Positions 1 to 64,000 of a stretch of 64,000 nucleotides of DNA are shown piece by piece (position 1 is the first letter of the stretch; each line of letters begins with the position of its first letter). Source of the stretch: Betaproteobacteria bacterium. Lineage in GTDB: Bacteria > Bdellovibrionota_B > Oligoflexia > Silvanigrellales > Silvanigrellaceae. The DNA lies in the NCBI GenBank assembly GCA_016868315.1, contig VGHE01000007.1, positions 62,001 through 126,000 on the forward strand. The letters are read 5' to 3'. The position numbers and the translations under genes were made by a program. The notes beneath the pieces are model-generated. The model worked only from the letters and a program-made list of their open reading frames with translations, was not told where the DNA came from and made no database searches.

Positions 1-733
1 AGCCTTCAACACAACCAAGGGGCCATTCGCAAATCCCAAGGTCCGCCAGGCTCTGAACATGGCTGTCAACAAGGAAGCTATCATTAAAGGTGTCTATGCA
101 GGTATGGGTATTCCAGCGGTGAATCCTATCCCGCCTTCGCTCTGGGGCTACAACACCAGCATTTCGCCCTACGCATTTAATCAGGTCAAAGCAAAGCAGT
201 TGCTTGCTGAAGCTGGCTATCCAAAGGGTTTTGAATCGGAGTTGTTTTACTTGCCCGTTTCGCGACCCTACATGCCCGATGCAAAGCGCGTTGCAGAAGC
301 CATCCAGGCGGACTTCAAGGCAGTGGGCGTGAAGGTTCAGCTGACCACCCACGAGTGGGCGGTTTATCTCGACAAAACCAAAAAAGGTGAGCATCCGATG
401 GCACTCATGGGTTGGACGGGTGACAACGGTGACCCCGATAACTTTTTGAATGTGCTCTTAAGCGGCGACAACGCCAAACCACCTGCGTCCAATATCGCGT
501 TCTACGACAATCAGAAGGTCACCCAGATTCTGCGTGATGCGCAAAAAGTCACTGTTCAAAAAAAACGTGCTGACCTTTACCGCCAGGCGCAGAAGCTTAT
601 TCACCAAGACGCGCCCTGGATCCCCATTGCACACTCGCGTGTTGCGATGCCTATGGATCCCAAGGTTCAGGGTTTTATCCTTCAGCCGAATGGGTCGCGT
701 CGTTTCTTTCGGGTCAGTCTCAACAACAAGTGA
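1..733 (+). CDS. Peptide ABC transporter substrate-binding protein, C-terminal part (SBP family 5)
   Basis: This is the last 243 codons of a gene that begins before the window; the frame is open from base 2. It is the C-terminal lobe of a DppA/OppA-type periplasmic binding protein: the opening segment (VRQALNMAVNKEAI) is the usual family-5 'RxAlxyAidr' region, followed by the PxPP-x-xWGYN stretch and a late PWIPIAHS motif. Such proteins capture di- or oligopeptides (sometimes other solutes) in the periplasm and hand them to the membrane permease. Two permease genes follow directly on the same strand, so an operon is likely. Signal peptide and N-lobe are outside the window; exact substrate cannot be told. 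Confidence 0.92.
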   Translation, partial: AFNTTKGPFANPKVRQALNMAVNKEAIIKGVYAGMGIPAVNPIPPSLWGYNTSISPYAFNQVKAKQLLAEAGYPKGFESELFYLPVSRPYMPDAKRVAEAIQADFKAVGVKVQLTTHEWAVYLDKTKKGEHPMALMGWTGDNGDPDNFLNVLLSGDNAKPPASNIAFYDNQKVTQILRDAQKVTVQKKRADLYRQAQKLIHQDAPWIPIAHSRVAMPMDPKVQGFILQPNGSRRFFRVSLNNK

Positions 734-739
734 GTCGGC

Positions 740-1798
740 ATGTTCATACGCCACGCATTTACCCGCTTCGTTGCGTCCATTCCGGTGCTCTTGCTACTCA
801 CTCTTGTTTTGTTCGGAGCGCTCAAGCTGATTCCCGGCGACATCGCGCTTGTCATGGCAGGAGAGCGAGCTACACCGGAACGCGTGGAGTATATCCGCGA
901 GTCTCTGCATCTGAACGATCCTTGGTTTGTTCAGTACGGGCTTTATCTTAAGAGACTTGTGTTAGAGGCCGACCTTGGACACAGTCTCTTTCACGACCAA
1001 CCCATCAACACTCTTTTTGCGTCTGCCATCCCCGCAACAGTCGAGCTGGCTGTTGCAGCGTTGTTGATTGCGATTCCGGTTGGATTGTTTCTGGGTGTTG
1101 TGTCGGCTGTTGCCCGACGTTCCTGGTGGGATCGTTTTGCGAGCTTAATTGCGTTAACAGGAGTGAGCATGCCGATCTTCTGGTTGGCTTTGCTCCTAAT
1201 GTGGTTCTTCAGCCTGAATCTGGGATGGTTGCCAACGTCTGGGCGTTTGTCCGACGAAGTTCTCTTCGATCCTGCGAGTCAGTCACTCTTTAGAATGTAC
1301 ACACTTGATGGTCTGTATCTTGGGCTCGCTGGCGAAGGTTGGGATGTGTTCACGTCGGCCGTGCGCTATTTGGTTCTGCCCGCGGTCGCGTTGTCGACTA
1401 TTCCCATGGCGCACATTTGTCGCATGACTCGTTCTGCCATGCTTGATGTTCTTCAGCAGGATTACATCCGTACAGCACGCGCTAAGGGACTCTCTGTATT
1501 TAAAGTGGTACTTAAGCATGCGGCAAGAAATGCCGCTTTGCCTGTTGTGACTATTATGTTTCTGCAGGCGGGTGCACTGTTCGGTGGGGCTGTCATCACA
1601 GAAACCATGTTCGCCTGGCCAGGGTTGGGTAAGTTGCTCGTGGAGAGCATTGGTAGCCGTGATTTTCCCATGGTGCAATCGGGCACGCTTTTTGTTGGGT
1701 GTATGTTCGTTCTCTTTAACCTGATGGGTGACATTGTTGTGGGTTGGTTAGACCCTCGCATCAAGCAAGCGTCAGGCACTCAGAAAGGCAATGGCTGA
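740..1798 (+). CDS. Peptide ABC transporter permease, DppB-like
   Basis: A 352-residue inner-membrane permease of the DppB/OppB family. It starts with a membrane helix (RFVASIPVLLLLTLVLFGALK), has the family's N-terminal 'IPGD' segment near residue 31, several further membrane segments, and an EAA-type cytoplasmic loop (TARAKGLSVFKVVLKHAARN) that docks to the ATPase. The ATG lies six bases after the binding-protein stop. The stop codon overlaps the next start (ATGA), so the two permeases are translationally coupled. Substrate is inferred from the family only. Confidence 0.93.
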   Translation: MFIRHAFTRFVASIPVLLLLTLVLFGALKLIPGDIALVMAGERATPERVEYIRESLHLNDPWFVQYGLYLKRLVLEADLGHSLFHDQPINTLFASAIPATVELAVAALLIAIPVGLFLGVVSAVARRSWWDRFASLIALTGVSMPIFWLALLLMWFFSLNLGWLPTSGRLSDEVLFDPASQSLFRMYTLDGLYLGLAGEGWDVFTSAVRYLVLPAVALSTIPMAHICRMTRSAMLDVLQQDYIRTARAKGLSVFKVVLKHAARNAALPVVTIMFLQAGALFGGAVITETMFAWPGLGKLLVESIGSRDFPMVQSGTLFVGCMFVLFNLMGDIVVGWLDPRIKQASGTQKGNG

Positions 1799-2679
1799 TG
1801 ACCGCCAAGCCCTCCGTTTGGTTTCAGTTGTGGATGGAAGTAAAGCACAACCGCACTGCGCAAATCGCTTTGCTTATCCTTTTCATCCTTGTTGTGTGCG
1901 CCATTGCAGCGCCCTGGCTCGCGCACCATGACCCTCTCACGCTGAATCTCGAGACTTCGCGTTTTGTTCCTCCCTTTTTTGTTGAAGGCGGTTCAATGCA
2001 TCATCCGTTCGGAACCGATGCATCCGGTCGCGATGTTTTCGCCCGCGTACTGCATGGCGGGCGGATTTCTCTAGCCTTGGGTTTTTTGCCAGTTGTCATT
2101 GGCGTGGGTTTGGGCGTTCCACTCGGCTTACTTTCGGGCTACCTCGGAGGTCGAGTTGACCAGATTCTTATGCGCATCAACGATTGCCTTCTGGCTTTCC
2201 CTTCCATTCTCCTGGCTCTCATTCTTGTGGCCTTTCTTGGGCAAGGAATTGTGAACCTCATGATTGCGGTTGGTATTGCCTATGCGCCGACCTTCGCCCG
2301 AGTGTCGCGCGGAGCTGCGCTGGGTGAACGCAACAAAGAATACGTGGTCGGGGCTTTTGCGCACGGCGCTTCACTCTCCCGTATCCTGTTCAAACACGTT
2401 CTGCCCAACACCCTGAATTCAATTGTGGTGGTTGCCACTATGAGTTTCGCAAGCGCTCTCTTGGAGTCTGCAGGGCTCAGCTTTCTTGGTCTGGGTGTCC
2501 GGCCGCCGGTGCCAGAGTGGGGGGCTATGTTGGCGGAAGGTAAGGCCGATTTCTATCAAGCCTGGTGGACCCTGGTATTTCCGGGGGCTGCAATTTTCCT
2601 TACGGTTTTGTCCCTGAATATGTTAGGGGACGCGCTGCGAGATGCGCTCGACCCGCGCTCTGAGCGCCGCACTGCGTGA
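1798..2679 (+). CDS. Peptide ABC transporter permease, DppC-like
   Basis: A 293-residue partner permease of the DppC/OppC family. It shows the hallmark periplasmic segment HPFGTDASGRDVFARV around residue 80 and an EAA loop (GASLSRILFKHVLPN). I chose the ATG overlapping the upstream stop (ATGA) instead of an upstream in-frame GTG at 1744 because the latter would lie well inside dppB and add no family sequence. No ATPase genes (DppD/DppF) follow; the operon continues with an aminotransferase, so the ATPases must be encoded elsewhere or upstream of the window. Confidence 0.93.
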   Translation: MTAKPSVWFQLWMEVKHNRTAQIALLILFILVVCAIAAPWLAHHDPLTLNLETSRFVPPFFVEGGSMHHPFGTDASGRDVFARVLHGGRISLALGFLPVVIGVGLGVPLGLLSGYLGGRVDQILMRINDCLLAFPSILLALILVAFLGQGIVNLMIAVGIAYAPTFARVSRGAALGERNKEYVVGAFAHGASLSRILFKHVLPNTLNSIVVVATMSFASALLESAGLSFLGLGVRPPVPEWGAMLAEGKADFYQAWWTLVFPGAAIFLTVLSLNMLGDALRDALDPRSERRTA

Positions 2680-2687
2680 GGTTTTCC

Positions 2688-3923
2688 ATGAGCACAATGA
2701 AAATGGCGAGGCGCTGGTCTTCCTTTGGCACCAGCATATTTACTGAAATGACCCAACTGGCTCAGCAGCACCAAGCTGTTAACCTTGCGCAGGGCTTTCC
2801 CGATTTTCCCGGTCCGTCGGAAGTGTTGGAGCAGGTTGCTCATGAAACCCTGCACTGTCACAACCAGTATGCACCTGCCATTGGTGAGGCGGCTTTGCGT
2901 CAGGCGGTCAGCACTCTGGTGCACGATAAAACTGGAATACAATATTGCCCGAACGATGAAGTCACCATCACTACGGGTGCAACCGAAGCTATTTACTCGG
3001 TTGTAAATGCGTTTGTGAACCCGGGCGACCGAGTTATTGTTTTTGAACCTTGCTACGACAGTTATGCACAGGCGATTGCGAATGCAGGTGGGATTCTTGT
3101 TCCCGTGCGTTTGCATTCGCCTGAAACTCCCGTTGGTTTGGCGGCGCGGGGATGGAGTATTGATTGGAGTGAGTTCGCCGCAGCTGTTGCCGGTGGTTTT
3201 AAGTTGATGATTTTGAACTCGCCGCACAACCCGACCGGCAAGATTTTCTCCCGGAGCGAGTTGGAGAAGCTCTGTGAGAGCGTGCGCGAAAACGATGCCG
3301 TTCTCATGTGCGATGAAGTTTATGAATATCTCGTTTATCAAAATCCCGAACAGGTTTTGTCGCCTGTGCAGCTCCCGGGAATGCGCGATTACGTTGTGCG
3401 GATTAGCTCTTGCGCAAAGACATTTGGATTCACCGGGTTCAAGGTGGGCTGGGTAACAGCGTCGGCCGAGCTGACTCGTGCCGTTAGGCTGGTGCATCAG
3501 GCGGTGGTTTTCTGCACCAACCCGGCAACACAGCGCGGTTTGGCTACCATGATGTCCGATTTTTCTTGGACCAAGGCGTATTTGAGCTCTCTCCCTGAGG
3601 TCTACGCGAGCAAACAGGAATTCCTTGCCGAGAATTTGGTTCGGGCGGGATTTGCGGTTCAGCGCGCACAGGGAAGTTATTTTCTGATGGCCTCGTATGA
3701 GTCGCACGTTCAGGGTGGGGCGATGCGTGATGTCGATTTCGCCAAGCTTCTTATTCAGGAGGCGCGTGTGGCGGCTATTCCGCCGTCGGTCTTCTATTAC
3801 GGGAGCGAAGCGCCCAAACGGCTCAACTGGTTGCGTTTTGCATTCTGCAAAACAGATCTCACTCTCGAGAAGGCTGCAGAGCGGTTGTTGAATTGGACGC
3901 AGAGCAACGGGCCCAGAGTTTGA
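2688..3923 (+). CDS. Class I/II PLP aminotransferase (methionine/kynurenine aminotransferase-like)
   Basis: A 411-residue fold-type I aminotransferase. Visible motifs are NLAQGFPDFPGP near the N-terminus, NSPHNPTGKIF, DEVYEYLVY and the PLP-binding lysine in SCAKTFGFTGFKVGW (about K244). The 'QGFPDF' signature is typical of the YbdL/kynurenine-aminotransferase group, which use methionine, aromatic amino acids or kynurenine as donor; the substrate here is not determined. The ATG at 2688 has GAGG about seven bases upstream; a GTG at 2676 overlapping the permease stop is a less likely start. The 3' end overlaps the convergent AroE-like gene by 65 bases. Position behind a peptide importer fits use of imported amino acids. 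Confidence 0.92.
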   Translation: MSTMKMARRWSSFGTSIFTEMTQLAQQHQAVNLAQGFPDFPGPSEVLEQVAHETLHCHNQYAPAIGEAALRQAVSTLVHDKTGIQYCPNDEVTITTGATEAIYSVVNAFVNPGDRVIVFEPCYDSYAQAIANAGGILVPVRLHSPETPVGLAARGWSIDWSEFAAAVAGGFKLMILNSPHNPTGKIFSRSELEKLCESVRENDAVLMCDEVYEYLVYQNPEQVLSPVQLPGMRDYVVRISSCAKTFGFTGFKVGWVTASAELTRAVRLVHQAVVFCTNPATQRGLATMMSDFSWTKAYLSSLPEVYASKQEFLAENLVRAGFAVQRAQGSYFLMASYESHVQGGAMRDVDFAKLLIQEARVAAIPPSVFYYGSEAPKRLNWLRFAFCKTDLTLEKAAERLLNWTQSNGPRV

Positions 3924-4719
3924 AGCTCGCGCGCGCCTGTTCCTCGAAAAGAATTTCGCCGCGGGTGACTCCCCATCCCGAGCTGCTTGCATGTTTGCTC
4001 GCGGGAGTCTCTAAGTAACTGATCTCAAAAAGATGCTTAGAATATACCGGAAGCTGGTCGAGCTCCTCGAGCGCTGTGCTTGCGAGGCGGTCTGCTTCCG
4101 GACGCGTGCCCGACGGCAGGGCGTTGATGACGACGATGTGCGATTTACGGTTCTGAGGCACATGTTTGAGTATTTCACCCCGCTCGAGTTGAGTGCGCGA
4201 GAGCAGGGTTGTGCTGCTGTTGTGTTGATGTCCACAGGCTATCGAGATGGCCTGGGCGCAGGTATCGGCCATGGCTCCTGTGCCCAAAATCACGAACTGA
4301 AGAGCAGCATTTAAGTCACCTTGCTCGTTTACTGACCTCAAGATCCGAGAAAGTGTTTCCGAACACCCTGCGAGGTCAGTGTTGGCTAAACGCCATACGC
4401 TTTGGTTGTTTTCGCTGACACGGTAGAGAGTATTCGCAGCTCGACAGAGCTCGGCTGACCCGTCCAATTTCACACCCGGCAGATTCAATGCGCTGCGCTT
4501 GAATGGGTTGGTGATATTGCCTCCCTGAAAGCCGCTGCATTCCATGAGAGCCGAGCACAAACTCATGAAAGCTGTTTCATTCTGACAGGGCATTGGAAGA
4601 TAGACCCAATTCAAACCCGCCTGCTCAGCCCAGGCGGTGTGTGTTGCTGGTGAGGGAGAGAGCCGCAGGTCTTCTCCGAAGAGGGCGAGCATCTGTGTGG
4701 TGCCGTTGGGGTGGAGCAC
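3859..4719 (-). CDS. Shikimate dehydrogenase-like protein
   Basis: A 286-residue protein resembling AroE, which reduces 3-dehydroshikimate to shikimate with NADPH. The substrate-binding core is visible: GGNITNPFK with the catalytic lysine at about K74, ANTLYR at 95-100, and NTD at 113-115 supplying the aspartate partner. A dinucleotide-binding 'GTGAMAD' segment follows in the second half. The N-terminal serine motif is altered (LSPSPATH instead of the usual HSxSPxxHN), so it may be a diverged or quinate-type paralogue. Start is GTG preceded by GAGGAG nine bases away. It follows a PilZ gene by 18 bases and converges on, and overlaps, the aminotransferase gene. Confidence 0.8.
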   Translation of the reverse strand: MLHPNGTTQMLALFGEDLRLSPSPATHTAWAEQAGLNWVYLPMPCQNETAFMSLCSALMECSGFQGGNITNPFKRSALNLPGVKLDGSAELCRAANTLYRVSENNQSVWRLANTDLAGCSETLSRILRSVNEQGDLNAALQFVILGTGAMADTCAQAISIACGHQHNSSTTLLSRTQLERGEILKHVPQNRKSHIVVINALPSGTRPEADRLASTALEELDQLPVYSKHLFEISYLETPASKHASSSGWGVTRGEILFEEQARASFKLWARCSASNSTTALQPSRE

Positions 4720-4737
4720 GGAGGTTATCTCCTCTTT

Positions 4738-5379
4738 TCAGCTGACAGGTTCGTCCATGAGATAGGTGATATAGCGCTTAAGGCTGTCTTCTGGAACTGC
4801 ACTGCCATCCGGAAAAACGAACTTGCAGCCAATGGATTCCATCGAACCGTGGCTACCCTTGTTCTTTTTCGACCACACCACCCTGCATCCGACAATCAGA
4901 TTTTCTTCAGGAAAATCAGGCAGGCTACCAAGCTGGAGCAGGATGAGTTCTCCCTTTTTGACCGGCGTCGGAGAAACGAATCCGCATCCCCCTACGCTGA
5001 GTGACACGAGTGTCAGGGGATGATTTTTGAGGAGCAGCAAACCCTGCAAAAGAGCGTTGGTGGCAAGCTTTCCGGTGAGATAACGCTCAGCCTCCTCGGC
5101 ATCCAAAAGGGCTCCCTGAACCCGATAGAAAATCCCATCGACACGTCCAAACTGTCTCTGCCGAAATTGCACATTGTCGTTCTTTTCTCTTGGCCAGAGG
5201 GTTGCCATAAAGAAGAGAACGAGGATGAAGGAGACGATTGCGATGACTGTGATGGTTGAAATTGAACCGCTGCTGGCATTCCCGGAAGTGATACCTGTGC
5301 GCGCCTGGAGCTCAAAACTTTGAGTTCCGTATTGCGCGAGCAGGGATGTAAATGTGTTTTGTTGTGTCAAAAAGTTCAC
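4738..5379 (-). CDS. Membrane-anchored PilZ-domain protein
   Basis: About 213 residues with one strong membrane segment (residues ~41-62, ending FFMATLWPREK) and a C-terminal PilZ-like domain recognised by the LVSLSVGGCGF motif (~126-136) and the late MESIGCKF strand. PilZ domains usually bind cyclic di-GMP, but the RxxxR motif needed for that is not evident here, so ligand binding is doubtful. I prefer the GTG at 5379, which has GGAG six bases upstream; a TTG at 5391 is the longer alternative. It is the first gene of a two-gene unit with the AroE-like gene. A link between the two functions is not obvious. Confidence 0.7.
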   Translation of the reverse strand: MNFLTQQNTFTSLLAQYGTQSFELQARTGITSGNASSGSISTITVIAIVSFILVLFFMATLWPREKNDNVQFRQRQFGRVDGIFYRVQGALLDAEEAERYLTGKLATNALLQGLLLLKNHPLTLVSLSVGGCGFVSPTPVKKGELILLQLGSLPDFPEENLIVGCRVVWSKKNKGSHGSMESIGCKFVFPDGSAVPEDSLKRYITYLMDEPVS

Positions 5380-5609
5380 CAGCAGCTCCAAAAAAGTGAC
5401 GTGAGAAAAAATGCTGAACTTCGACTCAAGATATACTGAGAGGTGTCGATGAATTGGTGTCGCATGAACGTGCGGTGCTCTGCGTCGGGATGACGCTGCG
5501 GGAAGTCACGTCGAGAGACGTTGCGGGTGAGTGAATTGGTTTCACAATTCAGGCGTGGGGACACAAGCTTTGTCTCCGAGCGTCGCAGTCTGAAGAAGGG
5601 AACGTCTAA

Positions 5610-6011
5610 ATGACAGTTGAAACTAAAGCTGAAGTATCGCACGCAAAACCGAAGCGTGCAAAGAAGAAGAAAACCGCCCGCGCTGCTAAGAAAAAAGTCG
5701 GCGGCAAGGCGAAAAAGAAAGTAGTGGCGAAGGCTAAGAAGCCAGCTAAGCGCAAGGCCAAGAAGGCAACTGCGAAGAAGCCAGCAGCGAAGAAAGCTGT
5801 TGCTAAGAAGAAGCCAGCTCGCAAGGCAAAAGCTAAGAAGGCTGTTGCTAAGAAAGCTGTTGCTAAGAAGAAGCCAGCTCGCAAGGCGAAGGCTAAGAAG
5901 GCAAAGGCTAAAAAGGCTAAGAAGCCAGCTGCTAAGAAGGCTAAGAAGCCAGCTGCGAAGAAGGCTCGTAAGGCTGTGGCTAAGGTCACTCCCCTTCACA
6001 AGGCCGGCTAA
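5610..6011 (+). CDS. Lysine/alanine-rich histone H1-like protein
   Basis: A 133-residue, extremely basic protein made almost wholly of Lys, Ala, Pro and Arg after a short N-terminal leader (MTVETKAEVSHAKPK). Its body is degenerate KPARKAKAKK and AVAKK repeats, as in bacterial histone H1-like or AlgP-type proteins that coat and compact DNA. No folded domain is expected. The DNA repeats too: a 38-bp exact copy occurs at 5790-5827 and 5850-5887 (20-codon period), so repeat number could vary. AAGGGA sits about nine bases before the ATG. A strong terminator follows, so it is a single-gene unit. Confidence 0.85.
   Translation: MTVETKAEVSHAKPKRAKKKKTARAAKKKVGGKAKKKVVAKAKKPAKRKAKKATAKKPAAKKAVAKKKPARKAKAKKAVAKKAVAKKKPARKAKAKKAKAKKAKKPAAKKAKKPAAKKARKAVAKVTPLHKAG
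5790..5887 (+). repeat. In-frame tandem repeat inside the histone-like gene
   Basis: Bases 5790-5827 are repeated exactly at 5850-5887 (38 identical bases, 60-base period, 20 codons). The period is a multiple of three, so gain or loss of a unit would change protein length without breaking the frame. Confidence 0.85.
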
Positions 6012-6040
6012 TTTCAACAGTCAGCTGTTGAGAAAAAGCG

Positions 6041-6070
6041 ACCCGCCCCTGAGGGCGGGTTTTTTATTTT
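6041..6070 (+). terminator. Rho-independent terminator of the histone-like gene
   Basis: Perfect 8-bp stem ACCCGCCC/GGGCGGGT with a CTGA loop followed by TTTTTTATTTT, about 30 bases after the stop codon. Confidence 0.95.
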
Positions 6071-6152
6071 GGTCGTAACATTTTTTTGGTTTTCAGAGGG
6101 CACTGGTCTCGCGCAAGTCGAGACCTTGGTTCTGCTGAGTTGTTATTTCAAC

Positions 6153-6398
6153 TCAGCGTGTGCGCGTTAACTTCTCTGCGCTTTGTGCAGCTGCGTCGGC
6201 TGCGTGAATTTTTTCTGCGCGGTCTTTGATGTCGTTGGTCAGCTGAGCAATGAGCTCTGAAGACAGGCTCACAATGTCTTTGTCTTTGAGGCCATGCTGT
6301 CTGAGGTCGCGGAAAAGGCAGTCAGCGAGAACTTTGTTGTTCAGTGGTTGGGCGCCTTGTTGGCGAATCGCATTCAGTGTGTTTGTGAGTGTATCCAT
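6153..6398 (-). CDS. Small hypothetical protein, 81 aa
   Basis: Not recognised. A charged, mostly helical 81-residue protein with no membrane segment or signal peptide (starts MDTLTNTLNAIRQQG, ends AEKLTRTR). A GGGGGA sequence about eight bases before the ATG supports translation, and the reading frame stands alone between a terminator-bounded gene and a divergent gene. Alternating hydrophobic positions in the middle suggest an amphipathic helix pair. Function unknown; it could be a small regulator or structural protein. Confidence 0.6.
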   Translation of the reverse strand: MDTLTNTLNAIRQQGAQPLNNKVLADCLFRDLRQHGLKDKDIVSLSSELIAQLTNDIKDRAEKIHAADAAAQSAEKLTRTR

Positions 6399-6516
6399 TT
6401 GGAGTCCCCCTTTTTTTGGCAGATTTTACGACTGAGGGTGTACTAGCAAATTTCATGCCAAGATTGCCAGACTATCATTTCGAGCCTGATGGAGCTAAAT
6501 CTCAGCCAGTGGAGTT

Positions 6517-6547
6517 CCTCCTGGTGTCTCATCCTCACACCAGGGGG
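6517..6547 (+). promoter_or_regulatory. Strong hairpin in the leader of the thioredoxin-like gene
   Basis: An 11-bp stem with one G-U pair (arms 6517-6527 and 6537-6547, core CCTGGTGT/ACACCAGG, 9-base loop) lies 34 bases before the ATG at 6582. A T6 run starts about 13 bases after the stem, too far for a standard terminator. It may be a leader structure; no ligand class is recognised. Confidence 0.35.
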
Positions 6548-6581
6548 CAGGCGAGTGTCTCTTTTTTGATACAGGTAACCC

Positions 6582-7310
6582 ATGACGACCCTCTTCGACC
6601 TGATGGAACGTGCCGGGCTGGTGCCTCTCGAGAATTCTCAGGTTGTTTTGCCCAACTTTGAGTTCCCCGTTTTACTGAATACGGACTACGACGCTCCGCC
6701 TCCGATTCAGCCTCTCTTTTGTCGGGAGTCAGGTCCTGAGGCGCCGCTCGCCACGCTTCTCTATTTCACCTTTCCTGGGTGTGAGAACTGTCGGCCGGGT
6801 TTGAAGGCGTTCGAGGAACTGGCGCGTGATTCGGCCACGACATCTCAGAAGATATGTTTTCGCGCCGTCGTCACTGATTGGCAAACTCAGGCGGAGATTG
6901 CTGATGAGCTCAAGAGTGTTTCATGGCGCAGTGAAATCGGTGTTGTTTGGGATGCACGTGGTGTTCTTCAGGAACGCTTGGCGGTTCTCGCGCAGCCTGC
7001 CTTTTTTCTTCTCGACCGCGAGGGCAAGGTCGTGGCCTACACAAATTCAACAGTCGAGTTCGGTGCGCCAGGCTTTCAGGTCTTTTGGACGGCCTTCAAA
7101 GAATTGATTATAAATAACGCAAATTCAGCGACTCAGGAGCCACTGTGGAGCCATTCGCTGCGCTCGGAAAATCTTGTGAAGTCAAGCAGTACCGTCACAT
7201 TTTTGAATAACGGAGTGCTTTCAGCTTTGTGGCTGGTCGTGGCAATTGCCCTCTGCTACTCTTTGAGCAGGTTTTTCACTCGACTTCGAAAGAATTTCAG
7301 AGGGTCTTAA
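6582..7310 (+). CDS. Thioredoxin-fold protein with C-terminal membrane anchor
   Basis: A 242-residue protein with a thioredoxin/TlpA-type fold: the FTFPGCENC active site puts the CxxC cysteines at about 67 and 70, and a cis-proline segment AQPAFFLLD lies about 90 residues later. The C-terminus has one membrane segment (~211-230, LSALWLVVAIALCYSLS) and a short basic tail, so it would be tail-anchored; there is no N-terminal signal peptide. That would place the thioredoxin domain in the cytoplasm unless export is unconventional. Likely a thiol reductase or sensor; substrate unknown. The ATG is preceded by AGGT five to six bases away. Confidence 0.75.
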   Translation: MTTLFDLMERAGLVPLENSQVVLPNFEFPVLLNTDYDAPPPIQPLFCRESGPEAPLATLLYFTFPGCENCRPGLKAFEELARDSATTSQKICFRAVVTDWQTQAEIADELKSVSWRSEIGVVWDARGVLQERLAVLAQPAFFLLDREGKVVAYTNSTVEFGAPGFQVFWTAFKELIINNANSATQEPLWSHSLRSENLVKSSSTVTFLNNGVLSALWLVVAIALCYSLSRFFTRLRKNFRGS

Positions 7311-7439
7311 AATTCATCTTGACCCGAGCCTCCGGTCGTACAATGAAGGGGGAGATTGAAAAACCTGTGATGGTCCCGCATCTGCCTTTTTGGGGTGGGT
7401 GCTCGACGTGCGCACTGAAGCGCAGACTGAGGAGAGCAC

Positions 7440-8081
7440 ATGGATATGCATGAGTTGATTCGGCAGATGGAACGCGCAGAACGAATTTGGCCAGACGACC
7501 GTCCGTGGGCCATTCAGATCCTAGCCGGCTATCTCCACGTATCGCCTGCGGAGCTTTTGTCGCTGTTTCGCCAAATCAACCCAACGCTCGAGACCGAGCG
7601 CGATCAGGTTCTACCTGAAGACCTTCGCCTGCTGCGTGCACACTGCGAGCGCATCCTTGAGAAGCACTCTTCTGAGAGCCTTGAGGACAAGCGCAAAGAG
7701 CAAGCCAAGGCACGTAAAACCATCCAAACTCTGCTTCCTAAAATCTCAGAGCTCATGGCCTCTAAGGATAACGTCCGCGCTCTCAACACCTACATTTACA
7801 TGATTGGTGAAACGGGCGAAGTCGCAACTCCTGAAGAGAAGGCGCAGTGGTATGAAGAAATGGGACGTCTCAGCCTGAAGGTGAAGAGACACCCCAACGA
7901 AGCTGCCCGTTATTTCCGTTCTGCGGTCAACGCCCTGAGTCTTCTCGAAGACGCAGAAGGCATCCAAGACTTGCTTGAAACCTACGATGAAGAGTTCCAG
8001 GGCGACGAGGCGAGAAAATCTTGGGAGCTCGTTGTGGCAACGGGCAAGGAATCGCTTGCGAAGCTGACCTACTCTATCTGA
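7440..8081 (+). CDS. Hypothetical helical protein, 213 aa
   Basis: Not recognised by family. A soluble, highly charged, helix-rich protein: an N-terminal segment (HELIRQMERAERIWPDDR), a possible small helix-turn-helix-like region (LAGYLHVSPAELLSLFRQIN, ~30-49), a Lys/Glu-rich helix (~80-100), then TPR-like helices in the last third (EAARYFRSAVNALSLL). AGGAGA lies about six bases upstream of the ATG, and a strong terminator follows. The TPR-like end suggests protein-protein binding; this is inference. Confidence 0.7.
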   Translation: MDMHELIRQMERAERIWPDDRPWAIQILAGYLHVSPAELLSLFRQINPTLETERDQVLPEDLRLLRAHCERILEKHSSESLEDKRKEQAKARKTIQTLLPKISELMASKDNVRALNTYIYMIGETGEVATPEEKAQWYEEMGRLSLKVKRHPNEAARYFRSAVNALSLLEDAEGIQDLLETYDEEFQGDEARKSWELVVATGKESLAKLTYSI

Positions 8082-8163
8082 GAGGGCGCTCGAGCGTATC
8101 CGTCAGCCCTGTGTGGCACTGGGCAACCTCTGCCGCTCGCGCTTTGGGTCTGACAACCGAATA

Positions 8164-8194
8164 ACCCCACGGGTGAAACTCGTGGGGTTTTTTG
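8164..8194 (+). terminator. Rho-independent terminator
   Basis: An 11-bp stem (ACCCCACGGGT/ACTCGTGGGGT, one G-U pair) with a GAA loop and six following T residues. It closes the preceding gene and lies immediately before the ATG of the motor-like operon, so the operon either has its promoter in 8082-8163 with partial read-through or depends on attenuation here. Confidence 0.92.
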
Positions 8195-9406
8195 ATGTCT
8201 GAATTTTTGGACACCTGCCAATTCAGAAAATTCAGTGCACTGACAGTGCTTGCTGCTGCGCTTTCAGTAGCGCACGTTCACGTGGCTTTTGCCGCCAATG
8301 TTGATTCCCAGAAAGCCGAGGCTGGGCAACGTTCATCTGCTGATACAGCCTCCACAGAAAAAGAACAGATTAAATCGTTCAACGAAGTTTTGCAGGATCT
8401 GGTGAATGAGTTCGCATTCGATTTGCGAGCAAAAGCCTTAAATTCGTTGCGTACGGTTGCTGTTAGGCGTGTCGCACTGGGCGAGGGCATTCCGCGCTCA
8501 TACGAAAGCTATCTTGAAACACAAATTTCCGATGCATTCCGCAAACACAGTGGAACAAAGGTGCTTCAGTGCACCAACTGTAGAATCAGACGAACGGTTG
8601 TTGAAAATGGTCGGCTTGTGATGACCACCCCCATCAACAATCCACAAGAACTTGATGCGATTGCGAGTCAATTGGGTGTTGAGGCGTGGGTTGATGTGAG
8701 TCTTTTGTACCAGGAAACGAGCATGGTGTTGGGCTTTCATGTGTTCGACGCCAAGTCAAAGGAGCTCGTCTGGACCAAGCTTTACAACACGGAAAATATC
8801 TACAAGCAAAAGATGGAGCAGAAGGAAGCTGAGCTCGCTCAAAAGCAGTCTGTGGAGAAGGAAAAAATCTCAGACTATGTGCTCAACACAACTCTCGGCT
8901 GGCAGCTGGTTCCGAATGTGAAGGACAGCGCGAGTATGTTGTCGGCTACCGTTCGATTTGCAGAGCGTTTCAGCTCGGCAAGGCATGAGGTTGGAACGCG
9001 GTTTGGATTTCTGGTCGCGCCATCGAGTGTGCTTTCCGATTATCCTGGAATTGCGGGCGACCCCGCGTCAAGTGCAGAAATTGTTGATGGCACCAGCAAG
9101 GAAGTCATTCTTCCCTTCACGAAGGGCTTTGCATTGTCAGCCTTCTACTCCAGGATAGTGAGCCCCGATCCTCTTAAAACAGATGGTGTTGTCTGGGGTT
9201 GGGAACTGGGAGCCGGTACGATTGTTTCCACCGGCTACGCATGCTTTTCCGTTCGCACCGGTGCGCATATGCGCATGGGCAAGCGTTTTGTGCTCGATGT
9301 TGGTGGAGCCTACAGCCTGCCCACAACCATTAGCATCCGTAACAAGTACAAGTACACAACTCCGGGAGGTATCGGCGCAGATGTCGGTTTCGGCGTGCAG
9401 TTCTAA
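8195..9406 (+). CDS. Exported protein with TolB/CsgG/FlgO-like N-domain and beta-rich C-domain
   Basis: First gene of the motor-like operon, 403 residues. A signal peptide is visible (basic/polar start, hydrophobic core ALTVLAAALSVAHVHVAF, cleavage near AFAA). The next ~150 residues read like a TolB-N/CsgG/FlgO-type fold (TVAVRRVALGE, then LDAIASQLGVEAWVDVSL, 'Gaxawvxvs' pattern). The C-terminal ~170 residues alternate beta-strands and end in aromatic F, as outer-membrane barrels often do (ADVGFGVQF). Likely an outer-membrane or periplasmic component. The ATG lies directly after a terminator stem with only GGGG as a possible ribosome site. Its 3' end overlaps the next gene by 26 bases. Family assignment is tentative. 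Confidence 0.65.
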   Translation: MSEFLDTCQFRKFSALTVLAAALSVAHVHVAFAANVDSQKAEAGQRSSADTASTEKEQIKSFNEVLQDLVNEFAFDLRAKALNSLRTVAVRRVALGEGIPRSYESYLETQISDAFRKHSGTKVLQCTNCRIRRTVVENGRLVMTTPINNPQELDAIASQLGVEAWVDVSLLYQETSMVLGFHVFDAKSKELVWTKLYNTENIYKQKMEQKEAELAQKQSVEKEKISDYVLNTTLGWQLVPNVKDSASMLSATVRFAERFSSARHEVGTRFGFLVAPSSVLSDYPGIAGDPASSAEIVDGTSKEVILPFTKGFALSAFYSRIVSPDPLKTDGVVWGWELGAGTIVSTGYACFSVRTGAHMRMGKRFVLDVGGAYSLPTTISIRNKYKYTTPGGIGADVGFGVQF

Positions 9407-10157
9407 GCGCCTTTGTGCGCTTATTATTCTTGCAGCAGCGTGCACATCCACTCCACCGGATGATGCGGCGTCTGATCGTGCTGAAGCAAAGGCAAAACCA
9501 AGCCAACGTGAAATCCGTATTGCCCCTCCTCTTGGATCTGGAGAGATTGTAAAGAGACAGCAGCGTGAGCAGATTGAGCAGGTGCTCGCCGGAGAGTCTG
9601 GCACAGATTCTGTTTCAGAGGTCAAACTGCCCGCCTCTGTCATGGGATTGAAGCCCGCTGATATTACTGAAGACCCTATTTCTTTATCGCGCGAGCAGGC
9701 TCGTACCCAACGCACTGATGCTGAGATTGCAGTGAATGCAGGGCAGGGTGAATTCGAGAAAAAATTGGGCGACTTCGATCGTGTCTTGGATGTGAGCGAA
9801 GAAAACAACCGCCCAATGACTCCGAGTTTCATCGGTCAAACACAAAAAATCCGCGAGCTCTTTCAGAGCAGAAAATTCGAAGATGCACTCGTTGAAGCCA
9901 ATGAGCTCCTTCTTCACTATCCGCGATCTGCTTTGTTGTGGACTATGAAGGGGACTCTGCATTTAAGACTGAATCAGAAAGATTTAGCCCTGGCCGCATA
10001 CGAAAAGTCCTTCGACATTGAACCTTCGCGTCGTCTGCTTGCACAGATTGAGGATCTGCGTCGGCTTGTGTCCGAACGAGAGTCAATGCGCAAAAGCCGT
10101 GGCAGTTCGACATCCATAGAGTCGGTTCCTCAAGCGACAGGAGAGCAGCGCAAATGA
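9381..10157 (+). CDS. TPR lipoprotein of the motor-like operon
   Basis: A 258-residue protein starting inside the end of the preceding gene (GGAGG about 12 bases before the ATG). A short signal peptide ends in ILAAAC, an imperfect lipobox, predicting lipidation. A low-complexity charged linker follows, and the last ~100 residues form TPR-type helical hairpins (FEDALVEANELLLHYPRSAL, then KDLALAAYEKSFDIEPS). TPR lipoproteins scaffold envelope complexes; in Myxococcus gliding machinery TPR proteins accompany MotAB-type motors, a parallel and not proof. The stop overlaps the MotA-like start (ATGA), indicating coupled translation. Longer upstream in-frame starts were rejected because they give no signal sequence. 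Confidence 0.75.
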   Translation: MSVSACSSKRLCALIILAAACTSTPPDDAASDRAEAKAKPSQREIRIAPPLGSGEIVKRQQREQIEQVLAGESGTDSVSEVKLPASVMGLKPADITEDPISLSREQARTQRTDAEIAVNAGQGEFEKKLGDFDRVLDVSEENNRPMTPSFIGQTQKIRELFQSRKFEDALVEANELLLHYPRSALLWTMKGTLHLRLNQKDLALAAYEKSFDIEPSRRLLAQIEDLRRLVSERESMRKSRGSSTSIESVPQATGEQRK

Positions 10158-10972
10158 TTGGAGTGCTGGTTGGACTGTCTGGCTTTGCATGGTCACTCTG
10201 GTATGTGTTGCAGCACGGCAGCAATCAGTTCCGCGGGTTCTGGGATCCAGCAGCTGCCATCTTGCTTGGGGTGGGGCCACTGTGCGTGATTTTAATGTCC
10301 CACAGCTTTGTTGATTTTGTTGCAGGAATAAAAACACTCACAAAAATTGCGTTTTTCAGTCAGAAAAAAGAAATGAATCAGATTGCCAACCAGCTTTCTA
10401 CAATGACCTCAGCTGTGCGCACCGAGGGGGTTGGAATTCTTGCACGGTACAAGGAACACCTCAGAAATCCTCTGCTGAAGGATGGTGTAACGCTCATCTT
10501 GTCGGGCTTTACTCCCGATGAAATTCGCCACAATTTGACAGCAAAAATAAACACGAAGCAGAATGAATTTACCCACGCGTCGAGCTTGTTTGAGAACTTG
10601 GGTAAGCTCTGTCCAGGTATGGGATTACTTGGGACGATTGTTGGACTTGTCCAGATGCTCTCCAACATGTCCGACCCCGCTCGACTTGGCCCAGGAATGG
10701 CGATTGCACTTTTGACGACCCTTTACGGACTTCTACTTGGCACAGTTGTGTACACTCCCGTGTCCGAGAAGATATCAATTTACGCAGAGAAGACCCTGCA
10801 GCGGGATTTGATGATTCTCGAAGGTGTCATGTTGATGAAGGAGAAGAAATCGCATGCGCATCTCCGTGATGTGTTGAACACCTATTCGAGTGTTGCCCCA
10901 GCAGAGCGCACGCAAACAAGGAATCCGCACTCTTCGGCGCCTCAGCACCCTCCTCTCTCTCGGTCATCGTGA
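10154..10972 (+). CDS. MotA/TolQ-family stator subunit
   Basis: A 272-residue inner-membrane protein of the MotA family. Four membrane segments are visible: ~1-20, ~30-52, ~150-172 and ~178-203. The conserved channel region is clear: CPGMGLLGTIVGLVQML followed by GPGMAIALLTTLYGLLLG. A large cytoplasmic loop between segments 2 and 3 carries an AVRTEGVGILAR stretch like the MotA rotor-contact region. With MotB it would form a proton or sodium channel producing torque. It is coupled to the TPR lipoprotein upstream and sits nine bases before the motB-like gene. It is outside any flagellar cluster, so whether it drives a flagellum or another machine is open. Confidence 0.88.
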   Translation: MIGVLVGLSGFAWSLWYVLQHGSNQFRGFWDPAAAILLGVGPLCVILMSHSFVDFVAGIKTLTKIAFFSQKKEMNQIANQLSTMTSAVRTEGVGILARYKEHLRNPLLKDGVTLILSGFTPDEIRHNLTAKINTKQNEFTHASSLFENLGKLCPGMGLLGTIVGLVQMLSNMSDPARLGPGMAIALLTTLYGLLLGTVVYTPVSEKISIYAEKTLQRDLMILEGVMLMKEKKSHAHLRDVLNTYSSVAPAERTQTRNPHSSAPQHPPLSRSS

Positions 10973-10981
10973 GGGGGCAGA

Positions 10982-11638
10982 GTGACACATCCATCTATCT
11001 TTGAAACCATACTCCGCCCCCAACGTCGCTCCCGCAAAAAAACGGGAGATTCGCCGTGGATTACGTCCTACGCAGATCTGACAACGAATCTTATGGCTCT
11101 CTTTGTACTCATGTTGGCCATGTCGCAAGTCAATGTTCAGAAGTTCGATGCCGTCTCGCAGGTTGTGACTCGCCAACGCACAGACAGCCTCGATGAATTG
11201 AAAAAGCAGATTGACGCTCAAATTGCCACGCGCGGGTTATCTGGCTCTGTCTCAACAGAATTGGGGATGAGCGGGCTCATGGTGGAGTTCCTTGGTAGCG
11301 TACTTTTTGAGCAAGGAAGCGATAAGCTAAGTGCCTTTGCTGCCAGGGAAGCTGTTCCGATTTTGCAGATTCTTCAAAACACCGACAGCAAATATCTGCT
11401 CAGTTTTGAGGGACATACTGACGATGTTGGCAAGGATGATTTGAACTGGGCGCTCAGCAGTGCACGAGGTGTTTCGTTGTTGAACAGGATGCGCGCACTG
11501 AATGTGTCTCAGGAACGAATGAGTGTTGCAGGTTTCGGCTCTACCCGTCCCAAGGTGTCGACCGAGGGAAAGAGTGGAGAGGAACTTGAGAAGGCAAGGT
11601 CTTTGAATCGAAGGGTGGTGATACGGGTCTATCAATGA
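10982..11638 (+). CDS. MotB/OmpA-family stator subunit
   Basis: A 218-residue protein with a basic N-terminus, a single membrane helix and a C-terminal OmpA-type peptidoglycan-binding domain. The helix begins SYADLTTNLMALFVLMLAMS and places an aspartate at residue 32, the ion-carrying position of MotB. The OmpA domain has LSFEGHTDDVG and a final LNRRVVIRV. The GTG start follows a GAGGGGG sequence. It is short compared with E. coli MotB (about 308), with little linker, so the peptidoglycan domain sits close to the membrane. The stop overlaps the next start (ATGA). Confidence 0.9.
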   Translation: MTHPSIFETILRPQRRSRKKTGDSPWITSYADLTTNLMALFVLMLAMSQVNVQKFDAVSQVVTRQRTDSLDELKKQIDAQIATRGLSGSVSTELGMSGLMVEFLGSVLFEQGSDKLSAFAAREAVPILQILQNTDSKYLLSFEGHTDDVGKDDLNWALSSARGVSLLNRMRALNVSQERMSVAGFGSTRPKVSTEGKSGEELEKARSLNRRVVIRVYQ

Positions 11639-14148
11639 AAATTCAAAGTTTGGTCAACAAAAAAATAAAATCAAAGTGGGGGCAGGCAAGGCTCTCCCTG
11701 ATTAGTTTTTTTGCAGTGCTCAGCTTTATTGAAGTTGAATATGAGACTTCGCCCTTTGGTAATACTCCTGCAGCCTATGCATCAGTGAGCAGCGAAGATT
11801 CCGAGAAAAGCAGATATGAAAGTGAAATCGTTCAGAGCCTAAAGAGTCGTGTGCAAAGTGATTTGAATAAGTACTGCCCTGACGGTTGTTCCATTTTGGG
11901 CATTGAAGCAGAGGCTCGTGAGGTCTTCGACACAAGCTCAGCTTCCTTGGGATTTGAAACAAACGTTGCTGCACCGCGTCGTTTCTCGGTGCGGCGATCA
12001 CTTGTTGAAGTTTTGGTTGACAATCGACTGGGTACTTCCAATATTGAACGGATTGAGAATGTTATTGAGCGCTCGAGCAGGAATTATGGAATTGCTGTAG
12101 AAATTGAATTCATTCGCACTACTCTTCCTGATTCACCCCAGCTTGTGCGATCTGAGTCGCAGGCGCGCAGCCTTGCTCTCGACAACGTCCGATCGGCATA
12201 TGAGAAGATCGTCAATGACTTTTGCCCGGAGGAATGCCGCTTAAATTCGGTCGAGATTTCGACTTCACGGATGTCGGTCGACGAGATTCAGGCACAACCT
12301 GCCCGCCGCATCGCAGTAATTCCTGAGAGCAAATGGGCACTTTACATTCAGGGCAGCACGGTCAATATGAGCATCGATGAACAGATGCCTGACCAGCGCC
12401 GTGAACAAATCGAAGAACTCATGCGTGACAGCATGGAAGCTTATGGTGCTGTTGCTCTGAATGTGAAGAAGACGTTGTTTCCGAAATCTGCCCGTCAGCT
12501 GGAGAAAGATGCTGATGAGATGCGCGACGACCCCTGGGGCTTAGATAAGCTCGGTCGTGCGCTCAAAGTCTTCAGAGAATTTGCCAACACCAAGGAAATT
12601 ATCCGCGAAAGGGAATCACTCAGTCGTGAGACTGAGAATAAAACAGAATCTCTTGCTGAGAGAAGGTCAGAGACGAAGGAAAGCACCGACAAATCTCGCG
12701 AGAGCTCTCAATTGCAATCGCAAACCGAGAATAAGGTTTCTGACAAAGAAAGCATTTCGTCTTTCTGGAGTCAGGAAAAGATTCTTCTTGCTGCTGCAGT
12801 TCTCGCAGTTCTGTTGATTGTTGCTGCCGTTGCCTTACGCGTTGTTCTGACCGGAAAGCAGGTGCAGCACCTCATTTCCGAGGGTCGTGGTGGGATCTCC
12901 GATGGGTTTTCGGGATCTCCCGATGAGAGCCAGATAGATCCGTCACTTATCGGTGTTCCACCTTCGACCCGCTCGCTGCCACAAGCACCGAGTGTTGCAC
13001 AAGTCACAACAGTGCGTTCGCCCGTGCATTTGGCGCAGGGGCTCACAGATGAACTCGCACAGCGTCTCAACACTCAGTCGCTAAAGGATGAACTGACCCA
13101 GGCGTTTATCACTCAGCCCAAGCTGGCGCGCGAAGTTTTCGCACGTGTTTTGCGTGAGGACGGTGTCGAGTTTTCGGCAAAATGTGTGGCTATTTTGGGA
13201 GAGATGGTTGTTTTTGATCTGGTAAGCGACGACGATCTCAAGAAGGAAGTTGCTCTACTCGCTGAATATATTCACGTCAGTACTCCATACGTGAGCGAGA
13301 GCGAGCAGTTGACTGTATTGCGAAACCTGAAGCTTAAGATAACAGCAGCTAAGATGCGAATCATGACACAGCGCACCAAAGAGGCGTTTGATTTCTTGAG
13401 AACTCAGTCGGCACAGCAGATTTATGATCTTATCGTAGATGAAAGCGCACGCTCGCAAGCTGTGGTGCTGACCCAGCTTTCAACAGAGAGGCGGCGGATG
13501 GTCTTCGAATTGTTTGCAGGTACGTTGAAGAACGACCTTTTGCGCGAGTTGTGCATCAAGGAAACGCTGCCACGTGAATATCTGCAGAACGTTGCTGATG
13601 CTCTGAAAAGAAAGTTGCGTCAGACAGGAGTCCTCGATGGTGAGTCATTGGGAGGAGCAGATGTTCTCATTGACCTCATGGAGCGCTCTGACCGCGATGG
13701 TCAGTCTCAGATGATGTCTGATCTTGACGTCAACAACCCTGAGCTCTCACGCCAAGTACGCAGCCGCCTCGTGAGTGTCGAGAGCCTAGCTTACCTCAGC
13801 GATGGGCTTTTACTCGAAATTTTCCTCTCGCTCGAACCCCAGACGATGGTGGTCTTCTTGGCGGGAGTGCGTGAACACATTCGCACAATGATTCTAAACA
13901 AGGCTCCCGACGAAGTGGCGGCCGACTGGAGTTCAAGTGCTGCAAGTGTCAGGAGCATTGACCCAGAGACATTCCGTCTTGCCGAGATGCAGGTGATTGG
14001 CAAGGTTCGTGGCTTTGCAGCCAATGGAATGCTGAATTTGTTCGAGATCAATGAGATCATGTTCCCGATTGATAGATCTGGACGGGAGAATTCATCCCGC
14101 ACTGAGGCTGCGCATCGGGTACCTGTATCCAACTTGGTTGTTGCTTGA
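11635..14148 (+). CDS. Membrane-anchored FliG-like protein with duplicated periplasmic domain (FliF/FliG-like chimera)
   Basis: An 837-residue protein unlike standard flagellar parts. Residues ~20-36 form a signal/anchor helix ending near AAYAS. The periplasmic part (~50-375) holds two repeats, each with CPxxC (C81-C85 and C197-C201), a strand-helix unit and a conserved end with 'YG...TLP/TLFP'; the unit resembles the ring-building folds of FliF/YscJ, but this is pattern-level only. A charged Ser/Glu/Lys linker precedes one membrane span at ~383-405. The cytoplasmic part looks like FliG: a middle domain (~583-630, FLRTQSAQQIYDLIVDES) and a C-domain (~674-790, GGADVLIDLMERSDRDG, PELSRQVRSRL, FLAGVREHIRTMIL). 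Charged torque residues of FliG-C are only partly kept. Translation is coupled to the MotB-like gene. The topology matches a FliF-FliG rotor in one chain. No exact family is known to me. Confidence 0.75.
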   Translation: MKIQSLVNKKIKSKWGQARLSLISFFAVLSFIEVEYETSPFGNTPAAYASVSSEDSEKSRYESEIVQSLKSRVQSDLNKYCPDGCSILGIEAEAREVFDTSSASLGFETNVAAPRRFSVRRSLVEVLVDNRLGTSNIERIENVIERSSRNYGIAVEIEFIRTTLPDSPQLVRSESQARSLALDNVRSAYEKIVNDFCPEECRLNSVEISTSRMSVDEIQAQPARRIAVIPESKWALYIQGSTVNMSIDEQMPDQRREQIEELMRDSMEAYGAVALNVKKTLFPKSARQLEKDADEMRDDPWGLDKLGRALKVFREFANTKEIIRERESLSRETENKTESLAERRSETKESTDKSRESSQLQSQTENKVSDKESISSFWSQEKILLAAAVLAVLLIVAAVALRVVLTGKQVQHLISEGRGGISDGFSGSPDESQIDPSLIGVPPSTRSLPQAPSVAQVTTVRSPVHLAQGLTDELAQRLNTQSLKDELTQAFITQPKLAREVFARVLREDGVEFSAKCVAILGEMVVFDLVSDDDLKKEVALLAEYIHVSTPYVSESEQLTVLRNLKLKITAAKMRIMTQRTKEAFDFLRTQSAQQIYDLIVDESARSQAVVLTQLSTERRRMVFELFAGTLKNDLLRELCIKETLPREYLQNVADALKRKLRQTGVLDGESLGGADVLIDLMERSDRDGQSQMMSDLDVNNPELSRQVRSRLVSVESLAYLSDGLLLEIFLSLEPQTMVVFLAGVREHIRTMILNKAPDEVAADWSSSAASVRSIDPETFRLAEMQVIGKVRGFAANGMLNLFEINEIMFPIDRSGRENSSRTEAAHRVPVSNLVVA

Positions 14149-14214
14149 GTCTGTTTTTTCCTACGAGAAAGACCTGGCAGCAGATGTATTGGTATTGTTC
14201 AGGAGGCCAAGGCT

Positions 14215-15894
14215 ATGCGTTCAAGTTTGTTTAGACGCTTCGTGGCAGCGGGTGTGATCGCTGCGGCCTTCACGGGGATTGCCAGCACCGGTTGCATCAA
14301 ACAAAAGCCTGCAAGCCGTAGCTATGGCATTGAAGATCGCGACAATCTAGACCCTGAAACACAACGCCTGGTGAATGAGGCGTGCATGCCTGAAGATGAG
14401 TCTGGGCTTTTGGATCCGGATACCGAAGGGCAGTTGAAAGCAGATTGTCTTGCGCTTCATCAACTCGCTGTCAACATGCAAGCGGGACGCAATGGCAAAG
14501 TCAAAGTTCAAGTTCAAAGGAAGAAAAGCGACTTTGAAGAATTTCTTCCTAGCGCAGACATGGTTGCGCTGCTTGGCGAAATGAAAAAGTCTGTGACTCA
14601 ACCTGAAGAGACCGATGTGCTGAGGTTCTTTGGCTGTCGTATTACTCCCGCTCTCGGAGATCCAAATACACTTCTTGGTCAGAAGGGAACAGGGACAAAC
14701 GATCCAAAGGATTGCGCAGCTTTTGCAACCGATCCGAAGTGGGGAACAACCATTTTGGGTGATACACGGCAGTTCGAATTTGTTTTTGTCAGAGGTGCCG
14801 ACAGCAAACTCTACCAAGCTGTTCGAGTGACCGGGAACTGGCAGGAGCTCTCTGCAATCTTTATTTATCGCAAGCCCATGGCGCGCACTGTCATGGTCAC
14901 TCATCGTCCGGATTCGTGGTCAGACCAAATCGCTTTCCCTGCACCGTTGCCTTCGGATCGCTTCTTCGAGGGCAAAGAGGGAAGTGATGAGCAGGATGTT
15001 GCGCGTCAGATGCTTGGACTGCAGGAAAGTGAAAAGGCTCCGCGTGACCTAGAGGAATTTTCCCAGGTTTGGCTGAAGCAACAGGTTGATGGCGCGCGTC
15101 GTGTTGTTGTCGGCGTCTCGGCTGCTGTGATTCTCACTGCTGCATCGCTTCCAGCTTTGGGTGCTGCGATGGGGAGCTTCTGGACGGCGACAGCGGGCAC
15201 AGTTGGTTACTTTACTGCCGGAGCGACTTCAGGTGCTGCCGCGGCGGCAGGAATCTCTTCGGCTGGAGGCGCTGCGGCGGCCATGGCGACCAGTGCATTC
15301 GGAGTAGCGATTGCTGCGGGTGGTATCTTCACTGCGGTGAGTATTCCGCTGCACCGCTGGATTGAAGATCTTCCGCGTACACCGCTCAAAACAGCAATGC
15401 AGACGGCCTATTTTGTAATGGTGGCGGCCGACGTCTATGGAATGGGGCGTGGGGCTGTTGTGCATACGGCACGTGCCTTCGGAACGACGAAAAATTTGCT
15501 TGGAACCGTCTTCAATCCGCAGTCCTGGAAAAATTTGTTCAATCTCTCGCCAAAGGCGGTCAGCAAGAAGGAGATCGTGAGCACCCTGAATGCCAAGGGT
15601 GGCCCTGCATGGGAGCGCTTCAAAGTGGCTCTCAATGGATTGAGAAACGCAGCCGGGAATATGCGTGGTACGCGTCCGAGCGCGCCGAGAGCTCTACCCC
15701 CTGAAATTCAACTTGAAATCAAAGGGCTGTTTGCTGGTTCTGCGGATGCCGCGGCCAAGTCCGGAGATGTTGCATCGCGTGTGCGTCTTTCCCAGATGCT
15801 TGAAGAGAATTTCATAAAATCACGCCTTGCTGACCTCGAACGGGCGTTTGTAACCTCGGGACTCGGGAACTACTCAGGGGGGCGTCCCCTCTAA
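14215..15894 (+). CDS. Large lipoprotein with internal hydrophobic Gly/Ala-rich block
   Basis: A 559-residue protein with a signal peptide and clear lipobox STGC (Cys27), preceded by AGGAGG. Residues ~30-290 are a soluble cysteine-containing domain of unknown family. Residues ~295-385 form a long hydrophobic Gly/Ala-rich block that could be two or three membrane helices (VVVGVSAAVILTAASLPALG, then GAAAAMATSAFGVAIAAGG). A basic, helical C-terminus follows. It is 66 bases after the FliG-like gene on the same strand, so it may belong to that operon. A lipoprotein with this much internal hydrophobicity is unusual; it could be an inner-membrane lipoprotein or insert into membranes. Function unknown. 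Confidence 0.7.
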   Translation: MRSSLFRRFVAAGVIAAAFTGIASTGCIKQKPASRSYGIEDRDNLDPETQRLVNEACMPEDESGLLDPDTEGQLKADCLALHQLAVNMQAGRNGKVKVQVQRKKSDFEEFLPSADMVALLGEMKKSVTQPEETDVLRFFGCRITPALGDPNTLLGQKGTGTNDPKDCAAFATDPKWGTTILGDTRQFEFVFVRGADSKLYQAVRVTGNWQELSAIFIYRKPMARTVMVTHRPDSWSDQIAFPAPLPSDRFFEGKEGSDEQDVARQMLGLQESEKAPRDLEEFSQVWLKQQVDGARRVVVGVSAAVILTAASLPALGAAMGSFWTATAGTVGYFTAGATSGAAAAAGISSAGGAAAAMATSAFGVAIAAGGIFTAVSIPLHRWIEDLPRTPLKTAMQTAYFVMVAADVYGMGRGAVVHTARAFGTTKNLLGTVFNPQSWKNLFNLSPKAVSKKEIVSTLNAKGGPAWERFKVALNGLRNAAGNMRGTRPSAPRALPPEIQLEIKGLFAGSADAAAKSGDVASRVRLSQMLEENFIKSRLADLERAFVTSGLGNYSGGRPL

Positions 15895-15937
15895 TTCTAG
15901 CCAGGGACAAAAATAAAGAACTTTGTTCCCCGCCAAA

Positions 15938-16003
15938 AGTCGTATCAATATGTGTTCTTTGGTCTTTTTATTGAATAAAAGAGACATAGAAGACGATACG
16001 ACT
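15938..16003 (+). promoter_or_regulatory. Large imperfect hairpin in the leader of the TIGR02147 gene
   Basis: A 9-bp perfect inverted repeat (AGTCGTATC at 15938-15946, GATACGACT at 15995-16003) encloses a nested hairpin centred on a TGA loop (GTCTTTTTAT / ATAAAAGAGAC, one bulge). The whole 66-base structure ends 17 bases before the GTG start and just before its ribosome site, so it could be an operator for the encoded regulator or an RNA leader structure. Confidence 0.5.
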
Positions 16004-16020
16004 GATGAAAGGGGTAGGCC

Positions 16021-16899
16021 GTGGAGAAGGTTAACCTCAAAAGAGTCTGCAATGAGATCGTTAAGCCTTCGGGATTTCTCGACTATCGAGAGTATCTCGA
16101 AGCGGTTTTCAATGCGCTCAAGCAGCTCGACATCGATTATACTTATTTTGATTTTGCAGAGGATGCAGGGCTCGGGCGCAACAACTTGATGAACGCCTTG
16201 GTTCGGAATCGCCGCCCATTGACCCCCAAGGCAGCCAAGAAAATCGTCCAGAACCTGAGCCTGGTTGGACGCGAACGGCAGTATTTCGAGGCTTTGGTTG
16301 AACATGCCTACGCGCGAGACCCTATCGAACGTGAATCCATCTTGCGCAAGTTGGTCATGCTCAAAGGCAGCCTGGTCGCCAATGAGCTCGACCGTTGGCA
16401 GCTTGAGTTTTTCAGCCACTGGTCGAATGCGGTGTTGCTCGAGCTTATGAACTTAGAGGATTCCACGCTTGAGCCTGAGTGGTTCCAAGATCAAATCCGT
16501 CCGAAAATTACCGTGGATGAAATTCGCTATGGACTCGATTTATTATGTCGCATTGGTTATGCAAAACGCGATGAAGTTCAAAGTAAATATATTCCTCTTC
16601 AAACTGATGTGAGTACCGGAGCAGAGGTCGCGAGCGTGGCTATGATTCGCTATCACCAGACACTGCTCGACTTGGCTCGTGCTGCTGTTGTGGATGTTCC
16701 AGCAGAGCAGCGGGAAGTTAATTCTCTTGTGCTGAGCGTCACGCAAAACGAATTTGAAGCAATTAAAGCGAGTATACAGGAGTTCTCGCAGAAAATTTTT
16801 GACAGTCATCCACCCAAACCTCCGGATGCATCATCACGAGTTGTTCAAATCTCTATGCAGGTCTTTCCACTGACTCGAAGCAAAGGGGAGAAGAAATGA
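16021..16899 (+). CDS. TIGR02147 family protein
   Basis: A 292-residue protein with the TIGR02147 pattern: an N-terminal 'YREYLEAVFNALKQ' helix, a helix-turn-helix-like segment (FAEDAGLGRNNLMNALVRNR, ~41-60) followed by LTPKAAKKIVQNLSL, and a 'YFEALVEHAYARDP' segment. The family is abundant in Bdellovibrio and Fibrobacter relatives and is thought to regulate transcription; targets are not known. The GTG start has an AAAGGGG site about seven bases upstream. Its stop overlaps the next start (ATGA), tying it to the DUF4382 lipoprotein and matrixin. A large inverted repeat precedes it. Confidence 0.85.
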   Translation: MEKVNLKRVCNEIVKPSGFLDYREYLEAVFNALKQLDIDYTYFDFAEDAGLGRNNLMNALVRNRRPLTPKAAKKIVQNLSLVGRERQYFEALVEHAYARDPIERESILRKLVMLKGSLVANELDRWQLEFFSHWSNAVLLELMNLEDSTLEPEWFQDQIRPKITVDEIRYGLDLLCRIGYAKRDEVQSKYIPLQTDVSTGAEVASVAMIRYHQTLLDLARAAVVDVPAEQREVNSLVLSVTQNEFEAIKASIQEFSQKIFDSHPPKPPDASSRVVQISMQVFPLTRSKGEKK

Positions 16900-17966
16900 T
16901 TTTTTGGAGCAGCAAAAAATCCAATCACGTGTTTCGTAAAACTCTTCTCACATTTGCAACCGCAGGCTGCATATTGCTTTACGTTCTGAGCGGCTGTCGG
17001 GTTCAGGCGGGTAATCCATCCGCTGACAAGCCCAAAACCCCGGGGACGGTCACGGTTGCGCTTGCCGATGCTCCCGTGGATGAGCTGTCGAACTTGTACG
17101 TCACCGTGAAGGGAATCGCTTTTGCAGCCGAGGGTACGGGGCGTTGTTTGCGCGAACCTGCACGAGCTTGCGCTGATTCGAGTTTGGTTTCGTTTGAGTT
17201 CAACAGCACTATTGAGGTCGACCTGTTGAGTCTTTCGGACGGTCGTACTGAAATTTTACCTTTCTCTCAGGAACTCCCATCGGGAACATATGAAGGATTA
17301 CGTTTGTTTTTGAACGAAGGCAGTTCTGTGCGCGGAGTGCTCAAGAGCGATGGCAGCACTGTTGAGGTTGATTTTCCTGTGAGCCCACTCGGAAAGCGTG
17401 AGTTCACAATCGCACAGGAATTTGATGTTCAAGAGGGAACTGAAAATCAATTGATCATTCACGTCGACTTGCGTCGCTCACTGCGTAAGAATCCAAACGG
17501 ACGGTTCTTCCTGTCGCCCATCGTTAATGTGGTTCCGGAACGCTTTGCTGCGCGCTTGTTCGGAGATGTTGCGGACGCAAATGTGACACGCATCTGTGCC
17601 TACAACGAGGCAGGCAAGCGACGTCCGGATGGCTCAGGACATTCAGGGGGCAAGCCTGGGCAACCTTCAATAAATCCACAGCAGCCACCCCGGCCATCGT
17701 ACCCTGTTCCAACGCAGCCCACACGCTCGCCCTTTCCGCAGGCACCGGTACCCCCGCAACCTCCGTTGCGTCAGCCCGATGCAACCAGTTCGTGTGATAA
17801 TGCCGAGGCTGTTGCAGATCTAAGTGACAGCAAACGTAGCTATGATCTCAGGTACTTGCCACCCGTGCGCTACACCTTGCGGGCATTTAAGAAGGATGGC
17901 TCTTACACCGATACCTCAGTGACCGAACCGCTTTTGCCTCGCGAGAGCAGGGAGCTCGGACTGTGA
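16896..17966 (+). CDS. DUF4382-domain lipoprotein
   Basis: A 356-residue lipoprotein: basic N-terminus, hydrophobic core and lipobox LSGC. Residues ~45-210 fit DUF4382, an immunoglobulin-like or beta-sandwich domain: GTVTVALADAPVDELSNLYV, then VKGIAFAAEG and the 'LPSGTYEGLRLFL' strand. The C-terminal part is a Pro/Gln-rich linker (~245-295) followed by a short Cys-containing domain. Function of DUF4382 is unknown; such proteins are envelope-exposed. It is coupled to the TIGR02147 gene and followed 31 bases later by a metalloprotease. Confidence 0.8.
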   Translation: MIFWSSKKSNHVFRKTLLTFATAGCILLYVLSGCRVQAGNPSADKPKTPGTVTVALADAPVDELSNLYVTVKGIAFAAEGTGRCLREPARACADSSLVSFEFNSTIEVDLLSLSDGRTEILPFSQELPSGTYEGLRLFLNEGSSVRGVLKSDGSTVEVDFPVSPLGKREFTIAQEFDVQEGTENQLIIHVDLRRSLRKNPNGRFFLSPIVNVVPERFAARLFGDVADANVTRICAYNEAGKRRPDGSGHSGGKPGQPSINPQQPPRPSYPVPTQPTRSPFPQAPVPPQPPLRQPDATSSCDNAEAVADLSDSKRSYDLRYLPPVRYTLRAFKKDGSYTDTSVTEPLLPRESRELGL

Positions 17967-17997
17967 ATGAGTCGGACTGTGGGACAGGTGGTGACGC

Positions 17998-19032
17998 ATG
18001 TTGCTGACGCGTGCTGTGGTTGCTGGAGTGTTGTGTTGTGGAATTCCACAGGCCTGTTTGCCGAAGCAGAAAACGGATGCTGAGGTGAACTATGCTGTCG
18101 GTGACTGGTGGAAACGAGCTGACAGTAATCTTCTTGTCGCTGCAATGGAAAAGCAGCAAGTGATTGTTTGTTTGACCAGCGAGGGACGCGTCGATGCGTC
18201 CGTTTGGCCGCGCAACAAAGTGCACTTCGAGAAAATTGTTCGCTCTGCGCTGAGCGATTGGTTTGCTGCCATTGGTGCGAAGGTGCAAATCAATTTTGTT
18301 GAGCCGAGCTGTGTGAATGATCTGACCCAGGGCAGGGTACAGGTTGTGCTGCATTACGATGAACCACTTTTCCAGTCACGGATATCACAAACAGCGTCGC
18401 CCACATTAGGCGTATTTTTGATTGGCGATGGCGGCTTGCATCTCAACGTCAAAGGCGTTTTGAATCCGGCGCGCGATGCGACCCTGGGCTACAAAACAAC
18501 TCTGCATGAGTTGGGCCATGCGATGGGTCTCAACCACAGTCAGGTCACTGGTGCGGTGATGCAGCCGATGCTCTCGCGCGCAAGTGCGCGGCTCACTGCG
18601 GATGATGTTGCGGGGATCAAAGAAGTTTGGAATCGAGTGAGTCAGCAGCGTTCATCGGCTCCACGTGAGAGCGGCTCCAGCAAGGGCATGGATAAGCCCG
18701 TTCGTGCGGCAACGCGCGCTGCAGAAATTCAACCGTCTGTGGCTTCACCGGCACAGGGCGCAGGTGCACCAGAGGCTATGCCATCAAGCTCCACAGTGCG
18801 CTTGGCTCTGCGTTATGACTCCTGGTTCAAACTCTCAACGGCGCAGTCTTATTTGCTCGCTGAAAGCGAAAAATGTCCCTTGAAGTTGGATCAGCGGATT
18901 GTCGTGCAGATTCTCGATGGAGGCGCTTTATCCTCAGGACATCTCCGTGTGGCACTTGCAGAGAACCTGCCAGGATGCGCTTTCGGAGGCGTCGGCACTG
19001 TTGGATTTCTTTATCAGGGACATATTGATTGA
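17998..19032 (+). CDS. Secreted matrixin-type zinc metalloprotease
   Basis: A 344-residue protein with signal peptide and possible lipidation (PQAC near residue 20). The catalytic zinc site is HELGHAMGLNH (H170, E171, H174, H180), the extended HExxHxxGxxH of matrixins (peptidase family M10), followed by a VMQPM segment that stands for the Met-turn. A linker then leads to a C-terminal beta-rich domain (~260-344) of unknown kind. It would hydrolyse proteins outside the cytoplasm. It is the third gene of the TIGR02147 cluster. Whether it is anchored by lipid or released is unsure because the lipobox is imperfect. Confidence 0.88.
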   Translation: MLLTRAVVAGVLCCGIPQACLPKQKTDAEVNYAVGDWWKRADSNLLVAAMEKQQVIVCLTSEGRVDASVWPRNKVHFEKIVRSALSDWFAAIGAKVQINFVEPSCVNDLTQGRVQVVLHYDEPLFQSRISQTASPTLGVFLIGDGGLHLNVKGVLNPARDATLGYKTTLHELGHAMGLNHSQVTGAVMQPMLSRASARLTADDVAGIKEVWNRVSQQRSSAPRESGSSKGMDKPVRAATRAAEIQPSVASPAQGAGAPEAMPSSSTVRLALRYDSWFKLSTAQSYLLAESEKCPLKLDQRIVVQILDGGALSSGHLRVALAENLPGCAFGGVGTVGFLYQGHID

Positions 19033-19062
19033 CACTCAGCAGTAGCTCTTGCGGAGTAGCAA

Positions 19063-19506
19063 TTAACGCCTCACAGCTCTGTCCATTTCTCGTTTTGCGT
19101 CTTTGTTCTTCTGTGCTTCGCGTTTGTCGTGACCAGCTTTACCCTTTGCCAGAGCAATTTCTACCTTCACCAGATTGCTGTCATTGAAATACAACTCGAG
19201 CGGCACAATTGTGTACCCCTTTTGGCGTGTTGCTTCGTCGAGTTTTTTGATTTCGTTGCGGTTCAGCAGCAGGCGTCTGTCGCGGCGTTCCGTGTGGTTC
19301 AGATACGAGGCTTGTTTGAGTGTCGGAATGGTCAAGTTCATGAGCCAAGCCTGGCCGTCTCGGATCATGGCATAGCTCTCTGCTAGGCTCGGGTGAGAGT
19401 CACGCAGGCATTTAACCTCGGAACCGCGCAACGCGAGACCCGCCTCGACTTTGTCTTCGATGTGATACTCGTGAAAGGCACGCTTGTTTTTGGAAATAGA
19501 TTTCAT
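19063..19506 (-). CDS. smpB: SsrA-binding protein SmpB
   Basis: A 147-residue protein matching SmpB along its length: ISKNKRAFHEYHI at the start, EAGLALRGSEVKCLR, LNHTERRDRRLLLNR and the basic tail with KGKAGHDKRE. SmpB binds tmRNA and delivers it to stalled ribosomes for trans-translation. I chose the ATG at 19506 because family members start here; a GTG at 19545 would add 13 residues with no better ribosome site. The tmRNA gene is not in the window. It is divergent from the prepilin peptidase gene. Confidence 0.95.
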   Translation of the reverse strand: MKSISKNKRAFHEYHIEDKVEAGLALRGSEVKCLRDSHPSLAESYAMIRDGQAWLMNLTIPTLKQASYLNHTERRDRRLLLNRNEIKKLDEATRQKGYTIVPLELYFNDSNLVKVEIALAKGKAGHDKREAQKNKDAKREMDRAVRR

Positions 19507-19557
19507 CCGATGGCTCTGTTTGAAGGCTTGTGGCAGACTCTTCACCTTATGGAATAA

Positions 19558-20448
19558 GTGTTTTCAAAGATGAGGGCAAGTCGAATGCTGCTCGACGAAC
19601 CGACACTCAATATATTTTTTGCAATTTTCCTGTTCGCCTTTGGGGCATGCATTGGAAGTTTTTTGAACGTTGTTGCGCACCGCTTACCCCGTGATAAGTC
19701 CCTCATTCGCCCACGTTCGCACTGTCCTAGCTGTTCAGCACCCGTCCCGGCGCTTGGTTTGATACCCGTTTTTGGCTGGTTTCTAGTCAGAATGCGCTGC
19801 CAGAACTGCGGGGTAAAGGTTTCGTGGGTCTATCCGGCGGTTGAGCTCCTGTGTGCTGTAGGCACTGTATTTTTGTTCTTCAACACCTTGAGCCCAGCTC
19901 AGTTCGTGGGAACGCTCTGGCCTGAGGCAGCCTTGGGGAGCCAGCTTGGAGCAATGCGTTTTCAACCTCTGATAGCTGTTTTGACCCATCTGTTTTTGTT
20001 TTATACGGCCGTTCCACTGACACTCATTGACCTCGAGCACAGGATTTTGCCCGACGTTATTACGCTGGGTGGTACTCCCATTGCTCTGTTCCTGGGCGGA
20101 GCAAACGTGCACCTCGGGTGGCAAGGTGCCGTGGTGGGTGCCGCTGTGGGCTCGGGTGTACTGTTTTTCGTGGCCAAAACTTACGAAATCATCCGTGGTC
20201 GCGAAGGGCTGGGCTTTGGCGACGTAAAGTACATGGCACTGATTGGTGCTGTGGTTGGTTGGCAGGGGGTGCTGCTTGTGCTTGGCCTTGCCAGTGTTCT
20301 GGGCAGCGTCGTGGGAATCTTTCTGGGTTTGAGAAAACAGGCCGGATTGCAAACAGCCTTGCCATTTGGACCTTTTTTGGCAGCTGCTGCTCTGGTAGTG
20401 AGTTTATGGCAGCCGCTGATTTTGAATTTCTTTTTCGGTGATGTCTGA
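19558..20448 (+). CDS. pilD: Prepilin peptidase / N-methyltransferase (A24 family)
   Basis: A 296-residue inner-membrane aspartic protease that cleaves type IV prepilins and related pseudopilins and methylates the new N-terminus. Visible features: GSFLNVVAHRLP near the N-terminus, two CxxC pairs (C56/C59 and C81/C84) of the cytoplasmic zinc domain, catalytic aspartate D159 in LTLIDLEHR, and the second D222 in GFGDVKY. About seven membrane segments follow the usual pattern. GTG at 19558 is the first start; ATGs at 19570 and 19585 are possible. The helicase gene follows by 11 bases. Pilin genes are not near. Confidence 0.93.
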   Translation: MFSKMRASRMLLDEPTLNIFFAIFLFAFGACIGSFLNVVAHRLPRDKSLIRPRSHCPSCSAPVPALGLIPVFGWFLVRMRCQNCGVKVSWVYPAVELLCAVGTVFLFFNTLSPAQFVGTLWPEAALGSQLGAMRFQPLIAVLTHLFLFYTAVPLTLIDLEHRILPDVITLGGTPIALFLGGANVHLGWQGAVVGAAVGSGVLFFVAKTYEIIRGREGLGFGDVKYMALIGAVVGWQGVLLVLGLASVLGSVVGIFLGLRKQAGLQTALPFGPFLAAAALVVSLWQPLILNFFFGDV

Positions 20449-20459
20449 GGTTTTCTGTT

Positions 20460-22484
20460 GTGAGTTCATTTGATTTGTCGGGAACCCTCCAGTCATTAAA
20501 TCCCGAGCAGCGCGATGCTGTGCAGACGATGACTGGTCCATTGCTGGTTCTTGCCGGCGCAGGCACCGGCAAGACAAAAGTCATAACATCCCGGATCGCA
20601 CATCTGATTGCGCAAGGGTGTGCGCCTGAGAAAATCGTTGCGGTGAGTTTCACCAATAAGGCCGCCCGCGAGATGGGCGAACGCTTGGCTCATTTGGTTG
20701 GCAAGAAAGTAGAGAAGAGGGCTATTCTCTCAACTTTCCATTCGTTTTGCTTGCGTCTTTTGAGGGAGTTTCCTGAGTACGCGGGGCTATCGCGGGGCTT
20801 TTCTATTGCCGACGAAGGTACCAGTCGCGACTTGCTGCGCGACTCTCTGTCTGAGCATAAGCTTCAAGAGATCTTTTCGCTCCAGAAGGCGGCCGAACAC
20901 ATTGGTGGATGCAAAGACGCTTTGCTTCGGCCTGATGATCTTGTGAATGAAAAGCATTTGCTCAACCGCCTTTTGGTGAAAAAAGTGTTTTCCGACTACG
21001 AGCGGCGCCTGCGGTTATTCAACCTGGTTGATTTTGATGACATCGTCTACCGAACGGTATTGATGTTGCGTGATCATCCAGCCGTGCGGGATATTATTTG
21101 TGATCGCTATCAGCACTTCCTCGTCGATGAATTTCAGGACACAAGCAACGCACAGTTTGAATTGATTCGCATGCTCGGTGAAAGGCACCGCAACGTTTGT
21201 GCCGTGGGCGATGATGATCAAAGTATCTATGCCTGGCGTGGAGCCAAGCCCGAGGTGCTGTTTGATTTCTTCAAGGTCTTTCCCGAGGCAAAAAGGGTCA
21301 CACTCGAGCAGAATTATCGCTGTAGCAGCGAAATTCTCACGGTTGCCAATTCTGTGATTTCGACCAATACCACGCGTCTTGGCAAGACCCTTTGGAGCAC
21401 CAAGACAGCAAATTGTCCTGTGCGGGTGCATTCTGCCGAAACCGAGCGTGACGAAGCAATTTTTGTGGCCGACCAAATCCAACGCCTACGCCGTGAAGAG
21501 AATTTGCCATGGGTTGGATTCACGATTCTCGTGCGCAGTAATGCCCAGACAGAAATTCTTGAACAAGTTTTCATCGAGAGAAAAATTCCATTCCATGTTC
21601 ATGGTGGAAGCGAATTTTTCGATAAAAAAGAAATTCGTGATCTCCTCTCTTATCTGCGATTTGCTAATAACCCCAAGGATGCCAAAGCACTCATGCGCGT
21701 CATCAATGTGCCCGCTCGTGGCATTGGTCTGCGCACTCTTGAGCAGCTGAGTGAGGGGTTTCTTGAGGCTAGCTCAACTCAGCCGAGCTTGACTTTCTTG
21801 GCTCACTTGGATGCACAGCGAGCTCATTTTCCTGCTGTCTCGAGTTACCTCGATCAATTCATTCCAATTCATATGGAGTTCATCCAGGCCAGAAGTCAGT
21901 CTGATGTGGCAAGGTGTCTGCGGCGGTGTTTCGAGGAGCTTGGACTCAAAAATGAGATCCTGACCTCCTCGAAGAGCATGCAGATTGCCAACTGGCGGAT
22001 CAATCTTGTGGATAAGATGCTTGCTGTGATTGAAAAAATTCAGCTCGACGGCTTCAGTTTGGGCGAGATGGTGGATGCCTTGAACCTTGATGAATCGAGT
22101 TTCTCATCGCGCAAAGAAGTTGGCGATCGGGTTCAGCTGATGACCATCCATGCTTCAAAAGGACTCGAATTTCCTTGTGTGTTTGTTGTTGGAGTTGAAG
22201 AAAAGCGTCTGCCGCATGAGCGGAGCATTGAGACACCTGCAGGTGTCGAGGAAGAACGCAGATTGTTTTACGTTGCCCTGACCCGCGCTCAGAAATTTCT
22301 TTTCTTGAGTCACTGCGGATTTCGGGCACGTGGTTCGCGGCAGAGTCGGGGTGCTGATATTCAGCCGTCACGGTTTTTGAATGAGATTCCAGCAGAGTCT
22401 TTGCTCTTGACGGAAACCGATCCGGCCACCGAGGAGGCACAGCGTCTTGAGGCTGCGCAACGGCTCTTTGAACTGTTTCGGTGA
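20460..22484 (+). CDS. UvrD/Rep-family DNA helicase
   Basis: A 674-residue superfamily 1A 3'-5' helicase, the same length as E. coli Rep. Motifs in order: Q-motif region LNPEQRDAV, Walker A AGAGTGKT (~33-40), motif Ia VSFTNKAAREM, DEFQDTS (motif II), DDDQSIYAWRGA (motif III), EQNYRCSS (motif IV), TIHASKGLEF (motif V) and VALTRAQ (motif VI). It unwinds DNA during replication restart or repair; Rep, PcrA and UvrD cannot be separated by eye. GTG start with GAGG nine bases upstream. Confidence 0.93.
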   Translation: MSSFDLSGTLQSLNPEQRDAVQTMTGPLLVLAGAGTGKTKVITSRIAHLIAQGCAPEKIVAVSFTNKAAREMGERLAHLVGKKVEKRAILSTFHSFCLRLLREFPEYAGLSRGFSIADEGTSRDLLRDSLSEHKLQEIFSLQKAAEHIGGCKDALLRPDDLVNEKHLLNRLLVKKVFSDYERRLRLFNLVDFDDIVYRTVLMLRDHPAVRDIICDRYQHFLVDEFQDTSNAQFELIRMLGERHRNVCAVGDDDQSIYAWRGAKPEVLFDFFKVFPEAKRVTLEQNYRCSSEILTVANSVISTNTTRLGKTLWSTKTANCPVRVHSAETERDEAIFVADQIQRLRREENLPWVGFTILVRSNAQTEILEQVFIERKIPFHVHGGSEFFDKKEIRDLLSYLRFANNPKDAKALMRVINVPARGIGLRTLEQLSEGFLEASSTQPSLTFLAHLDAQRAHFPAVSSYLDQFIPIHMEFIQARSQSDVARCLRRCFEELGLKNEILTSSKSMQIANWRINLVDKMLAVIEKIQLDGFSLGEMVDALNLDESSFSSRKEVGDRVQLMTIHASKGLEFPCVFVVGVEEKRLPHERSIETPAGVEEERRLFYVALTRAQKFLFLSHCGFRARGSRQSRGADIQPSRFLNEIPAESLLLTETDPATEEAQRLEAAQRLFELFR

Positions 22485-22499
22485 CCTTCATAAAAAGGG

Positions 22500-23981
22500 A
22501 TGCCTGTGCAGAAAATTTTGAAAAAATTTCTGCTTGTCTTGGGACTTATTTTCGCTGCTTTATTCGCGATGGGTGCGGCTATTTGGCTTGCCGGCGTCCG
22601 TCAGAGTGAATTCTATTTGCTTAAATCGCTCCGCGGGCAAGCTTCCCTTGCGCTTTGGCTGGCACCACCTGAATCGGCAGCAAACTGGTGGGGATTGAGT
22701 CCCGAAAAACTGAACCTGTCTGTTTGGATTTCTCCCGCCAAAGTGCGCGCAGCTGTTCGGCATTTTGATGTTTGGATTCAGGAGTATTCTCTGTTGCGTG
22801 AGCTTACAGATGAAGCCGCAGATCAAGAGGGGGATGGTTATGTTTTGCCGCCCTCGGTTCTACCCAACGACGAGCAAGAAAGTGAAGAAATCTTCCTTGA
22901 AGACTCGTATGACATTGCCCTGCGTCAGCTGGTTCAGGATTTTTGGCAATCAGGTTTCATTGTGGTGGCGGGTTCAGTTCACTTCCGCTCGCCTCTCTGG
23001 CTCAAGCCTGGGCTTGGATGGTTAGCCTCTGGTGCGCATCCTCAATTGGCCACCGCATTCTTTGATTCCTACCTCGCATCGCTCGGCGCCCGTGAGGATG
23101 GCGCTGACCTGCCGAGCTGGATGACCGAGATTCCCTTTGCTCATCTTGATGTGTTGCAGAAGGATGGAGCCGCTCTGCAGGAATCGGTTTTCGAAGTTGG
23201 TGGCGAGCAGTTGGCGAGTCTGCATGTTCGCCTGTGTGACTTGGGTCATTTGCCGGACACGTGGTGCATTCTTGATGAAGGTACACCATTTGCAGTTGAG
23301 GCTCTTCTCTATGCCACCGAGGATTTTAAGGCGCAGTTCAAAGTTTATTGGCAGATCCGAGGTGAGCATTTGGTTTGGTCAAACACACCAGAATGCCTCT
23401 CAGCGCTGTTGGGTCAGCGTGAGGTTGCCAACCACACCTGCGGAGAGTTTTCCGCTGCGGTAGAGCCGACCAAGCTCTCACTCGGAGAGAGAGATTTTTT
23501 TAAAAGACAAAGTATCCAAAAAACCTCAATGGAGGCGGGGTTCTTTTTGAATCAGCATGTTCTCTACAGCGAGTTCGAACGGTCGCACAAATTGCTTGAA
23601 GAAACTCCTGCCGAAGGTGCAAGTTGGTTGTTCGATGCACTGCAGAGTTCGGGTGGTTTAGGAACGGTTGAGCACTGGCGCGCTGAGCTGCTCGAACAGT
23701 CGCTTTTGCGTCCGCGCTGGGGCTCTCGCTTTGTCTGGGAGCCACCCGAGGCTGGCGCGTTATCGACCTTTGTGAGATTTACTCAAAGCCCTCGGCCAGA
23801 GGACAGGCTCGCGGCGCGCTGGGCAGAAAGTCAGTTTAAATTCCTGTATGGTTTAATCTCGTCTTGGCGCGGTCTTCCCCGCAGTCCGGGGCAAATTGAA
23901 AAAATAGAACCATGGCAGAAAAGTGAAAGTTTCTGGAACGCCGTGGCACGCTATCGACTGGGATGGAGCGAAAGTCAATGA
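22500..23981 (+). CDS. Hypothetical protein with N-terminal membrane anchor, 493 aa
   Basis: Not recognised. A single N-terminal membrane helix (LLVLGLIFAALFAMGAAIWLAG, ~11-32) leads to a ~460-residue non-cytoplasmic region rich in Trp, Glu and Leu with no cysteine pattern or known motif. It could be a periplasmic anchored protein, but the family is unknown. It lies 15 bases after the helicase and its stop overlaps the next start (ATGA), so it shares an operon with a metallo-beta-lactamase-fold hydrolase. Confidence 0.7.
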   Translation: MPVQKILKKFLLVLGLIFAALFAMGAAIWLAGVRQSEFYLLKSLRGQASLALWLAPPESAANWWGLSPEKLNLSVWISPAKVRAAVRHFDVWIQEYSLLRELTDEAADQEGDGYVLPPSVLPNDEQESEEIFLEDSYDIALRQLVQDFWQSGFIVVAGSVHFRSPLWLKPGLGWLASGAHPQLATAFFDSYLASLGAREDGADLPSWMTEIPFAHLDVLQKDGAALQESVFEVGGEQLASLHVRLCDLGHLPDTWCILDEGTPFAVEALLYATEDFKAQFKVYWQIRGEHLVWSNTPECLSALLGQREVANHTCGEFSAAVEPTKLSLGERDFFKRQSIQKTSMEAGFFLNQHVLYSEFERSHKLLEETPAEGASWLFDALQSSGGLGTVEHWRAELLEQSLLRPRWGSRFVWEPPEAGALSTFVRFTQSPRPEDRLAARWAESQFKFLYGLISSWRGLPRSPGQIEKIEPWQKSESFWNAVARYRLGWSESQ

Positions 23982-24829
23982 AGTTGATTGCAATCGATGG
24001 GAATTCTCAAAAACTCGATGGCGGGGCGATGTACGGAAATGCACCGCGTGCCATGTGGGAGAAATGGTCGCCTCCGGACTCCTTGAATCGTATTTCATTG
24101 GCTTGTCGCAGCTTGCTCGTGGTTACTGATGATGGTCAGAAGATCCTCTTTGAGGCAGGGATCGGTGCTTTTTTTGAGCCAAAGTTGCGCGAACGTTTTG
24201 GTGTCGTTGAACAGACTCATTGTCTCATCGAAAACATGGCGCGTTTGGGAATCGACCCTTCTACAATCGATGACGTGGTTCTTTCTCATCTGCATTTCGA
24301 CCATGCCGGTGGCATTTTGAGTCGTTACGAGGATGGACCTTTGCATCTTGTGTTTTCCAAGGCTCGGTTTCATGCGTCGCGCAAGAATTGGGAGCGTTCC
24401 AATGCCCCTCATGCGCGTGATCGCGCATCCTTCGTTCCAGAGCTCAACCGATTGCTGAATGAAAGTGGCCGTCTGTTTCTGGTCGACAAAGAGCCACACG
24501 CTGCTTTGGCGCATCTTGTTCGATTTCACTGGTCTGATGGACACACTCCCGGACTCATGATGTCTGAAATCAAAACCCCGAGTGGTCCGATTGTGTTCAC
24601 CTCTGACCTGATTCCCGGTGCACCTTGGGTACACGTGCCAATTTCTATGGGATACGACCGCTTCCCTGAGCTTGTCATCGACGAAAAGCGTCAGTTGCTC
24701 GAAGAGTTACTTCCACGTCAGGCGATGCTGTTTTTCACCCACGATCCTGAGGTTAGTTGCGGTCGGCTGCAAAAAGACGCCGCGGGAAAATTTTCCACAG
24801 TGCCTGTAATGTTGAGCGATGTTCATTGA
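23978..24829 (+). CDS. Metallo-beta-lactamase-fold hydrolase
   Basis: A 283-residue cytoplasmic hydrolase of the MBL superfamily. The metal-binding signature SHLHFDHAGG (H104, H106, D108, H109) and a later DGHTPGLM histidine are visible; FTHDPEVS near the C-terminus gives the final histidine. Substrate is unknown: family members include lactonases, quorum-quenching enzymes and glyoxalase II. The start overlaps the stop of the previous gene; an ATG five codons upstream is a less likely alternative. The 3' end overlaps the convergent trypsin-like gene by 77 bases. Confidence 0.88.
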   Translation: MKLIAIDGNSQKLDGGAMYGNAPRAMWEKWSPPDSLNRISLACRSLLVVTDDGQKILFEAGIGAFFEPKLRERFGVVEQTHCLIENMARLGIDPSTIDDVVLSHLHFDHAGGILSRYEDGPLHLVFSKARFHASRKNWERSNAPHARDRASFVPELNRLLNESGRLFLVDKEPHAALAHLVRFHWSDGHTPGLMMSEIKTPSGPIVFTSDLIPGAPWVHVPISMGYDRFPELVIDEKRQLLEELLPRQAMLFFTHDPEVSCGRLQKDAAGKFSTVPVMLSDVH

Positions 24830-25625
24830 GTGTATCCGTGGTGTCTTGAATCCAACGCGAGAGCGAGCGCACTGAAACTGCATTGGCTTTGCCGCCGGCA
24901 CAGTTGCCTTGCACCACAATAGCTTTGAGTTCTCTCGTTTGGTTTTCAAAATTCCAAACCGGTGCTCCTGAATCACCGGAACAGGGCGCAACCTGTGCGC
25001 TGCCGGAGCTCAAGTGCATCTTTCCCTCGCTTGCAAGTTCCTGTTCGAATCGGAGTGGACTCCAGGAAGCGCTTGTACTCAAAATCGTGCGCGCAGACTC
25101 TGTTTTTAAGCGTATTGGGCTATAACCTTTCATCCACAGCGTCTGAGTCTGCCTTTCGGATGACGCTGGTAGTTTTTCGGACGTCGTCTGCTTTTCTGGC
25201 AGAGAGGTCTCGAGTGAGAGCAAAGCAATATCCACATCGAACGCGTTTGCTTTCAAGGTTGGCTGAAAGAGTGGATGAATAAACCAACGATTCACGCTGA
25301 AGGTGTTAGTTTCGCCCGGCTCTGCTCGAACAACGAGAGTCTGCTCTGGCCAGTGATTGCGAAATTCCTGAATGCAGTGTGCTGCGGTCAGGATAAGGTC
25401 ACGGCGGAGTGGCACACCACTGCAAAAGATCTGCTCTTCGCCGTTATTGCTGCGCGCAGCGAGGGCGACCGCAGCGGGCAAAGCTTCGTGTGTTGGCGGT
25501 TGCCATGAGGAACTTTCGACAATCATGGAGGGCTCAAAATCCTTCCGTGTGAGATTCGTTTTGAGTTTTGTTTTTTCGGCAGGATATTTCAAATGTGGTT
25601 CTGTAATGAAAACAAAAAAGGTCAT
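24753..25625 (-). CDS. Trypsin-like serine protease (S1 family)
   Basis: A chymotrypsin-fold protease: IFCSGVPLRRDLILTAAHC (catalytic H83), DVDIALLSLE (D132) and CSGDSGAPVW (S219), with paired cysteines (C68/C84) as in the fold. The longest start (ATG at 25625) lies inside the HU terminator stem and gives no signal peptide; a shorter ATG at 25526 (starting MIVESSSW) has GGAAGGA thirteen bases away. Neither gives an export signal, so location is uncertain. The 3' end overlaps the MBL gene on the other strand. I am sure of the fold, unsure of the start. Confidence 0.85.
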   Translation of the reverse strand: MTFFVFITEPHLKYPAEKTKLKTNLTRKDFEPSMIVESSSWQPPTHEALPAAVALAARSNNGEEQIFCSGVPLRRDLILTAAHCIQEFRNHWPEQTLVVRAEPGETNTFSVNRWFIHPLFQPTLKANAFDVDIALLSLETSLPEKQTTSEKLPASSERQTQTLWMKGYSPIRLKTESARTILSTSASWSPLRFEQELASEGKMHLSSGSAQVAPCSGDSGAPVWNFENQTRELKAIVVQGNCAGGKANAVSVRSLSRWIQDTTDTLNEHRSTLQALWKIFPRRLFAADRN

Positions 25626-25644
25626 CTCACAGGGAGATGACCTT
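25611..25644 (-). terminator. Rho-independent terminator of the HU gene
   Basis: A perfect 11-bp stem (AAGGTCATCTC/GAGATGACCTT, loop of five) followed on the minus strand by TTTTTTG. It ends the HU transcript 44 bases after its stop and carries the first ATG of the protease. Confidence 0.95.
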
Positions 25645-25687
25645 CTTCAGAAGACACTGCGAGCTGAGCTCGACAATGCAGGAAAGC

Positions 25688-26032
25688 TTACTTCTTACGA
25701 GCAGGAGCTTTCTTAGCGGTTGCTGCCTTCTTCTTGATGCCAACAGCTTCCTTGAGCGACTTGGCAGCGCGGAATGCAACCTTCTTGGAAGCTGGGATGC
25801 GGATTTCTTCGCCAGTTTGAGGATTGCGGCCCTTACGAGCAGCGCGCTCTTTCACCTGGATGATGCCAACTTTGTCGAGGCGGATTTTGGATTGACGGCT
25901 CACGAGCTCTGATTCGATTTCAGCAAGGAACTCGACGATGAGTTCTTTGGTGACTTTCTTTGGAAGTTCGTCGTGCTTGCTAGCAACGGCGGAGATCAGT
26001 TGGCTTGTGGAAACAGTAGTTGGCTTCTTCAT
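25688..26032 (-). CDS. HU/IHF-family DNA-binding protein with basic tail
   Basis: A 114-residue HU-type protein. Typical features are the helical N-terminus (LISAVASKH), the DNA-binding arm GRNPQTGEEIRIPAS and the following KKVAFRAAKSLKEAV. The C-terminus has an added Lys/Ala tail (KKKAATAKKAPARKK) absent from E. coli HU and like the basic tails of some actinobacterial or Bdellovibrio-type HU proteins. It bends and compacts DNA. AAGGA precedes the ATG, a good promoter lies 33 bases upstream and a strong terminator follows, so it is highly expressed alone. Confidence 0.95.
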   Translation of the reverse strand: MKKPTTVSTSQLISAVASKHDELPKKVTKELIVEFLAEIESELVSRQSKIRLDKVGIIQVKERAARKGRNPQTGEEIRIPASKKVAFRAAKSLKEAVGIKKKAATAKKAPARKK

Positions 26033-26064
26033 GCGCGTTGTTCCTTTCTTGAAAACCTGTGGCG

Positions 26065-26093
26065 ACTCTACAGTGCAACTTTAAAACTGACAA
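26065..26093 (-). promoter_or_regulatory. Predicted sigma-70-type promoter of the HU gene
   Basis: On the minus strand TTGTCA (-35) and TAGAGT (-10) are separated by exactly 17 bases; the -10 lies about 33 bases from the HU start. Confidence 0.65.
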
Positions 26094-26185
26094 GATCTGC
26101 AGAGCAAAAAATTTCGAAAACATTCACGACACGAAAATTTGAATGAGTCAACTGCCCCTTACAAAAAAGGGCACATCGCACCCCG

Positions 26186-26219
26186 CACCTGGGCTTGCTA
26201 TAGTCTCCCACCTGGGGTG
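26186..26219 (+). promoter_or_regulatory. Possible operator/promoter of the mmsA-urc operon
   Basis: A TATAGT hexamer (26199-26204, a candidate -10) is flanked by two direct copies of CACCTGGG (26186-26193 and 26209-26216), the second inside a CACC-TGG-GGTG palindrome. No -35 match stands at the right distance, which fits a regulated promoter. Weak, inference only. Confidence 0.3.
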
Positions 26220-26259
26220 AAGTACGCCTATCCCATTAAAATGGAAGGACGAGATCTTC

Positions 26260-27771
26260 ATGGCAGACCTAAATATCAGGGGTGCAGCGCGAAATTGCAG
26301 AAATCTTTCAGCAGGTGACTGGCACGATGACGCGCATCTGCCGCGTCGTGATGTTGTCAGCCCGCACAATGGAAAGGTGATTGGTCAGGTGCCACTTTCT
26401 GGGGTTCAGGAGGTTGCACGAACCGTCGAGGCTGCGGCTTTGGCTTGGCCTCGATGGGCTCAGACCCCCATACGTACGCGAGCCGAGATTCTGGCTCGCT
26501 TTAAGTCACTCATGCAGCAAAATCTGTCTCTTCTTGCAGATTCGGTGTCGGCAGAGTCGGGTAAAACCCGGGTTGAGGCTGAGGCCGGATTGCAGAAAGG
26601 AATGGAGATTATCGACTTTGCAGTCAGTTCTCCGAATCTTGATTTGTGGGATTCGGCCGAGGTCAGCATCGGTGTGCAGTGTCAGTTCCGCAGAGAGTCC
26701 TTGGGTGTGGTTGCAGGTATTACACCCTTCAACTTCCCCGCCATGGTGCCCCTTTGGATGATTCCTTTGGCACTCATTGTGGGCAACGCCTTCATTTTGA
26801 AACCCTCTGAGAAGGTTCCATTGACCTCGCAGTTGTTGGCGCAACTTCTCATGGAGTCCGGCCTACCACGGGGTGTGTTTTCGATTGTGAACGGAGGAGC
26901 GGAGGTTGTCGATGCTTTGCTTGTTCACCCCGAGGTCAAAGCGATTGGCTTTGTTGGGTCAACTGCAGTTGCCTCGCACGTCTATCGGACTGGAACAGCG
27001 CATCACAAGCGTGTTCTTGCCTTAGGTGGAGCCAAGAATCACATCATTGTGACTCCCGACTGTGATCCGAACCTGACTGCCAAAGGCATACTCTCTTCCT
27101 TTACGGGCTGTGCCGGGCAGCGCTGCATGGCTGCGAGTGTTCTTTTGGCTGTGGGTGATGTTGATCACGTGATTCAAAAAGTTGTTGAATTGGCAAAGGG
27201 GCAGTGCCTTGGACGCGATATGGGAGCCATCATTGATGATGCTGCTCTCAAAAGAATCGAGCGGGCAATCACCCAGGCGGAGTCCGAGGGTGCGAAAATT
27301 CTGCTCGACGGACGTGGTCAAAAGGCGAGTCTGGCGGAATCTGAACGAGGATTCTGGGTCGGACCAACGATAATTGATCATGCTCGTCCGGAGATGGAAT
27401 GTGCGCAGATGGAAATCTTTGGTCCTGTGCTGACCATCATCCGTGCCTCGCGTCTCGACGAAGCTGTCGGCATTTCTAATGCATCTCCTTACGGCAACGC
27501 TGCTGCTGTGTTCACAACTCGCGGCGACGTTGCACACTATGTAGCGAGCAATGCCAATGCGGGAATGATAGGTATCAACATCGGTGTTCCGGTTCCACGC
27601 GAGCCATTTTCGTTTGGTGGAACGAAGCAGTCACGCTTTGGGCATGGGGATATCACCGGCCGCAGCGGATTGGATTTCTGGTCTGACTTCAAGAAGATCA
27701 CAACCACCTGGCCTGCGCTACAGAGCAATTCAAGTGTTCAGGTTGGCCAGTTCCTTCTTCATACAACTTAA
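26260..27771 (+). CDS. mmsA: Methylmalonate/malonate semialdehyde dehydrogenase, CoA-acylating
   Basis: A 503-residue aldehyde dehydrogenase of the CoA-acylating MmsA/IolA type. It has GITPFNFPAMVPLWM, the VGSTAVASHVY nucleotide-binding loop, LALGGAKNHI and the catalytic cysteine in GCAGQRCMA (C289). The usual general-base glutamate is replaced by Asn in GGAKN, characteristic of this subfamily. It converts methylmalonate or malonate semialdehyde to propionyl- or acetyl-CoA with NAD. A GGAAGGA element precedes the start. It heads an operon with uracil-catabolism genes; malonate semialdehyde, an expected end point of that pathway (reduced to 3-hydroxypropionate in yeast), would be its substrate. 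That link is inference. Confidence 0.92.
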   Translation: MADLNIRGAARNCRNLSAGDWHDDAHLPRRDVVSPHNGKVIGQVPLSGVQEVARTVEAAALAWPRWAQTPIRTRAEILARFKSLMQQNLSLLADSVSAESGKTRVEAEAGLQKGMEIIDFAVSSPNLDLWDSAEVSIGVQCQFRRESLGVVAGITPFNFPAMVPLWMIPLALIVGNAFILKPSEKVPLTSQLLAQLLMESGLPRGVFSIVNGGAEVVDALLVHPEVKAIGFVGSTAVASHVYRTGTAHHKRVLALGGAKNHIIVTPDCDPNLTAKGILSSFTGCAGQRCMAASVLLAVGDVDHVIQKVVELAKGQCLGRDMGAIIDDAALKRIERAITQAESEGAKILLDGRGQKASLAESERGFWVGPTIIDHARPEMECAQMEIFGPVLTIIRASRLDEAVGISNASPYGNAAAVFTTRGDVAHYVASNANAGMIGINIGVPVPREPFSFGGTKQSRFGHGDITGRSGLDFWSDFKKITTTWPALQSNSSVQVGQFLLHTT

Positions 27772-27793
27772 AACACATCGAGGGTAATCATAC

Positions 27794-29044
27794 GTGACCA
27801 CGCAAAAAACGGGTGTCCATCACATTGTCTTGACCTCGCATCCGAATCACTTCGGTCCTAAACCGTTGAGCATCAACTGGGGAGAACGTGATTCGCTTAA
27901 ACGCGGGCCGGTGATCGCAACAGTTGCAAATCAGGCTCATCGCAATGCCATTGGGACTCACTCGGGCTCGTACGCAATCTATCGTGCGCTTGCAATTGCT
28001 ACTGGGTCGTTGCAGTCCATGCATAAACCAGACCTCACAAACACTGCTCCTGCAGTTTCAATTGGTCCACACGAAAGCTGGTACAATCCTGATAAAATCG
28101 TGTCGATTGACCCTTGGGGTGCGCTCGTTGCGGAAACTTACAAAGAGTATCTGGGGCAGGGCTATGACATTCGTCCGACCATCGCAGTGACCAAAGCGCA
28201 TATTCACATGCCCGAAATTCAAGAGGCTGTGATGCGCGGTCGGGTCAAACCTGATGGGCAGATTGTCACTCCTGAGGGCATATGCTCCGTTGTCAAAGCA
28301 GCGATTGAGCCTGTTTGGTATTTGCCGGGTGTGGCAAAGCGATGCGGCATTGATGAGGGTGTGTTGAGACGCACTTTGTTTGAGCAAACGGGTGGAATGT
28401 ACCCAGAGCTTATCACCCGCTCCGACTTCTCAGTCTTTCTTCCGCCTATCGGCGGATACAGTCTTTATATTTTTGGCGATCTCAGCGCTATTGACGATCC
28501 GAGCAAACCCATTGCTGTGCGCATTCATGATGAGTGCAATGGCTCTGACGTGTTCGGATCCGATATTTGTACGTGCCGCCCTTATTTGACACATGGCATT
28601 GAGGTCTGTGCCCAGACAGCTCAGGAAGGTGGACTCGGGATTATTGTTTACTGCCGCAAAGAAGGGCGTGCTTTGGGGGAAGTCACAAAGTTCCTCGTTT
28701 ATAATGCGCGCAAACGCCAAGAGGGCGGTGACCGTGCTGATCAGTACTTCGCTCGAACGGAGTGCGTGGCTGGTGTGCAGGATATGCGCTTCCAGGAATT
28801 GATGCCTGATGTACTGCACTGGTTGGGGGTCAAGCGGATCGATAAATTGGTTTCGATGAGCAACATGAAATACAACGCCATTGTCAACTCGGGCATCGTT
28901 GTTCACGATAGGTTCGAAATTCCCGAAGGGCTCATACCGGCAGATGCGCAGGTCGAAATGGATGCCAAGAAAGCAGCTGGTTATTTCACAGATCAAGTTC
29001 CGGATTCGGAGGAGCTCAAGAAGAAGAAGGGGCGCGAACTGTGA
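27794..29044 (+). CDS. URC1-like GTP-cyclohydrolase-II-family protein (uracil catabolism)
   Basis: A 416-residue protein of the RibA/GTP cyclohydrolase II superfamily, but of the long URC1 type known from the second uracil-degradation pathway of yeasts and some bacteria. The zinc site is kept (C248, C259, C261 in HDECNGSDVFGSDICTC), while the usual 'EGRGIG' is changed to KEGRALG. An N-terminal ~200-residue region with THSGSYAIYRAL is specific to this branch. URC1 is required for opening the uracil ring; the exact reaction is not settled. GTG start. The 3' end overlaps the DUF1688 gene, and upp follows. Confidence 0.9.
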   Translation: MTTQKTGVHHIVLTSHPNHFGPKPLSINWGERDSLKRGPVIATVANQAHRNAIGTHSGSYAIYRALAIATGSLQSMHKPDLTNTAPAVSIGPHESWYNPDKIVSIDPWGALVAETYKEYLGQGYDIRPTIAVTKAHIHMPEIQEAVMRGRVKPDGQIVTPEGICSVVKAAIEPVWYLPGVAKRCGIDEGVLRRTLFEQTGGMYPELITRSDFSVFLPPIGGYSLYIFGDLSAIDDPSKPIAVRIHDECNGSDVFGSDICTCRPYLTHGIEVCAQTAQEGGLGIIVYCRKEGRALGEVTKFLVYNARKRQEGGDRADQYFARTECVAGVQDMRFQELMPDVLHWLGVKRIDKLVSMSNMKYNAIVNSGIVVHDRFEIPEGLIPADAQVEMDAKKAAGYFTDQVPDSEELKKKKGREL

Positions 29045-30291
29045 ACGTATCAGACCCAAAGGCTGTGGTTGCTTATCTGAGAAAACTCTCAACCATTCGG
29101 GAGCGCTGCAGCCGACTCTACGACCTTGCAAGAAGCAACGCTCTTGCGCACTTTACTCTCGATGAAAGCAAACTCGATAGCGTAGTTGCTTTTGTTGAAA
29201 ATTTGATTCGTCAGGACTATCCCACGCTTGATATTCCTTTTCACAGCCGCTGGCGCCATTTTGGTGCAGGCGGGATTGAGCGCCATCTTCAACTGCAGCA
29301 GCATTGGCATGATTGCGAATCACTTGAAGTGGCGCGGCGACACATCGATTTGGTTGTTGTGAGCGTTCTTCTCGATGCTGGTGCCGGACCAGACTGGGCT
29401 TTCTATGAGTCGCAATCCGGCGAAAAATTCTCACGTTCAGAAGGGCTTGGTGTTGCGAGTTTCTGGATGTTTGCTCAGGGTTCTTTTTCCTCAGAGTCTT
29501 CTCATCCGCATCAGGTCGATGCGGCGGGTCTGGCGCGACTGAAATTAGAACATGTTGAGCAAGGATTTCAGATCACACAGGCAAATCCACTGGTCGGTTT
29601 GCAAGGTCGAGTCGAATTATTGCAACGCCTCGGACAAGCTCTGCTCAACAAGCCGGAGTTTTTTGAGCGCAATGGTACCTTTCGTCCCGGCAACATGATC
29701 GATGCCCTTGCGCGGCATCAGGGTGCAGACAAAACTGTTCCTCTGGTTGAGCTCTGGAAGATTGTGATTGAGGGCTTCAATGAGGTTTGGCCAACGGCCG
29801 GGCGCTTGCATTGGGGGGATTTTTGTTTGGGTGATGTCTGGCATCACTCGGCTTTGGGGGGGAGCACTGATTCCGTTGCCTACATTCCCTTTCACAAGCT
29901 TTCGCAGTGGTTGACCTATTCACTCCTGGAACCACTCGCTTGCTCTGGTTTCACAGTCTCAGGTCTCTCGGCTCTCACCGGTCTGCCCGAATACCGCAAC
30001 GGTGGTCTGTTTCTTGATTTCGGGGTTCTCACACCACGGCAACCTGAGATACTCTCTCAACCCATGCCCGTGAATTCGGAATGGATTGTCGAATGGCGTG
30101 CACTCACTGTGATGCTCCTGGATCAGGTTGCCGAACGGCTGCGTCTCAAAATGGGCAAGTCTGAAGCTGAATTCCCACTTGCGAAGGTGCTCGAAGGAGG
30201 GACGTGGAAAGCTGGTCGCAGAATTGCGGCTCAGAGACGTCCAGGTGGATTGCCTCCCGTTCAGGTCATCAGCGATGGTACAGTTTTCTGA
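29041..30291 (+). CDS. URC4-like DUF1688 protein (uracil catabolism)
   Basis: A 416-residue protein of family DUF1688, the URC4/urg3 group, which accompanies URC1 in uracil degradation. Typical stretches are an early RWRHFGAGGIERH, a VVSVLLDAGAGPDWAFYE motif and the late LTGLPEYRNGGLFLDFGVL. It overlaps the URC1-like stop (ATGA), so the two are co-translated. The reaction is not established by the family alone. I recognise the family from the motif order and neighbours. No odd truncation is seen. Confidence 0.88.
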   Translation: MNVSDPKAVVAYLRKLSTIRERCSRLYDLARSNALAHFTLDESKLDSVVAFVENLIRQDYPTLDIPFHSRWRHFGAGGIERHLQLQQHWHDCESLEVARRHIDLVVVSVLLDAGAGPDWAFYESQSGEKFSRSEGLGVASFWMFAQGSFSSESSHPHQVDAAGLARLKLEHVEQGFQITQANPLVGLQGRVELLQRLGQALLNKPEFFERNGTFRPGNMIDALARHQGADKTVPLVELWKIVIEGFNEVWPTAGRLHWGDFCLGDVWHHSALGGSTDSVAYIPFHKLSQWLTYSLLEPLACSGFTVSGLSALTGLPEYRNGGLFLDFGVLTPRQPEILSQPMPVNSEWIVEWRALTVMLLDQVAERLRLKMGKSEAEFPLAKVLEGGTWKAGRRIAAQRRPGGLPPVQVISDGTVF

Positions 30292-30303
30292 AAAGGACGT
30301 TTT

Positions 30304-30948
30304 ATGACTTCTAAAAGCTTCTCGAATACACATTTGATTGAGCATCCCCTGATTCAGCACAAACTAACCATCATGCGCAAAGTAGAAACAAGCACTCACA
30401 AGTTTCGTGGCCTTCTTTCAGAAATCAGTATGCTGCTTGCTTATGAAGTGACCCGCGACATGCCTATGACTCTCACGGAGATTCAGACTCCTGTTTCGGG
30501 CATGAAGGCTCCGATGCTTGAAGGCAAGAAAACTGTTCTTGTGTCTATTTTGCGTGCAGGTCAGGGTATCGTAGATGGCATGCTGCGCATCTTACCCTCG
30601 GCACGGGTGGGACACATTGGGCTCTACCGTGAACCCAAAACTCATGTCGTGGTGGAATACTATTTCAAAGTTCCACGCGACATTTCCGAGCGGGATGTGA
30701 TTCTTGTTGACCCGATGTTGGCGACTGGAAATTCAGCTGTTGCTGCAGTGCACCGGCTCAAGCAGACGAGCCCACGCACTATCAAATTTGTGTGTTTGCT
30801 GGCTGCTCCTGAGGGTCTCCAGAAAATGCAAGAAGAACATCCCGATGTGCCGATTTATACTGCGGCTATCGATGAACGTCTTGATGAGCACGGGTATATT
30901 GTTCCCGGTCTTGGTGATGCAGGAGATCGTTTGTTCGGTACGAAATAG
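30304..30948 (+). CDS. upp: Uracil phosphoribosyltransferase
   Basis: A 214-residue enzyme that makes UMP from uracil and PRPP. The PRPP-binding loop [11 protein letters not shown] and the uracil-site end [15 protein letters not shown] are visible, with an [13 protein letters not shown] stretch as in E. coli Upp. AAGGA stands seven bases from the ATG. The URC pathway needs a uracil phosphoribosyltransferase (URC6), so the place in this operon supports catabolism as well as salvage. It is 12 bases after DUF1688. Confidence 0.95.
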
Positions 30949-30979
30949 TTTGTCATCTGATTTCGTTCGGAGTTCATCA

Positions 30980-31626
30980 ATGTCTTTGGCCGCTGCGTTG
31001 CATCCAGTTGTTGTTGGGGTTTCCGGTGGATCCGGAAGTGGAAAAACGACTTTCTGTCGGGAACTCGTTGCCGCTCGGGGGGAAGCAAAAGTCCTACATC
31101 TCAAGCAGGACAACTATTATCGTGACCTCAGTCATATGACTCCTGTTGAAAGAGACGCAGTCAACTTCGACCATCCGCAGGCTCTTGAGTTCGAGCTCTT
31201 GAGTTCGAGCTCTTGAGTGCACGTCTTAAGCAGTTGTTGGCAGGCCAAGTGGTCGATGTGCCCGTTTATGATTTCGTCTCGCACACACGCCAGTCCCACT
31301 CGCTTCGCTTGGCTCCACGTCCTGTCGTCTTGATTGAGGGAATTCTTATTTTCTCTCAACCGGGTATTTTCGAGCGGCTCAACTATAGTTTCTACGTCGA
31401 TGCCTGTCAGGATGTTCGTTTGGAGCGACGGATTCGTCGTGATGTTGCTGAGCGCGGGCGTTCCCCCGAGAGTGTGCGCATGCAGTTTTTTTCTACAGTT
31501 GCACCCATGCACGACCTTTTCGTTGAGCCTTCGAAAGAAAAGGCGAAGGTTGTGATCTCGGGAGAGTCTCCTTTTCAAGAAACGATCGACGATTTGGTGC
31601 TTAAACTTTCGCAATTCAAGTCTTGA
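30980..31626 (+). pseudogene. udk: Uridine kinase, frameshifted by a 14-bp tandem duplication
   Basis: Uridine kinase (phosphorylates uridine/cytidine with GTP/ATP) split into two frames. The first frame begins at the ATG at 30980 (GGAG eight bases upstream) with Walker A GGSGSGKTTF, LKQDNYYRD and NFDHPQALEFELLS, then runs into a TGA at 31214. The second frame continues normally from SARLKQLLAGQVVDVPVYDFVSHTR to the end. The cause is a repeated 14-mer. Removing one copy restores a 210-residue protein of the usual length. As read, the gene gives a 78-residue product that is not a working kinase. It may be a recent mutation, a switchable tract or an assembly error. It follows upp in the same operon. 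Confidence 0.9.
31181..31218 (+). repeat. 14-bp tandem repeat disrupting udk
   Basis: GCTCTTGAGTTCGA occurs at 31181-31194 and 31195-31208, then its first ten bases again at 31209-31218 (2.7 copies). Fourteen is not a multiple of three, so each copy shifts the frame by two. Confidence 0.95.
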
Positions 31627-31629
31627 ATT

Positions 31630-33249
31630 TTACAGGCAGCCCGAAGCGCGATCTGCGAGCAGGGCATCATTTGCATTGATGCGTGTGTCTGTAGCGCCGC
31701 CAGCTGCAACGCGTGCTGTATTGGCTGTGCCTCGCCCTGAGCGCACAACCTCCTGTTCCTCGCTCCCAGCATCGGGGAGCGCCAGGATGGCGGATCCACC
31801 CGAAGTTGGATTTCCATCAACTGTGTTCAACACCAGTAGCGGAATTACACCCGATAAAGTCAGCATCGCACCGCTGTCCGTGGGGCCAAAGTTCACTTTT
31901 GCGCCGTTCTTGGCTAGGTAAAATCTCAACACACCTGCTGCGCGCACACCTTTGCTGGGGAGTGGATTTGAACCGCTGAGCAGAGCACTTGAGTCTATCA
32001 AGCCAAAGCCAACGCTCTCCGCGTTTCCGGAGCCAAGACCCAGCACAGGATTTGCTGCAATGCTGAACTGCTTTGGTAAAGCCATGATCTTGTCGTCTTT
32101 AGTTGGAAACATCGCACGCAGCGCGGTGATTTTTTGGTTCATAAACGCATAGTAAACATCGCTTGCTTTGAACATGTACAAGTCTTTGAGCAGGTAATTC
32201 GAGTTTGTTTTGGGTTGAACCCGGACAAAAGGCGTATCTAAACCAAAACCGAGATCCTGAGCGTGGTCGAGAGCATTCTTGCGTTTACCATCCGTGTCTG
32301 TTTCCACGAGATGCTTTTTAATGACATTCAAAAAGCCTTCACGAACCGCGCAAATAGATTGTTCCGGAGAGTCTTTGGCAAGATATTTTCCGCACACTTC
32401 TTTATTTAAAAATGCTGGAATTTCAACGTAGCTCAGCAATCTCCAACCACCAATTTGACCCGCAATTCTCCTGCTCCATGAATCATATTCTCGGGCTATC
32501 GATGGATAACTCGAAAGCAGCTGACTGTGGTTGCGCTTCTTTGCTTCCAGAAGGCGACGAACAGAGTTGAACTTCGCGCTGCCAACGTCGCTTGCTTTCA
32601 ATTCGAAAATGCGCACGGTCGTATCTAGGGCAGACCAACACGCTTCTTGGCTGCCAGCGACATTGAGCTTATCCTCTGCTGATGAAATACAGACGTTGCG
32701 TCGGTATTCATCGCTGCTGCCTGTTCGTTCGTTTTCTTCGATTGACTTGCTCGGATCGAGGGATTCAATTCCACGGTCGGCATAGAGTTGTATCTTGGTC
32801 GCGCGCTCTGCCATTGCAATTGCATCTGCAGAGCCCAGGGCACGCACCTCGCTCAAAAAGGCGCTGCGGCGTGTGAAGAAATCGTCGTTGACCTTAAGAT
32901 TCTTCAGATACCCTGGAGCGACCCGCTCAGATGCAGGAACGTGCAGTGAAATGCTCAATGCGGGAGTGTCGAGTTTGTCTTCTGCAAAGCAGTGCTGCGC
33001 AGAGTATGCGTTAAGCGTGAGTGAGGTGTCGGAAGAGTTCAGCAGCATGAAAGTTGCTGTGCAGGAGCGGCTTCCGACGTTTACAAAACCACCCGCTGGA
33101 ACCACTGGGGTTGCTTTCACCAACGCGCTCGCATCGTCCACGGTGGCTTGCGCAGCCGAACACCCGCCGGTCATTTTGCCACTAGCACGGCACGCGCTCA
33201 GGTAAGCAACTGAAAAAACAGCAAAAATATAAATTAATTCGCATCTCAT
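31630..33249 (-). CDS. Lipoprotein with diverged trypsin-like features
   Basis: About 539 residues, signal peptide and lipobox LSAC near residue 17 (start ATG at 33249; a TTG three codons upstream is possible). The start of the mature region has a Cys-containing strand followed by SAQHCF, resembling the 'TAAHC' histidine region of S1 proteases, and residues near 455 read GPTDSGAML, resembling 'GDSGGPL'. Between lie ~350 residues without known motifs, far more than a normal protease. It may be a large-insert or inactive trypsin relative; the match is weak. It converges on the udk pseudogene with three bases between. Confidence 0.6.
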   Translation of the reverse strand: MRCELIYIFAVFSVAYLSACRASGKMTGGCSAAQATVDDASALVKATPVVPAGGFVNVGSRSCTATFMLLNSSDTSLTLNAYSAQHCFAEDKLDTPALSISLHVPASERVAPGYLKNLKVNDDFFTRRSAFLSEVRALGSADAIAMAERATKIQLYADRGIESLDPSKSIEENERTGSSDEYRRNVCISSAEDKLNVAGSQEACWSALDTTVRIFELKASDVGSAKFNSVRRLLEAKKRNHSQLLSSYPSIAREYDSWSRRIAGQIGGWRLLSYVEIPAFLNKEVCGKYLAKDSPEQSICAVREGFLNVIKKHLVETDTDGKRKNALDHAQDLGFGLDTPFVRVQPKTNSNYLLKDLYMFKASDVYYAFMNQKITALRAMFPTKDDKIMALPKQFSIAANPVLGLGSGNAESVGFGLIDSSALLSGSNPLPSKGVRAAGVLRFYLAKNGAKVNFGPTDSGAMLTLSGVIPLLVLNTVDGNPTSGGSAILALPDAGSEEQEVVRSGRGTANTARVAAGGATDTRINANDALLADRASGCL

Positions 33250-33294
33250 GCTATACAATCGGCAATTCAGACAAAATTCTTAAGGAGGAGGAAG

Positions 33295-33368
33295 TGGCTG
33301 GGGAACTAGGACTCGAACCTAGACTAACGGAGTCAGAATCCGTCGTCCTGCCATTAGACGATTCCCCA
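33295..33368 (-). tRNA. tRNA-Gln (anticodon CTG)
   Basis: A full cloverleaf on the minus strand: acceptor TGGGGAA pairing with TTCCCCA, D-arm GTCT/GGAC, anticodon stem ACGGA/TCCGT with loop TTCTGAC (anticodon CTG), four-base variable loop, T-arm CTAGG-TTCGAGT-CCTAG, and an encoded CCA end. 71 bases plus CCA, reading codon CAG. Confidence 0.96.
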
Positions 33369-33432
33369 AATGGCGCCAGAGATGGGATAACTTAGCCACA
33401 GGGGCTTGGCAAGAGGGAGGGGCGCGGTAAGC

Positions 33433-34860
33433 CTATTTGAGACCGACCCGATCGAGGAGTTGATTCAGGCGTTCCGTGGCTTCTCTGCGTGCAGCTTTGT
33501 ACTCACTTGAATTGACCACACTGCGCCTCACGTCTCCAACAAGTCCTCGCCATTTTCCGAGGGTCATAATGCCCTTTAGAGCAGGCTGGATGTCGGCATA
33601 GATCAACGAATGCAAGGGAGATTGTCCAGGCCAAAAAACGGGATCATCCCAATTCCAAACCAGAAGGTTTGCGAAGCTGCCCCCACTCAGCCCCGTGACC
33701 CTCGGGTGTGTTGTTTTTCTTTTTGCATTTCCCAGAAACAGCACGTTGAGCAGCGTTTGCTCCGTTGGGTTCATCAGAGGCTCACGCAGAATTGATTGGC
33801 GCAGTGCAGACATGCCTTGCGCTTGAATTGCACTCGCAGAGCGCCGGAATTCGTTATACTCCGGTGAGAGTCCAAGAGAGTTCATGGGCCAAGTAGCCAT
33901 CGTGCGCATCTCGGCCTGCACCCGCAGTGAATCATTACTCGCTGCGCAGTCGGTACCGACACTCCAGTTGAGATCCGCACGCCACCAGTCGCTGAACGCT
34001 GCCGGAAAATGAAAAATCATTTGCGAATGCGGACAGGCCACTAGCCGCACCGAATCGGTTTGGCAATACGAGAAATCTTTCTGGCTCGCATAGATCATAT
34101 GCACAAGTAGCTTATCAGAGGAGCAGTCTAGAGCACCCACGCGGCGCAGAAAGTCTACCGGTGTGCACCCGTATTGAGCCTGGCTCCGTTGGAACTCTTC
34201 GGGCGACTGAGCGACATGGCAGTGAATCGGCAAATTGAGTTTCTCGCTCAGGTCAATCAATTTGCGCCACAGGTCTTCGCTTACAGTGTCAGTGGCATGT
34301 GGTCCGAGAGCAGCATCAATGCCAAGTTGCTTGTGGTAGGCGCTGCCATTGAGAGCTTGAGTGAAGGTCAAGCCAGCTTCCCAATCCTCCTTCCCTGGCC
34401 CTGAAAGATCCTGCAAAGTCGCAGCCACTGTTCCTGTGAGTCCGACCTGCACCATAGAGTCAGCCACGGCATCAGCATGGTAGTAGTGATCCCAGACGTA
34501 GGTCGTACCCGAGAGGAGGCACTCGTATGCGCCCATGCGCGTAAATGCGCTCACGTCGGCAGCTGTGATCTTTTCTTCCATTTTAAAGAATAAATCTTCG
34601 ACCAGATTTCCACTCAGCTGCTGTGCAGCAATCCCACCACGCATGAAGTTCAATGCAAGGTGTGTGTGCGAGTCTACAAAACCTGGAGTGACCAGATCAT
34701 CCCCGAACCAGTGTGAGGTTGCGGTGATTTGCTCTGCATTAGGATAGGTTTTGATTGATTTGATTTGCGTTCCGTCGATGTGAAGGACGGCAGGTTCAAC
34801 AGTCCAACCTTTTTCGGGACTGTGGAGCAGGACTCTCTTTGAACCGACGGTGACAGGCAT
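33433..34860 (-). CDS. Amidohydrolase/deaminase (TRZ/ATZ-type)
   Basis: A 475-residue metal-dependent hydrolase. Metal ligands are in VDSHTHLAL (HxH), LPIHCHVAQS, LLVHMIYAS and TDCAASND (late aspartate). These mark the chlorohydrolase/guanine-deaminase-type branch that removes amino or chloro groups from purines, triazines or related rings. Substrate unknown. It lies upstream of a tRNA on the same strand and is divergent from a lipoprotein gene with about 68 bases between. A role with the uracil operon is conceivable but not supported by linkage. Confidence 0.88.
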   Translation of the reverse strand: MPVTVGSKRVLLHSPEKGWTVEPAVLHIDGTQIKSIKTYPNAEQITATSHWFGDDLVTPGFVDSHTHLALNFMRGGIAAQQLSGNLVEDLFFKMEEKITAADVSAFTRMGAYECLLSGTTYVWDHYYHADAVADSMVQVGLTGTVAATLQDLSGPGKEDWEAGLTFTQALNGSAYHKQLGIDAALGPHATDTVSEDLWRKLIDLSEKLNLPIHCHVAQSPEEFQRSQAQYGCTPVDFLRRVGALDCSSDKLLVHMIYASQKDFSYCQTDSVRLVACPHSQMIFHFPAAFSDWWRADLNWSVGTDCAASNDSLRVQAEMRTMATWPMNSLGLSPEYNEFRRSASAIQAQGMSALRQSILREPLMNPTEQTLLNVLFLGNAKRKTTHPRVTGLSGGSFANLLVWNWDDPVFWPGQSPLHSLIYADIQPALKGIMTLGKWRGLVGDVRRSVVNSSEYKAARREATERLNQLLDRVGLK

Positions 34861-34928
34861 GGTTTAATATCTCCAATCTCTGCTGTACACTGATAGTCGC
34901 GTGAATTGGAGCCGAGGAGAAGAGATTT

Positions 34929-36737
34929 ATGTCAGACAACGCGACGCAATTCCGACAACCCCCTGCATCCAGATCTTCCTTGCTTTTTGTTGTTGCATTT
35001 TTTGCTGTCGGCCAGGTGTCGTGCGTCACGAAATCAAAATCAACTTTATTGGCTCCTTCTGCTGGATCTGAATCGAATGGTACGAGTGCTGAGAATAAGC
35101 TTCTCTTCAATGGCGGCCCTGCTGTGCCCCGCGCCGAGCCCGGACAAGGGCTGCTCTGGTTTCCATTTGTCTGGCAGCCGCAGCTGATTTCCCCGGAGAA
35201 AGATTCCGGCTTGCTGCAACTTGAACGCCTGGTGCTCCGCTCGCCGCGTTTGGTTCTCAGGAACAACCAAACAAAGGCTGAAGTCCTGGTTGAATTGCGC
35301 GATGAAGACCTCAAGTCTGGCAAGAGTTTCGAACTTTTGTCCAAAGAACCCCAGACCGCGCCGCGTTTCTACTTGCCGCGGTTGCTTGCACTGAGTGCAG
35401 GTGAATATACCGTGGAGAGCATTCGGCTTGAAATCGGGAGCACAGCCCAAGACTCCATGCTCGTGAATATGCCGTTTGTGAACCCCTTTCAGTCGAGTGC
35501 GGCAAAGCCCCTGGTCATTCAATTGCATGACGGCAAAATCTCGGCTGTTGCACGAGTGGTGCAAACAACCACTATGGCGCAGGCAGTCCAGGGTTTGAGT
35601 TTGAAAAGTTCATCTGAGAGTCTCGATAGGGATGTTGTGCCATTCGATGTTGTTTTAAATCATGCAGGTCTTTCACCCGTGCAGGGCTTGGCACTTGTTC
35701 AGTCTGGCACCACTGATTTTCCGCGGATGCGCATTCTTCTCACAGACGACAAAGGCAGCGTTGTTTCAATTGAGGACTCCAAGGCAAAGGTTGGTTTTCT
35801 TTCGGATGCCCCATGTGCAGCGCAAGGGACTGTCCGCATGATCTGGAAGCGTGCCAATGACGAGCGAGAATATCTGACTCAATTTCCATTCAATCCACAA
35901 GCAGAGGGATGCCGAGACAAACAAACTGTTGGTCACAACTTTATGCTTCCCAACGGCGACTGGATGCTTAAGGCGTATATGATTGCCGAGCAGAAAGCGT
36001 TCCAGCTCGATGTTCAGACCCCTTGGTTGAAAGCTCCTCCGAAAATCCTGCGGCAGTATTTCTCTTTAGAGGAATCATCGTACCGCTGGTCGCTTGAAAC
36101 CTCGAAGGAACGAGAGATTCGCCATCCGGTCATGGTGCAGCTTGATTCATTGTCGCGGCGCCACAGTGAATTGCGTTCCAGGCAAGATGTTTTTCGTGTT
36201 GGCTCTGCATCCCAAGAACAACAGGTGCTCTTTCTGGGGCACTTTGAGATCCGCAATGCTGAGGCAAAAAATGACCGTCCTGGAATCTGGGAAACGTTTT
36301 TAAAAAAAGATTTCAATCTTGAAAAAGCTCAAGCGCTTTTGGGTAGCAAAAGTATCTACAACGCATACACTCTCGAACGACTGATGCGCAGCCGTTCGCT
36401 GAAGGTCAACACTGTCATGCGCACAGCCTCAGACAAGGATGATCTTCCTACGGTCAAGCCTGTTGCGGCAGAGCTTCGTGGTGAGGCTGCTAAAGCATAC
36501 ACAGCCTGTCTGCATGCGCGTGAAGAGACCGACCCGCTCGTGAACATGGGGGGTGAATTGAGATTCACGGTACTCAAAGGTGGCGACAGCGTTAATCTCA
36601 AAAGACTCAAAATTGGAGACGACGGTTTGTCGGATAAATGGGTTGAGTCTTGCCTTGAAAAGAAATTGTTGAGTTTTCGCTTTTCAAAGCGGGCGCCTGC
36701 TAATTTCCAGGGCGAGCTGAAATTCACAAGCGAGTGA
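34929..36737 (+). CDS. Lipoprotein with AgmX/TonB-like C-terminal domain
   Basis: A 602-residue lipoprotein (signal peptide ends GQVSC). Most of it is beta-rich and unrecognised. The last ~90 residues resemble the AgmX/PglI or TonB-type C-terminal fold: ACLHAREETD, then GGELRFTVLKGGDS, a strand with KIGDDGLSD, a Cys (VESCLEKKLLSFRF) and a final GELKF strand. Such domains end proteins of envelope and gliding machinery in myxobacteria, but the family alone does not prove a role. GAGGAG stands about ten bases from the ATG. Single gene by context. Confidence 0.65.
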   Translation: MSDNATQFRQPPASRSSLLFVVAFFAVGQVSCVTKSKSTLLAPSAGSESNGTSAENKLLFNGGPAVPRAEPGQGLLWFPFVWQPQLISPEKDSGLLQLERLVLRSPRLVLRNNQTKAEVLVELRDEDLKSGKSFELLSKEPQTAPRFYLPRLLALSAGEYTVESIRLEIGSTAQDSMLVNMPFVNPFQSSAAKPLVIQLHDGKISAVARVVQTTTMAQAVQGLSLKSSSESLDRDVVPFDVVLNHAGLSPVQGLALVQSGTTDFPRMRILLTDDKGSVVSIEDSKAKVGFLSDAPCAAQGTVRMIWKRANDEREYLTQFPFNPQAEGCRDKQTVGHNFMLPNGDWMLKAYMIAEQKAFQLDVQTPWLKAPPKILRQYFSLEESSYRWSLETSKEREIRHPVMVQLDSLSRRHSELRSRQDVFRVGSASQEQQVLFLGHFEIRNAEAKNDRPGIWETFLKKDFNLEKAQALLGSKSIYNAYTLERLMRSRSLKVNTVMRTASDKDDLPTVKPVAAELRGEAAKAYTACLHAREETDPLVNMGGELRFTVLKGGDSVNLKRLKIGDDGLSDKWVESCLEKKLLSFRFSKRAPANFQGELKFTSE

Positions 36738-36782
36738 AACGTGCTGAAAACGTGAATCAGGACAGGTATTGAGAATCTGAGT

Positions 36783-37373
36783 TCACGATGCCTTGGGTGT
36801 GGAGTTGCTGTCTTCATCATCGTTTATAGTCGATGAATTTTCGCTTATGACCACCAACCCGTCTTCGAGATCGCGCAGGCGTGAGTCGAGTCCATCTAAG
36901 CCCTGAGCGCTGAAATTATTTTGAGCGGTTCCATGTTTCTTTTGCAATTCAACCGCAAGGGCGTTGAGTTCGGCAACGAAATTATGAAAGTCATCATGTT
37001 CTCGAATGTGAATTCGAACGGCATAGTTGCCTTTTTTAAGTTCGGCCACAAATCGCATCATTGAGATCATTGGACCGTACATTCTATGTGTGCGACGGAT
37101 GACAACGAAGAGTGTCACAGCCACAAACGCCACGATGGTGAGAGTCAGCTTGAGTTTGTTACGGATAAAGATGTCATTTTCAACCATCGCGGCTTGGTCT
37201 GCGACGTTGAAGAAATCGAAAACTTGCTGATACTGCTCGCGGAAGGCCTCGAGGAAAACGTATGCAAAGATTGCTGCGAAGGACAGAGACACCATTACAA
37301 CGTGCAGTCCGAAACGGATCTGCTTGAAGGGCTCCACCAAATAGGCTCTAAAGGTACGCCGTTTTGCGCGCAT
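36783..37373 (-). CDS. Two-TM protein with HAMP domain and no output domain
   Basis: A 196-residue protein: a basic N-terminus, TM1 ~20-42, a short (~30 aa) periplasmic loop, TM2 ~72-92, then a HAMP-like region (RRTHRMYGPMISMMRFVAELKKG, ~93-145) and a charged tail with no kinase, cyclase or methyl-accepting domain. It may be a small partner that joins a receptor, or a truncated sensor. It is divergent from the alpha/beta hydrolase gene, with 54 bases between. Confidence 0.7.
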   Translation of the reverse strand: MRAKRRTFRAYLVEPFKQIRFGLHVVMVSLSFAAIFAYVFLEAFREQYQQVFDFFNVADQAAMVENDIFIRNKLKLTLTIVAFVAVTLFVVIRRTHRMYGPMISMMRFVAELKKGNYAVRIHIREHDDFHNFVAELNALAVELQKKHGTAQNNFSAQGLDGLDSRLRDLEDGLVVISENSSTINDDEDSNSTPKAS

Positions 37374-37427
37374 CGTTTATACTCCTCAACACGATCCGTG
37401 AACAGAGCCACAGATGGAGTGCATTCC

Positions 37428-38249
37428 ATGACCGAACCAGTAAATCTAGGTTACCGCATATTTCGTTTTCAGGGAGCGGGGACGGCACCGAATTTCCCAG
37501 TCGTGCTGTTGCGGGGTTTGGGAAGATCGTCAGGATTTTGGCTCGAATTCACTGAGAAACTGGCAGCTCATTACGAAGTCATTTGCCTGGATTTGCTTGG
37601 AACGGGCTTGTCAGAGTCCAATTGGGGTCGTGGGCGCATAGCCCAGTTCGCAGAAGATGTAGAGCACACCTTGAAGCTCTTGAATGTTTCACAGGCCTAC
37701 CTGGTGGGTATAAGTCTTGGTGGAATGGTAGCTATAGAGGTCGCGGCGCGATCGGAGAGGGTCAGCGGTTTAGCTGTTCTGGCCTCTTCCTCGCAGGGTG
37801 GTGCGGGTGCTCGAATCAATCCCAAAGCGCTGGCACGTTTGCTTTGGTCATTGCGACGTGGAACACCATCAAACTCCGAGCTTGCACCCTACCTGGTCTC
37901 TCGGGCAACTCTCGAACAGCGTCCAGAGCTCCCGCAGCTCTGGGATGAACTTTGGAAACGTGAGGGCTTCAGAACTATCCCAGTTTTGCGACAGCTCCTG
38001 GCTGCAGCTTTGTTCGACGCACGTCCTGCACTCGAGCGCATCAGCATCCCTGTGCTGTTTATGGTGTCACGCGATGACACCCTGGTACCCTGGAAGAAAA
38101 CTGTTCAGCTTTGGGAGAGGGCTAAAAACTGCAAACTGACCGTTTTGGAAAACTACGGTCACGATTTTCCCACTGAAGCGCCCGATGAGGTTGTTCAGCA
38201 CCTGTGTGCGTTCTTCAGTGAGGCGGCGGGTGATTTGCGGGGCCAGTGA
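37428..38249 (+). CDS. Alpha/beta-fold hydrolase
   Basis: A 273-residue hydrolase. The nucleophile elbow GISLGG gives Ser96, an acid is in SRDDTLVP, and the histidine in GHDFP. The LLRGLGRSSGFW loop forms the oxyanion region. No signal peptide. I chose the ATG at 37428 with GGAG nine bases upstream; a longer frame upstream would overlap the divergent HAMP gene. Substrate (ester, amide, lactone) unknown. The ridA gene ends immediately next to it on the other strand. Confidence 0.85.
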   Translation: MTEPVNLGYRIFRFQGAGTAPNFPVVLLRGLGRSSGFWLEFTEKLAAHYEVICLDLLGTGLSESNWGRGRIAQFAEDVEHTLKLLNVSQAYLVGISLGGMVAIEVAARSERVSGLAVLASSSQGGAGARINPKALARLLWSLRRGTPSNSELAPYLVSRATLEQRPELPQLWDELWKREGFRTIPVLRQLLAAALFDARPALERISIPVLFMVSRDDTLVPWKKTVQLWERAKNCKLTVLENYGHDFPTEAPDEVVQHLCAFFSEAAGDLRGQ

Positions 38250-38630
38250 TTACTTGTGCGCGATGCACTCGATTTCCACGAGGACGTCTCGGGGTAGGCG
38301 TGCCACCTCAACTGTGGAGCGCGCAGGTTTGTTGTCGGCGAAGTGGGTTTCGTAAATCCCATTCATTGTTTGAAAGTCGTTGAAGTTCTTTAGGAACACC
38401 GTGGTCTTCACAACTTTGGACAGGTCGGAGCCAGCGGCCTTGAGAACTTCGCTCAAATTTTTGAGAACCTGGGTGGTTTGAGCGGAAATATCGGTACCAA
38501 CAATCTGCATGCTTGCAGGGTCGAGTGGGATTTGCCCGGAACAGAAAATCATGTCGCCAAAGTGGATGGCCTGTGAATAGGGGCCAATGGCTTTGGGGGC
38601 TGTGTCGGTATGGACAATAGAGTGTTTCAT
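38250..38630 (-). CDS. ridA: RidA-family enamine/imine deaminase
   Basis: A 126-residue protein with the RidA/YjgF signature ARSTVEVARLPRDVLVEIE, containing the substrate arginine, plus GPYSQAIHFGD and FCSGQIPLDP. It hydrolyses reactive enamine/imine intermediates such as 2-aminoacrylate formed by PLP enzymes. GAGG is about eight bases from the ATG. It lies 20 bases after the FlgF-like gene on the same strand, an odd pairing. Confidence 0.95.
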   Translation of the reverse strand: MKHSIVHTDTAPKAIGPYSQAIHFGDMIFCSGQIPLDPASMQIVGTDISAQTTQVLKNLSEVLKAAGSDLSKVVKTTVFLKNFNDFQTMNGIYETHFADNKPARSTVEVARLPRDVLVEIECIAHK

Positions 38631-38650
38631 GGTGTGGCCTCGTACGGAAA

Positions 38651-39436
38651 TCAGTTGACTTCACCCACCTTTTGCGCGGACAGCTGCATGGTGTTGTCGT
38701 ACGATTTAACAGCTTTTTGCAGGGCTTCATAGGTACGGTGTGCGATAATCAGGTTTGTCATGTTTTTCATCGGATTGACATTGCTACCTTCAATAAATCC
38801 CTGCGTGAGTTCTCCGGAAGGTGCGACCATGTTCTCGGGTGGTCCGTCGTGCACGAACAGATTGTCGCCGAGCCGTTGCAGTACTTTGAGGTCGTTGAAC
38901 GCCACGGTTTTGAGTTTATCAATGAATTTGTCGCCCTCGTAGACTTCACCACTGGGCAGTATGCGCATCTGGCCTTCGCTCAATCCGGTGATTGCGCCGC
39001 GTTCACCAATGACCGTCGCGCCATTCTTGGTCACGAGTGTTCCATCGCTGGTCAAGGAGAAACTTCCATCGCGTGTGTAGCGTTCGCCAAAGGGAGTATT
39101 AACGGCAAAGAAACCATTTCCTTGAATCGCCATGTCGGTGTTGGAGCCGGTGCGTTTGAGCGCGCCCTGAATGTGACTTGTTTCGACGTTTGAAAGTGTG
39201 ACGTATCCCATCTCGTTGCCGTGCAGCGGATGAATTTCACGCATGTCGAGTTTGAATTGTGCTGGCGGGAGTGGGCTTGTGTATGCAGGCCATGGATTTG
39301 CTTCAAGTGCAGCGAAGGTGACCTGCTCCTCCTTGAAGCCTGTGGTGTTCATGTTTGCCACATTGTTTGCGAGAATCTCAAGAACCCGTTCTTGAACCAT
39401 GCCACCTGAAAGCGGAGCATAGATATTCTTGAGCAT
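38651..39436 (-). CDS. Flagellar basal-body rod protein, FlgF-like
   Basis: A 261-residue protein of the FlgF/FlgG rod family: an N-terminal LANNVANMNTTGFKEE motif, mid-protein MAIQGNGFFAVNTPFGERYTRDG, and a C-terminal SNVNPMKNMTNLIIAHRTYE. The N- and C-terminal helices drive rod stacking. Its length and the early APLSGGMVQE stretch suit FlgF more than FlgG (usually ~260 with other start). A GGGAGG site lies seven bases before the ATG. No other flagellar gene is near except the MotAB-like pair 27 kb away, so it is either a scattered rod gene or a paralogue. Confidence 0.85.
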   Translation of the reverse strand: MLKNIYAPLSGGMVQERVLEILANNVANMNTTGFKEEQVTFAALEANPWPAYTSPLPPAQFKLDMREIHPLHGNEMGYVTLSNVETSHIQGALKRTGSNTDMAIQGNGFFAVNTPFGERYTRDGSFSLTSDGTLVTKNGATVIGERGAITGLSEGQMRILPSGEVYEGDKFIDKLKTVAFNDLKVLQRLGDNLFVHDGPPENMVAPSGELTQGFIEGSNVNPMKNMTNLIIAHRTYEALQKAVKSYDNTMQLSAQKVGEVN

Positions 39437-39484
39437 CAGGCACCTCCCCGTGCTGAGGGTGCTTGAATTGATGTGTCATCACCC

Positions 39485-41422
39485 TCACAGCTGCAAGTTT
39501 AACACCAGGTTTTGGTGACCCTGTGGGATAATAATTTCCCGTTTGCCAAGGATACTGCCATTCACAAGAGAGCTAATCACCAGTTCGTAGCTGCCAGGAA
39601 CCAGACGCAGTGAGCGGTTTGAGCCCACGCTGATTTGGAATTCCATTTCTGTTTGCAGGATATCTTTGCGGAAAGACTCTAGTTCACTCTTTGCAGCGAC
39701 AGTGAGATCGCCAGGTGCGCGCAAGACAATATCCCGACAGGCAGGATTTACCGAGGCACGACGTGCAAACTGGCGAATCAGTTGAACGCGGGTTGATTCG
39801 TCCCATACGCCACGGACAATGGAGGAACTGAACAATTCATTTTTACTGTTGCCCAAGTCGAGTCCAACGCGTCCGCGGTAGGTTTCACATACAGGAGAAA
39901 GAGTTTGAAAATCTCCTTTGGCAAAAGCTTGGCCATTGATGAATTCAAATGCGGGAAGTACAGATTGTGGCGCAGTCGCTTTGAGATTCGGAGTCGCTTG
40001 TGCTGATTGATTCAGAGCCACCTTTACAGGCTTTATAAAATTCATTGGCAGAGTCACCAATGAGCTTGTGCTGAGTTGCTGATTGCCAGCACTCTCGACC
40101 TGATGGTGCATGTGCAGAGCACCTGAGCGAAGCATTCCTTTCACCACCGAGCCGCGTGCCAAGCTGCGTGAATTCATGCGGACAGCCACATTAACTTTTT
40201 GCGAATCCTCGATTTCGAGTACCTGTCTGAGCTCTTCGTTAGTTTGGGTCAGCATGTGCGAGATGATGCGTGCCCACTGCCATTTCTTTGAGTCGTCGGC
40301 GAGAATTTCAAGTTCAGGAGAATTCACCAGAGAGCGTGGAAGTTCTCGATGATCTTCCGCAAGAATGCTGCGAATAACCCAGCCGACCTGCGTGAGCGCT
40401 TGCTCGGGCTGGAAGCGGCGTACCTGTGCTGTCTGCAATTCGAACGCAATTCGCTCGCACAGCGCATTGAAGTTAAAAAGTTTTCGATGAAACAGATAGG
40501 GTAGTTGCGGGAATTCTTTTCGCACCATCTTTTCTGATGTTCGTGAAAACTGTATGCCGTTGGCTGCAACGGTTTGCAGTGCTTTGAGGTCATCTTGAAT
40601 TGTCACTGGCGTGCTGAACCACGACAATTCGAGCATGTTCTGAGGCATTTCCGTTGTCACGGTTTGAATTTTTTCTTCGTTTTCGCGCTTGAATTCCAGG
40701 CTCATGCCTCCAAACCAGGGCATCTTCAATTGCTCTGCAAATCCATCTTTTCCGAAGCTGGCGGCAAATTCGCTTGGCGTGAAGAGCGAGCCTGTTAAAG
40801 GATTGAGCTGAAGATTTTCCATTCCTGGCTTTCGACCGGAATCGAAAAATGGAACGTGTATGCCGTTGAGTTTGGTGCTTTCAGCAACTTTTGTTCTGCT
40901 GAGCGCTGGCCTGAGGCCAAACCGTCCAAGATGTCCTTCGGGCTGACCTTTAATAAGTTTGAGTCCTTCGGCATCGGTTTTGGCCCACTCAGCCTCACTT
41001 TCGAAGACCGTTGAGTCCAGGTGCGTCACCGCGACAAACTGCTTGGTCGACGCTAAGCCCTGCCCATCATCGAGCGCAGAGATACGGATACCGGTAATGA
41101 GAGGTGCATAACCTAGGCGGTGTCCGATTTTGATCTCGGAAAAGAATTCGGTCTGCTTGTCGTCTTTTTTGGCTGCGAAAACCGCAGTCCCCATCGGAAT
41201 GCCCTGGATGGAAACCTTATAAAAAGCCATCTCTTTGTAGCCAGCGGGGGTAGAAACGACGGGCGCAGGAATCTGAGGGTTGCCAACAGCCATGGCCACG
41301 AGACCAGGAGCGGGAAAGCGTTTGCCCAAACTGGATTGGCTTTCCTTGGTGCAACCGGAAGCTGCAACCGTTGCAAACGCGGTTGCGACCAGCAGCATTC
41401 TCTCAGCCTTGATAACCATCAT
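39485..41422 (-). CDS. Large lipoprotein of unknown function
   Basis: A 645-residue lipoprotein (lipobox AASGC at about residue 23; start ATG at 41422 with GAGG nine bases upstream, preferred over an earlier GTG). The N-terminal ~100 residues after the lipobox (YKVSIQGIPMGTAVFAAK) resemble the beta-rich DUF3108 fold in a very general way. The rest has no family I can name. The C-terminal strand GKREIIIPQGHQNLVLNLQL suggests a beta domain. It is divergent from the TonB-dependent receptor gene. Confidence 0.65.
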   Translation of the reverse strand: MMVIKAERMLLVATAFATVAASGCTKESQSSLGKRFPAPGLVAMAVGNPQIPAPVVSTPAGYKEMAFYKVSIQGIPMGTAVFAAKKDDKQTEFFSEIKIGHRLGYAPLITGIRISALDDGQGLASTKQFVAVTHLDSTVFESEAEWAKTDAEGLKLIKGQPEGHLGRFGLRPALSRTKVAESTKLNGIHVPFFDSGRKPGMENLQLNPLTGSLFTPSEFAASFGKDGFAEQLKMPWFGGMSLEFKRENEEKIQTVTTEMPQNMLELSWFSTPVTIQDDLKALQTVAANGIQFSRTSEKMVRKEFPQLPYLFHRKLFNFNALCERIAFELQTAQVRRFQPEQALTQVGWVIRSILAEDHRELPRSLVNSPELEILADDSKKWQWARIISHMLTQTNEELRQVLEIEDSQKVNVAVRMNSRSLARGSVVKGMLRSGALHMHHQVESAGNQQLSTSSLVTLPMNFIKPVKVALNQSAQATPNLKATAPQSVLPAFEFINGQAFAKGDFQTLSPVCETYRGRVGLDLGNSKNELFSSSIVRGVWDESTRVQLIRQFARRASVNPACRDIVLRAPGDLTVAAKSELESFRKDILQTEMEFQISVGSNRSLRLVPGSYELVISSLVNGSILGKREIIIPQGHQNLVLNLQL

Positions 41423-41506
41423 GGTGTGAATCCTCATCATCCCTTGAGAGGTGAACACAACGTGCTATCGTCCGCGGTGTTCGCGCCCCCAGGAGGACTC
41501 CTTGAA

Positions 41507-43714
41507 ATGATGCGAGACATGCGAAGATTAGCTTGCGTGGCGCTCTTTTTTGTCTCCGTTCATCCTGCTACCGGCTTGGCGCAAAGTCAAAAGTCCCAAA
41601 TTTGGCGGATCCCGGTCTTGCCCTCTGATGAGGCGCGCAATTCCCCAACACCTCCATCCCCTTTCGGGCTGGTTCCGTCGCCCGAACGCGCCCGACTTTT
41701 TCAACGTTTGGTGCGCCCCGGGGAGGAAACTCAAGTTTCTGCGCAAGAATTAAGCACAAGTGAAGCTGCAGTTGGACGCAGCAGAACGCTAAACGACGCG
41801 CTTGCTCAGCTCGGGCTCTTATCCGTGGGTGGTGAATCCGGTGCTTGGGGTGGGGGGCGTGTGTCGATGCGAGGGTTCCCAGGACGAGAGCCGGAAGCAC
41901 TTCTTGAGGGTGTGTCTCTGGGTACGGGGTTCACCGGGGCGAATGCAATCGAGCTCGTCCCGGGCTTAGCTGTTGCGTCGGTGCAAGCTTATCCGTTTCT
42001 TCCGGGCTTGGGGCTGCCGCGTCGTGGGCTTGCCGGAGCCTACGATCTTTCACTGAAAGCTGGATCACAAAAATATCGCAGGGAATCTCTGCTGCGCATC
42101 GAGAAACCTGAAAGTTTGGTTCTGGGACATCGCCAAGAGCGAGGCTGCACCGATTCCTCTACCTCTGTGCTGGGATGCGTGCAGTTGGCGTGGCAGTTGG
42201 CGGTGCGCGCTGGCGTGCAAATGGTGAAGGATGACAACAACACTCCGCTGTTTGTCGAAGACGATTTTGAATCGCGTCTTCGTTACAACGATCTTCACCG
42301 CACAGGGCTCTCTGTCCGGAGCTCGAAATCTACGTCTTCAGGAATTTTATTGGATACACTGACGTTGCTTGGAGCGGAAAACCGGGGCATCAATGGGCTT
42401 CCAGTTGCACTTGCGTCGAGCGATAACCGTTCGAGAAAAATTTTTGGGCTAGTCACGCACAGGGCTTCGTCACTTTCTCCCGAGACCGGGCGAACGTGGC
42501 GCGCTCGGGGTGACGTTCGAATTGATTCAGTCCTTTTCAGCACTCGTCAAAACACCCAAGATCAGCGGCTGCGCAATGACGAACGCACGGAAAAAGCATT
42601 TGGTGTGGGCATGGGCATGTCTCAGCCAGCGGATCTGGGACTTTGGAGCGGTCGTTTTTTTCTCAACGGAAATTTTGAAAACAATCTATTTAGCACCCGC
42701 TTCGGATTGGGAGCAGATGTCACCTCGAGCGCACCCAATTCAGGTGCTGAATTGATTGCTGATTCTACCTTGGATGGGCGATTGACAGTTGCTGATCTGG
42801 GTGTTGGTTATGAATTTGTGCGTCAAAAACATGTACTTTTGCGGCTAGAGGTTTTCGCTCAATTGATGTCGACGCGGCAGAGCCAGATTTGTGGAGCTTT
42901 TTCACCGCAGGTACTTTGCGCAGCGCAATCGTCTGGCATTGCACAAACGTCACCAGGTGCTGCGGTGGAAGTCCAGTGGTCTGCGTCGCAGCAAACCGTT
43001 TTGTACGCCTTGACTGGACGCAGCACGCGTTTGCCCACTCCCGCAGAGCTGGCTGGACGTCCCGATGGTGTTGCCGCGAATCTCGATTTGAAGCCTGAGG
43101 CTGCAATTTTCTCTGAGCTCGGAGCGCATACGCCTTTTCTTCATGCCGGTGTTTTCTTTTCGCGTGACAGCAATCTCATCGCGTTGCGGCAAATCAATCC
43201 GTATCTTGTCAGGCATTTTAATTCATCTCGAGTGCACCGCGGAGGTTTGTTCGGACGCGCCGAATTGAGAATTTCACAGCTGGAGCTTGAGACTGCCCAC
43301 GAGCAGATTTGGGCGCGGGCTTTTGCTGAAGGAAGCTTCTCACAGGAGGTACCCTTCGTGCCGCAACGCCATTCACGCGGAACAATCCGTTGGCAAATGG
43401 GGAACACCAACGCCGCTGCCGGTCATGGTTTTTTTGCACTTCATCTAACCCAGACGGGTTCCTACACGCTTGACCCCGAAGCTATCTATCGCCTCAGCCC
43501 CCCTCCGCTGCTCGCGTTCGAGGCGGTGGGACTGCTGCAGCCTGCATCCGAGGTTCTCCAAGCGAGTCTCAGAATCGACAATCTGCTCGACGCGCGCACC
43601 TCGCGTTTGGCGCTCAAGGATAAGGAAAGCTTAGAAGTTGCGTGGAGTTACCTCCCAGCTCTGCCCATCATGGGGCGTTCGATTGTCTTCTCTTTAAAGT
43701 TGCTCACTTCTTGA
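41507..43714 (+). CDS. TonB-dependent outer-membrane receptor
   Basis: About 735 residues with signal peptide (LACVALFFVSVHPATGLAQS). The plug domain is visible (TLNDALAQLG, VSMRGFPGREPEALLEG, VPGLAVASVQAYPF); the remainder is a barrel with repeated strand pattern and a late LRIDNLLD motif typical of TonB-dependent proteins. It imports siderophores, vitamins or sugars in exchange with TonB. AGGAGG lies about ten bases before the ATG; longer frames would run into the divergent gene. The N-terminal TonB box is not clear. It opens an operon with a lipoprotein, a TonB-like protein and hldE. Confidence 0.8.
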   Translation: MMRDMRRLACVALFFVSVHPATGLAQSQKSQIWRIPVLPSDEARNSPTPPSPFGLVPSPERARLFQRLVRPGEETQVSAQELSTSEAAVGRSRTLNDALAQLGLLSVGGESGAWGGGRVSMRGFPGREPEALLEGVSLGTGFTGANAIELVPGLAVASVQAYPFLPGLGLPRRGLAGAYDLSLKAGSQKYRRESLLRIEKPESLVLGHRQERGCTDSSTSVLGCVQLAWQLAVRAGVQMVKDDNNTPLFVEDDFESRLRYNDLHRTGLSVRSSKSTSSGILLDTLTLLGAENRGINGLPVALASSDNRSRKIFGLVTHRASSLSPETGRTWRARGDVRIDSVLFSTRQNTQDQRLRNDERTEKAFGVGMGMSQPADLGLWSGRFFLNGNFENNLFSTRFGLGADVTSSAPNSGAELIADSTLDGRLTVADLGVGYEFVRQKHVLLRLEVFAQLMSTRQSQICGAFSPQVLCAAQSSGIAQTSPGAAVEVQWSASQQTVLYALTGRSTRLPTPAELAGRPDGVAANLDLKPEAAIFSELGAHTPFLHAGVFFSRDSNLIALRQINPYLVRHFNSSRVHRGGLFGRAELRISQLELETAHEQIWARAFAEGSFSQEVPFVPQRHSRGTIRWQMGNTNAAAGHGFFALHLTQTGSYTLDPEAIYRLSPPPLLAFEAVGLLQPASEVLQASLRIDNLLDARTSRLALKDKESLEVAWSYLPALPIMGRSIVFSLKLLTS

Positions 43715-43762
43715 AATTCGGAGTAATGGAGCCAGCTTGAGACAGCTGCTCAGGAGATTTTC

Positions 43763-44974
43763 ATGCCTTTGTATCTGAACAACTTGCTTCGCAAATGGGG
43801 AGTGTCTTTGGGCCTGTTAGCAACAGTGTTGCTTGCACCTGGCTGCGATGGAACTCAAAAGCAAAAGTCGGAAAGCTCATCAGTGTGTGGCAATGCGCCA
43901 GCGCCCTCAGTTCTCAATGGTCTGTTCTGGTTGATTGGTGAGCCCACGGGCGCCAACGTTTTGTGTTCTGTGCAGGAAGGTTCGTTTCGCTCCGTGCAGG
44001 TTCTTGCGCCAGAGAGTCGCGACCCGATACTGCTGAATGACAGCACGACCGAGCAAAAACTCTTGGTTGAAAGATTTTCGGGCGCATCCGCTCGACCAAG
44101 CCGCGCGACCTGGTTTGCAGCTTCCGGCGCAGTCATCATGCAACGGGGCGATTGGCCGCAGAATGCCTACAGCGTGAACCGTATTTCCGCTTCGCAGGCC
44201 GTCGTCACAGGCTTCGATTTTGCAGATTTGCGACGTTTTTCCTGGTCAGGAGCGCAGAGTGAGCCTCTTGCACTGGGTGAGCCACTGTTGCAGCTCAACC
44301 GTGTGAATCCCATTCTTACATTGCGGCGTGGTGAATGGCTGGCAACTCTTGATGCAGGGTTTGACCTTCAAAAATTCATCCCGAGAACAGCAAAGGCGGT
44401 TGTCTTTTCCGAGGCGTCCTCAGGAAATCAAAAAGAAATTCTGTTGAGAGACAGCATTCAGAATCTCGATTGTAAAAATGCATTTCAATTTCTTCTTGTG
44501 AGCCAATCGAGTGCTGTGGTGAGCTGCAACCCACAATACTTTGGTGCTGTCGAAGGAGAGACTGTTGGCGTTTTTATTGTTGAGCTTTCTGCGCAAGGTG
44601 ACGTCGTTACGCGCGCTCTTCTCAGTCGCCGGGCAAATCAGGTTCAAAAAATTGATCTATGGGGACTCAGTCCCTCGGGCGAGCGTGTTTTCGTTGGTCT
44701 CAAGCAGACCAAGTTCGATGACTACAATGGCAAAATTCTCGAGAGTGGATGGATTGCGTTACAGAGCGCCGAATTTGCGCCAGAAACTCGATTTGCGGGG
44801 CCCATTTCCGCACTGAGCACGAGCACGTTTGTCTGTGCGTGTCAGCGTGATTCCACTTCATGCCAGGAGGGTGAATTTTTGGCTTTAAATGAATCCTCGG
44901 GTGCAATTGCTCGCGTGCGTCCTGCGTCCTCGCTGCCCTTTCTTTCCTTCGCCACGGACATTCCGCAACCATGA
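43763..44974 (+). CDS. Lipoprotein of the TonB-receptor operon
   Basis: A 403-residue lipoprotein (LLAPGC near residue 28) with AGGAG seven bases from the ATG. No family is recognised; the chain is beta-rich with scattered cysteines and could be a propeller or sandwich. It is placed between the receptor and a TonB-like protein and overlaps the latter (ATGA), so it likely serves the same uptake system, perhaps as a surface binding partner. That is inference from position. Confidence 0.7.
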   Translation: MPLYLNNLLRKWGVSLGLLATVLLAPGCDGTQKQKSESSSVCGNAPAPSVLNGLFWLIGEPTGANVLCSVQEGSFRSVQVLAPESRDPILLNDSTTEQKLLVERFSGASARPSRATWFAASGAVIMQRGDWPQNAYSVNRISASQAVVTGFDFADLRRFSWSGAQSEPLALGEPLLQLNRVNPILTLRRGEWLATLDAGFDLQKFIPRTAKAVVFSEASSGNQKEILLRDSIQNLDCKNAFQFLLVSQSSAVVSCNPQYFGAVEGETVGVFIVELSAQGDVVTRALLSRRANQVQKIDLWGLSPSGERVFVGLKQTKFDDYNGKILESGWIALQSAEFAPETRFAGPISALSTSTFVCACQRDSTSCQEGEFLALNESSGAIARVRPASSLPFLSFATDIPQP

Positions 44975-45723
44975 AGTTATCTATTGCGCATATAGCTTTC
45001 ATTTTTTCAGCTTGTGCACATGCTGTTGTGATTTTCTACCCCGGTGCAGGTGTTTCGACGTTCGACGGAATCTCTGCATCCAGCAGACCCACAGTCACCG
45101 CGCGGATTGTTGTCCGCCAAACCTCTGAATCAATTGTTGTCCAATCTGAGGGAGTGTCGCGGCGCGTTCCATCTCTGCCCGATAGGTTGGAACCAACTGC
45201 CTCCGCTTCGGTGCAGACGCAGCCTGCTCTCGCGCGCATCGAAACTGGTCAGCAGCAGCTGGAGTCCTTGGCTGCAGAGAATTCGACAGATGTATCGAAG
45301 TCGTTGTCGACAAACGGGTCGCCTGATCGCTCTCAAGAGGCATCACCGAAACCAGATGCGGCTTTAGAGGTAGGCCTCAACCAGGCATTTTCGATGTGCC
45401 GTGCTGTTGCGTTGCCTAAAAACTGGATTCACCGCAGCAATCTTTTTCCGCGTCGATATACCCTCGAATTTATGATTGCCCGAAAAACTGAAGGGGTTGT
45501 GTTTGCCGTACAGAAGCTCACCCCCGACGAGTCGGAACTTCCATACGCAGACCGCCTCATAAAGAGAACGTTTGAAGATTGTATGAACCAACAAGGGCAG
45601 GAGACGATCCTCGCTCTCGAGGAACGATTTAGGGCATTGAATCCTGAGCCCACAGAGGCATACTCTCTCAAAATCGAATTCGACACGCCCCGCGCCCACG
45701 CAGGGCAGAGCAAAGGGATCTGA
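44971..45723 (+). CDS. TonB-like energy-transducing protein
   Basis: A 250-residue protein with an N-terminal membrane helix (IAHIAFIFSACAHAVVIFY), a Ser/Pro/Gln-rich linker and a small folded C-domain (~140-235, YTLEFMIARKTEGVVFAVQKL) shaped like the TonB C-terminal domain. TonB carries proton-motive energy from ExbBD to outer-membrane receptors. It is not a canonical TonB: the His/Ser of the helix and Pro-repeats are weak. The neighbouring receptor supports the role. The start overlaps the previous stop; hldE begins two bases after its stop. Confidence 0.6.
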   Translation: MKLSIAHIAFIFSACAHAVVIFYPGAGVSTFDGISASSRPTVTARIVVRQTSESIVVQSEGVSRRVPSLPDRLEPTASASVQTQPALARIETGQQQLESLAAENSTDVSKSLSTNGSPDRSQEASPKPDAALEVGLNQAFSMCRAVALPKNWIHRSNLFPRRYTLEFMIARKTEGVVFAVQKLTPDESELPYADRLIKRTFEDCMNQQGQETILALEERFRALNPEPTEAYSLKIEFDTPRAHAGQSKGI

Positions 45724-45724
45724 C

Positions 45725-47227
45725 ATGCAGAAGCCATCGACTCTCACTCAGCTTGTGCTCGAGATGCAGACTAGTTCCGTGTTTGTGGTCGGTGATGTGG
45801 TGTTGGACTGTTATATACACGGCTCTGTGTCACGGCTTTCGCCGGAAGCTCCCGTTCCGGTCGTTCTTGAAGGTGAACGCAGATACGTGCTGGGAGGCGC
45901 CGCCAACGTGGCAGCCAATGTTGCTTCTCTAGGTGCACGTGCAGTGCTGTGCGGGCGCGTAGGTCGCGATTCCGACGCTGGTCAAGTCCGTGAACTTTGC
46001 CATTCCTACAATATAGAATCACATGCACTCTTTGAATCCGATTCAATTCCAACCATCCGCAAGACAAGAGTGCTTGCGGGATATCAGCAGCTCGTTCGGG
46101 TTGATCGCGAGAAAGTGGCGCCCTTAAATTCGGGCGAAGAACAAAAAATTGTTCTTCATTTCGAGCGCTATCTTGCTGAGCCTGGTGCAAAGGCGCTTGT
46201 GCTATCCGATTACGGTAAAGGTGTTTTGACCCACCATCTGTGTCGCCGTTTGATCGACACCGCGCGTGCTCACAAAGTACCTGTCATCACCGACCCTAAG
46301 TCGAGTGATCTTTCCCGCTACCAAGGCACCACAATCATCAAGCCAAATCTGAAGGAAGGCCGTGCGGTGTTGCATCACTGGGATGCTTCGCTGTCGATTC
46401 ATCACTTCGATGAAGAGGTCGACGCCATCTGTGAAACAATAGCGCGTCAGTCAACTGCTGATGCGGTTGTATTGAGCCTTTCTGAGCATGGTGTTGCTCT
46501 CAAGGTGGCTGGGCAAACTGGCTCACAGCGTTTCGCGTCGCGGGCACTGCAAGTTGCAGATGTCTCTGGTGCGGGTGATACCATGGTCGCTTTTTTGGCT
46601 ATGGCTGCGGCGTCGCGAGCATCGATGCAGTCTGCTACAGAGATTGCCAATGTGGCAGCTGCGCTCGTTTGTGCAAAACTGGGCACAGCAGTCTTGAACA
46701 GCTCAGAAGTTCTTCAGGCGCTTACCTCAGATCCCACGGCGCGCACTTCACACTCGCCCAAGATTCTCACAGCTGAAAATCTGCCTGTGTTGGGTCAGAC
46801 GCTGCGTCGCAATCAACGCCGTATTGTCTTTACCAACGGTTGTTTTGATCTTCTTCACATGGGGCATGTGGATTTGCTCGAGCGAGCGCGGGCTTTAGGT
46901 GATGTCCTTATTGTTGGTCTGAATACCGACGCCTCAATTCGTCGGCTGAAAGGCGCTGAGCGCCCTGTGCAGACTTTTGAGAGCCGCGCCCGCGTTCTCG
47001 CTGGGCTTGCAGCTGTCGATTTTGTGATTGGTTTTGAACAGGACACGCCAGTGGAGTTGATTCGCGCTCTGAATCCACACGTGCTGGTTAAGGGGGGTGA
47101 CTATTCGGTTCAAACGGTTGTGGGGGCAGAACTGGTTCTCGCAACTGGCGGCAAGGTGGAAATCCTCCCGCTTGTGCCCGGTCATAGCACCACAGGCCTG
47201 GTCGATAAGGCGCGCACCTCGGTCTGA
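45725..47227 (+). CDS. hldE: Bifunctional heptose 7-phosphate kinase / heptose 1-phosphate adenylyltransferase
   Basis: A 500-residue two-domain enzyme of LPS inner-core heptose synthesis. The N-terminal PfkB-type kinase (~1-320) shows GGAANVAANVASLG and the catalytic VSGAGDTMVA; the C-terminal nucleotidyltransferase (~350-500) shows FTNGCFDLLHMGHVDLLE (HxGH) and a final GHSTTGLVDK. It phosphorylates D-glycero-D-manno-heptose 7-phosphate and later adenylylates the 1-phosphate. This implies a heptose-containing LPS. Part of the TonB-receptor operon by spacing. Confidence 0.95.
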   Translation: MQKPSTLTQLVLEMQTSSVFVVGDVVLDCYIHGSVSRLSPEAPVPVVLEGERRYVLGGAANVAANVASLGARAVLCGRVGRDSDAGQVRELCHSYNIESHALFESDSIPTIRKTRVLAGYQQLVRVDREKVAPLNSGEEQKIVLHFERYLAEPGAKALVLSDYGKGVLTHHLCRRLIDTARAHKVPVITDPKSSDLSRYQGTTIIKPNLKEGRAVLHHWDASLSIHHFDEEVDAICETIARQSTADAVVLSLSEHGVALKVAGQTGSQRFASRALQVADVSGAGDTMVAFLAMAAASRASMQSATEIANVAAALVCAKLGTAVLNSSEVLQALTSDPTARTSHSPKILTAENLPVLGQTLRRNQRRIVFTNGCFDLLHMGHVDLLERARALGDVLIVGLNTDASIRRLKGAERPVQTFESRARVLAGLAAVDFVIGFEQDTPVELIRALNPHVLVKGGDYSVQTVVGAELVLATGGKVEILPLVPGHSTTGLVDKARTSV

Positions 47228-47228
47228 T

Positions 47229-48668
47229 TCAATCGTGCACGAAGTCGTGCGGCATAAAGTCGCGTGCGCTTCGGAAACTGAAGTTGGGCGAGTAATTGAG
47301 AAGGTTAGTTAGCTGGCTTGTGTAGAGGCAGGCGTAGTTCTCAACCTGAGCGGCAAAGCGTGAGTTCTGGTGTCCTGTTTTCATCAGTTGCCCCCACGTC
47401 CCGTGAAAGTTCTGATGATACTTGCGCATGCTCCGCCGCAGTGCCTCACGTGTGGAGTCGCGCTTTTGCGTAAGTGACTGCACGGTGCTCGACTTACTTG
47501 CGTTGCCTTTTGTAGCTTCTGTGGACGTTTTTTCGAGTTCAAGTTGCAGTTTTTGAATTTCATCGTCGAGATCATCTTTAATCTGCAGCAGCTCTTCATA
47601 CCGCTTGAATTCATCTTTAAACTTGAGCAGTGCTTCGAGCTCTGCCTCAAGCTCATTGATGACCAGCATGGTTCGCCAGCCAAGCTCTTTCTTGCTGCGC
47701 AGAATATCTCCATAAATGTGGTCGCCGACGTAGAGAATCTCGGGTCCTGAGGAGATACCTAAACGCTCATGAAGCTGTTTAAAGTTTCCGCCTTGGTAGA
47801 TTTTCGAATCGGGTGAGAGCACACCGTCGGTGTTTCTGAGCAAGCCAGACTGCGGATCTACTTCATAAAGTGGGTTTGGAGACATGAAAAATGAGGGCTT
47901 GGCCGCACCCGTGACAATGACATCGAAATTCTGCACCCAGTCGAGAGTTAGATTTTGAGTGTCGTTGCCAAAAATATAATTCATCACAACATGTGTGTAA
48001 TCCCACAGGCTGTTGGTAACGACAAATATTTTTCGTCCGGACTGACGGAGCCTTTCGAGAGTATCTTTGAGAAGTGGATCTCGTTTGATGTACTTACCCG
48101 GGTTCTTTGCGACTTTGAGTTTGATACTGCCGTCGCGGTGACAGAGGTCGATTGAGTGTCGCACATCACGATATATTTCGAGCGGTGTTTTACGGATTTT
48201 ATCGGGATTCTTGTTCCTGAGATCGATAAGCTGCGCAAAAAGGTATGCGTCTGCAAGGGTAAACAGGGTATCGATCAGAGCATAGTCTGGTTCTTCGTAA
48301 GACTGCGCAAGCGATGCGTCGTAGAGAGAACGTCTCTCTTCGCGTGTTAGTTCTTTAAAGCCGTGATAGGCGACCTTCACATAGCGGTGTCTGTCGAGTT
48401 TAATGATATTGCCGCGGTGCTTGTCGATGGCCAACCCACGAATCATGTGGGTTATGTCGAAAGTGAACCCGAGTACGGTTTCCGGATAGCCAGCACTCAC
48501 AAGCTTTTTAAGCGTTTCCTGGTAGGCCAGAACTTCAAATTCCTCGGGCTTATAAAGCGCAAGGGTGTAGTCCATGTCGAAGCCAACGGCCTTAATGTTT
48601 CTCATGTTAAGTGACCGGTTGCAGTAGATTCGATTTTTGGGATCGATCTCAGACAAAGATATATGCAT
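47229..48668 (-). CDS. HAD-superfamily purine 5'-nucleotidase (cN-II type)
   Basis: A 479-residue protein of the cytosolic 5'-nucleotidase II family (IMP/GMP type). Motif I is FDMDYTLALY, a second HAD segment is FVVTNSLWDYTHVVMNY, and LYVGDHIYGDIL is the third. A helical insertion (~350-410) with Glu/Lys-rich coiled coil breaks the cap region. It dephosphorylates purine monophosphates in the cytoplasm. It has AAGGAG upstream and follows a PilZ gene by 14 bases, so they share a transcript. Confidence 0.85.
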   Translation of the reverse strand: MHISLSEIDPKNRIYCNRSLNMRNIKAVGFDMDYTLALYKPEEFEVLAYQETLKKLVSAGYPETVLGFTFDITHMIRGLAIDKHRGNIIKLDRHRYVKVAYHGFKELTREERRSLYDASLAQSYEEPDYALIDTLFTLADAYLFAQLIDLRNKNPDKIRKTPLEIYRDVRHSIDLCHRDGSIKLKVAKNPGKYIKRDPLLKDTLERLRQSGRKIFVVTNSLWDYTHVVMNYIFGNDTQNLTLDWVQNFDVIVTGAAKPSFFMSPNPLYEVDPQSGLLRNTDGVLSPDSKIYQGGNFKQLHERLGISSGPEILYVGDHIYGDILRSKKELGWRTMLVINELEAELEALLKFKDEFKRYEELLQIKDDLDDEIQKLQLELEKTSTEATKGNASKSSTVQSLTQKRDSTREALRRSMRKYHQNFHGTWGQLMKTGHQNSRFAAQVENYACLYTSQLTNLLNYSPNFSFRSARDFMPHDFVHD

Positions 48669-48682
48669 CTTTGCTGTTCTCC

Positions 48683-49285
48683 TTAGGGTGTATTGATGAA
48701 TTGGATGCCGACCTGATGATAATTGCGGCCGGATTCCTCGAAGATCTGCTTGATGTAAATGATTCGACCGCTTTTGATTTCAGCCGGTGCGCTGGGGTGC
48801 ACGATCTCGAGCTTTTCAAAGATTCTACCTGGCTGCATCAGTTTGCTTTTCGTGCGTGACCGGAAGCTCAATCCTCCTTTTGAGAGGTCATAGAGGCGTC
48901 TGCGCAAAACTGTTCCTGCGTCGAAGGGGTGTGCGATGACCACTTCTGCAATTTCTTCGCTTGAAAAAATTTGTCGAGCCTCCGTCCGTGACTGGGGGAG
49001 AAGCGAGATGTGGTGCGTTGGGAAGCGAATTTCGGTTCCATGCGCAAAAAGAGCTGCGCTCATAACTAGGTAATCTCGGCAAGTGACCGTGAATTCAGTT
49101 GATGTGATGACCTCTGGCAGAACTTCAAGCGGAATGGAGTTTTTGAAGATGATAGCCTCTTCGGTGATGGCCACCGGTGTGCAGAGGAACGACATCATCT
49201 TTCCTTTGGGCGAAAGCAAGAGTGGTTGATTCTTTTTTATCGCTTCGTTGTATGCACTAGCAAAAGCGTCTTTGGAAACGTGCAT
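48683..49285 (-). CDS. PilZ-domain protein (cyclic di-GMP receptor)
   Basis: A 200-residue soluble protein with an N-terminal PilZN/YcgR-like region and a C-terminal PilZ domain. Both cyclic-di-GMP elements are present: RTEAR (RxxxR) near residue 100, then DLSKGG ~130. It should bind cyclic di-GMP and alter a target, often motility or secretion. Its start has GAGGA ten bases upstream; three bases separate it from the outer-membrane gene and 14 from the nucleotidase. Target unknown. Confidence 0.85.
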   Translation of the reverse strand: MHVSKDAFASAYNEAIKKNQPLLLSPKGKMMSFLCTPVAITEEAIIFKNSIPLEVLPEVITSTEFTVTCRDYLVMSAALFAHGTEIRFPTHHISLLPQSRTEARQIFSSEEIAEVVIAHPFDAGTVLRRRLYDLSKGGLSFRSRTKSKLMQPGRIFEKLEIVHPSAPAEIKSGRIIYIKQIFEESGRNYHQVGIQFINTP

Positions 49286-49288
49286 GCT

Positions 49289-50725
49289 TCAGTTTTCCTC
49301 GGCGGTAAGTGAATCACTGAATCGGTCAAGGCGTCGCAACACAGCTCTCGAAATAGGCCAGCTGTAATTTAGCCCTCCCATGTACATCATTTTCGATGAG
49401 GAGAAATCGCTGAGTGACGACTGTGTCGATTCGTATGAGAACAGGAATTGAAAACGCCAGTTTTTGGTGAGGTCGAAATAGGTTAATAGACCCGTTCCGA
49501 GAATGGAGTCGGATCTCTTCACAAGCTCCGCAGCGTTATCGCTGCCGGCGTCAATTTTAATCCGCTGAAGAATAAAGTTTTCGCTATCGTACTTGAGTGT
49601 TGGTTGCATGCGAATGTTCATGGCAATGGGGAAGTCCATGCTGCCCTTGAGACCGAACTTGGAAGAGTCATTTTGAATTGATGCTGATTTTTTATTTGTC
49701 CAGTTGAGTGTCACGCTCGCCGTTGAAGAGATTTTTGGCAGGTAAAAGAGGTTGTCCTGCAACAGCGAAAAGAAAATTCCTCGGCCGGCGTTTTTGAGCG
49801 ACCAGGTGGTGAAGGAGTTACGAGGATCTTCCTTGTTGATTTCGGTGCGCATCGGCGAATACACAGTAGCGATATATACGCCTGGAATACGCCATTGCGC
49901 CCAGGGCACCACCTGTTCGGTGTTGCGCACACTGTCGGCCACTTCATTGGGCTCTCCGAGGAATGCCGCGCTCGAGCCGACACGTTCGAAATCGAGCATG
50001 GCATGCACACCGAATTGCCAAGGAGTTTTGGAGTAGCGGATTTCTGTCACCAGCTCGTGCGAGCGCAGCATGTCGCGTGTGGGGAAAATAAAGTCGCTTG
50101 ACTTGAAGGTCTTGAACCATGTGCCAAAGCGAGCCGATTGTTCCTCATTTGTGCGTAGGTTCTGGGTGTAGCGATAGTGTGTGGTGAAGGAAACGTTGTT
50201 GCGCTTTACCGGTCCCCAGCCAGCTGCACCCTGCAGTTGGAGCGCCCAGCGTGGTTCATCAATTGTCTTTTTGCAGCCGCTGCTGCACTCGGCTGCTCCC
50301 GGATTGCTCTTTGAGATGGTCTCAAACCCAAAGCCTGCGCCAGTCGAGCCATACCAATTTCTCACGCCCGAGAAATCATCGCGATTGCGCATATGCGGCG
50401 GCAGTTCCGCTGGTGTGCCGTAAGGATTTTGATTTCGGACAGGCGGCGGCATGACCACGGGTGGTGCAGGCTGCGGCGGGGGAGCATAGCGAGGCGCGGC
50501 AGTTCCGGGAGGCGGATATTGCGGCTGATACTGTGGGGGATACTGCAGCGGGCGGCCTTGGTAATTCGGTGGAGCACCCAAGTTGTAAGACGGCGGTTGA
50601 GCAGGTGGATTACGCCGCGGCTGACGGCGCGGTGCACTTTGTCCCTCGGCTACACCGGTCAGGACAACGGACAGAAACAGAATTTTAAATTGTCCTGGCC
50701 AGCTCAACGTCAGAGTTTTCTCCAA
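49289..50725 (-). CDS. Predicted outer-membrane beta-barrel protein with Pro-rich linker
   Basis: About 478 residues: signal peptide (ILFLSVVLTGVAEGQ), a ~70-residue Pro/Gln/Tyr-rich linker with PPQYQPQYPPP, then a ~350-residue beta-strand-rich domain ending in a membrane-style barrel. The start is uncertain: TTG at 50725 or a TTG six codons later with GGAG upstream. Paired cysteines (AAECSSGCKK) near residue 155. It heads a three-gene unit with a PilZ protein and a nucleotidase and is divergent from the efflux operon. Function unknown. Confidence 0.7.
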   Translation of the reverse strand: MEKTLTLSWPGQFKILFLSVVLTGVAEGQSAPRRQPRRNPPAQPPSYNLGAPPNYQGRPLQYPPQYQPQYPPPGTAAPRYAPPPQPAPPVVMPPPVRNQNPYGTPAELPPHMRNRDDFSGVRNWYGSTGAGFGFETISKSNPGAAECSSGCKKTIDEPRWALQLQGAAGWGPVKRNNVSFTTHYRYTQNLRTNEEQSARFGTWFKTFKSSDFIFPTRDMLRSHELVTEIRYSKTPWQFGVHAMLDFERVGSSAAFLGEPNEVADSVRNTEQVVPWAQWRIPGVYIATVYSPMRTEINKEDPRNSFTTWSLKNAGRGIFFSLLQDNLFYLPKISSTASVTLNWTNKKSASIQNDSSKFGLKGSMDFPIAMNIRMQPTLKYDSENFILQRIKIDAGSDNAAELVKRSDSILGTGLLTYFDLTKNWRFQFLFSYESTQSSLSDFSSSKMMYMGGLNYSWPISRAVLRRLDRFSDSLTAEEN

Positions 50726-50837
50726 AATAAGATTTCTTGAAGCAGCTCGCCTATGCTAACCCCGTTTTGGTCGAAGTGAAACTCTCTCGCCGCTTCCTGC
50801 GAAGGAGTTGCTGCTTGTATGACGGAAAGGTCAGCTC

Positions 50838-51395
50838 ATGCGTCAAAATCTGGCATCGCTCGTTTTGGTATTGCTGTCGCTGTTTGTGCATCCCATTGCG
50901 CAAGCTAAACAGCCATGCATCACACGTCAGGAACTGACAGCCCGTTCCACGGGTATTGTGCAGCGCTATCATGTTTCGAATGGTGACCAGGTGCGCAAAG
51001 GCGATGCGATCATTGATTTCGACTCTCGCCTTCTCCGTGCTGGTTTCAAAGAAGCACAGGCCGCTGTTGATGCGGCCAAAGGAAATGAGGAGCTTGCTGT
51101 CGATGCATTGAGCCGGCTTGAAAAGCTACAAGGAACCGAGGCCGTCACAGCACAGCAGGTCGCTGAAGCAAAAATTCGTGTCAGTCAGGCGCGGGCTCTT
51201 AAACGACAAGCAGAAGCTGCAGCAGAGCGAGTCAAGGTACAAATCGAAGATGCTACCTTGCGTGCCGAGGTTGCAGGTCGAGTTCAGGGACTTCCCACCA
51301 TTTTGGGTATGGTTGTTCAGGTGGGGCAATCGCTGGGAAGTGTGGAAGTCATCAACCCTACCTGTTCGTCTGCTGTACCGGTCAAAAGCAATTAA
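50838..51395 (+). CDS. Short periplasmic adaptor (membrane-fusion) protein
   Basis: A 185-residue adaptor of the HlyD/AcrA type: signal peptide ending AQA, a lipoyl half-motif (STGIVQRYHVSNGDQVRKGD), a coiled-coil hairpin (~60-140) and the second lipoyl half (AEVAGRVQGLPTILGMVVQVG). Full adaptors are about 350-400 residues with barrel domains; here the membrane-proximal barrel is absent. It would link an RND pump to its outer-membrane duct, and the next gene encodes both of these in one chain. ATG with AAAGG eight bases upstream. Confidence 0.82.
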   Translation: MRQNLASLVLVLLSLFVHPIAQAKQPCITRQELTARSTGIVQRYHVSNGDQVRKGDAIIDFDSRLLRAGFKEAQAAVDAAKGNEELAVDALSRLEKLQGTEAVTAQQVAEAKIRVSQARALKRQAEAAAERVKVQIEDATLRAEVAGRVQGLPTILGMVVQVGQSLGSVEVINPTCSSAVPVKSN

Positions 51396-51417
51396 AGTAT
51401 ACTTGAGAGGATGAACA

Positions 51418-54400
51418 ATGAATCTGGCTCGTTTTTCGGTTGCCCGTCCCGTGACTGCCGGAATCATCAGCGTCGCGCTCTTCTTTTTGGGCATGTTTTA
51501 TTTGTTCAAAATGCCCGTGTCGCTGTATCCCGATGTCTCGATACCGTTCATCTCTGTGACCGTGCCTTATCCAGGCGCATCACCTGAGCAGATAGAATCT
51601 GCGATCGTTAAGCCCATTGAAGCGGAGGTTGCTGGCCTCAAAAAGATCAGCCGAGTGATTGGGGTTGCTCGACCTGGTTTTGGACAGCTGATTCTTGGAT
51701 TCAAGATGTCCGCCGATGAGCAGGAAGCAGCCGATGCTGTGCGTGAGAAAATCGCGATTGTGAAGGGTAAGTTTCCGCAAGGGGCGAAAGAACCGATCGT
51801 GGCGCGCGTCGACGTTGGTGCAACTCCCATTCTCATTTATGGAGTCGAAACCGATAAACCAGCCGAGGAAACTCAAAAGCTCCTCGACGACGGACTTCTG
51901 GCTGAACTGCGACGCACGGACGGTGTCAACGAGGCTCGATTGGTTGGCTTGGGTGAAGAACGCATTCAGTTGACACTCGATGCCCGACGACTGTCTGACT
52001 TGCGTGTTGCACCCCTCGATATTTACGAACAGCTTTCAGCAAAAATGGCCATCATTCCCTGGGGTGATGTGACTCAGAACGACCAAGTTCTCTCCGTCTC
52101 ACGAAGCCTCCTGCCTGCCGATTTGAAATATTGGGAAGAGCAGCGGGTGACATTGCGTGATGGCCGCTCGGTGATGTTGGGTGAAGTGGGCACCATCAAA
52201 ACCGTGCGTGATGAAGAGGCCTCCAGTGTATTTATCAATGGTAAACGCGGCCTGGGTTTAGTGGTCACCAAGCGTGCCGATACCAACACCGTTTCATCCG
52301 TTAAGGCTGTGCAGAAGACGTTGAAGAAAGTCTCTCTGCCTGCGGGAATCAGCCTATTTAGTATTCTCGACCAAAGTGCTTTCATTCAGGAGAACTCACA
52401 GGAAGTTTGGATTGCACTTTTTGCGGGTGGCTTTTTTGCAGTTTTGGTCATCCTCTTCTTCCTCACTGACTGGCGCAGCGCGGCCATTTCCGCCACTGCT
52501 CTGCCGGTGAGTATCGCAGGCTCCTTTATTTTTATGAGTTGGCTTGGGTTCTCGGTCAACATGATGAGTCTGTTGGCGATGGCATTGGCTATTGGTTTGC
52601 TCATCGATGACGCTGTTGTGGTGCGTGAGGCAATCTTCTCCGAGATGGAGAACGGTGCCACCCCCAAAGAGGCTGCTATCCGCGGTACAGATCGCGTTGC
52701 AGCAGCTGTGATTGCAACCTCTTTGGCCGTTATTGCCGTGTTCCTGCCTGTGGCAGGCATGGATGGCATGGTGGGCCAATTCTTCAAGCAGTTTGGCGTC
52801 ACCATTTGTATTGCGGTGGCCATCTCCACTTGGGTGGCATTCACCCTCGACCCAATGCTTTCGGCTTACTTTGCTGGTCATCCGCGACCCTTCAAAGGAG
52901 CTTTTTGGGTGCGTTGGCGTGCTTGGCTCGGACGAGTTGAGGGGCGTATTGCGGGCTGGGCTGTGGCATCCTTCAATCGGCCAAAATCCGTATTGCTGCT
53001 GTCTTTGTTGGCTCTGGTGCTAGCGGTGGGCTTGAGCTTGTCGCGTGGTGCTGACTTTCTTGCCTTCGAAGATCGCGGTCAATTCATTGTAAACATCCGC
53101 ACACAGGCGGGAACAACGCGCGAGCACAATGAGAGAGTTGCTCAGGAGGCTCTCAAGAGAGTCCAAGATTTTGAAGGGCTCGAGGAAGTTTTCGTCACTG
53201 TCGGCGAGCGTGGGGATGATAGCCTGATTCAAATGCGTCTTGTTTTTGTTGCCAAAACAAAGCGCAAAACCGGTCTTCTTGAAATGCAGCGTATGGCGCG
53301 TGAGCGTCTCAAGGACGTCGATGGCAGGGTTCTAATAATGGATCCTCCGCCCATCGAGGGTATTGGCGGTGAAGCGCCATTAAGCCTTTATGTTTATGGA
53401 GAAGATCTTCAAAAAACACGCGAAGTTTCCGAGCAGCTGCTCGAGAAAATTCGTGCATTGCCTGGAATCGCAAGCGCACGTTTGGAAACCGCAGCATTCA
53501 CTAAAGGTGTGGATGTGAGCTTCAAGCCTCAAGATCTTGGATTTGCAGGTTCAGCATCTCAGGCTGTGGAACTCACTGGTCGGCTTGCACTGACAGGTCT
53601 CGAGGCAGGGACTGTGGGTGACAAAAACACGCCGTTTTATCTGCGCTTAGACGACAAAGATAGAAACATCAGTACGCTCTGGAGCCAGGTATTTGTGCCC
53701 AGTATGCGTGGGCCTATGCCTCTGAGCCAGTTTGCGGAAATCAGCGAGACATCCCGCCCGCGTGGTATCGATCGCGAGAAGCGGTCACGAAAAATGGTGA
53801 TCTGGGGAACGCTCGACCGCACGCAGACTTTTGGTGTGGTGTTGGCGAGCGTGCAGAAGCTCGTCGATGAAATTCCAAAACCATTCTCTGGTGAAATTCA
53901 GGGTGATAAAGAAGTCTTCGAGGAAATGGTCGGGAGTTTCACTCTGGCTATTATTGGTAGCCTCTTCTTCATTTTCATTATTCTCGCTGCTCAGTTTGAA
54001 AATTTGTTGCGCCCATTTGTGATTCTGCTCTCGTTGCCTTTGGCGGTGATTGGTGGATTCGTTGCGCTGTATCTTGTCGGCCAGCAGCTCGCTTTGGGAG
54101 CGCTGATTGGTATGGTGTTTCTCATTGGTCTTGCCGCGAAGAATGGAATTCTTCTCGTTGATGCGATTGGCGTGAAGGAAAAGAGCATGTCGATGCTCCA
54201 GGCCGTCCAAGAGAGTGTGCGCGAGCGTTCCCGTGCTATTCTCATGACCTCTATTGCAATGATTTTTGGTATGATTCCCACAGCTGTCATGCGCGGCGGT
54301 GGTTCGGAATTCCGCTCGCCTATGGCTATCGCCATTATTGGTGGAGTGATCTCCAGTACCGTACTTTCGTTTTTTGTTGTGCCGGCAGTGTTTGGATTGA

Positions 54401-55830
54401 TTGACAACTTCAGGCGTCGCCGTTTGTCGGGTTCGCCAGCATCCGAGCTTTCCGCTGCAACCCGCGTGGGTCTTGCGCTGTTACTTTGTCTTGGTGGCGG
54501 AGCGGTCGCACCAAAAGCACCCGCATCCACCTCAGCCTCAGCAAACACGACCGGGCAATCTTCTGATACTGCGCGCAGCGGATTATCTCAGCAGGCAGCC
54601 AATATGGCACAGGTCATTTCTCTTATCAGTAAGTTGAAAGCTGATGGACCTGAATCAGCGCAGATTGAGGGTGCCGAGCGCGCAGCCTCGGAAGCCACAA
54701 GGACAGCTATTGAGAGCGTTTTTGGTGGTGCACGGCTCGAGTATGGACGTGAGTGGTTCAATCCGGGTGTCTCGCAAAGCTTCACTTTACCTAGCCCAAA
54801 CGGACCAATTTCACAGACCACGGTCGTTGTTCCCAAGGAGCAACGTGTGACCTCAGTGGGTTGGCAAATCCCTGTGCTGAATGCTCAAGTTGTTTATGGT
54901 TGGGTGATGCGCAGTGCACTGCACAACCAGGCCGACAAAATCCGTGAGTCACAGCTGGAAAGCGGCACATTGGGAGCTGCGCAACTTCTTCTTCAGACTG
55001 AACTCGCCGTTCAAACAGCTCGGGTCAATCAGGGTTTTGTTGAAATTTCGAAGGCGCGTGAAACGATTGTGAGGCAGCGATTTGCAGCGGGCTTATCTAC
55101 GCGATTGGAGCTCAGCCAGGCTGAAGCAGGTACGCTTGCAGCAGTTGGACAATGGGAGCAGGCGAAAGCCGAAGAAACGCGGATTCGTCAGCATTTCATG
55201 CAGCAGGTTGGACAGCTGTTCCCTGAGTCTGGCATCGGTGTACCACAGTTCCCGTTCAACGCTGACAAACCTTTCCGCTCCACCGGACTCGAGGCTCTTC
55301 GCGCCATTCATGAGGTGCAAGTTAAAAACAGCGAGCTGAGTGATGCGTCGTTTTACCCGACTATCAGCGTTGAGTTGGGCTACTCGGACAAGAGCTTCGA
55401 GACTTCACCCGACCCACAGAAGTTTGCTGCGGTGAAGGCGCGCTGGGATCTCCTCGATGGGGGAACTCGTTCTGCCATGCGCGGTCGCAACATGCAGGTG
55501 GCCTTCGATGCGCTTGCAAAAGTGCGGCAGACTGAAAATCAGCTGCGCAGTTCTTACGACACACTCAAAGCTCGGCAAGAGGCTTTTCAGCGTGCTAAAT
55601 CAGCTGCCGAGTTTGGGCAGCGCGCCGCCGCCGCAGCGCAGCAGCAGGCGATGCAGGCGTATTCGGCTGGTCTGGTGCGCGCCTTCGACGTGCGGACTGC
55701 TGATGAGGCAAAACTGAGAGCCGATTTCGCCCTGATTCAGCTTCAGTTTGCTCTGCAGGGGCTGGCAGTTGAAGCGCTTGCTCTGACCGGGGAGTGGAAT
55801 AGTTACCTGCGGAATTTTCCTCAGCGGTAA
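51418..55830 (+). CDS. RND (HAE1-type) efflux pump fused to a TolC-like outer-membrane factor
   Basis: A 1470-residue single chain. Residues ~1-1000 are a complete RND transporter: ARFSVARPVTAGII start, periplasmic docking loops, GLLIDDAVVVREAI with the proton-relay aspartates, and a second TM bundle ending ~995 (FFVVPAVFGLIDNF). A Lys/Arg/Ser-rich joint follows, then a hydrophobic segment ~1013-1030 (VGLALLLCLGGGAVA) shaped like a signal peptide with an AxA cleavage motif, and from ~1040 a TolC/OEP-like domain with two coiled-coil repeats (LSTRLELSQAEAGTLAAVGQ, then SAAEFGQRAAAAAQQQAM). Pump and duct therefore share one gene, with the signal-like helix bringing the duct into the periplasm. 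A short adaptor gene precedes it. The 3' end overlaps the convergent gene by ten bases. Confidence 0.85.
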   Translation: MNLARFSVARPVTAGIISVALFFLGMFYLFKMPVSLYPDVSIPFISVTVPYPGASPEQIESAIVKPIEAEVAGLKKISRVIGVARPGFGQLILGFKMSADEQEAADAVREKIAIVKGKFPQGAKEPIVARVDVGATPILIYGVETDKPAEETQKLLDDGLLAELRRTDGVNEARLVGLGEERIQLTLDARRLSDLRVAPLDIYEQLSAKMAIIPWGDVTQNDQVLSVSRSLLPADLKYWEEQRVTLRDGRSVMLGEVGTIKTVRDEEASSVFINGKRGLGLVVTKRADTNTVSSVKAVQKTLKKVSLPAGISLFSILDQSAFIQENSQEVWIALFAGGFFAVLVILFFLTDWRSAAISATALPVSIAGSFIFMSWLGFSVNMMSLLAMALAIGLLIDDAVVVREAIFSEMENGATPKEAAIRGTDRVAAAVIATSLAVIAVFLPVAGMDGMVGQFFKQFGVTICIAVAISTWVAFTLDPMLSAYFAGHPRPFKGAFWVRWRAWLGRVEGRIAGWAVASFNRPKSVLLLSLLALVLAVGLSLSRGADFLAFEDRGQFIVNIRTQAGTTREHNERVAQEALKRVQDFEGLEEVFVTVGERGDDSLIQMRLVFVAKTKRKTGLLEMQRMARERLKDVDGRVLIMDPPPIEGIGGEAPLSLYVYGEDLQKTREVSEQLLEKIRALPGIASARLETAAFTKGVDVSFKPQDLGFAGSASQAVELTGRLALTGLEAGTVGDKNTPFYLRLDDKDRNISTLWSQVFVPSMRGPMPLSQFAEISETSRPRGIDREKRSRKMVIWGTLDRTQTFGVVLASVQKLVDEIPKPFSGEIQGDKEVFEEMVGSFTLAIIGSLFFIFIILAAQFENLLRPFVILLSLPLAVIGGFVALYLVGQQLALGALIGMVFLIGLAAKNGILLVDAIGVKEKSMSMLQAVQESVRERSRAILMTSIAMIFGMIPTAVMRGGGSEFRSPMAIAIIGGVISSTVLSFFVVPAVFGLIDNFRRRRLSGSPASELSAATRVGLALLLCLGGGAVAPKAPASTSASANTTGQSSDTARSGLSQQAANMAQVISLISKLKADGPESAQIEGAERAASEATRTAIESVFGGARLEYGREWFNPGVSQSFTLPSPNGPISQTTVVVPKEQRVTSVGWQIPVLNAQVVYGWVMRSALHNQADKIRESQLESGTLGAAQLLLQTELAVQTARVNQGFVEISKARETIVRQRFAAGLSTRLELSQAEAGTLAAVGQWEQAKAEETRIRQHFMQQVGQLFPESGIGVPQFPFNADKPFRSTGLEALRAIHEVQVKNSELSDASFYPTISVELGYSDKSFETSPDPQKFAAVKARWDLLDGGTRSAMRGRNMQVAFDALAKVRQTENQLRSSYDTLKARQEAFQRAKSAAEFGQRAAAAAQQQAMQAYSAGLVRAFDVRTADEAKLRADFALIQLQFALQGLAVEALALTGEWNSYLRNFPQR

Positions 55831-56921
55831 TACTGGCCGAAGCGGTTGGAGAGGAACATGTCTAGGGGAATATCCTCCTGGCGGATAAACCCTTTGCTTT
55901 TGATTTTTTTGTCATGATGCAGATCGAGTACCGCGCAAATGCCGGCAGCCGTCGTCACCTGAATTGCTCCCCAGTGCTCGCCGCCAATGTCTTGGTGGTA
56001 AATTTTATGAGCGTAGCTCTCCTGACTCAGCACGCCTTGGCGCAAGCCTTGCACAGTCACCATGATCAGCACCACGTCTTGTTTCGTGGTGGGCAGTGCA
56101 TTTTCAAAGATTTTCTTCAAGGTGCTGCGGTCTTCGTTCATCTTCAATTCATTCATCAGCAAAGCGATGATTTCACGATGACCAGGATAGCGGACACTCT
56201 TGTAGTCGAGTGATTTTGCTTTTCCGGCAAAGGTTTCAGCGAGTGTTCCCAGTCCGCCAGATGTGTTGAAGGCTTCATATTCGACTCCATCGAGGTTGAA
56301 GCGCTCGAGACCCTCTAGTGGTTGAAGCAGAGTGAGTTTACCATTCACAACTGCCTCGCACGGGTTGCCATACTCGTTGATGAGGCCTTCGGTGCTCCAA
56401 GTGAGGTTGTACTTGAGCGCATTGTGCGGGTATTGCGGTAGGGCACCAACCCGCATTTTAATGTGATCAATCGAGTCGAAACTTTGCGCCATGCCATTGG
56501 CAACCACGGTGATAAAACCAGGTGCGAGTCCGCATTGAGGAACAAAGGCCAGCGCGCTGTCTTTGGCAAGCTCGCGGACTGCCTTGGTCGTGGCTACGTC
56601 CTCAGTGAGATCCAGGTAGTGGGTTCCTGCGGCTTTTGCTGAGGTCGCGATGCGCACGTTGCAGTGATAGGGAGCACAGCTCAAAACGTAGGTTTGCCCC
56701 TTCATAGCTTTATCGATTGCAGAGGAGTTGTTCAAATCGATAGATATCGCCTCACAGTAAGGCAGTTTCTTGCCGTTGCCGTCATGGATTGCGGCCTGGG
56801 CAGTTTCAAGGTGAATATCCGCTGCAGTCACGGCATAATCACCGCTGCGGGCCAGAAGCGACACAACAAGCTTACCTATTTTTCCACATCCCAGAACCAG
56901 AATTTTCGCTTTGTTTCCCAT
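55821..56921 (-). CDS. Saccharopine dehydrogenase-like NAD(P)-dependent oxidoreductase
   Basis: A 366-residue enzyme of the saccharopine dehydrogenase/reductase family. The Rossmann loop is VLGCGKIGKLVVSLL, and a CGLAPGF stretch and YLDLTED are family features. Members act on lysine derivatives (saccharopine, lysine dehydrogenase) or on carboxynorspermidine; I cannot choose. GGAGA lies about eight bases from the ATG. It is divergent from arginine deiminase with 116 bases between, and converges on the efflux gene. Confidence 0.85.
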   Translation of the reverse strand: MGNKAKILVLGCGKIGKLVVSLLARSGDYAVTAADIHLETAQAAIHDGNGKKLPYCEAISIDLNNSSAIDKAMKGQTYVLSCAPYHCNVRIATSAKAAGTHYLDLTEDVATTKAVRELAKDSALAFVPQCGLAPGFITVVANGMAQSFDSIDHIKMRVGALPQYPHNALKYNLTWSTEGLINEYGNPCEAVVNGKLTLLQPLEGLERFNLDGVEYEAFNTSGGLGTLAETFAGKAKSLDYKSVRYPGHREIIALLMNELKMNEDRSTLKKIFENALPTTKQDVVLIMVTVQGLRQGVLSQESYAHKIYHQDIGGEHWGAIQVTTAAGICAVLDLHHDKKIKSKGFIRQEDIPLDMFLSNRFGQYYR

Positions 56922-57037
56922 GACTTATTCTCCAATGGTCTGTTCTGATTGGGCGCTCTCGACTGGCCTTTTAGCGCGCGTTTATGCTACCCTGTGCCCC
57001 AACAACTCAATCAAAAAATGAGTTCCAAGGAGCAGCC

Positions 57038-58459
57038 ATGCTGAACACCGAGTCCGATACAACACTTTCTTCTGCTCGGAAGCCCTCCGTTTCCAGAAAG
57101 CCTCGGATTTCGGACGAGTATCGTATTCATAGTAACTTCCGGTATGTCGATGGGCAATCGCAACCTGATCGTGTCGGTGCTGTTGACGAGCAACAAGACT
57201 TTGGCATTGGCGTCACCTCGGAAATCGGACGACTGCGAAAGGTTTTCGTTCACACGCCCGGTCCAGAAGTCGAGCGGATGACACCAAAAACAGCATCAGA
57301 ACTGCTCTACAACGACATCATTCATTATCACCGCGTACGTGAGGCGCACGGCCAGCTCAAAGGTGTGCTCTCGCTTGTGGCGGATGTGCTCGAGGTACGT
57401 GAGTGCCTCGCTGATGTTCTGGAAATGGCTCAGGCACGTGATGAACTTTTGGCGCGCATCACAAACGCACAAAACTGTGCGCATCTGATGCCCGAGTTGA
57501 TGGACTTTCCCGCGGCTGATTTGGCAGAAATCCTCGTCTCAGGATTGCCCCTGAAGCGTGATTCGCTCGACGCGTACTTGTCGAGCCGAAGCTTTTCTCT
57601 CGTGCCACTGCCTAATATGTACTTCATGCGAGATTCAAGCATGGTCATCGGCCCGCGTTTGGTGACTGGCGGTATGGCAAGTGCGGTGCGTGATACTGAG
57701 TCTCTGATCATGCGAACCATTTACGAATATCATCCAAGCCTGCGTGGACGTGGCATTCTGCTGGATGCATGCCTCTCTGAAGACAGAAGCCGCTTTACTA
57801 TAGAGGGTGGTGATGTTCTGGTATTGAGTGAGGATGTTCTTCTCATTGGAGTCAGTGAACGCACGACACCCTTGGCTGTCGATCGTTTGATTGATGCCTA
57901 CTACAATGCTCGGCTTCAAGATGGCATCGACCGTCCATTCGATGTCTTCTGTGTCATTCTGCCACGTGAACGCAGTACAATTCACCTCGACATGATTTTC
58001 ACACTCGTCAACACCGAGCAAGCTGTGGTTTACGCGCCTTACATTCTTGGGCGTGAGCGTTCCCGCATTGTGCGTATTAAAGTGCGCGAGGAAGGGCGTA
58101 AACGCTTCTCAGAAGTGGACGATCTTCTTCTCGGATTGCGTGGACTCGGTATTCGCATTGAGCCTATCCTCTGTGGTGGTGACGAACCCCTCCATCAGCA
58201 GCGCGAACAGTGGAACAGTGGTGCGAACATGTTTGCTTTTGCACCAGGACAGGTGCTCAGCTACGACATGCATGAACACACGGTTCGTGCCTGCGAAGGT
58301 GCTGGTTTTCGGGTCGAGTCGGCAATGAACGTTCTGAAAAACCCGAGTCTACTCGACACTCAACGGCCTCTCGTGGTGACCCTCGACGGCACTGAACTGG
58401 CACGTGGGGGCGGTGGCCCGCGCTGCATGACTTGTCCGGTAAAACGCGACCCTATTTGA
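57038..58459 (+). CDS. arcA: Arginine deiminase
   Basis: A 473-residue guanidino-modifying enzyme that turns arginine to citrulline and ammonia. The N-terminal GVTSEIGRLRKVFVHTPG, the PLPNMYFMRDSSM segment, FTIEGGDVLVL and the C-terminal GGGGPRCMTCP are present; the nucleophile is about C463. The chain is longer than typical ArcA (~410) by an N-terminal extension of about 45 residues. I chose the ATG at 57038, which has AAGGAG nearby. Partners arcB/arcC are not in the window. It is divergent from the saccharopine-dehydrogenase-like gene. Confidence 0.93.
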   Translation: MLNTESDTTLSSARKPSVSRKPRISDEYRIHSNFRYVDGQSQPDRVGAVDEQQDFGIGVTSEIGRLRKVFVHTPGPEVERMTPKTASELLYNDIIHYHRVREAHGQLKGVLSLVADVLEVRECLADVLEMAQARDELLARITNAQNCAHLMPELMDFPAADLAEILVSGLPLKRDSLDAYLSSRSFSLVPLPNMYFMRDSSMVIGPRLVTGGMASAVRDTESLIMRTIYEYHPSLRGRGILLDACLSEDRSRFTIEGGDVLVLSEDVLLIGVSERTTPLAVDRLIDAYYNARLQDGIDRPFDVFCVILPRERSTIHLDMIFTLVNTEQAVVYAPYILGRERSRIVRIKVREEGRKRFSEVDDLLLGLRGLGIRIEPILCGGDEPLHQQREQWNSGANMFAFAPGQVLSYDMHEHTVRACEGAGFRVESAMNVLKNPSLLDTQRPLVVTLDGTELARGGGGPRCMTCPVKRDPI

Positions 58460-58481
58460 TTTTTACCAACGTCTTACTGAT

Positions 58482-58511
58482 TCCCTGTCAGGTTCCCGAC
58501 GGGGAGCTTTT
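58482..58511 (+). terminator. Possible terminator after arginine deiminase
   Basis: An 8-bp stem with one G-U pair (TCCCTGTC/GACGGGGA, 8-base loop) followed by GCTTTT. The T run is short, so this is a weak call. Confidence 0.4.
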
Positions 58512-58605
58512 GCCTGTCCTCTGTCAATCGACGGATACTCCTAACCGATGCCCTTAATTCCAGGCCATTTGATGCCGATAAGACGTCAGAGAAGACGAGG
58601 TTTTC

Positions 58606-60609
58606 ATGCGTGGTTCGGTGCCAAAATCTGTCCGCTCGAAAGCACGGAACCTAGGGCTTTGCACCCTTGTTCTCGGAGCCGGGGCGCTGCTGAATCAATC
58701 TGCCCGCGCTCTCCCGCTGGCATTTGACTTTCCTGATGCACAAAGTGTTTCCAGCGCGACTGCGGACAGTCCGAAACCGAGCGAAGAAAACTTATTGCCC
58801 AGTAACAACGCCCCAATTCTGGCGCCGCTGTCTTCCGAGTCGAACAGTGTAACCATGCCCTTGAACCGCTATCGCAACCTGTCTGAAGCGGTTCTGTTGA
58901 GAGAAGTTGGACTCGAACCGTCTGCACAGGTCGACGTCATGGTGGAAAAAGCTATGGCATGGGTGACTCAGTCCATGTCAGCGGCTCAGCGCATTGAATT
59001 CGCACAGAGCTGCGAGCAACATTTCTCCACTGTTGTAAAGAGCATGCAACTCAATCTTCCCGCATTGGCATGTGTGCCTTGGGCTATGGAGCGGTTGAAT
59101 CAGGTTGTAGCTGGTCGTCGTAAACCGGATCAAACCCGTCCGAGCGGCGGTGGTCGTGTCAGAACAGAAAGTGAATTGCGACAGTCACTCCGCGGTGTTG
59201 GTTTTCTCGATGCCTTTTGGCGTATCGATCCACAAACACCTCAGGAGCTGACAGCTGAGGCTGCTCATGTTCAAAAGCTAGGAAGTGACTGCCAATATCG
59301 AGGCACATTCGCAGCACTCATTGCGCGCGCCGAAGCCTTTTTTCCAGATCCTGCAGCCCTAGCCGCGGTTGAGCGCGTGTATCCTGCTGCGTTCACTTGC
59401 CTCGAACCTGATGACGATGGGTTCGAGCGCACACACTTACGCGCAGGCCTATTTCGGTTAATGAATGGTGATGCGGTGAAGGCACGCCAGAGTTTGCTGC
59501 TCTCTGCTCATGCTGAGAATCCTGAAGAGGAATTTCGTTCGCTGTTCTGGCTCGGTGTTATAGAAGAAAATGCTAGCCTGCGTTCAGGTGGTGGCGGTGC
59601 GAACGAACACTGGGATCTGCTGCGCAAGCGCTACCCGCTGACGCTTCACTCCGTGATTGCAGGGCATCGCCAAGGTCAAGATCCTCTCAGCAATGCCGTT
59701 TCAAGCAAAGAGGCGATTATTTCACGGCGCGTTGGCGTTGCCTGGAGCGAGTATAATCTCGCGGCATTCTTTTTTGAGTTGCTCATTGCGCGCAAAGAGG
59801 CAACTCACCTCTCTGCTTTCGCTCGGTACACCTCCAGAATCGTGGATGCTCCGAATCCAGAAAGCCTCTTGTTCCTGTCCAAGTGTTATGACACAGCTCA
59901 GGCCTACAAAATCGCGATCGGAACTCTGACTCGATATTTTAAAGAGACTCAAAGCCAAGGTGTGACGCTCGATACTTTGAATTTATTTTTTCCACGCGCC
60001 TACACCGATCAAATCCTCAACTCAACAGGCGTCGTTGATCCGGTGATCGTATTGAGTTTGATTCGCCAAGAAAGTGCATTTGACCCATTTGCCCGTTCGG
60101 GTGCGGATGCACGCGGTCTCATGCAGTTGCTTCCCTCAACAGCAGCAAAGTGGTTGCCCAATGCCAAGCAAGAGCTTTTCGACCCCAGTGCGAACGTGAG
60201 AGTGGGTGTGAAGTACATGGAGACACTCTTTAAACGCTATGACGGAAACGTTGAGCATGTGCTTGCAGCATACAATGCGGGTATGAGAAATCTCGACAAA
60301 TGGCGTCAGCGCTTTCCTAAAACCAACACTCTGATGTTTATGGATTTGATTCCATTTAAGGAAACGCGGACGTACGTCGCGATTATTTTGAGGAATGCCT
60401 ATTGGTATGGACGATTGATGGCTATGCAGCGCGACCTTGTGGCAGACACTCTTGTTAAGAAAAGCACACAAGCACGTTGGCGTTCCGAGACAGTGCAGAA
60501 TCTTCTAAGCATTGCCTGGGAGCTCGACGGCAGCACAGGGAAATCGAGGATGTCGCTATCGCAGTTATACGCCTTGCCAGCCAATTTGAACCTACCTCAG
60601 CCTAACTGA
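58606..60609 (+). CDS. Soluble lytic murein transglycosylase
   Basis: A 667-residue periplasmic Slt-type enzyme. Signal peptide (LCTLVLGAGALLNQSARA), a long helical region (~60-460) with repeated TPR-like helices, and a C-terminal SLT domain: IRQESAFDPFARSGADARGL with the catalytic E489, then GLMQLLPSTA and LAAYNAGMRNLDKW. It cleaves the peptidoglycan glycan chain to 1,6-anhydromuropeptides. GAGG six bases before the ATG. It converges on the RlmL-like gene. Confidence 0.93.
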   Translation: MRGSVPKSVRSKARNLGLCTLVLGAGALLNQSARALPLAFDFPDAQSVSSATADSPKPSEENLLPSNNAPILAPLSSESNSVTMPLNRYRNLSEAVLLREVGLEPSAQVDVMVEKAMAWVTQSMSAAQRIEFAQSCEQHFSTVVKSMQLNLPALACVPWAMERLNQVVAGRRKPDQTRPSGGGRVRTESELRQSLRGVGFLDAFWRIDPQTPQELTAEAAHVQKLGSDCQYRGTFAALIARAEAFFPDPAALAAVERVYPAAFTCLEPDDDGFERTHLRAGLFRLMNGDAVKARQSLLLSAHAENPEEEFRSLFWLGVIEENASLRSGGGGANEHWDLLRKRYPLTLHSVIAGHRQGQDPLSNAVSSKEAIISRRVGVAWSEYNLAAFFFELLIARKEATHLSAFARYTSRIVDAPNPESLLFLSKCYDTAQAYKIAIGTLTRYFKETQSQGVTLDTLNLFFPRAYTDQILNSTGVVDPVIVLSLIRQESAFDPFARSGADARGLMQLLPSTAAKWLPNAKQELFDPSANVRVGVKYMETLFKRYDGNVEHVLAAYNAGMRNLDKWRQRFPKTNTLMFMDLIPFKETRTYVAIILRNAYWYGRLMAMQRDLVADTLVKKSTQARWRSETVQNLLSIAWELDGSTGKSRMSLSQLYALPANLNLPQPN

Positions 60610-60612
60610 AGT

Positions 60613-61950
60613 TTATTTCTTTTCGATTCTGTTTGAGAAATAGAAGGCTCGGATATCCAGGCCACCCAGTGTGAAATGTTCACAGCGTTGTCGCCATCCG
60701 CTCAAACATTTCTTGAGCACCTGCCAGGTCTCTTCATGCGCGCACAAAACGACCCCGCTGAGAAATTTATCAGAACGCATCATGACTTTGCCCGCTTCCA
60801 AGATTCTCTGCGCAAAGTCGCGATAGAGCTTTTCTGTGCCACCTTGTGATGCGTTGGAAAGCCTGATTCCAAAAGGTGGGTTGGCAAGTAACCAAATGCA
60901 ATTGTGAGTGGTTAGTTGTGCGTCATCTTTATCAATTAAGGTGCTGTCTCGACAAACGATTTCAACTCGAGGATGGAGATGTTCGGGTATTCCATGTTCA
61001 TTGAGCCAAGTTAATGTTGTGTCGACCAGTGCCTGAGATTTTTCCTCGCCTCGAAAAAACACACTCTGTGCATTCTGATTTTCGCCAGAGAGGAGTGCTT
61101 TTGCTTTTTTCTCTCGGTAGTGAAAACTCGTCTTTTTGAAGAAAGGTAGGAGTGGATAGCACCAGCTGCTTTTGTTTCCTTCGACTCGTCCAAGGCGACC
61201 GAGCAAAAGCGCAGTCTCGTGCAGCAGGGTTCCCGTGCCACAGAAGGGGTTCCAGACCAACGCAGGCGGGCGGATTTCGCTCTGCCAATCAGAGTAGAGT
61301 TCGCTGAGGCGGAGCACGAGGCAGGCAGCGAGATCTTCGCGCAACGGTGCAGCGTGTTTGAGATCATTCTTTGCGCCCCGTTGCCAGTAGTCGCGGCCTC
61401 CGAGTGAGAGAAGAATCTCAAGAGACTCACGTTCGAGGTGCAAATCAAGCCCTACGTGGAGAGGTGAAGCACTTGTGTTCTTCTTGTGTTTGAGTTTCAG
61501 AGTGCGGAGCGTTTGCTCTTTGATTCGAGTTTCGTTGTAAAGCTGGCTGCGGAGCGAGTCGACACGCAGATCCCAGACGATATTCGCCTCAGTGGGAATC
61601 CACAGGTGCCACTCAATGCCATCGAGGATAGCTTGCAATTTTTCTTCACTGGAGCAGCGTCCGCGATGCAGTAGGATCTTGACATCTGTAAAGGGCAGAC
61701 CAAAAAGCAGCAGGTCGTGGCAGAGCTCAAAGGGTGCGTTTTCGATCTGCAGCCGACCATTCTTGTCTTTGACTTTGCATTGCGACTTTTCGGTCTCGGG
61801 ATGTTCTGAGACTATCCTCCTTGCGAAACGTTCACAGAGCTCCAAAAAACCTGGGGGAGCTTCAATTTCGAAGGTTTGCGGCCGAGCGTGAATATGTTTG
61901 CGAATGCGCCGTTCAATGTTCACGGCTGTTGAAGCTTTAGAGTTCTTCAT
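60613..61950 (-). CDS. RlmL/RlmK-like rRNA guanine-N2 methyltransferase
   Basis: A 445-residue methyltransferase. The N-terminal region (~40-170) is a THUMP-like domain; the SAM motif is WNPFCGTGTLL and the catalytic motif LANPPFGIRL (NPPF/Y). This combination is that of the RlmL/YcbY family that methylates guanine N2 in 23S rRNA. The target base is not certain. The start overlaps the PRMT-like gene's stop (ATGA), so the two methyltransferases are co-translated. Confidence 0.85.
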   Translation of the reverse strand: MKNSKASTAVNIERRIRKHIHARPQTFEIEAPPGFLELCERFARRIVSEHPETEKSQCKVKDKNGRLQIENAPFELCHDLLLFGLPFTDVKILLHRGRCSSEEKLQAILDGIEWHLWIPTEANIVWDLRVDSLRSQLYNETRIKEQTLRTLKLKHKKNTSASPLHVGLDLHLERESLEILLSLGGRDYWQRGAKNDLKHAAPLREDLAACLVLRLSELYSDWQSEIRPPALVWNPFCGTGTLLHETALLLGRLGRVEGNKSSWCYPLLPFFKKTSFHYREKKAKALLSGENQNAQSVFFRGEEKSQALVDTTLTWLNEHGIPEHLHPRVEIVCRDSTLIDKDDAQLTTHNCIWLLANPPFGIRLSNASQGGTEKLYRDFAQRILEAGKVMMRSDKFLSGVVLCAHEETWQVLKKCLSGWRQRCEHFTLGGLDIRAFYFSNRIEKK

Positions 61951-63227
61951 TCACGTGCGCCCAAATGTTTGCCTTGCGCATCGCTGGCGATGGCAGTGAC
62001 GCGTTCCCAATGTTCGCCGACAGAAACCTTGATTTGAATTATTTCCTTGGAGGTTAACGCGCGGTTGAGTGGAACAACCAGAGGACTCCAGTGCTCGCAG
62101 GCGTCTTTCTCTCCGGGAATGTTCGAGATGCTCATTGCATGGGTAAGGTGAGCTCTGAAGCCAATCAAGAGCGCTGGCGCTTCGATTTTTTGTTCAATAT
62201 CAATCTTAAATGAAGCTGCTGGGCGGCTTGTGGAATCCGAGGGTGGCGGTGCGAGCGGAATTGAAAAAGCTTTTTTCGCAGCTGCGCATTTCTTTACATC
62301 ACCCGGACGAATCATGTGTGCAAAGGAGACGTCGTGAAAGTCGAGGGTGTTTCTTATTTTTTCGACAGCACCGCTCCATTGTTTCTCTGTTGCAGCCATT
62401 TTTCCTGCATAGCGACTCAGCCGTGAGTGAAGAGGTCCATCAACAACATCGACGAGTTGAACAAAGATGGAACAGCTTTCAGGAATGCCGACAGCTTGCT
62501 TGTTGTCGATGCGTGCGAAGATGTTGCGCAACGTCGGGACAACTCCTTCCTGGAGCGGATCATTGCCAAAGAGTTCGCTCACGACATGGGTCACAGTCGA
62601 GGGTATACGCGCGTCGAAGGAATTGCAGTTGTGAATCTGAAGTCGCTTGCGCAATCCCTCACTCAGATTCTCACGGAGTTGCTTGAGTGATTTTGCTACT
62701 GCGGTTTCTTCGATGGCATCAACTTTCCCGGCACCAGATTCAAGTGCGTAGAGAGAGAGCAGTCCACTGCCTGCACCCACGTCGAGAACGTGTGAGTTTG
62801 CACCCACGGCATCTTGGATGGCTTTCTGATAGGCCTGGCAACGTGGGGCGTCGGCGAGCATTGCCCACTGAATCCAGGCATCACCAAAGCCATCTTGAAG
62901 CCCGTGTGCTGCTTCCTGCACGCCAGCTCTGACCAAGCATTGAGCATCCTCGAGATCCTGCAGCAGTGCGGAGATCTCTCTGGAATCAGGTAAATCCTCG
63001 GTGATTTTTCGAAACCTTGTGCGCAAGCGGCCTTCAAGCTCAGAGGGTTGTGAACCCTTTTGAAGCAAGCAAAGAAGTTCGATGATTTCGGGGGTCAGGT
63101 TGAACTCGCCGGAAGAGGCGGAGACTGCGGCTCTGAGCTCACCCGTCGGATCGATGCGGAAGCGGAGCGCTTGGGCGGGCCTCAGAGAGGATTTTCTAGC
63201 GGAATCATGAGATTTTTTACTGGCCAC
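61947..63227 (-). CDS. PRMT-like methyltransferase with N-terminal PqqD-like region
   Basis: About 426 residues. The middle has a class I SAM fold close to protein arginine methyltransferases: VLDVGAGSGLLSLYALESGAG (SAM loop ~146-165), DAIEE (acid for the ribose) and VSELFGND, the place of the first PRMT glutamate. The N-terminal ~100 residues (LTPEIIELLCLLQKGSQPSE, then ISALLQDLEDAQCLV) resemble a PqqD/winged-helix unit, though weakly. I chose GTG at 63227 with GGGGGA about seven bases upstream; an ATG at 63308 would add 27 residues and lacks a site. PRMTs are rare in bacteria, so a protein or peptide target is possible. Confidence 0.7.
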   Translation of the reverse strand: MASKKSHDSARKSSLRPAQALRFRIDPTGELRAAVSASSGEFNLTPEIIELLCLLQKGSQPSELEGRLRTRFRKITEDLPDSREISALLQDLEDAQCLVRAGVQEAAHGLQDGFGDAWIQWAMLADAPRCQAYQKAIQDAVGANSHVLDVGAGSGLLSLYALESGAGKVDAIEETAVAKSLKQLRENLSEGLRKRLQIHNCNSFDARIPSTVTHVVSELFGNDPLQEGVVPTLRNIFARIDNKQAVGIPESCSIFVQLVDVVDGPLHSRLSRYAGKMAATEKQWSGAVEKIRNTLDFHDVSFAHMIRPGDVKKCAAAKKAFSIPLAPPPSDSTSRPAASFKIDIEQKIEAPALLIGFRAHLTHAMSISNIPGEKDACEHWSPLVVPLNRALTSKEIIQIKVSVGEHWERVTAIASDAQGKHLGARE

Positions 63228-63326
63228 GAAGTTCCCCCTGGCGACTTTTCCCGCTGCACTAAATCGGATATGACCGGCTCGAAAGACAAAGGCATCGACC
63301 ATGTCCATTCGGAGCAGACACGTACC

Positions 63327-64000
63327 ATGAAGTTAGACAACATTCTGCAGGCCATCGGCAAGACCCCTCTCGTTCGTGTGAACCGTTTGTTCCGCGACAG
63401 CCCCGTCGAAGTGTGGGCAAAATGCGAGTTTCTTAATCCGGGCGGGAGCGTCAAAGACCGCATCGGCTATAAAATGATTATCGATGCACAGGCGTCAGGT
63501 CGCATTCGGCCGGGGGACACCCTTATTGAGCCCACCAGTGGCAACACGGGAATCGGTATCGCTCTGGCCGGAGCGGTTTTGGGCTACCGGGTGATTATCA
63601 CCATGCCGATGAAAATGTCGCGCGAGAAGCAAGTGGCGTTGGAAGCGCTCGGAGCAGAAATTGTTCGCACGCCGACTGAAGCAGCCTACGATTCGCCGGA
63701 GAGTCACATTTCGATTGCCAAGAAGCTCAACGCACTGATCCCGAACTCACACATCTTGGACCAGTACAGTAACCCTTCGAACCCTCTCGCCCACGAGGAA
63801 GGAACGGCTCTGGAGATGGTGGAAGATATGGGCGGTGTTCCTGATGTTGTCGTCATGAGCGCAGGTACGGGTGGAACCATCAGTGGTGTGGCGCGCAAGC
63901 TCAAATCATTGCGCTCGGATGTTCAGATTGTGGGTGCCGACCCTGAGGGAAGTATTTTGGCCGGTGGAACCCATGTGGGCACCTATCATGTTGAAGGCAT
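63327..64000 (+). CDS. Cystathionine beta-synthase / cysteine synthase (partial)
   Basis: The N-terminal 224 residues of a fold-type II PLP enzyme, cut by the window end. LNPGGSVKDRIG carries the PLP lysine K43; EPTSGNTGIGIAL is the phosphate/substrate loop; SAGTGGTISGVARKLK is the PLP-phosphate glycine loop; GADPEGSILAGG follows. The HEEGTALEM and ADPEGS stretches suggest cystathionine beta-synthase more than CysK, but the C-terminal part (CBS domains or not) is outside. ATG with GGAG twelve bases upstream. It is divergent from the PRMT-like gene. Confidence 0.88.
   Translation, partial: MKLDNILQAIGKTPLVRVNRLFRDSPVEVWAKCEFLNPGGSVKDRIGYKMIIDAQASGRIRPGDTLIEPTSGNTGIGIALAGAVLGYRVIITMPMKMSREKQVALEALGAEIVRTPTEAAYDSPESHISIAKKLNALIPNSHILDQYSNPSNPLAHEEGTALEMVEDMGGVPDVVVMSAGTGGTISGVARKLKSLRSDVQIVGADPEGSILAGGTHVGTYHVEG

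Follow-up and report, generated by a model that had tools for sequence, protein, structure and literature searches.

Myxococcus Agl-Glt resembles the operon described here in being a MotAB-family motor with TPR, lipoprotein and outer-membrane parts and no flagellum, and differs from it in that, to our knowledge, it has no FliG- or FliF-type rotor. Zorya (ZorAB) also uses a MotAB-type motor without a flagellum; membership of the operon in Zorya was rejected, as it has no ZorC/D/E neighbour and its MotA product (272 aa) has no long ZorA tail, and its PADLOC matches reflect a generic MotB resemblance only. The AglRS proteins belong to the non-flagellar (GIT) stator group (PMC12505986), whereas the known type nearest to our MotA is PomA. 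The only natural FliF-FliG fusion that we found reported is that of Chlamydia, a bacterium without flagella; it is a chain of ~330 aa that lacks the SpoIIIAG-like domain (RBM3) and retains only the M region of FliG (PMC4768692). In Salmonella and Vibrio, FliF-FliG fusions that were engineered or arose by mutation form rings, and those of Salmonella have been reported to assemble and rotate flagella (PMC4768692, PMC11481574). These differ from the protein described below in being laboratory joins of full FliF to full FliG inside a flagellum.

The window (the whole 64,000-nucleotide stretch of DNA analysed) contains, by ORF calls, six plus-strand genes at 8195–15894. Its features outside the domains of gene 5 are as follows.

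8163–8190, plus strand: terminator-like hairpin (12 pairs, then a T-run) at the end of the upstream gene, before the operon; consensus match only
8195–9406, plus strand: gene 1; ATG start, with a TTG immediately upstream at 8192
9381–10157, plus strand: gene 2; ATG start, 26-nt overlap with gene 1
10154–10972, plus strand: gene 3 (MotA); 4-nt overlap with gene 2
10982–11638, plus strand: gene 4 (MotB); 9-nt gap after gene 3
11635–14148, plus strand: gene 5 (FliG-like), 837 aa; 4-nt overlap with gene 4
14215–15894, plus strand: gene 6, 559 aa; 66-nt gap after gene 5
38654–39436: FlgF/G-type rod gene

The overlapping or tightly spaced six-gene set of the preliminary description is thus borne out, with overlaps of 4–26 nt and gaps of 9 and 66 nt. 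The mechanical ORF start of gene 2 (9183) is too early, the real start being 9381, and the hairpin is weak, as many such sites being expected by chance as are seen. A survey of gene neighborhoods found that three further genomes of the family keep the order of genes 1–5, at 36%–82% identity, which excludes chance as the cause of the order; in a fourth family genome the contig ends within gene 1. ORF calls and Pfam reveal no export gate, rod, hook or filament gene inside the operon, and the host carries an ordinary flagellum encoded elsewhere in the genome. The claim that the operon has no further flagellar gene close by stands for ~22 kb and fails beyond that distance, where the rod gene lies.

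Gene 5 had been called a membrane-bound FliG-like protein, a description that is right for its FliG_M and FliG_C domains (fold Z 13–15) and that missed a FliF S-ring half. Pfam matches were counted only above curated cut-offs, which both FliG domains exceed.

11794–12132, plus strand: RBM3 (S-ring) domain 1; CxxxC at 11875–11889; 6sd1 Z 9.6
12133–12504, plus strand: RBM3 domain 2; CxxxC at 12223–12237; 8z5v Z 10.0, rmsd 2.5
12778–12849 (approximate), plus strand: transmembrane helix, by hydrophobicity; model helix 380–417
13156–13374 (approximate), plus strand: FliG N-domain-like helices, by model alignment to FliG
13414–13626, plus strand: FliG_M; Pfam E 1.2e-10 and fold comparison
13720–14037, plus strand: FliG_C torque domain; Pfam E 8.8e-7; 1qc7 Z 13.3, rmsd 1.9; 8ucs Z 12.8

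The FliG segment matches FliG both as a profile (E 1e-16 against PDB FliG) and in structure comparison, where model residues 508–802 align with FliG 4–323 (N-M-C, Z up to 14.7); 8ucs is FliG bound to MotAB. This FliG is not a separate cytoplasmic protein, for an exported N-terminal half and a membrane helix stand on the same chain. In that half, residues 54–165 and 167–283 match the RBM3 of FliF (Z 9.6–10.0, rmsd 2.5–3.4), and the second domain is a repeat of the first (profile E 9e-18). Compared with FliF directly by profile, the window's periplasmic domains on their own give no significant match, and a weak one with few relatives; significance comes only once relatives from other lineages are added, so the link to FliF depends on the fold and on relatives that bridge the gap. 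Fused relatives found elsewhere combine FliG_M and FliG_C on one chain with a Pfam YscJ_FliF_C match above cut-off. A profile of their periplasmic part hits FliF at E 4e-9 (against 0.023 for the best of 20 column-shuffled controls and 0.31 for the FliF RBM1-2 control), and the same profile with Oligoflexia relatives added matches RBM3 domain 1 of the window at E 1e-6. RBM1-RBM2 (PF01514, YscJ_FliF) has no match in gene 5, and in the host genome PF01514 matches the ordinary FliF alone. As modeled, gene 5 is a natural FliF-FliG fusion, with MS-ring and C-ring rotor in a single chain. It shares with the chlamydial fusion a FliF-type periplasmic part, a membrane helix and a FliG segment, but keeps RBM3 and FliG N-M-C, and its operon also encodes a MotAB stator and envelope parts.

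The MotA-like and MotB-like stators proposed for genes 3 and 4 are confirmed by Pfam (MotA_ExbB, E 9e-23; MotB_plug, E 2e-15; OmpA, E 3e-12). Gene 4 keeps the ion-binding Asp motif YAD and has an OmpA-like peptidoglycan-binding domain, so that fold, plug and ion-binding motif are all those of a flagellar stator. Two other flagellar properties, grouping with the cell's flagellar stators and an acidic E98/E96 rotor-contact residue, do not hold for this operon stator. The operon MotA proteins form a clade (support 100/99) set apart from flagellar stators, including those of the same cells. The E98/E96-type site is acidic in none of 27 operon-type MotA proteins versus 10 of 10 flagellar ones; the R90-type Arg is kept in all 27. 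On the rotor side, the torque-helix charge pattern (R281, D288/D289) is not kept in the gene 5 family: by our own alignment, in E. coli numbering and with residue roles as in PMC12505986, the R281 equivalent is E or D in 22/22 rows, and the D288 equivalent is acidic in 17/17 Oligoflexales rows and S in the two nearest sequences of the window genus, in which the FliG_C acidic pair (D288/D289) is lost. The operon thus has in common with the flagellar motor the RBM3 S-ring fold, the FliG N-M-C fold, a PomA-near MotA, and a MotB with plug and OmpA domains. It differs in its one-chain rotor, where RBM3 is doubled and RBM1/RBM2 are absent, in the change of both the MotA E98-type and FliG R281-type residues, and in having no dedicated FliM/FliN, export gate, rod or filament, while adding an outer-membrane barrel and a TPR lipoprotein.

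Those added parts are encoded by genes 1 and 2. The TolB/FlgO-like exported protein first proposed for gene 1 is correct as to a TolB-N/LpoB-type fold at residues ~63–202 (LpoB Z 12.6), and overlooked a C-terminal outer-membrane barrel. No match to the FlgO family is found in Pfam or NCBIfam, the fold being of the related TolB-N/LpoB type. The C-terminal beta-propeller of TolB is absent; in its place, in a model whose mean pLDDT is only 63.7, residues ~225–404 form an outer-membrane beta-barrel of eight strands that ends in F (NspA barrel Z 14.6, rmsd 2.5). Gene 2 is a TPR lipoprotein, as had been proposed (lipobox LAAAC; TPR matches below the Pfam cut-off), probably located in the outer membrane, and it pairs with gene 1 in other families too.

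From these parts, the operon is probably a dedicated rotary motor built of flagellar motor components, without rod, export gate or filament. Gene 5 would form an inner-membrane ring, its tandem RBM3 domains making an S-ring-like periplasmic ring, its helix spanning the bilayer, and its FliG N-M-C region making a cytoplasmic torque ring from the same polypeptide. MotA and MotB would surround this ring, with the OmpA domain of MotB as peptidoglycan anchor. Ion flow would turn the MotA ring and so push the FliG_C helix, and the TPR lipoprotein and outer-membrane barrel protein may take up the periplasmic rotation or brace it. As to cargo, our leading guess, a tentative one, is surface gliding or adhesin movement; a more doubtful one is envelope maintenance or energy transfer.

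The distribution of the genes bears directly on whether such a motor serves the flagellum. Nearly all surveyed genomes are drafts or metagenome assemblies. A single-sequence scan of genome contigs gave no match, and an alignment-based scan gave 22 named loci; each locus was read individually, since MotA or FliG counts alone do not tell flagellar systems from non-flagellar ones. Across 53 genomes the rotor, MotA and barrel genes occur together (rotor against MotA, 26/0/2/25, counts that ignore kinship). In other Oligoflexia families (outside Silvanigrellales) the rotor, stator and barrel/TPR genes form three unlinked loci, found in the same genomes and lost together.

Alternatively, the ordinary polar motor could be braked, boosted or braced by an additional FliG/S-ring that is anchored in the membrane and served by alternative stators, with genes 1 and 2 forming an outer disk comparable to FlgO/FlgP/FlgT or the Campylobacter disks. 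All 26 genomes in which the type-A rotor (the window's own subtype) was found are flagellated (25 with FliF, the 26th with FlhA and FliM/N; Fisher p 0.024, uncorrected), TPR proteins are scaffolds of some flagellar stators, and the TolB-N/LpoB-like domain of gene 1 would also fit. We nonetheless consider this accessory role unlikely, given a rotor ring of the operon's own, a stator clade apart from the flagellar one, and ~19 flagellated genomes of class Oligoflexia without the set. Among the flagellated type-A genomes tested, none has a second FliM and only one has a second FliN-type match. Nor are the relatives restricted to a flagellar regulon: the operon type (barrel, TPR protein, FliF-FliG fusion, MotA, MotB) is also present in other members of Oligoflexia and in at least three lineages besides, and some related operons sit in genomes 93%–98% complete without a flagellar export gene. 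FlhA is absent from all three genomes with fusion plus MotA/MotB operons (G124, G129 and G271), and G019, with barrel, TPR, FliG-like, MotA and MotB genes, has no FlhA, FliF or FliM/FliN. Quite unlikely, in our judgment, is a Tol-Pal/TonB-like transducer, in which MotAB would move the fused protein as a non-rotating link working on the outer membrane or cell wall, for instance in constriction or outer-membrane stabilization. The TolB-N/LpoB resemblance of gene 1 and the lipoprotein nature of gene 2 suit it, as does the placing of the rotor gene, in several Oligoflexales, beside an L,D-transpeptidase-like gene, DsbA and pilMNOPQ (named by sequence reading); against it, FliG_M/C and RBM3 are ring-building domains, the operon has no TonB/TolA-like protein, and the patchy loss of the set across genera speaks against a housekeeping role.

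The whole set is best read as an envelope-spanning rotary motor family, and domains, fold and related operons give good support to the earlier proposal of a self-contained torque machine with parts in every layer of the envelope. In the open journal literature, together with a few subscription papers, we found no description of such a system. On balance we lean toward an undescribed, multi-lineage class of envelope rotary machines, in which a FliF(RBM3)-FliG ring and its own MotAB act on the outer membrane with or without flagella, and which possibly stands nearer to an ancestor of the flagellar rotor-stator from before export arose than to a degenerate flagellum. Genes and predicted folds suggest that the flagellar torque core (S-ring, C-ring FliG and stator) can exist without secretion system or filament and recurs as a unit in several lineages, which opens the origin of the flagellar motor, and its modularity, to direct test. 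A one-protein rotor would also be a simpler object for structural study of torque, and the set suggests that the envelopes of Bdellovibrio-related bacteria have an unrecognized source of mechanical force.

Some neighboring genes stand apart from this core. The Oligoflexales neighbors of the rotor gene were dropped as motor parts and read as housekeeping-type genes, and ClpS/ClpA beside motAB were rejected as unrelated. Gene 6, included in the set by the preliminary description, is indeed a lipoprotein, with a long hydrophobic Ala/Gly-rich stretch, but it is genus-restricted, found only in three genomes of the window genus, and lies outside the core set.

The host assembly, a draft of 27 contigs and 3.24 Mb that is 95% complete, falls in the order Silvanigrellales of the class Oligoflexia. 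Its motor genes lie in the window as follows.

8195-15894, + strand: six-gene operon (barrel protein, TPR lipoprotein, MotA, MotB, rotor, lipoprotein), neighbouring genes overlapping or leaving short gaps
From ATG 9381, + strand: gene 2, TPR lipoprotein
11635-14148, + strand: gene 5, 837-aa rotor protein

The overlapping or tightly spaced arrangement read in the preliminary description is borne out, and its MotA, MotB and FliG assignments hold above curated Pfam cut-offs (MotA_ExbB; MotB_plug and OmpA; FliG_M and FliG_C). For gene 2, a start at 9183 was dropped in favor of ATG 9381, which yields a signal peptide with lipobox LAAAC. Three other family genomes share the order of genes 1-5, as does one more in which a contig end truncates gene 1. 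Sequences similar to gene 6 turned up only in two congeneric genomes, and a different gene takes its place in two other genera of the family, so on this comparison gene 6 is not part of the motor core.

In an alignment of 21 orthologues, the N-terminal half of gene 5 has a signal peptide and two periplasmic domains with an invariant CxxxC in each. A conserved segment, DPxGLxxLRxxLxxFRELAGTKE, is followed by a variable linker, and a single membrane helix precedes a FliG-like cytoplasmic part. The C-terminal tail varies, but nearly all orthologues end in VA or VAA (window ~14127-14145), as a recognition or processing signal might. An AlphaFold2 model (mean pLDDT 72.6, pTM 0.30; domains usable, their mutual arrangement not) was searched against the PDB, and the FliG likeness suspected earlier has a structural counterpart there: residues 508-802 align with full FliG, comprising the N, M and C domains (Z 14.7), the C domain by itself superposes on that of FliG at 1.9 A, and the matches include FliG from a MotAB-FliG complex. 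Residues 54-165 and 167-283 each resemble a FliF RBM3/S-ring domain (Z 9.6-10.0), by fold alone a modest margin over the next unrelated folds (Z <=8.5); profile comparison indicates that the two are mutual repeats (E 9e-18).

Direct profile comparison of the window's periplasmic domains alone with FliF stays below significance. Fused relatives of 553-740 aa from other lineages carry YscJ_FliF_C, FliG_M and FliG_C on one chain (Pfam), and the match to YscJ_FliF_C, which represents the C-terminal part of FliF, is over cut-off at loci L215 and L216 (E 1e-6) and at cut-off at L214. Their periplasmic profile aligns with FliF RBM3 over its full length (E 4e-9; best of 20 column-shuffled controls, 0.023; FliF RBM1-2 region, 0.31), and a profile joining them with Oligoflexia relatives matches gene 5 domain 1 at E 1e-6. 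On the strength of the fold and of these bridging relatives, gene 5 is read here as a natural FliF(RBM3 x2)-TM-FliG fusion.

The sole natural FliF-FliG fusion found in the literature, preprints being outside the search, is that of Chlamydiaceae. It is without the SpoIIIAG-like domain (RBM3) and has the FliG M region only, and the few flagellar genes listed for that family include no MotAB (PMC4768692); gene 5, in contrast, has two RBM3 domains and FliG N-M-C, with MotAB alongside. Artificial fusions in Salmonella assembled flagella that rotated (PMC4768692), and a Vibrio fusion formed rings of 34 or 35 subunits (PMC11481574). The passages seen of a survey of MotAB evolution recognize two groups, flagellar and generic, and make no mention of a fused-rotor system (PMC12505986).

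Outside Silvanigrellales, the barrel and TPR lipoprotein genes (adjacent in other Oligoflexia families too), the motA-motB pair and the rotor lie at separate sites, either on distinct contigs or a long way from one another. Among 53 Oligoflexia genomes, the rotor agrees with MotA of the window's own subtype, type A, in 51 (26 both, 25 neither, two MotA only) and with the barrel gene in 49 (Fisher p 4e-13 and 9e-11, both ignoring phylogeny). Exceptions are at least partly assembly gaps, as in G004, whose contig stops 5 bases past the barrel gene match. The three unlinked modules have been lost jointly in several places, for example in genomes G031 and G033; G020, G021, G028 and G049 of the same genus retain all three. 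A maximum-likelihood tree of 84 MotA sequences joins the type-A stators in a single clade (100/99), separate from the flagellar stators that those genomes also encode.

The contact between stator and rotor differs as well. Two charge pairs link MotA and FliG in E. coli, R90 with D288/D289 and E98 with R281 (PMC12505986). In our alignment all 27 type-A MotA retain the R90-type residue and none has the E98-type acid, which is present in 10/10 flagellar MotA of the class. The R281-type position is E or D in 22/22 rotors and Arg in the host's own flagellar FliG, and the D288-type residue is acidic in 17/17 Oligoflexales rotors, but neither the window species nor its closest relative has an acid there. 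Change on both sides of one contact, an alignment correlation, fits a private stator-rotor pair.

In these families it is established that RBM3 domains build rings, that MotB is anchored to peptidoglycan, and that ions turn MotA, which pushes FliG_C. By analogy, the RBM3 domains of gene 5 would form a ring, MotB would anchor the stator to peptidoglycan, and MotA, turned by ions, would push FliG_C; motor function is in this sense inferred. Since rod, hook and filament genes are absent from the set, torque would presumably be handed to periplasmic and outer-membrane partners, for which the operon's only candidates are the TPR lipoprotein and the barrel protein, as load or bearing. Gene 1 is predicted (mean pLDDT 63.7, from four sequences) to have an LpoB/TolB-N-like periplasmic domain and then an eight-stranded outer-membrane barrel, and ends in a barrel-type phenylalanine.

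Type A is seen in flagellated genomes only. Those tested have two FliMN_C matches each, as for one FliM and one FliN, and so lack a second switch complex; in G025, the exception, the FliN-type match is doubled. Related gene sets also occur in genomes where FlhA was not found, against the case that the preliminary description named as refuting it. The subtype B set of G019 (93% complete; barrel, TPR, 592-aa FliG-like protein, MotA, MotB) comes from a genome in which FliF, FlhA, FliM/FliN and ordinary FliG were not found. G100, which with G246 is the only one of these relatives shown to belong to a phylum separate from Oligoflexia, has a TPR/PEGA-type lipoprotein and a fused rotor, with one motAB pair on a different contig; neither FliF, FlhA nor FliM/N was found (96% complete). 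In G124, G129 and G271 (95-98% complete) the fused rotor clusters with MotA and MotB, and FlhA was not found; a ~1300-aa gene separates rotor from MotA in G129 and G271, and a UPF0164/PorV-like barrel gene lies upstream in G124 and G271. Absence from a draft is no proof, and chance loss of flagellar genes from all these drafts is unlikely.

Several subtypes per genome are common in Oligoflexia, the clearest being B (L106-L108, L166, L169), C (L105, L109) and D (L110, L134, L161, L174-L183), with family boundaries resting in places on weak similarity; D is a mixed group, some members of which gave no match to a FliG profile and were assigned solely from their MotA and gene order. The host carries a second subtype. 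Loci outside the window include:

L134:2508-7486, host contig C19: divergent set of TPR/PEGA-type lipoprotein, FliF-FliG-like protein (779 aa, FliG_C over cut-off, clear RGDxxxV RBM3 end), MotA and MotB
L136:9147-10190, host contig C19: very divergent stand-alone FliG, 347 aa, additional to the flagellar FliG
L214:2225-6073 and L215:1712-5626: 1282-1304-aa proteins with coiled-coil-like matches, between fused rotor and MotA
L164, L167, L168:1771-8429, L171, L173 and L181: conserved four-gene MotAB/helicase set of Oligoflexia (~360-aa protein, MotA 260-290 aa, MotB 211 aa, SF1-type helicase ~1400 aa)

The 1282-1304-aa proteins are possibly cargo or track in those lineages. The helicase-associated MotA forms its own clade in the MotA tree, and the set, a candidate defence system, resembles Zorya minus the long ZorA tail.

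Elsewhere in the window we note:

5610-6011, + strand: repetitive Lys/Ala-rich ORF resembling histone H1-like proteins
7440-8081, + strand: gene just before the operon, encoding a 213-aa protein whose family is unknown
16021-17966, + strand: DUF4423 regulator, then DUF4382 lipoprotein, just downstream of the operon
38654-39436, - strand: FlgF/FlgG-type rod/hook family gene, away from other flagellar genes

The 213-aa protein is syntenic with the motor genes and conserved far above them (97-99% identity within the genus, 91% in another genus).

Follow-up and report, generated by a model that had tools for sequence, protein, structure and literature searches.

A single-chain FliF/FliG-like protein with its own MotAB stator in Oligoflexia, a candidate subunit of a dedicated envelope motor

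Results

A rotor-like protein encoded with a stator

The window, the whole stretch of 64,000 nucleotides analysed here, encodes a single-chain rotor-like protein of 837 aa (11635..14148, + strand), whose ORF, read directly from the window, is exactly the one reported in a preliminary description of this DNA. RBM-like periplasmic domains, one transmembrane span and a FliG-like half are joined in one chain, and a MotA and a MotB of its own are either encoded together with that chain or inherited along with it. On balance we favour the view that this protein serves as the rotor subunit in a dedicated envelope motor driven by ions, which would be like the core of the flagellar motor but separate from the flagellum.

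The rotor gene belongs to a tight TPR-motA-motB-rotor operon on the + strand. Its first gene encodes a TPR lipoprotein-like protein (9381..10157, ATG at 9381; LAAC lipobox-like sequence, TPR matches below Pfam cut-offs), and the stop codon of this gene overlaps the start of motA (10154..10972; PF01618, E 9.2e-23). MotB (10982..11638; PF13677, E 1.7e-15; PF00691, E 3.3e-12) has the Asp that carries the ion and a peptidoglycan-binding domain of OmpA-like type, and in the window the motB stop overlaps the rotor ATG. Candidate members of the system on the same strand are, upstream, a thioredoxin-like protein with a CxxC (GCENC; 6582..7310; Thioredoxin_8, E 6e-4, weak and below the cut-off; syntenic in L038, L039 and L040) and a secreted protein with no assigned function (8192..9406; syntenic in three loci of Silvanigrellales), and, directly downstream of the rotor, a lipoprotein-like protein (14215..15894; kept in L038 and L040) for which Pfam gave no match. 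A count of promoter-like sites gave 4 where 5.2 are expected, no better than chance. In Oligoflexales, the rotor locus and its motAB locus are unlinked, and motAB adjoins clpS-clpA in 16/16 loci.

The periplasmic part contains a duplicated RBM-like domain

Residues 1-51 (11635..11787, +) form a probable signal peptide and N-terminal spacer, with low pLDDT at 33-52. This segment had been described as an N-terminal anchor. In most orthologues the hydrophobic core is short and AxA-like sites come after it, which makes a cleaved signal peptide the more probable identity of the helix; this would leave a single transmembrane span.

Two repeats follow: repeat 1 (residues 54-166; 11794..12132, +) is RBM-like and contains C81 and C85, and repeat 2 (residues 167-288; 12133..12498, +) is RBM3-like, contains C197 and C201 and aligned with the RBM3 of FliF in VIA-align (8z5v; Z 9.9, rmsd 2.4 over 98). 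The four cysteines are at the sites first proposed and are invariant in 25/25 aligned orthologues, but the CPxxC motif attributed to each repeat has to be restated as CxxxC for the family, proline being usual in repeat 2 and not in repeat 1. Comparison of the two folds gave alpha-beta-beta-alpha-beta in both, in keeping with the common strand-helix order noted earlier. Profile-profile alignment of repeat 1 with repeat 2 (probability 99.0, E 6.5e-18, 111 columns) placed the cysteine pairs in register, and at the sequence level the repeats are a true duplication.

Beyond the repeats lie a signature helix region, DPxGLxxL...FxxxAxTKE (residues 299-325; 12529..12609, +), in which D299, P300, L303, F313 and E321 are invariant among the aligned orthologues, and the single transmembrane helix (residues 383-405; 12781..12849, +; indicated by hydropathy and by a model helix at 380-417). 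Of all 19-residue windows beyond residue 250, the most hydrophobic one starts at 383, which agrees with the one membrane span initially placed at about 383-405. The model has long disordered linkers on the periplasmic (319-379) and cytoplasmic (418-469) sides, and the pTM of the full-chain AlphaFold model was only 0.29.

When the periplasmic part was searched alone, the top four Foldseek matches were FliF MS-ring chains (E 1e-6 to 6e-6) and the top 15 VIA-align entries were FliF (Z 8.7-9.9). With the whole chain as query, Foldseek matched one model to both FliG (3hjl, E 1.4e-9) and FliF (7bk0, E 2.1e-5). These comparisons of predicted structures point to an RBM fold in the periplasmic part, as a fold-level likeness to FliF only and by a small margin. 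OsmC, CzrB/MamM and RbfA-type folds ranked just below FliF, only 1-2 Z lower, and were set aside because they leave unexplained the two-domain match to FliF 125-438 and the FliG half. YscJ_FliF (PF01514) gave no match in the rotor up to E 1, hhalign of the periplasmic part against FliF was not significant (probability 0.9-2.7%), and the best local profile matches to FliF, also not significant, fell in the RBM3 parts corresponding to the matched elements. As to a FliF-type transmembrane pair around the periplasmic part, there is one clear span, and the N-terminal helix resembles a signal peptide. The earlier reading of the protein as FliF plus FliG in one chain is supported in that the periplasmic models match the FliF MS-ring first and the cytoplasmic part matches FliG. 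The FliF side of this topology carries a reservation, as sequence profiles give no significant link to FliF.

The cytoplasmic half has the FliG fold and lacks its switch motifs

The cytoplasmic half begins with a FliG_N-like helical region (residues 470-590; 13042..13404, +) that has no Pfam FliG_N match and that VIA-align aligned with full-length FliG from model residue 508 (Z 14.8). It continues with a FliG middle domain (residues 594-664; 13414..13626, +; FliG_M, E 1.2e-10; fold 4fq0, Z 12.5, rmsd 1.5 over 79) and a FliG C-terminal torque domain (residues 696-801; 13720..14037, +; FliG_C, E 8.8e-7; fold 1qc7, Z 13.2, rmsd 1.9 over 89). Both Pfam matches are above the cut-offs, so that the middle and C-domains of FliG suggested for this half were recovered by profile and by fold alike (Z 12.5-14.8). 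On the FliG equivalog model TIGR00207 the rotor scored 49.8 bits, below the cut-off of 226.7. EHPQ is the FliM-binding motif of FliG, and MFxF is its switch motif. Both are lost in the rotors: H126 is kept in 0/25, M233 in 1/25 and F234 and F236 in 0/25.

Charges are changed on both sides of the proposed rotor-stator contact

In the flagellar motor, R90 of MotA pairs with D288-289 of FliG and E98 with R281, according to PMC12505986. Six true FliG comparison rows, five of them distinct, keep K, R, E, D/E and K at the torque positions. In the rotors, K264 is replaced by a neutral residue in 23/25 orthologues, R281 by E or D in 25/25, and R297 by D or E in all 21 without a gap there; in the window protein these two positions are E760 and D776. 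D288/D289, the acidic pair that is best kept, are mostly retained in the family and are Ser-Ser in the window protein, a point against the proposed motor. The torque residues are thus changed, as the preliminary description had it in calling them partly lost, but for R281 and R297 the change goes beyond loss, since their charge is reversed throughout the family.

The dedicated MotA and MotB score best with flagellar stator models, and this MotA forms its own clade in the tree (SH-aLRT 100). Within the clade R90 is kept (20/20), E98 is lost (20/20) and K or R is gained at 101 (19/20); three flagellar MotAs keep both R90 and E98. Channel residues are kept (P173 of MotA in 20/20, P222 in 19/20, D32 of MotB in 20/20). 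That torque residues have changed on rotor and stator alike suggests, from these alignments, coupled changes of the interface.

Torque residues unlike those of FliG might also be expected of a decayed flagellar paralogue or a silent duplicate with no motor function. We consider this very improbable, given an intact frame kept class-wide with invariant cysteines and signature residues, and given co-inheritance with a matched stator.

Rotor and stator are inherited together

Rotor orthologues were found in 27/56 related Oligoflexia genomes. The orthologous MotA clade was present in all 27 and alone in 2 others, and the remaining 27 had neither (Fisher p 5.5e-14, without correction for kinship); presence and absence of the two were concordant inside five families. 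A contig scan with the single rotor protein as query gave no matches, and one with the rotor alignment gave 22 loci, apparently all from genomes of the Oligoflexia set. Outside Oligoflexia no orthologues were seen, in a scan built on a pair of short exact patterns that may overlook distant orthologues. The phylum-level search comprised 58 genomes of one class; Bdellovibrio proper and Myxococcota lie outside it. The carriers are a group of aquatic bacteria.

All 27 genomes with the lineage-1 rotor, to which the window protein belongs, also have FliG, and none of 8 genomes without FliG has this rotor (p 0.0046). This pattern would fit a flagellar accessory, namely an extra ring with its own stators wrapped round an ordinary basal body. 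Yet 21 of 48 FliG-bearing genomes lack the lineage-1 rotor, and the rotor neighbourhoods inspected (eight further orthologues with short flanks only were left out of the survey) were not flagellar loci, apart from L046, where about 1.5 kb separate the rotor gene from a FliG gene. The loss of the FliM-binding and switch motifs, the reversal of charge on the torque face relative to the genome's own FliG and the separate MotA clade likewise speak against an accessory, as does a sister lineage present where flagellar core genes were not found. An accessory role therefore seems unlikely to us. Because the lineage-1 rotor always occurs with FliG, independence of the dedicated motor from the flagellum rests on that sister lineage.

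In this second lineage, a divergent TPR-MotA-MotB-TM-FliG cluster occurs in two genomes (G015 and G019) where searches for FlhA, FliF and a further FliG_C found none. The lineage-2 candidates are nine loci (L035, L123, L125 and L127-L132), of which three were not counted as confirmed FliG-type: in L123 and L125 the large protein close to MotA gave no FliG match, and L127 has FliG_M only, marginally (25.2, cut-off 25). Charge reversal is a lineage-1 trait, seven lineage-2 rotors having K or R (5), A (1) or N (1) at the R281 position. Of the nine lineage-2 MotAs, 3 retain R90 and 5 retain E98.

C-terminal tail and DsbA-like genes

The rotor ends in a -VVA tail (14137..14145, +), a possible Clp degron. 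A hydrophobic-Ala end is found in 24/25 orthologues against a background of 2.6% of 425 proteins, and Clp proteolysis acting on this tail probably clears the rotor at times when the motor is not required. A DsbA-like gene lies near the rotor in 7 of the 13 Oligoflexales loci L042-L054 (four genes away in L047), which, given the cysteine pairs, counts in favour of the proposed motor; there is none near it in the 4 Silvanigrellales loci, and the window has none in its first 24 kb. Several rotor loci end near the gene, and missing DsbA-like genes may reflect truncation.

Discussion

How might such a motor work? A CxxxC disulfide probably pins each of the two RBM-like domains, which would oligomerise into a periplasmic ring, and in the cytoplasm the FliG-like halves would assemble into a ring to match. 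MotA5B2 units anchored to peptidoglycan would use the ion gradient to turn the cytoplasmic ring through a re-engineered contact, in which an acidic rotor face would meet R90 of MotA and the new basic residue 101. With the FliM-binding and switch motifs absent, rotation would proceed without C-ring switching. The periplasmic ring would hand torque to some envelope element; surface gliding and envelope remodelling are guesses at the output.

The single span, the long disordered linkers (319-379 and 418-469) and the TPR lipoprotein-like gene in the operon could also suit a non-rotary transducer, with MotAB pushing the rotor-like protein as TolQR and ExbBD push TolA and TonB, and the periplasmic domains moving without a full ring. 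Against this, duplicated RBM-like domains and a FliG torque domain are what a ring rotor is made of, and the stator, with its OmpA-type anchor, resembles MotA/MotB rather than TolR/ExbD; we regard a transducer of this kind as quite improbable.

The proposed rotary motor shares with flagellar FliF and FliG the RBM-like periplasmic domains, a membrane span, a FliG N/M/C-like part and a MotAB partner. It differs in being one chain, in having two RBM-like domains instead of three, with no room for the beta-collar insert, in an apparent signal peptide in place of TM1, and in its CxxxC pairs, its reversed torque charges and its lack of EHPQ and MFxF. Ion-driven stators outside the flagellum are also found in Agl (gliding), GldLM (T9SS), ZorAB, TolQR and ExbBD, none of which, to our knowledge, acts on a FliG-type rotor; we know of FliG-type torque generation only in flagella. 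No paper describing such a rotor-stator system was found in open-licence PMC text by title or start of abstract.

FliF-like and FliG-like parts also share one natural chain in Chlamydiaceae. That fusion has about 330 aa, with only the FliG M region reported in PMC4768692, which also states that Chlamydiaceae are not thought to be flagellated and lists FliF, FliL and FlhA as their remaining flagellar genes, without MotAB. By comparison with that account, the rotor is longer, has both FliG M and C, and has a dedicated stator. Engineered FliF-FliG fusions of Vibrio and Salmonella (PMC11481574, PMC4768692) show that both proteins can function as one chain; they are artificial and act inside flagella, unlike the natural rotor here.

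The broadest form of our proposal, to which we give no more than an even chance, is a flagellum-independent class of ion-driven rotary motor, present in two divergent Oligoflexia lineages. Its rotor would be one FliF/FliG-type chain pinned by disulfides and subject to controlled Clp turnover, and its MotAB stator would have co-evolved with that rotor to a re-paired electrostatic interface. If true, this would reduce a rotary motor to a minimal two parts, a private stator and a matched, charge-reversed FliG-type rotor, with export, C-ring switch and filament all dispensed with. It would also serve as a natural experiment in the re-pairing of a rotor-stator contact, and as a candidate comparison for how flagella might arise from simpler motors. 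The gliding motor of Bdellovibrio is still unidentified according to a 2026 review (PMC13104615), and the system described here is a candidate engine in a related group. Our findings suggest that these cells have a rotary motor of a second kind.

Genomic context of the rotor-like gene

The gene under study (11635-14148, + strand; 837 residues) lies on contig 7 of a 3.24-Mb genome of the class Oligoflexia, the nearest named relatives of which are the MAGs 'uncultured Silvanigrella sp.' and 'Silvanigrellales bacterium'. Its start overlaps the stop of motB (10982-11638), and the start of motA (10154-10972) overlaps the stop of the upstream TPR gene (9381-10157), so that the four genes form one tight operon, TPR-motA-motB-rotor. 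The genome also encodes an ordinary FliG (contig 15, 140 bits), FliF and FlhA, and is thus flagellated by gene content. Two more FliG_C proteins are both encoded on contig 19.

Elsewhere in the window, 5610-6011 (+) encodes a Lys/Ala-rich, histone H1-like protein of 133 residues, and 16021-19032 (+) consecutively a DUF4423 regulator, a DUF4382 protein and a matrixin-type metalloprotease. A strong 12-pair hairpin followed by TTTT (8163-8189, +), immediately 5' of the gene start at 8192, is a candidate terminator or leader structure.

Domain organization and fold of the predicted rotor

A short hydrophobic core lies at the N-terminus, and in most orthologues AxA-type sites come after it, as would be typical of a cleaved signal peptide. 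The preliminary description had proposed two periplasmic repeats, each with a cysteine pair, and this was borne out: the repeats aligned with each other in hhalign (probability 99.0, E 6.5e-18, 111 columns) with the cysteines in register, which shows a true duplication, and each is modelled as alpha-beta-beta-alpha-beta. C81, C85, C197 and C201 are invariant in 25/25 orthologues. C-terminal to the repeats, a conserved helix region (DPxGL...TKE) and a disordered linker rich in Ser lead to the single TM helix, beyond which a second linker joins a FliG-matching C-terminal part of about 340 residues.

The whole-chain AlphaFold model had a pLDDT of 73.6 and a pTM of 0.29; these values were 84.1 and 0.58 for the periplasmic part modelled alone. 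With the whole-chain model, Foldseek returned FliG at ranks 1-13, with 3hjl the best match (E 1.4e-9), and also FliF (7bk0, E 2.1e-5; 6scn, E 1.2e-4). Superposition on full-length FliG (8wiw) with VIA-align gave a Z of 14.8 with a large rmsd (17.3 over 288), because the domains are placed differently. The single domains matched closely (FliG_C 1qc7, Z 13.2, rmsd 1.9 over 89; FliG_M 4fq0, Z 12.5, rmsd 1.5 over 79), confirming the proposed FliG-like middle and C-domains. The suggestion that the periplasmic part is FliF-like held for the fold, but not for sequence profiles, in which the match to FliF was below significance. With the periplasmic model alone, the top four Foldseek matches were FliF chains (E 1.0e-6 to 6.3e-6). 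The top 15 VIA-align entries were also FliF (Z 8.7-9.9; repeat 2 on RBM3, a FliF ring domain, rmsd about 2.5 over 97), followed by CzrB (Z 8.4) and OsmC (Z 8.3), a small margin over unrelated domains sharing the common fold of the repeats.

The predicted rotor is co-inherited with its own MotA clade

An orthologue of the rotor (>240 bits) was present in 27 of the 56 genomes searched, two copies being incomplete (the one in G046 is limited to the C-terminal part and lies close to a contig end, and that in G055 is in two pieces); a profile search gave matches in 28 of 58 genomes. The clade of the window MotA (at least 170 bits; best other MotA 108) occurred in 29 genomes. These comprise every one of the 27 rotor genomes, together with G035 and G052 (90% and 66% complete), which have this MotA without the rotor. 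The remaining 27 genomes had neither (Fisher p 5.5e-14, kinship ignored). Presence and absence were concordant inside five families (with/without: f1 5/9; f4 4/4 plus two MotA-only; f5 6/2; f6 5/2; f10 3/3), and each clade formed one branch in its tree (SH-aLRT 100 for MotA, 93 for the rotor). In Silvanigrellales, the four genes form one operon in all 4 loci fetched besides the window. In Oligoflexales, rotor and motAB lie apart, and motAB is followed by clpS and clpA in 16/16 examined loci (identities backed by Pfam in two). Operon linkage in one order and unlinked co-inheritance in the other point to one machine.

The strongest fact against an independent motor is that this lineage occurs only alongside FliG: FliG is present in 27/27 rotor genomes, and the rotor is absent from all 8 genomes without FliG, as well as from 21 further genomes with it (p 0.0046).

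MotA genes are accompanied by two tandem MotB-like genes at L119 (3794-5361) and L121 (3268-4801), and a protein of about 1,400 residues adjoins a divergent MotA/MotB pair at L122 (617-6364) and a divergent MotB at L126 (6161-11001). Several genomes (G016, G025 and G035) encode a further FliG-sized protein beside the first; it scores 80-96 bits and may be another switch protein of flagellar type.

Residues of the predicted rotor-stator interface

Interface residues were numbered on E. coli FliG (NC_000913), checked against the fetched sequence. Among 25 rotor rows, the K264 position is neutral in 23 and R in 2, R281 is replaced by E or D in all, D288 and D289 are acidic in 23 and 19, and R297 gives way to D or E in 21 (4 gaps). 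In six FliG rows of the class, five of them distinct, these positions read K, R, E, D/E and K. Summed over 281-297, the net charge ranges from -2 to -6 for the rotor family, versus -1 to +1 for these FliG rows. Window-type MotA keeps R90 (20/20) and has lost E98 (20/20; V9, A5, I3, M2, T1), with K or R at position 101 in 19/20; three flagellar-type MotAs have both R90 and E98. In an excerpt of PMC12505986, R90 pairs with D288/D289 and E98 with R281. Loss of E98 facing an R281 of reversed charge is the pattern expected of a re-paired contact, though Ser at 288 in two rows, including that of the window, and at 289 in three runs counter to this reading. Channel residues are kept (MotA P173 20/20, P222 19/20; MotB D32 20/20).

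The FliM-binding EHPQ motif is lost from the rotor (H126 in 0/25), as is MFxF. With these FliM-binding and switch motifs gone, the rotor is unlikely to carry a switch ring of FliM/FliN.

Cysteines and turnover

Of 13 Oligoflexales rotor loci, 7 have a DsbA-like gene close to the rotor gene; in six of these it is either the gene immediately upstream or separated by one gene. The window encodes a weak thioredoxin-like CxxC protein (6582-7310). The rotor tail is disordered and variable except for its last residues, 24/25 ending in hydrophobic-Ala. Among 425 other proteins encoded at the same loci, the frequency of this ending is 2.6%; it is 1/21 in FliF, 0/6 in FliG rows, 0/20 in MotA and 0/20 in MotB. 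The tmRNA tag of the host is GNDYALAA. Together with the clpS-clpA synteny and with ClpAP being the primary protease for FliF in Caulobacter (excerpt of PMC8119881), the tail suggests that rotor turnover is Clp-controlled.

Upstream of the rotor gene, Oligoflexales loci L042-L053 share a conserved block (MinD/ParA ATPase, DnaJ-HTH_25 protein, RluD-like synthase, YkuD-Cds6 protein, DsbA-like protein), which adjoins pilM and a PALP-CBS gene.

A second lineage and the overall reading

Contig 19 of the window genome encodes a divergent TM-FliG-like paralogue (779 residues, FliG_C 28.7 bits) adjoining its own TPR protein, motA, motB and SpoIIE-type phosphatase (locus L035, 1912-10688). This cluster has relatives in other Oligoflexia, and similar ones with Pfam-supported FliG_C were found at L128-L132. 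In G015 and G019 (assemblies 96% and 93% complete), neither FlhA nor FliF was found, and the sole FliG_C is in second-lineage frames of 696 and 597 residues, close to a MotA gene. These two clusters provide the best evidence that FliG-type proteins work with MotAB outside flagella. The same contig 19 encodes a soluble FliG-like protein of 347 residues (L002, 805-1848; also L037, 7148-8191; FliG_C 34.9 bits), which adjoins a helicase-like frame and is not a normal FliG.

Searches of open-access PMC text listed no paper describing a rotor plus MotAB system of this kind. A natural FliF-FliG fusion, without a stator, is described in Chlamydiaceae (excerpt of PMC4768692), whereas the Oligoflexia rotor has its own MotAB. 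We group the predicted rotor with MotAB-driven motors, as a variant, and place it outside the FliF and FliG families, for each of which defining sequence features were looked for and not found. We take the protein to be a single-chain rotor served by its own MotAB stator, most likely independent of the flagellum.
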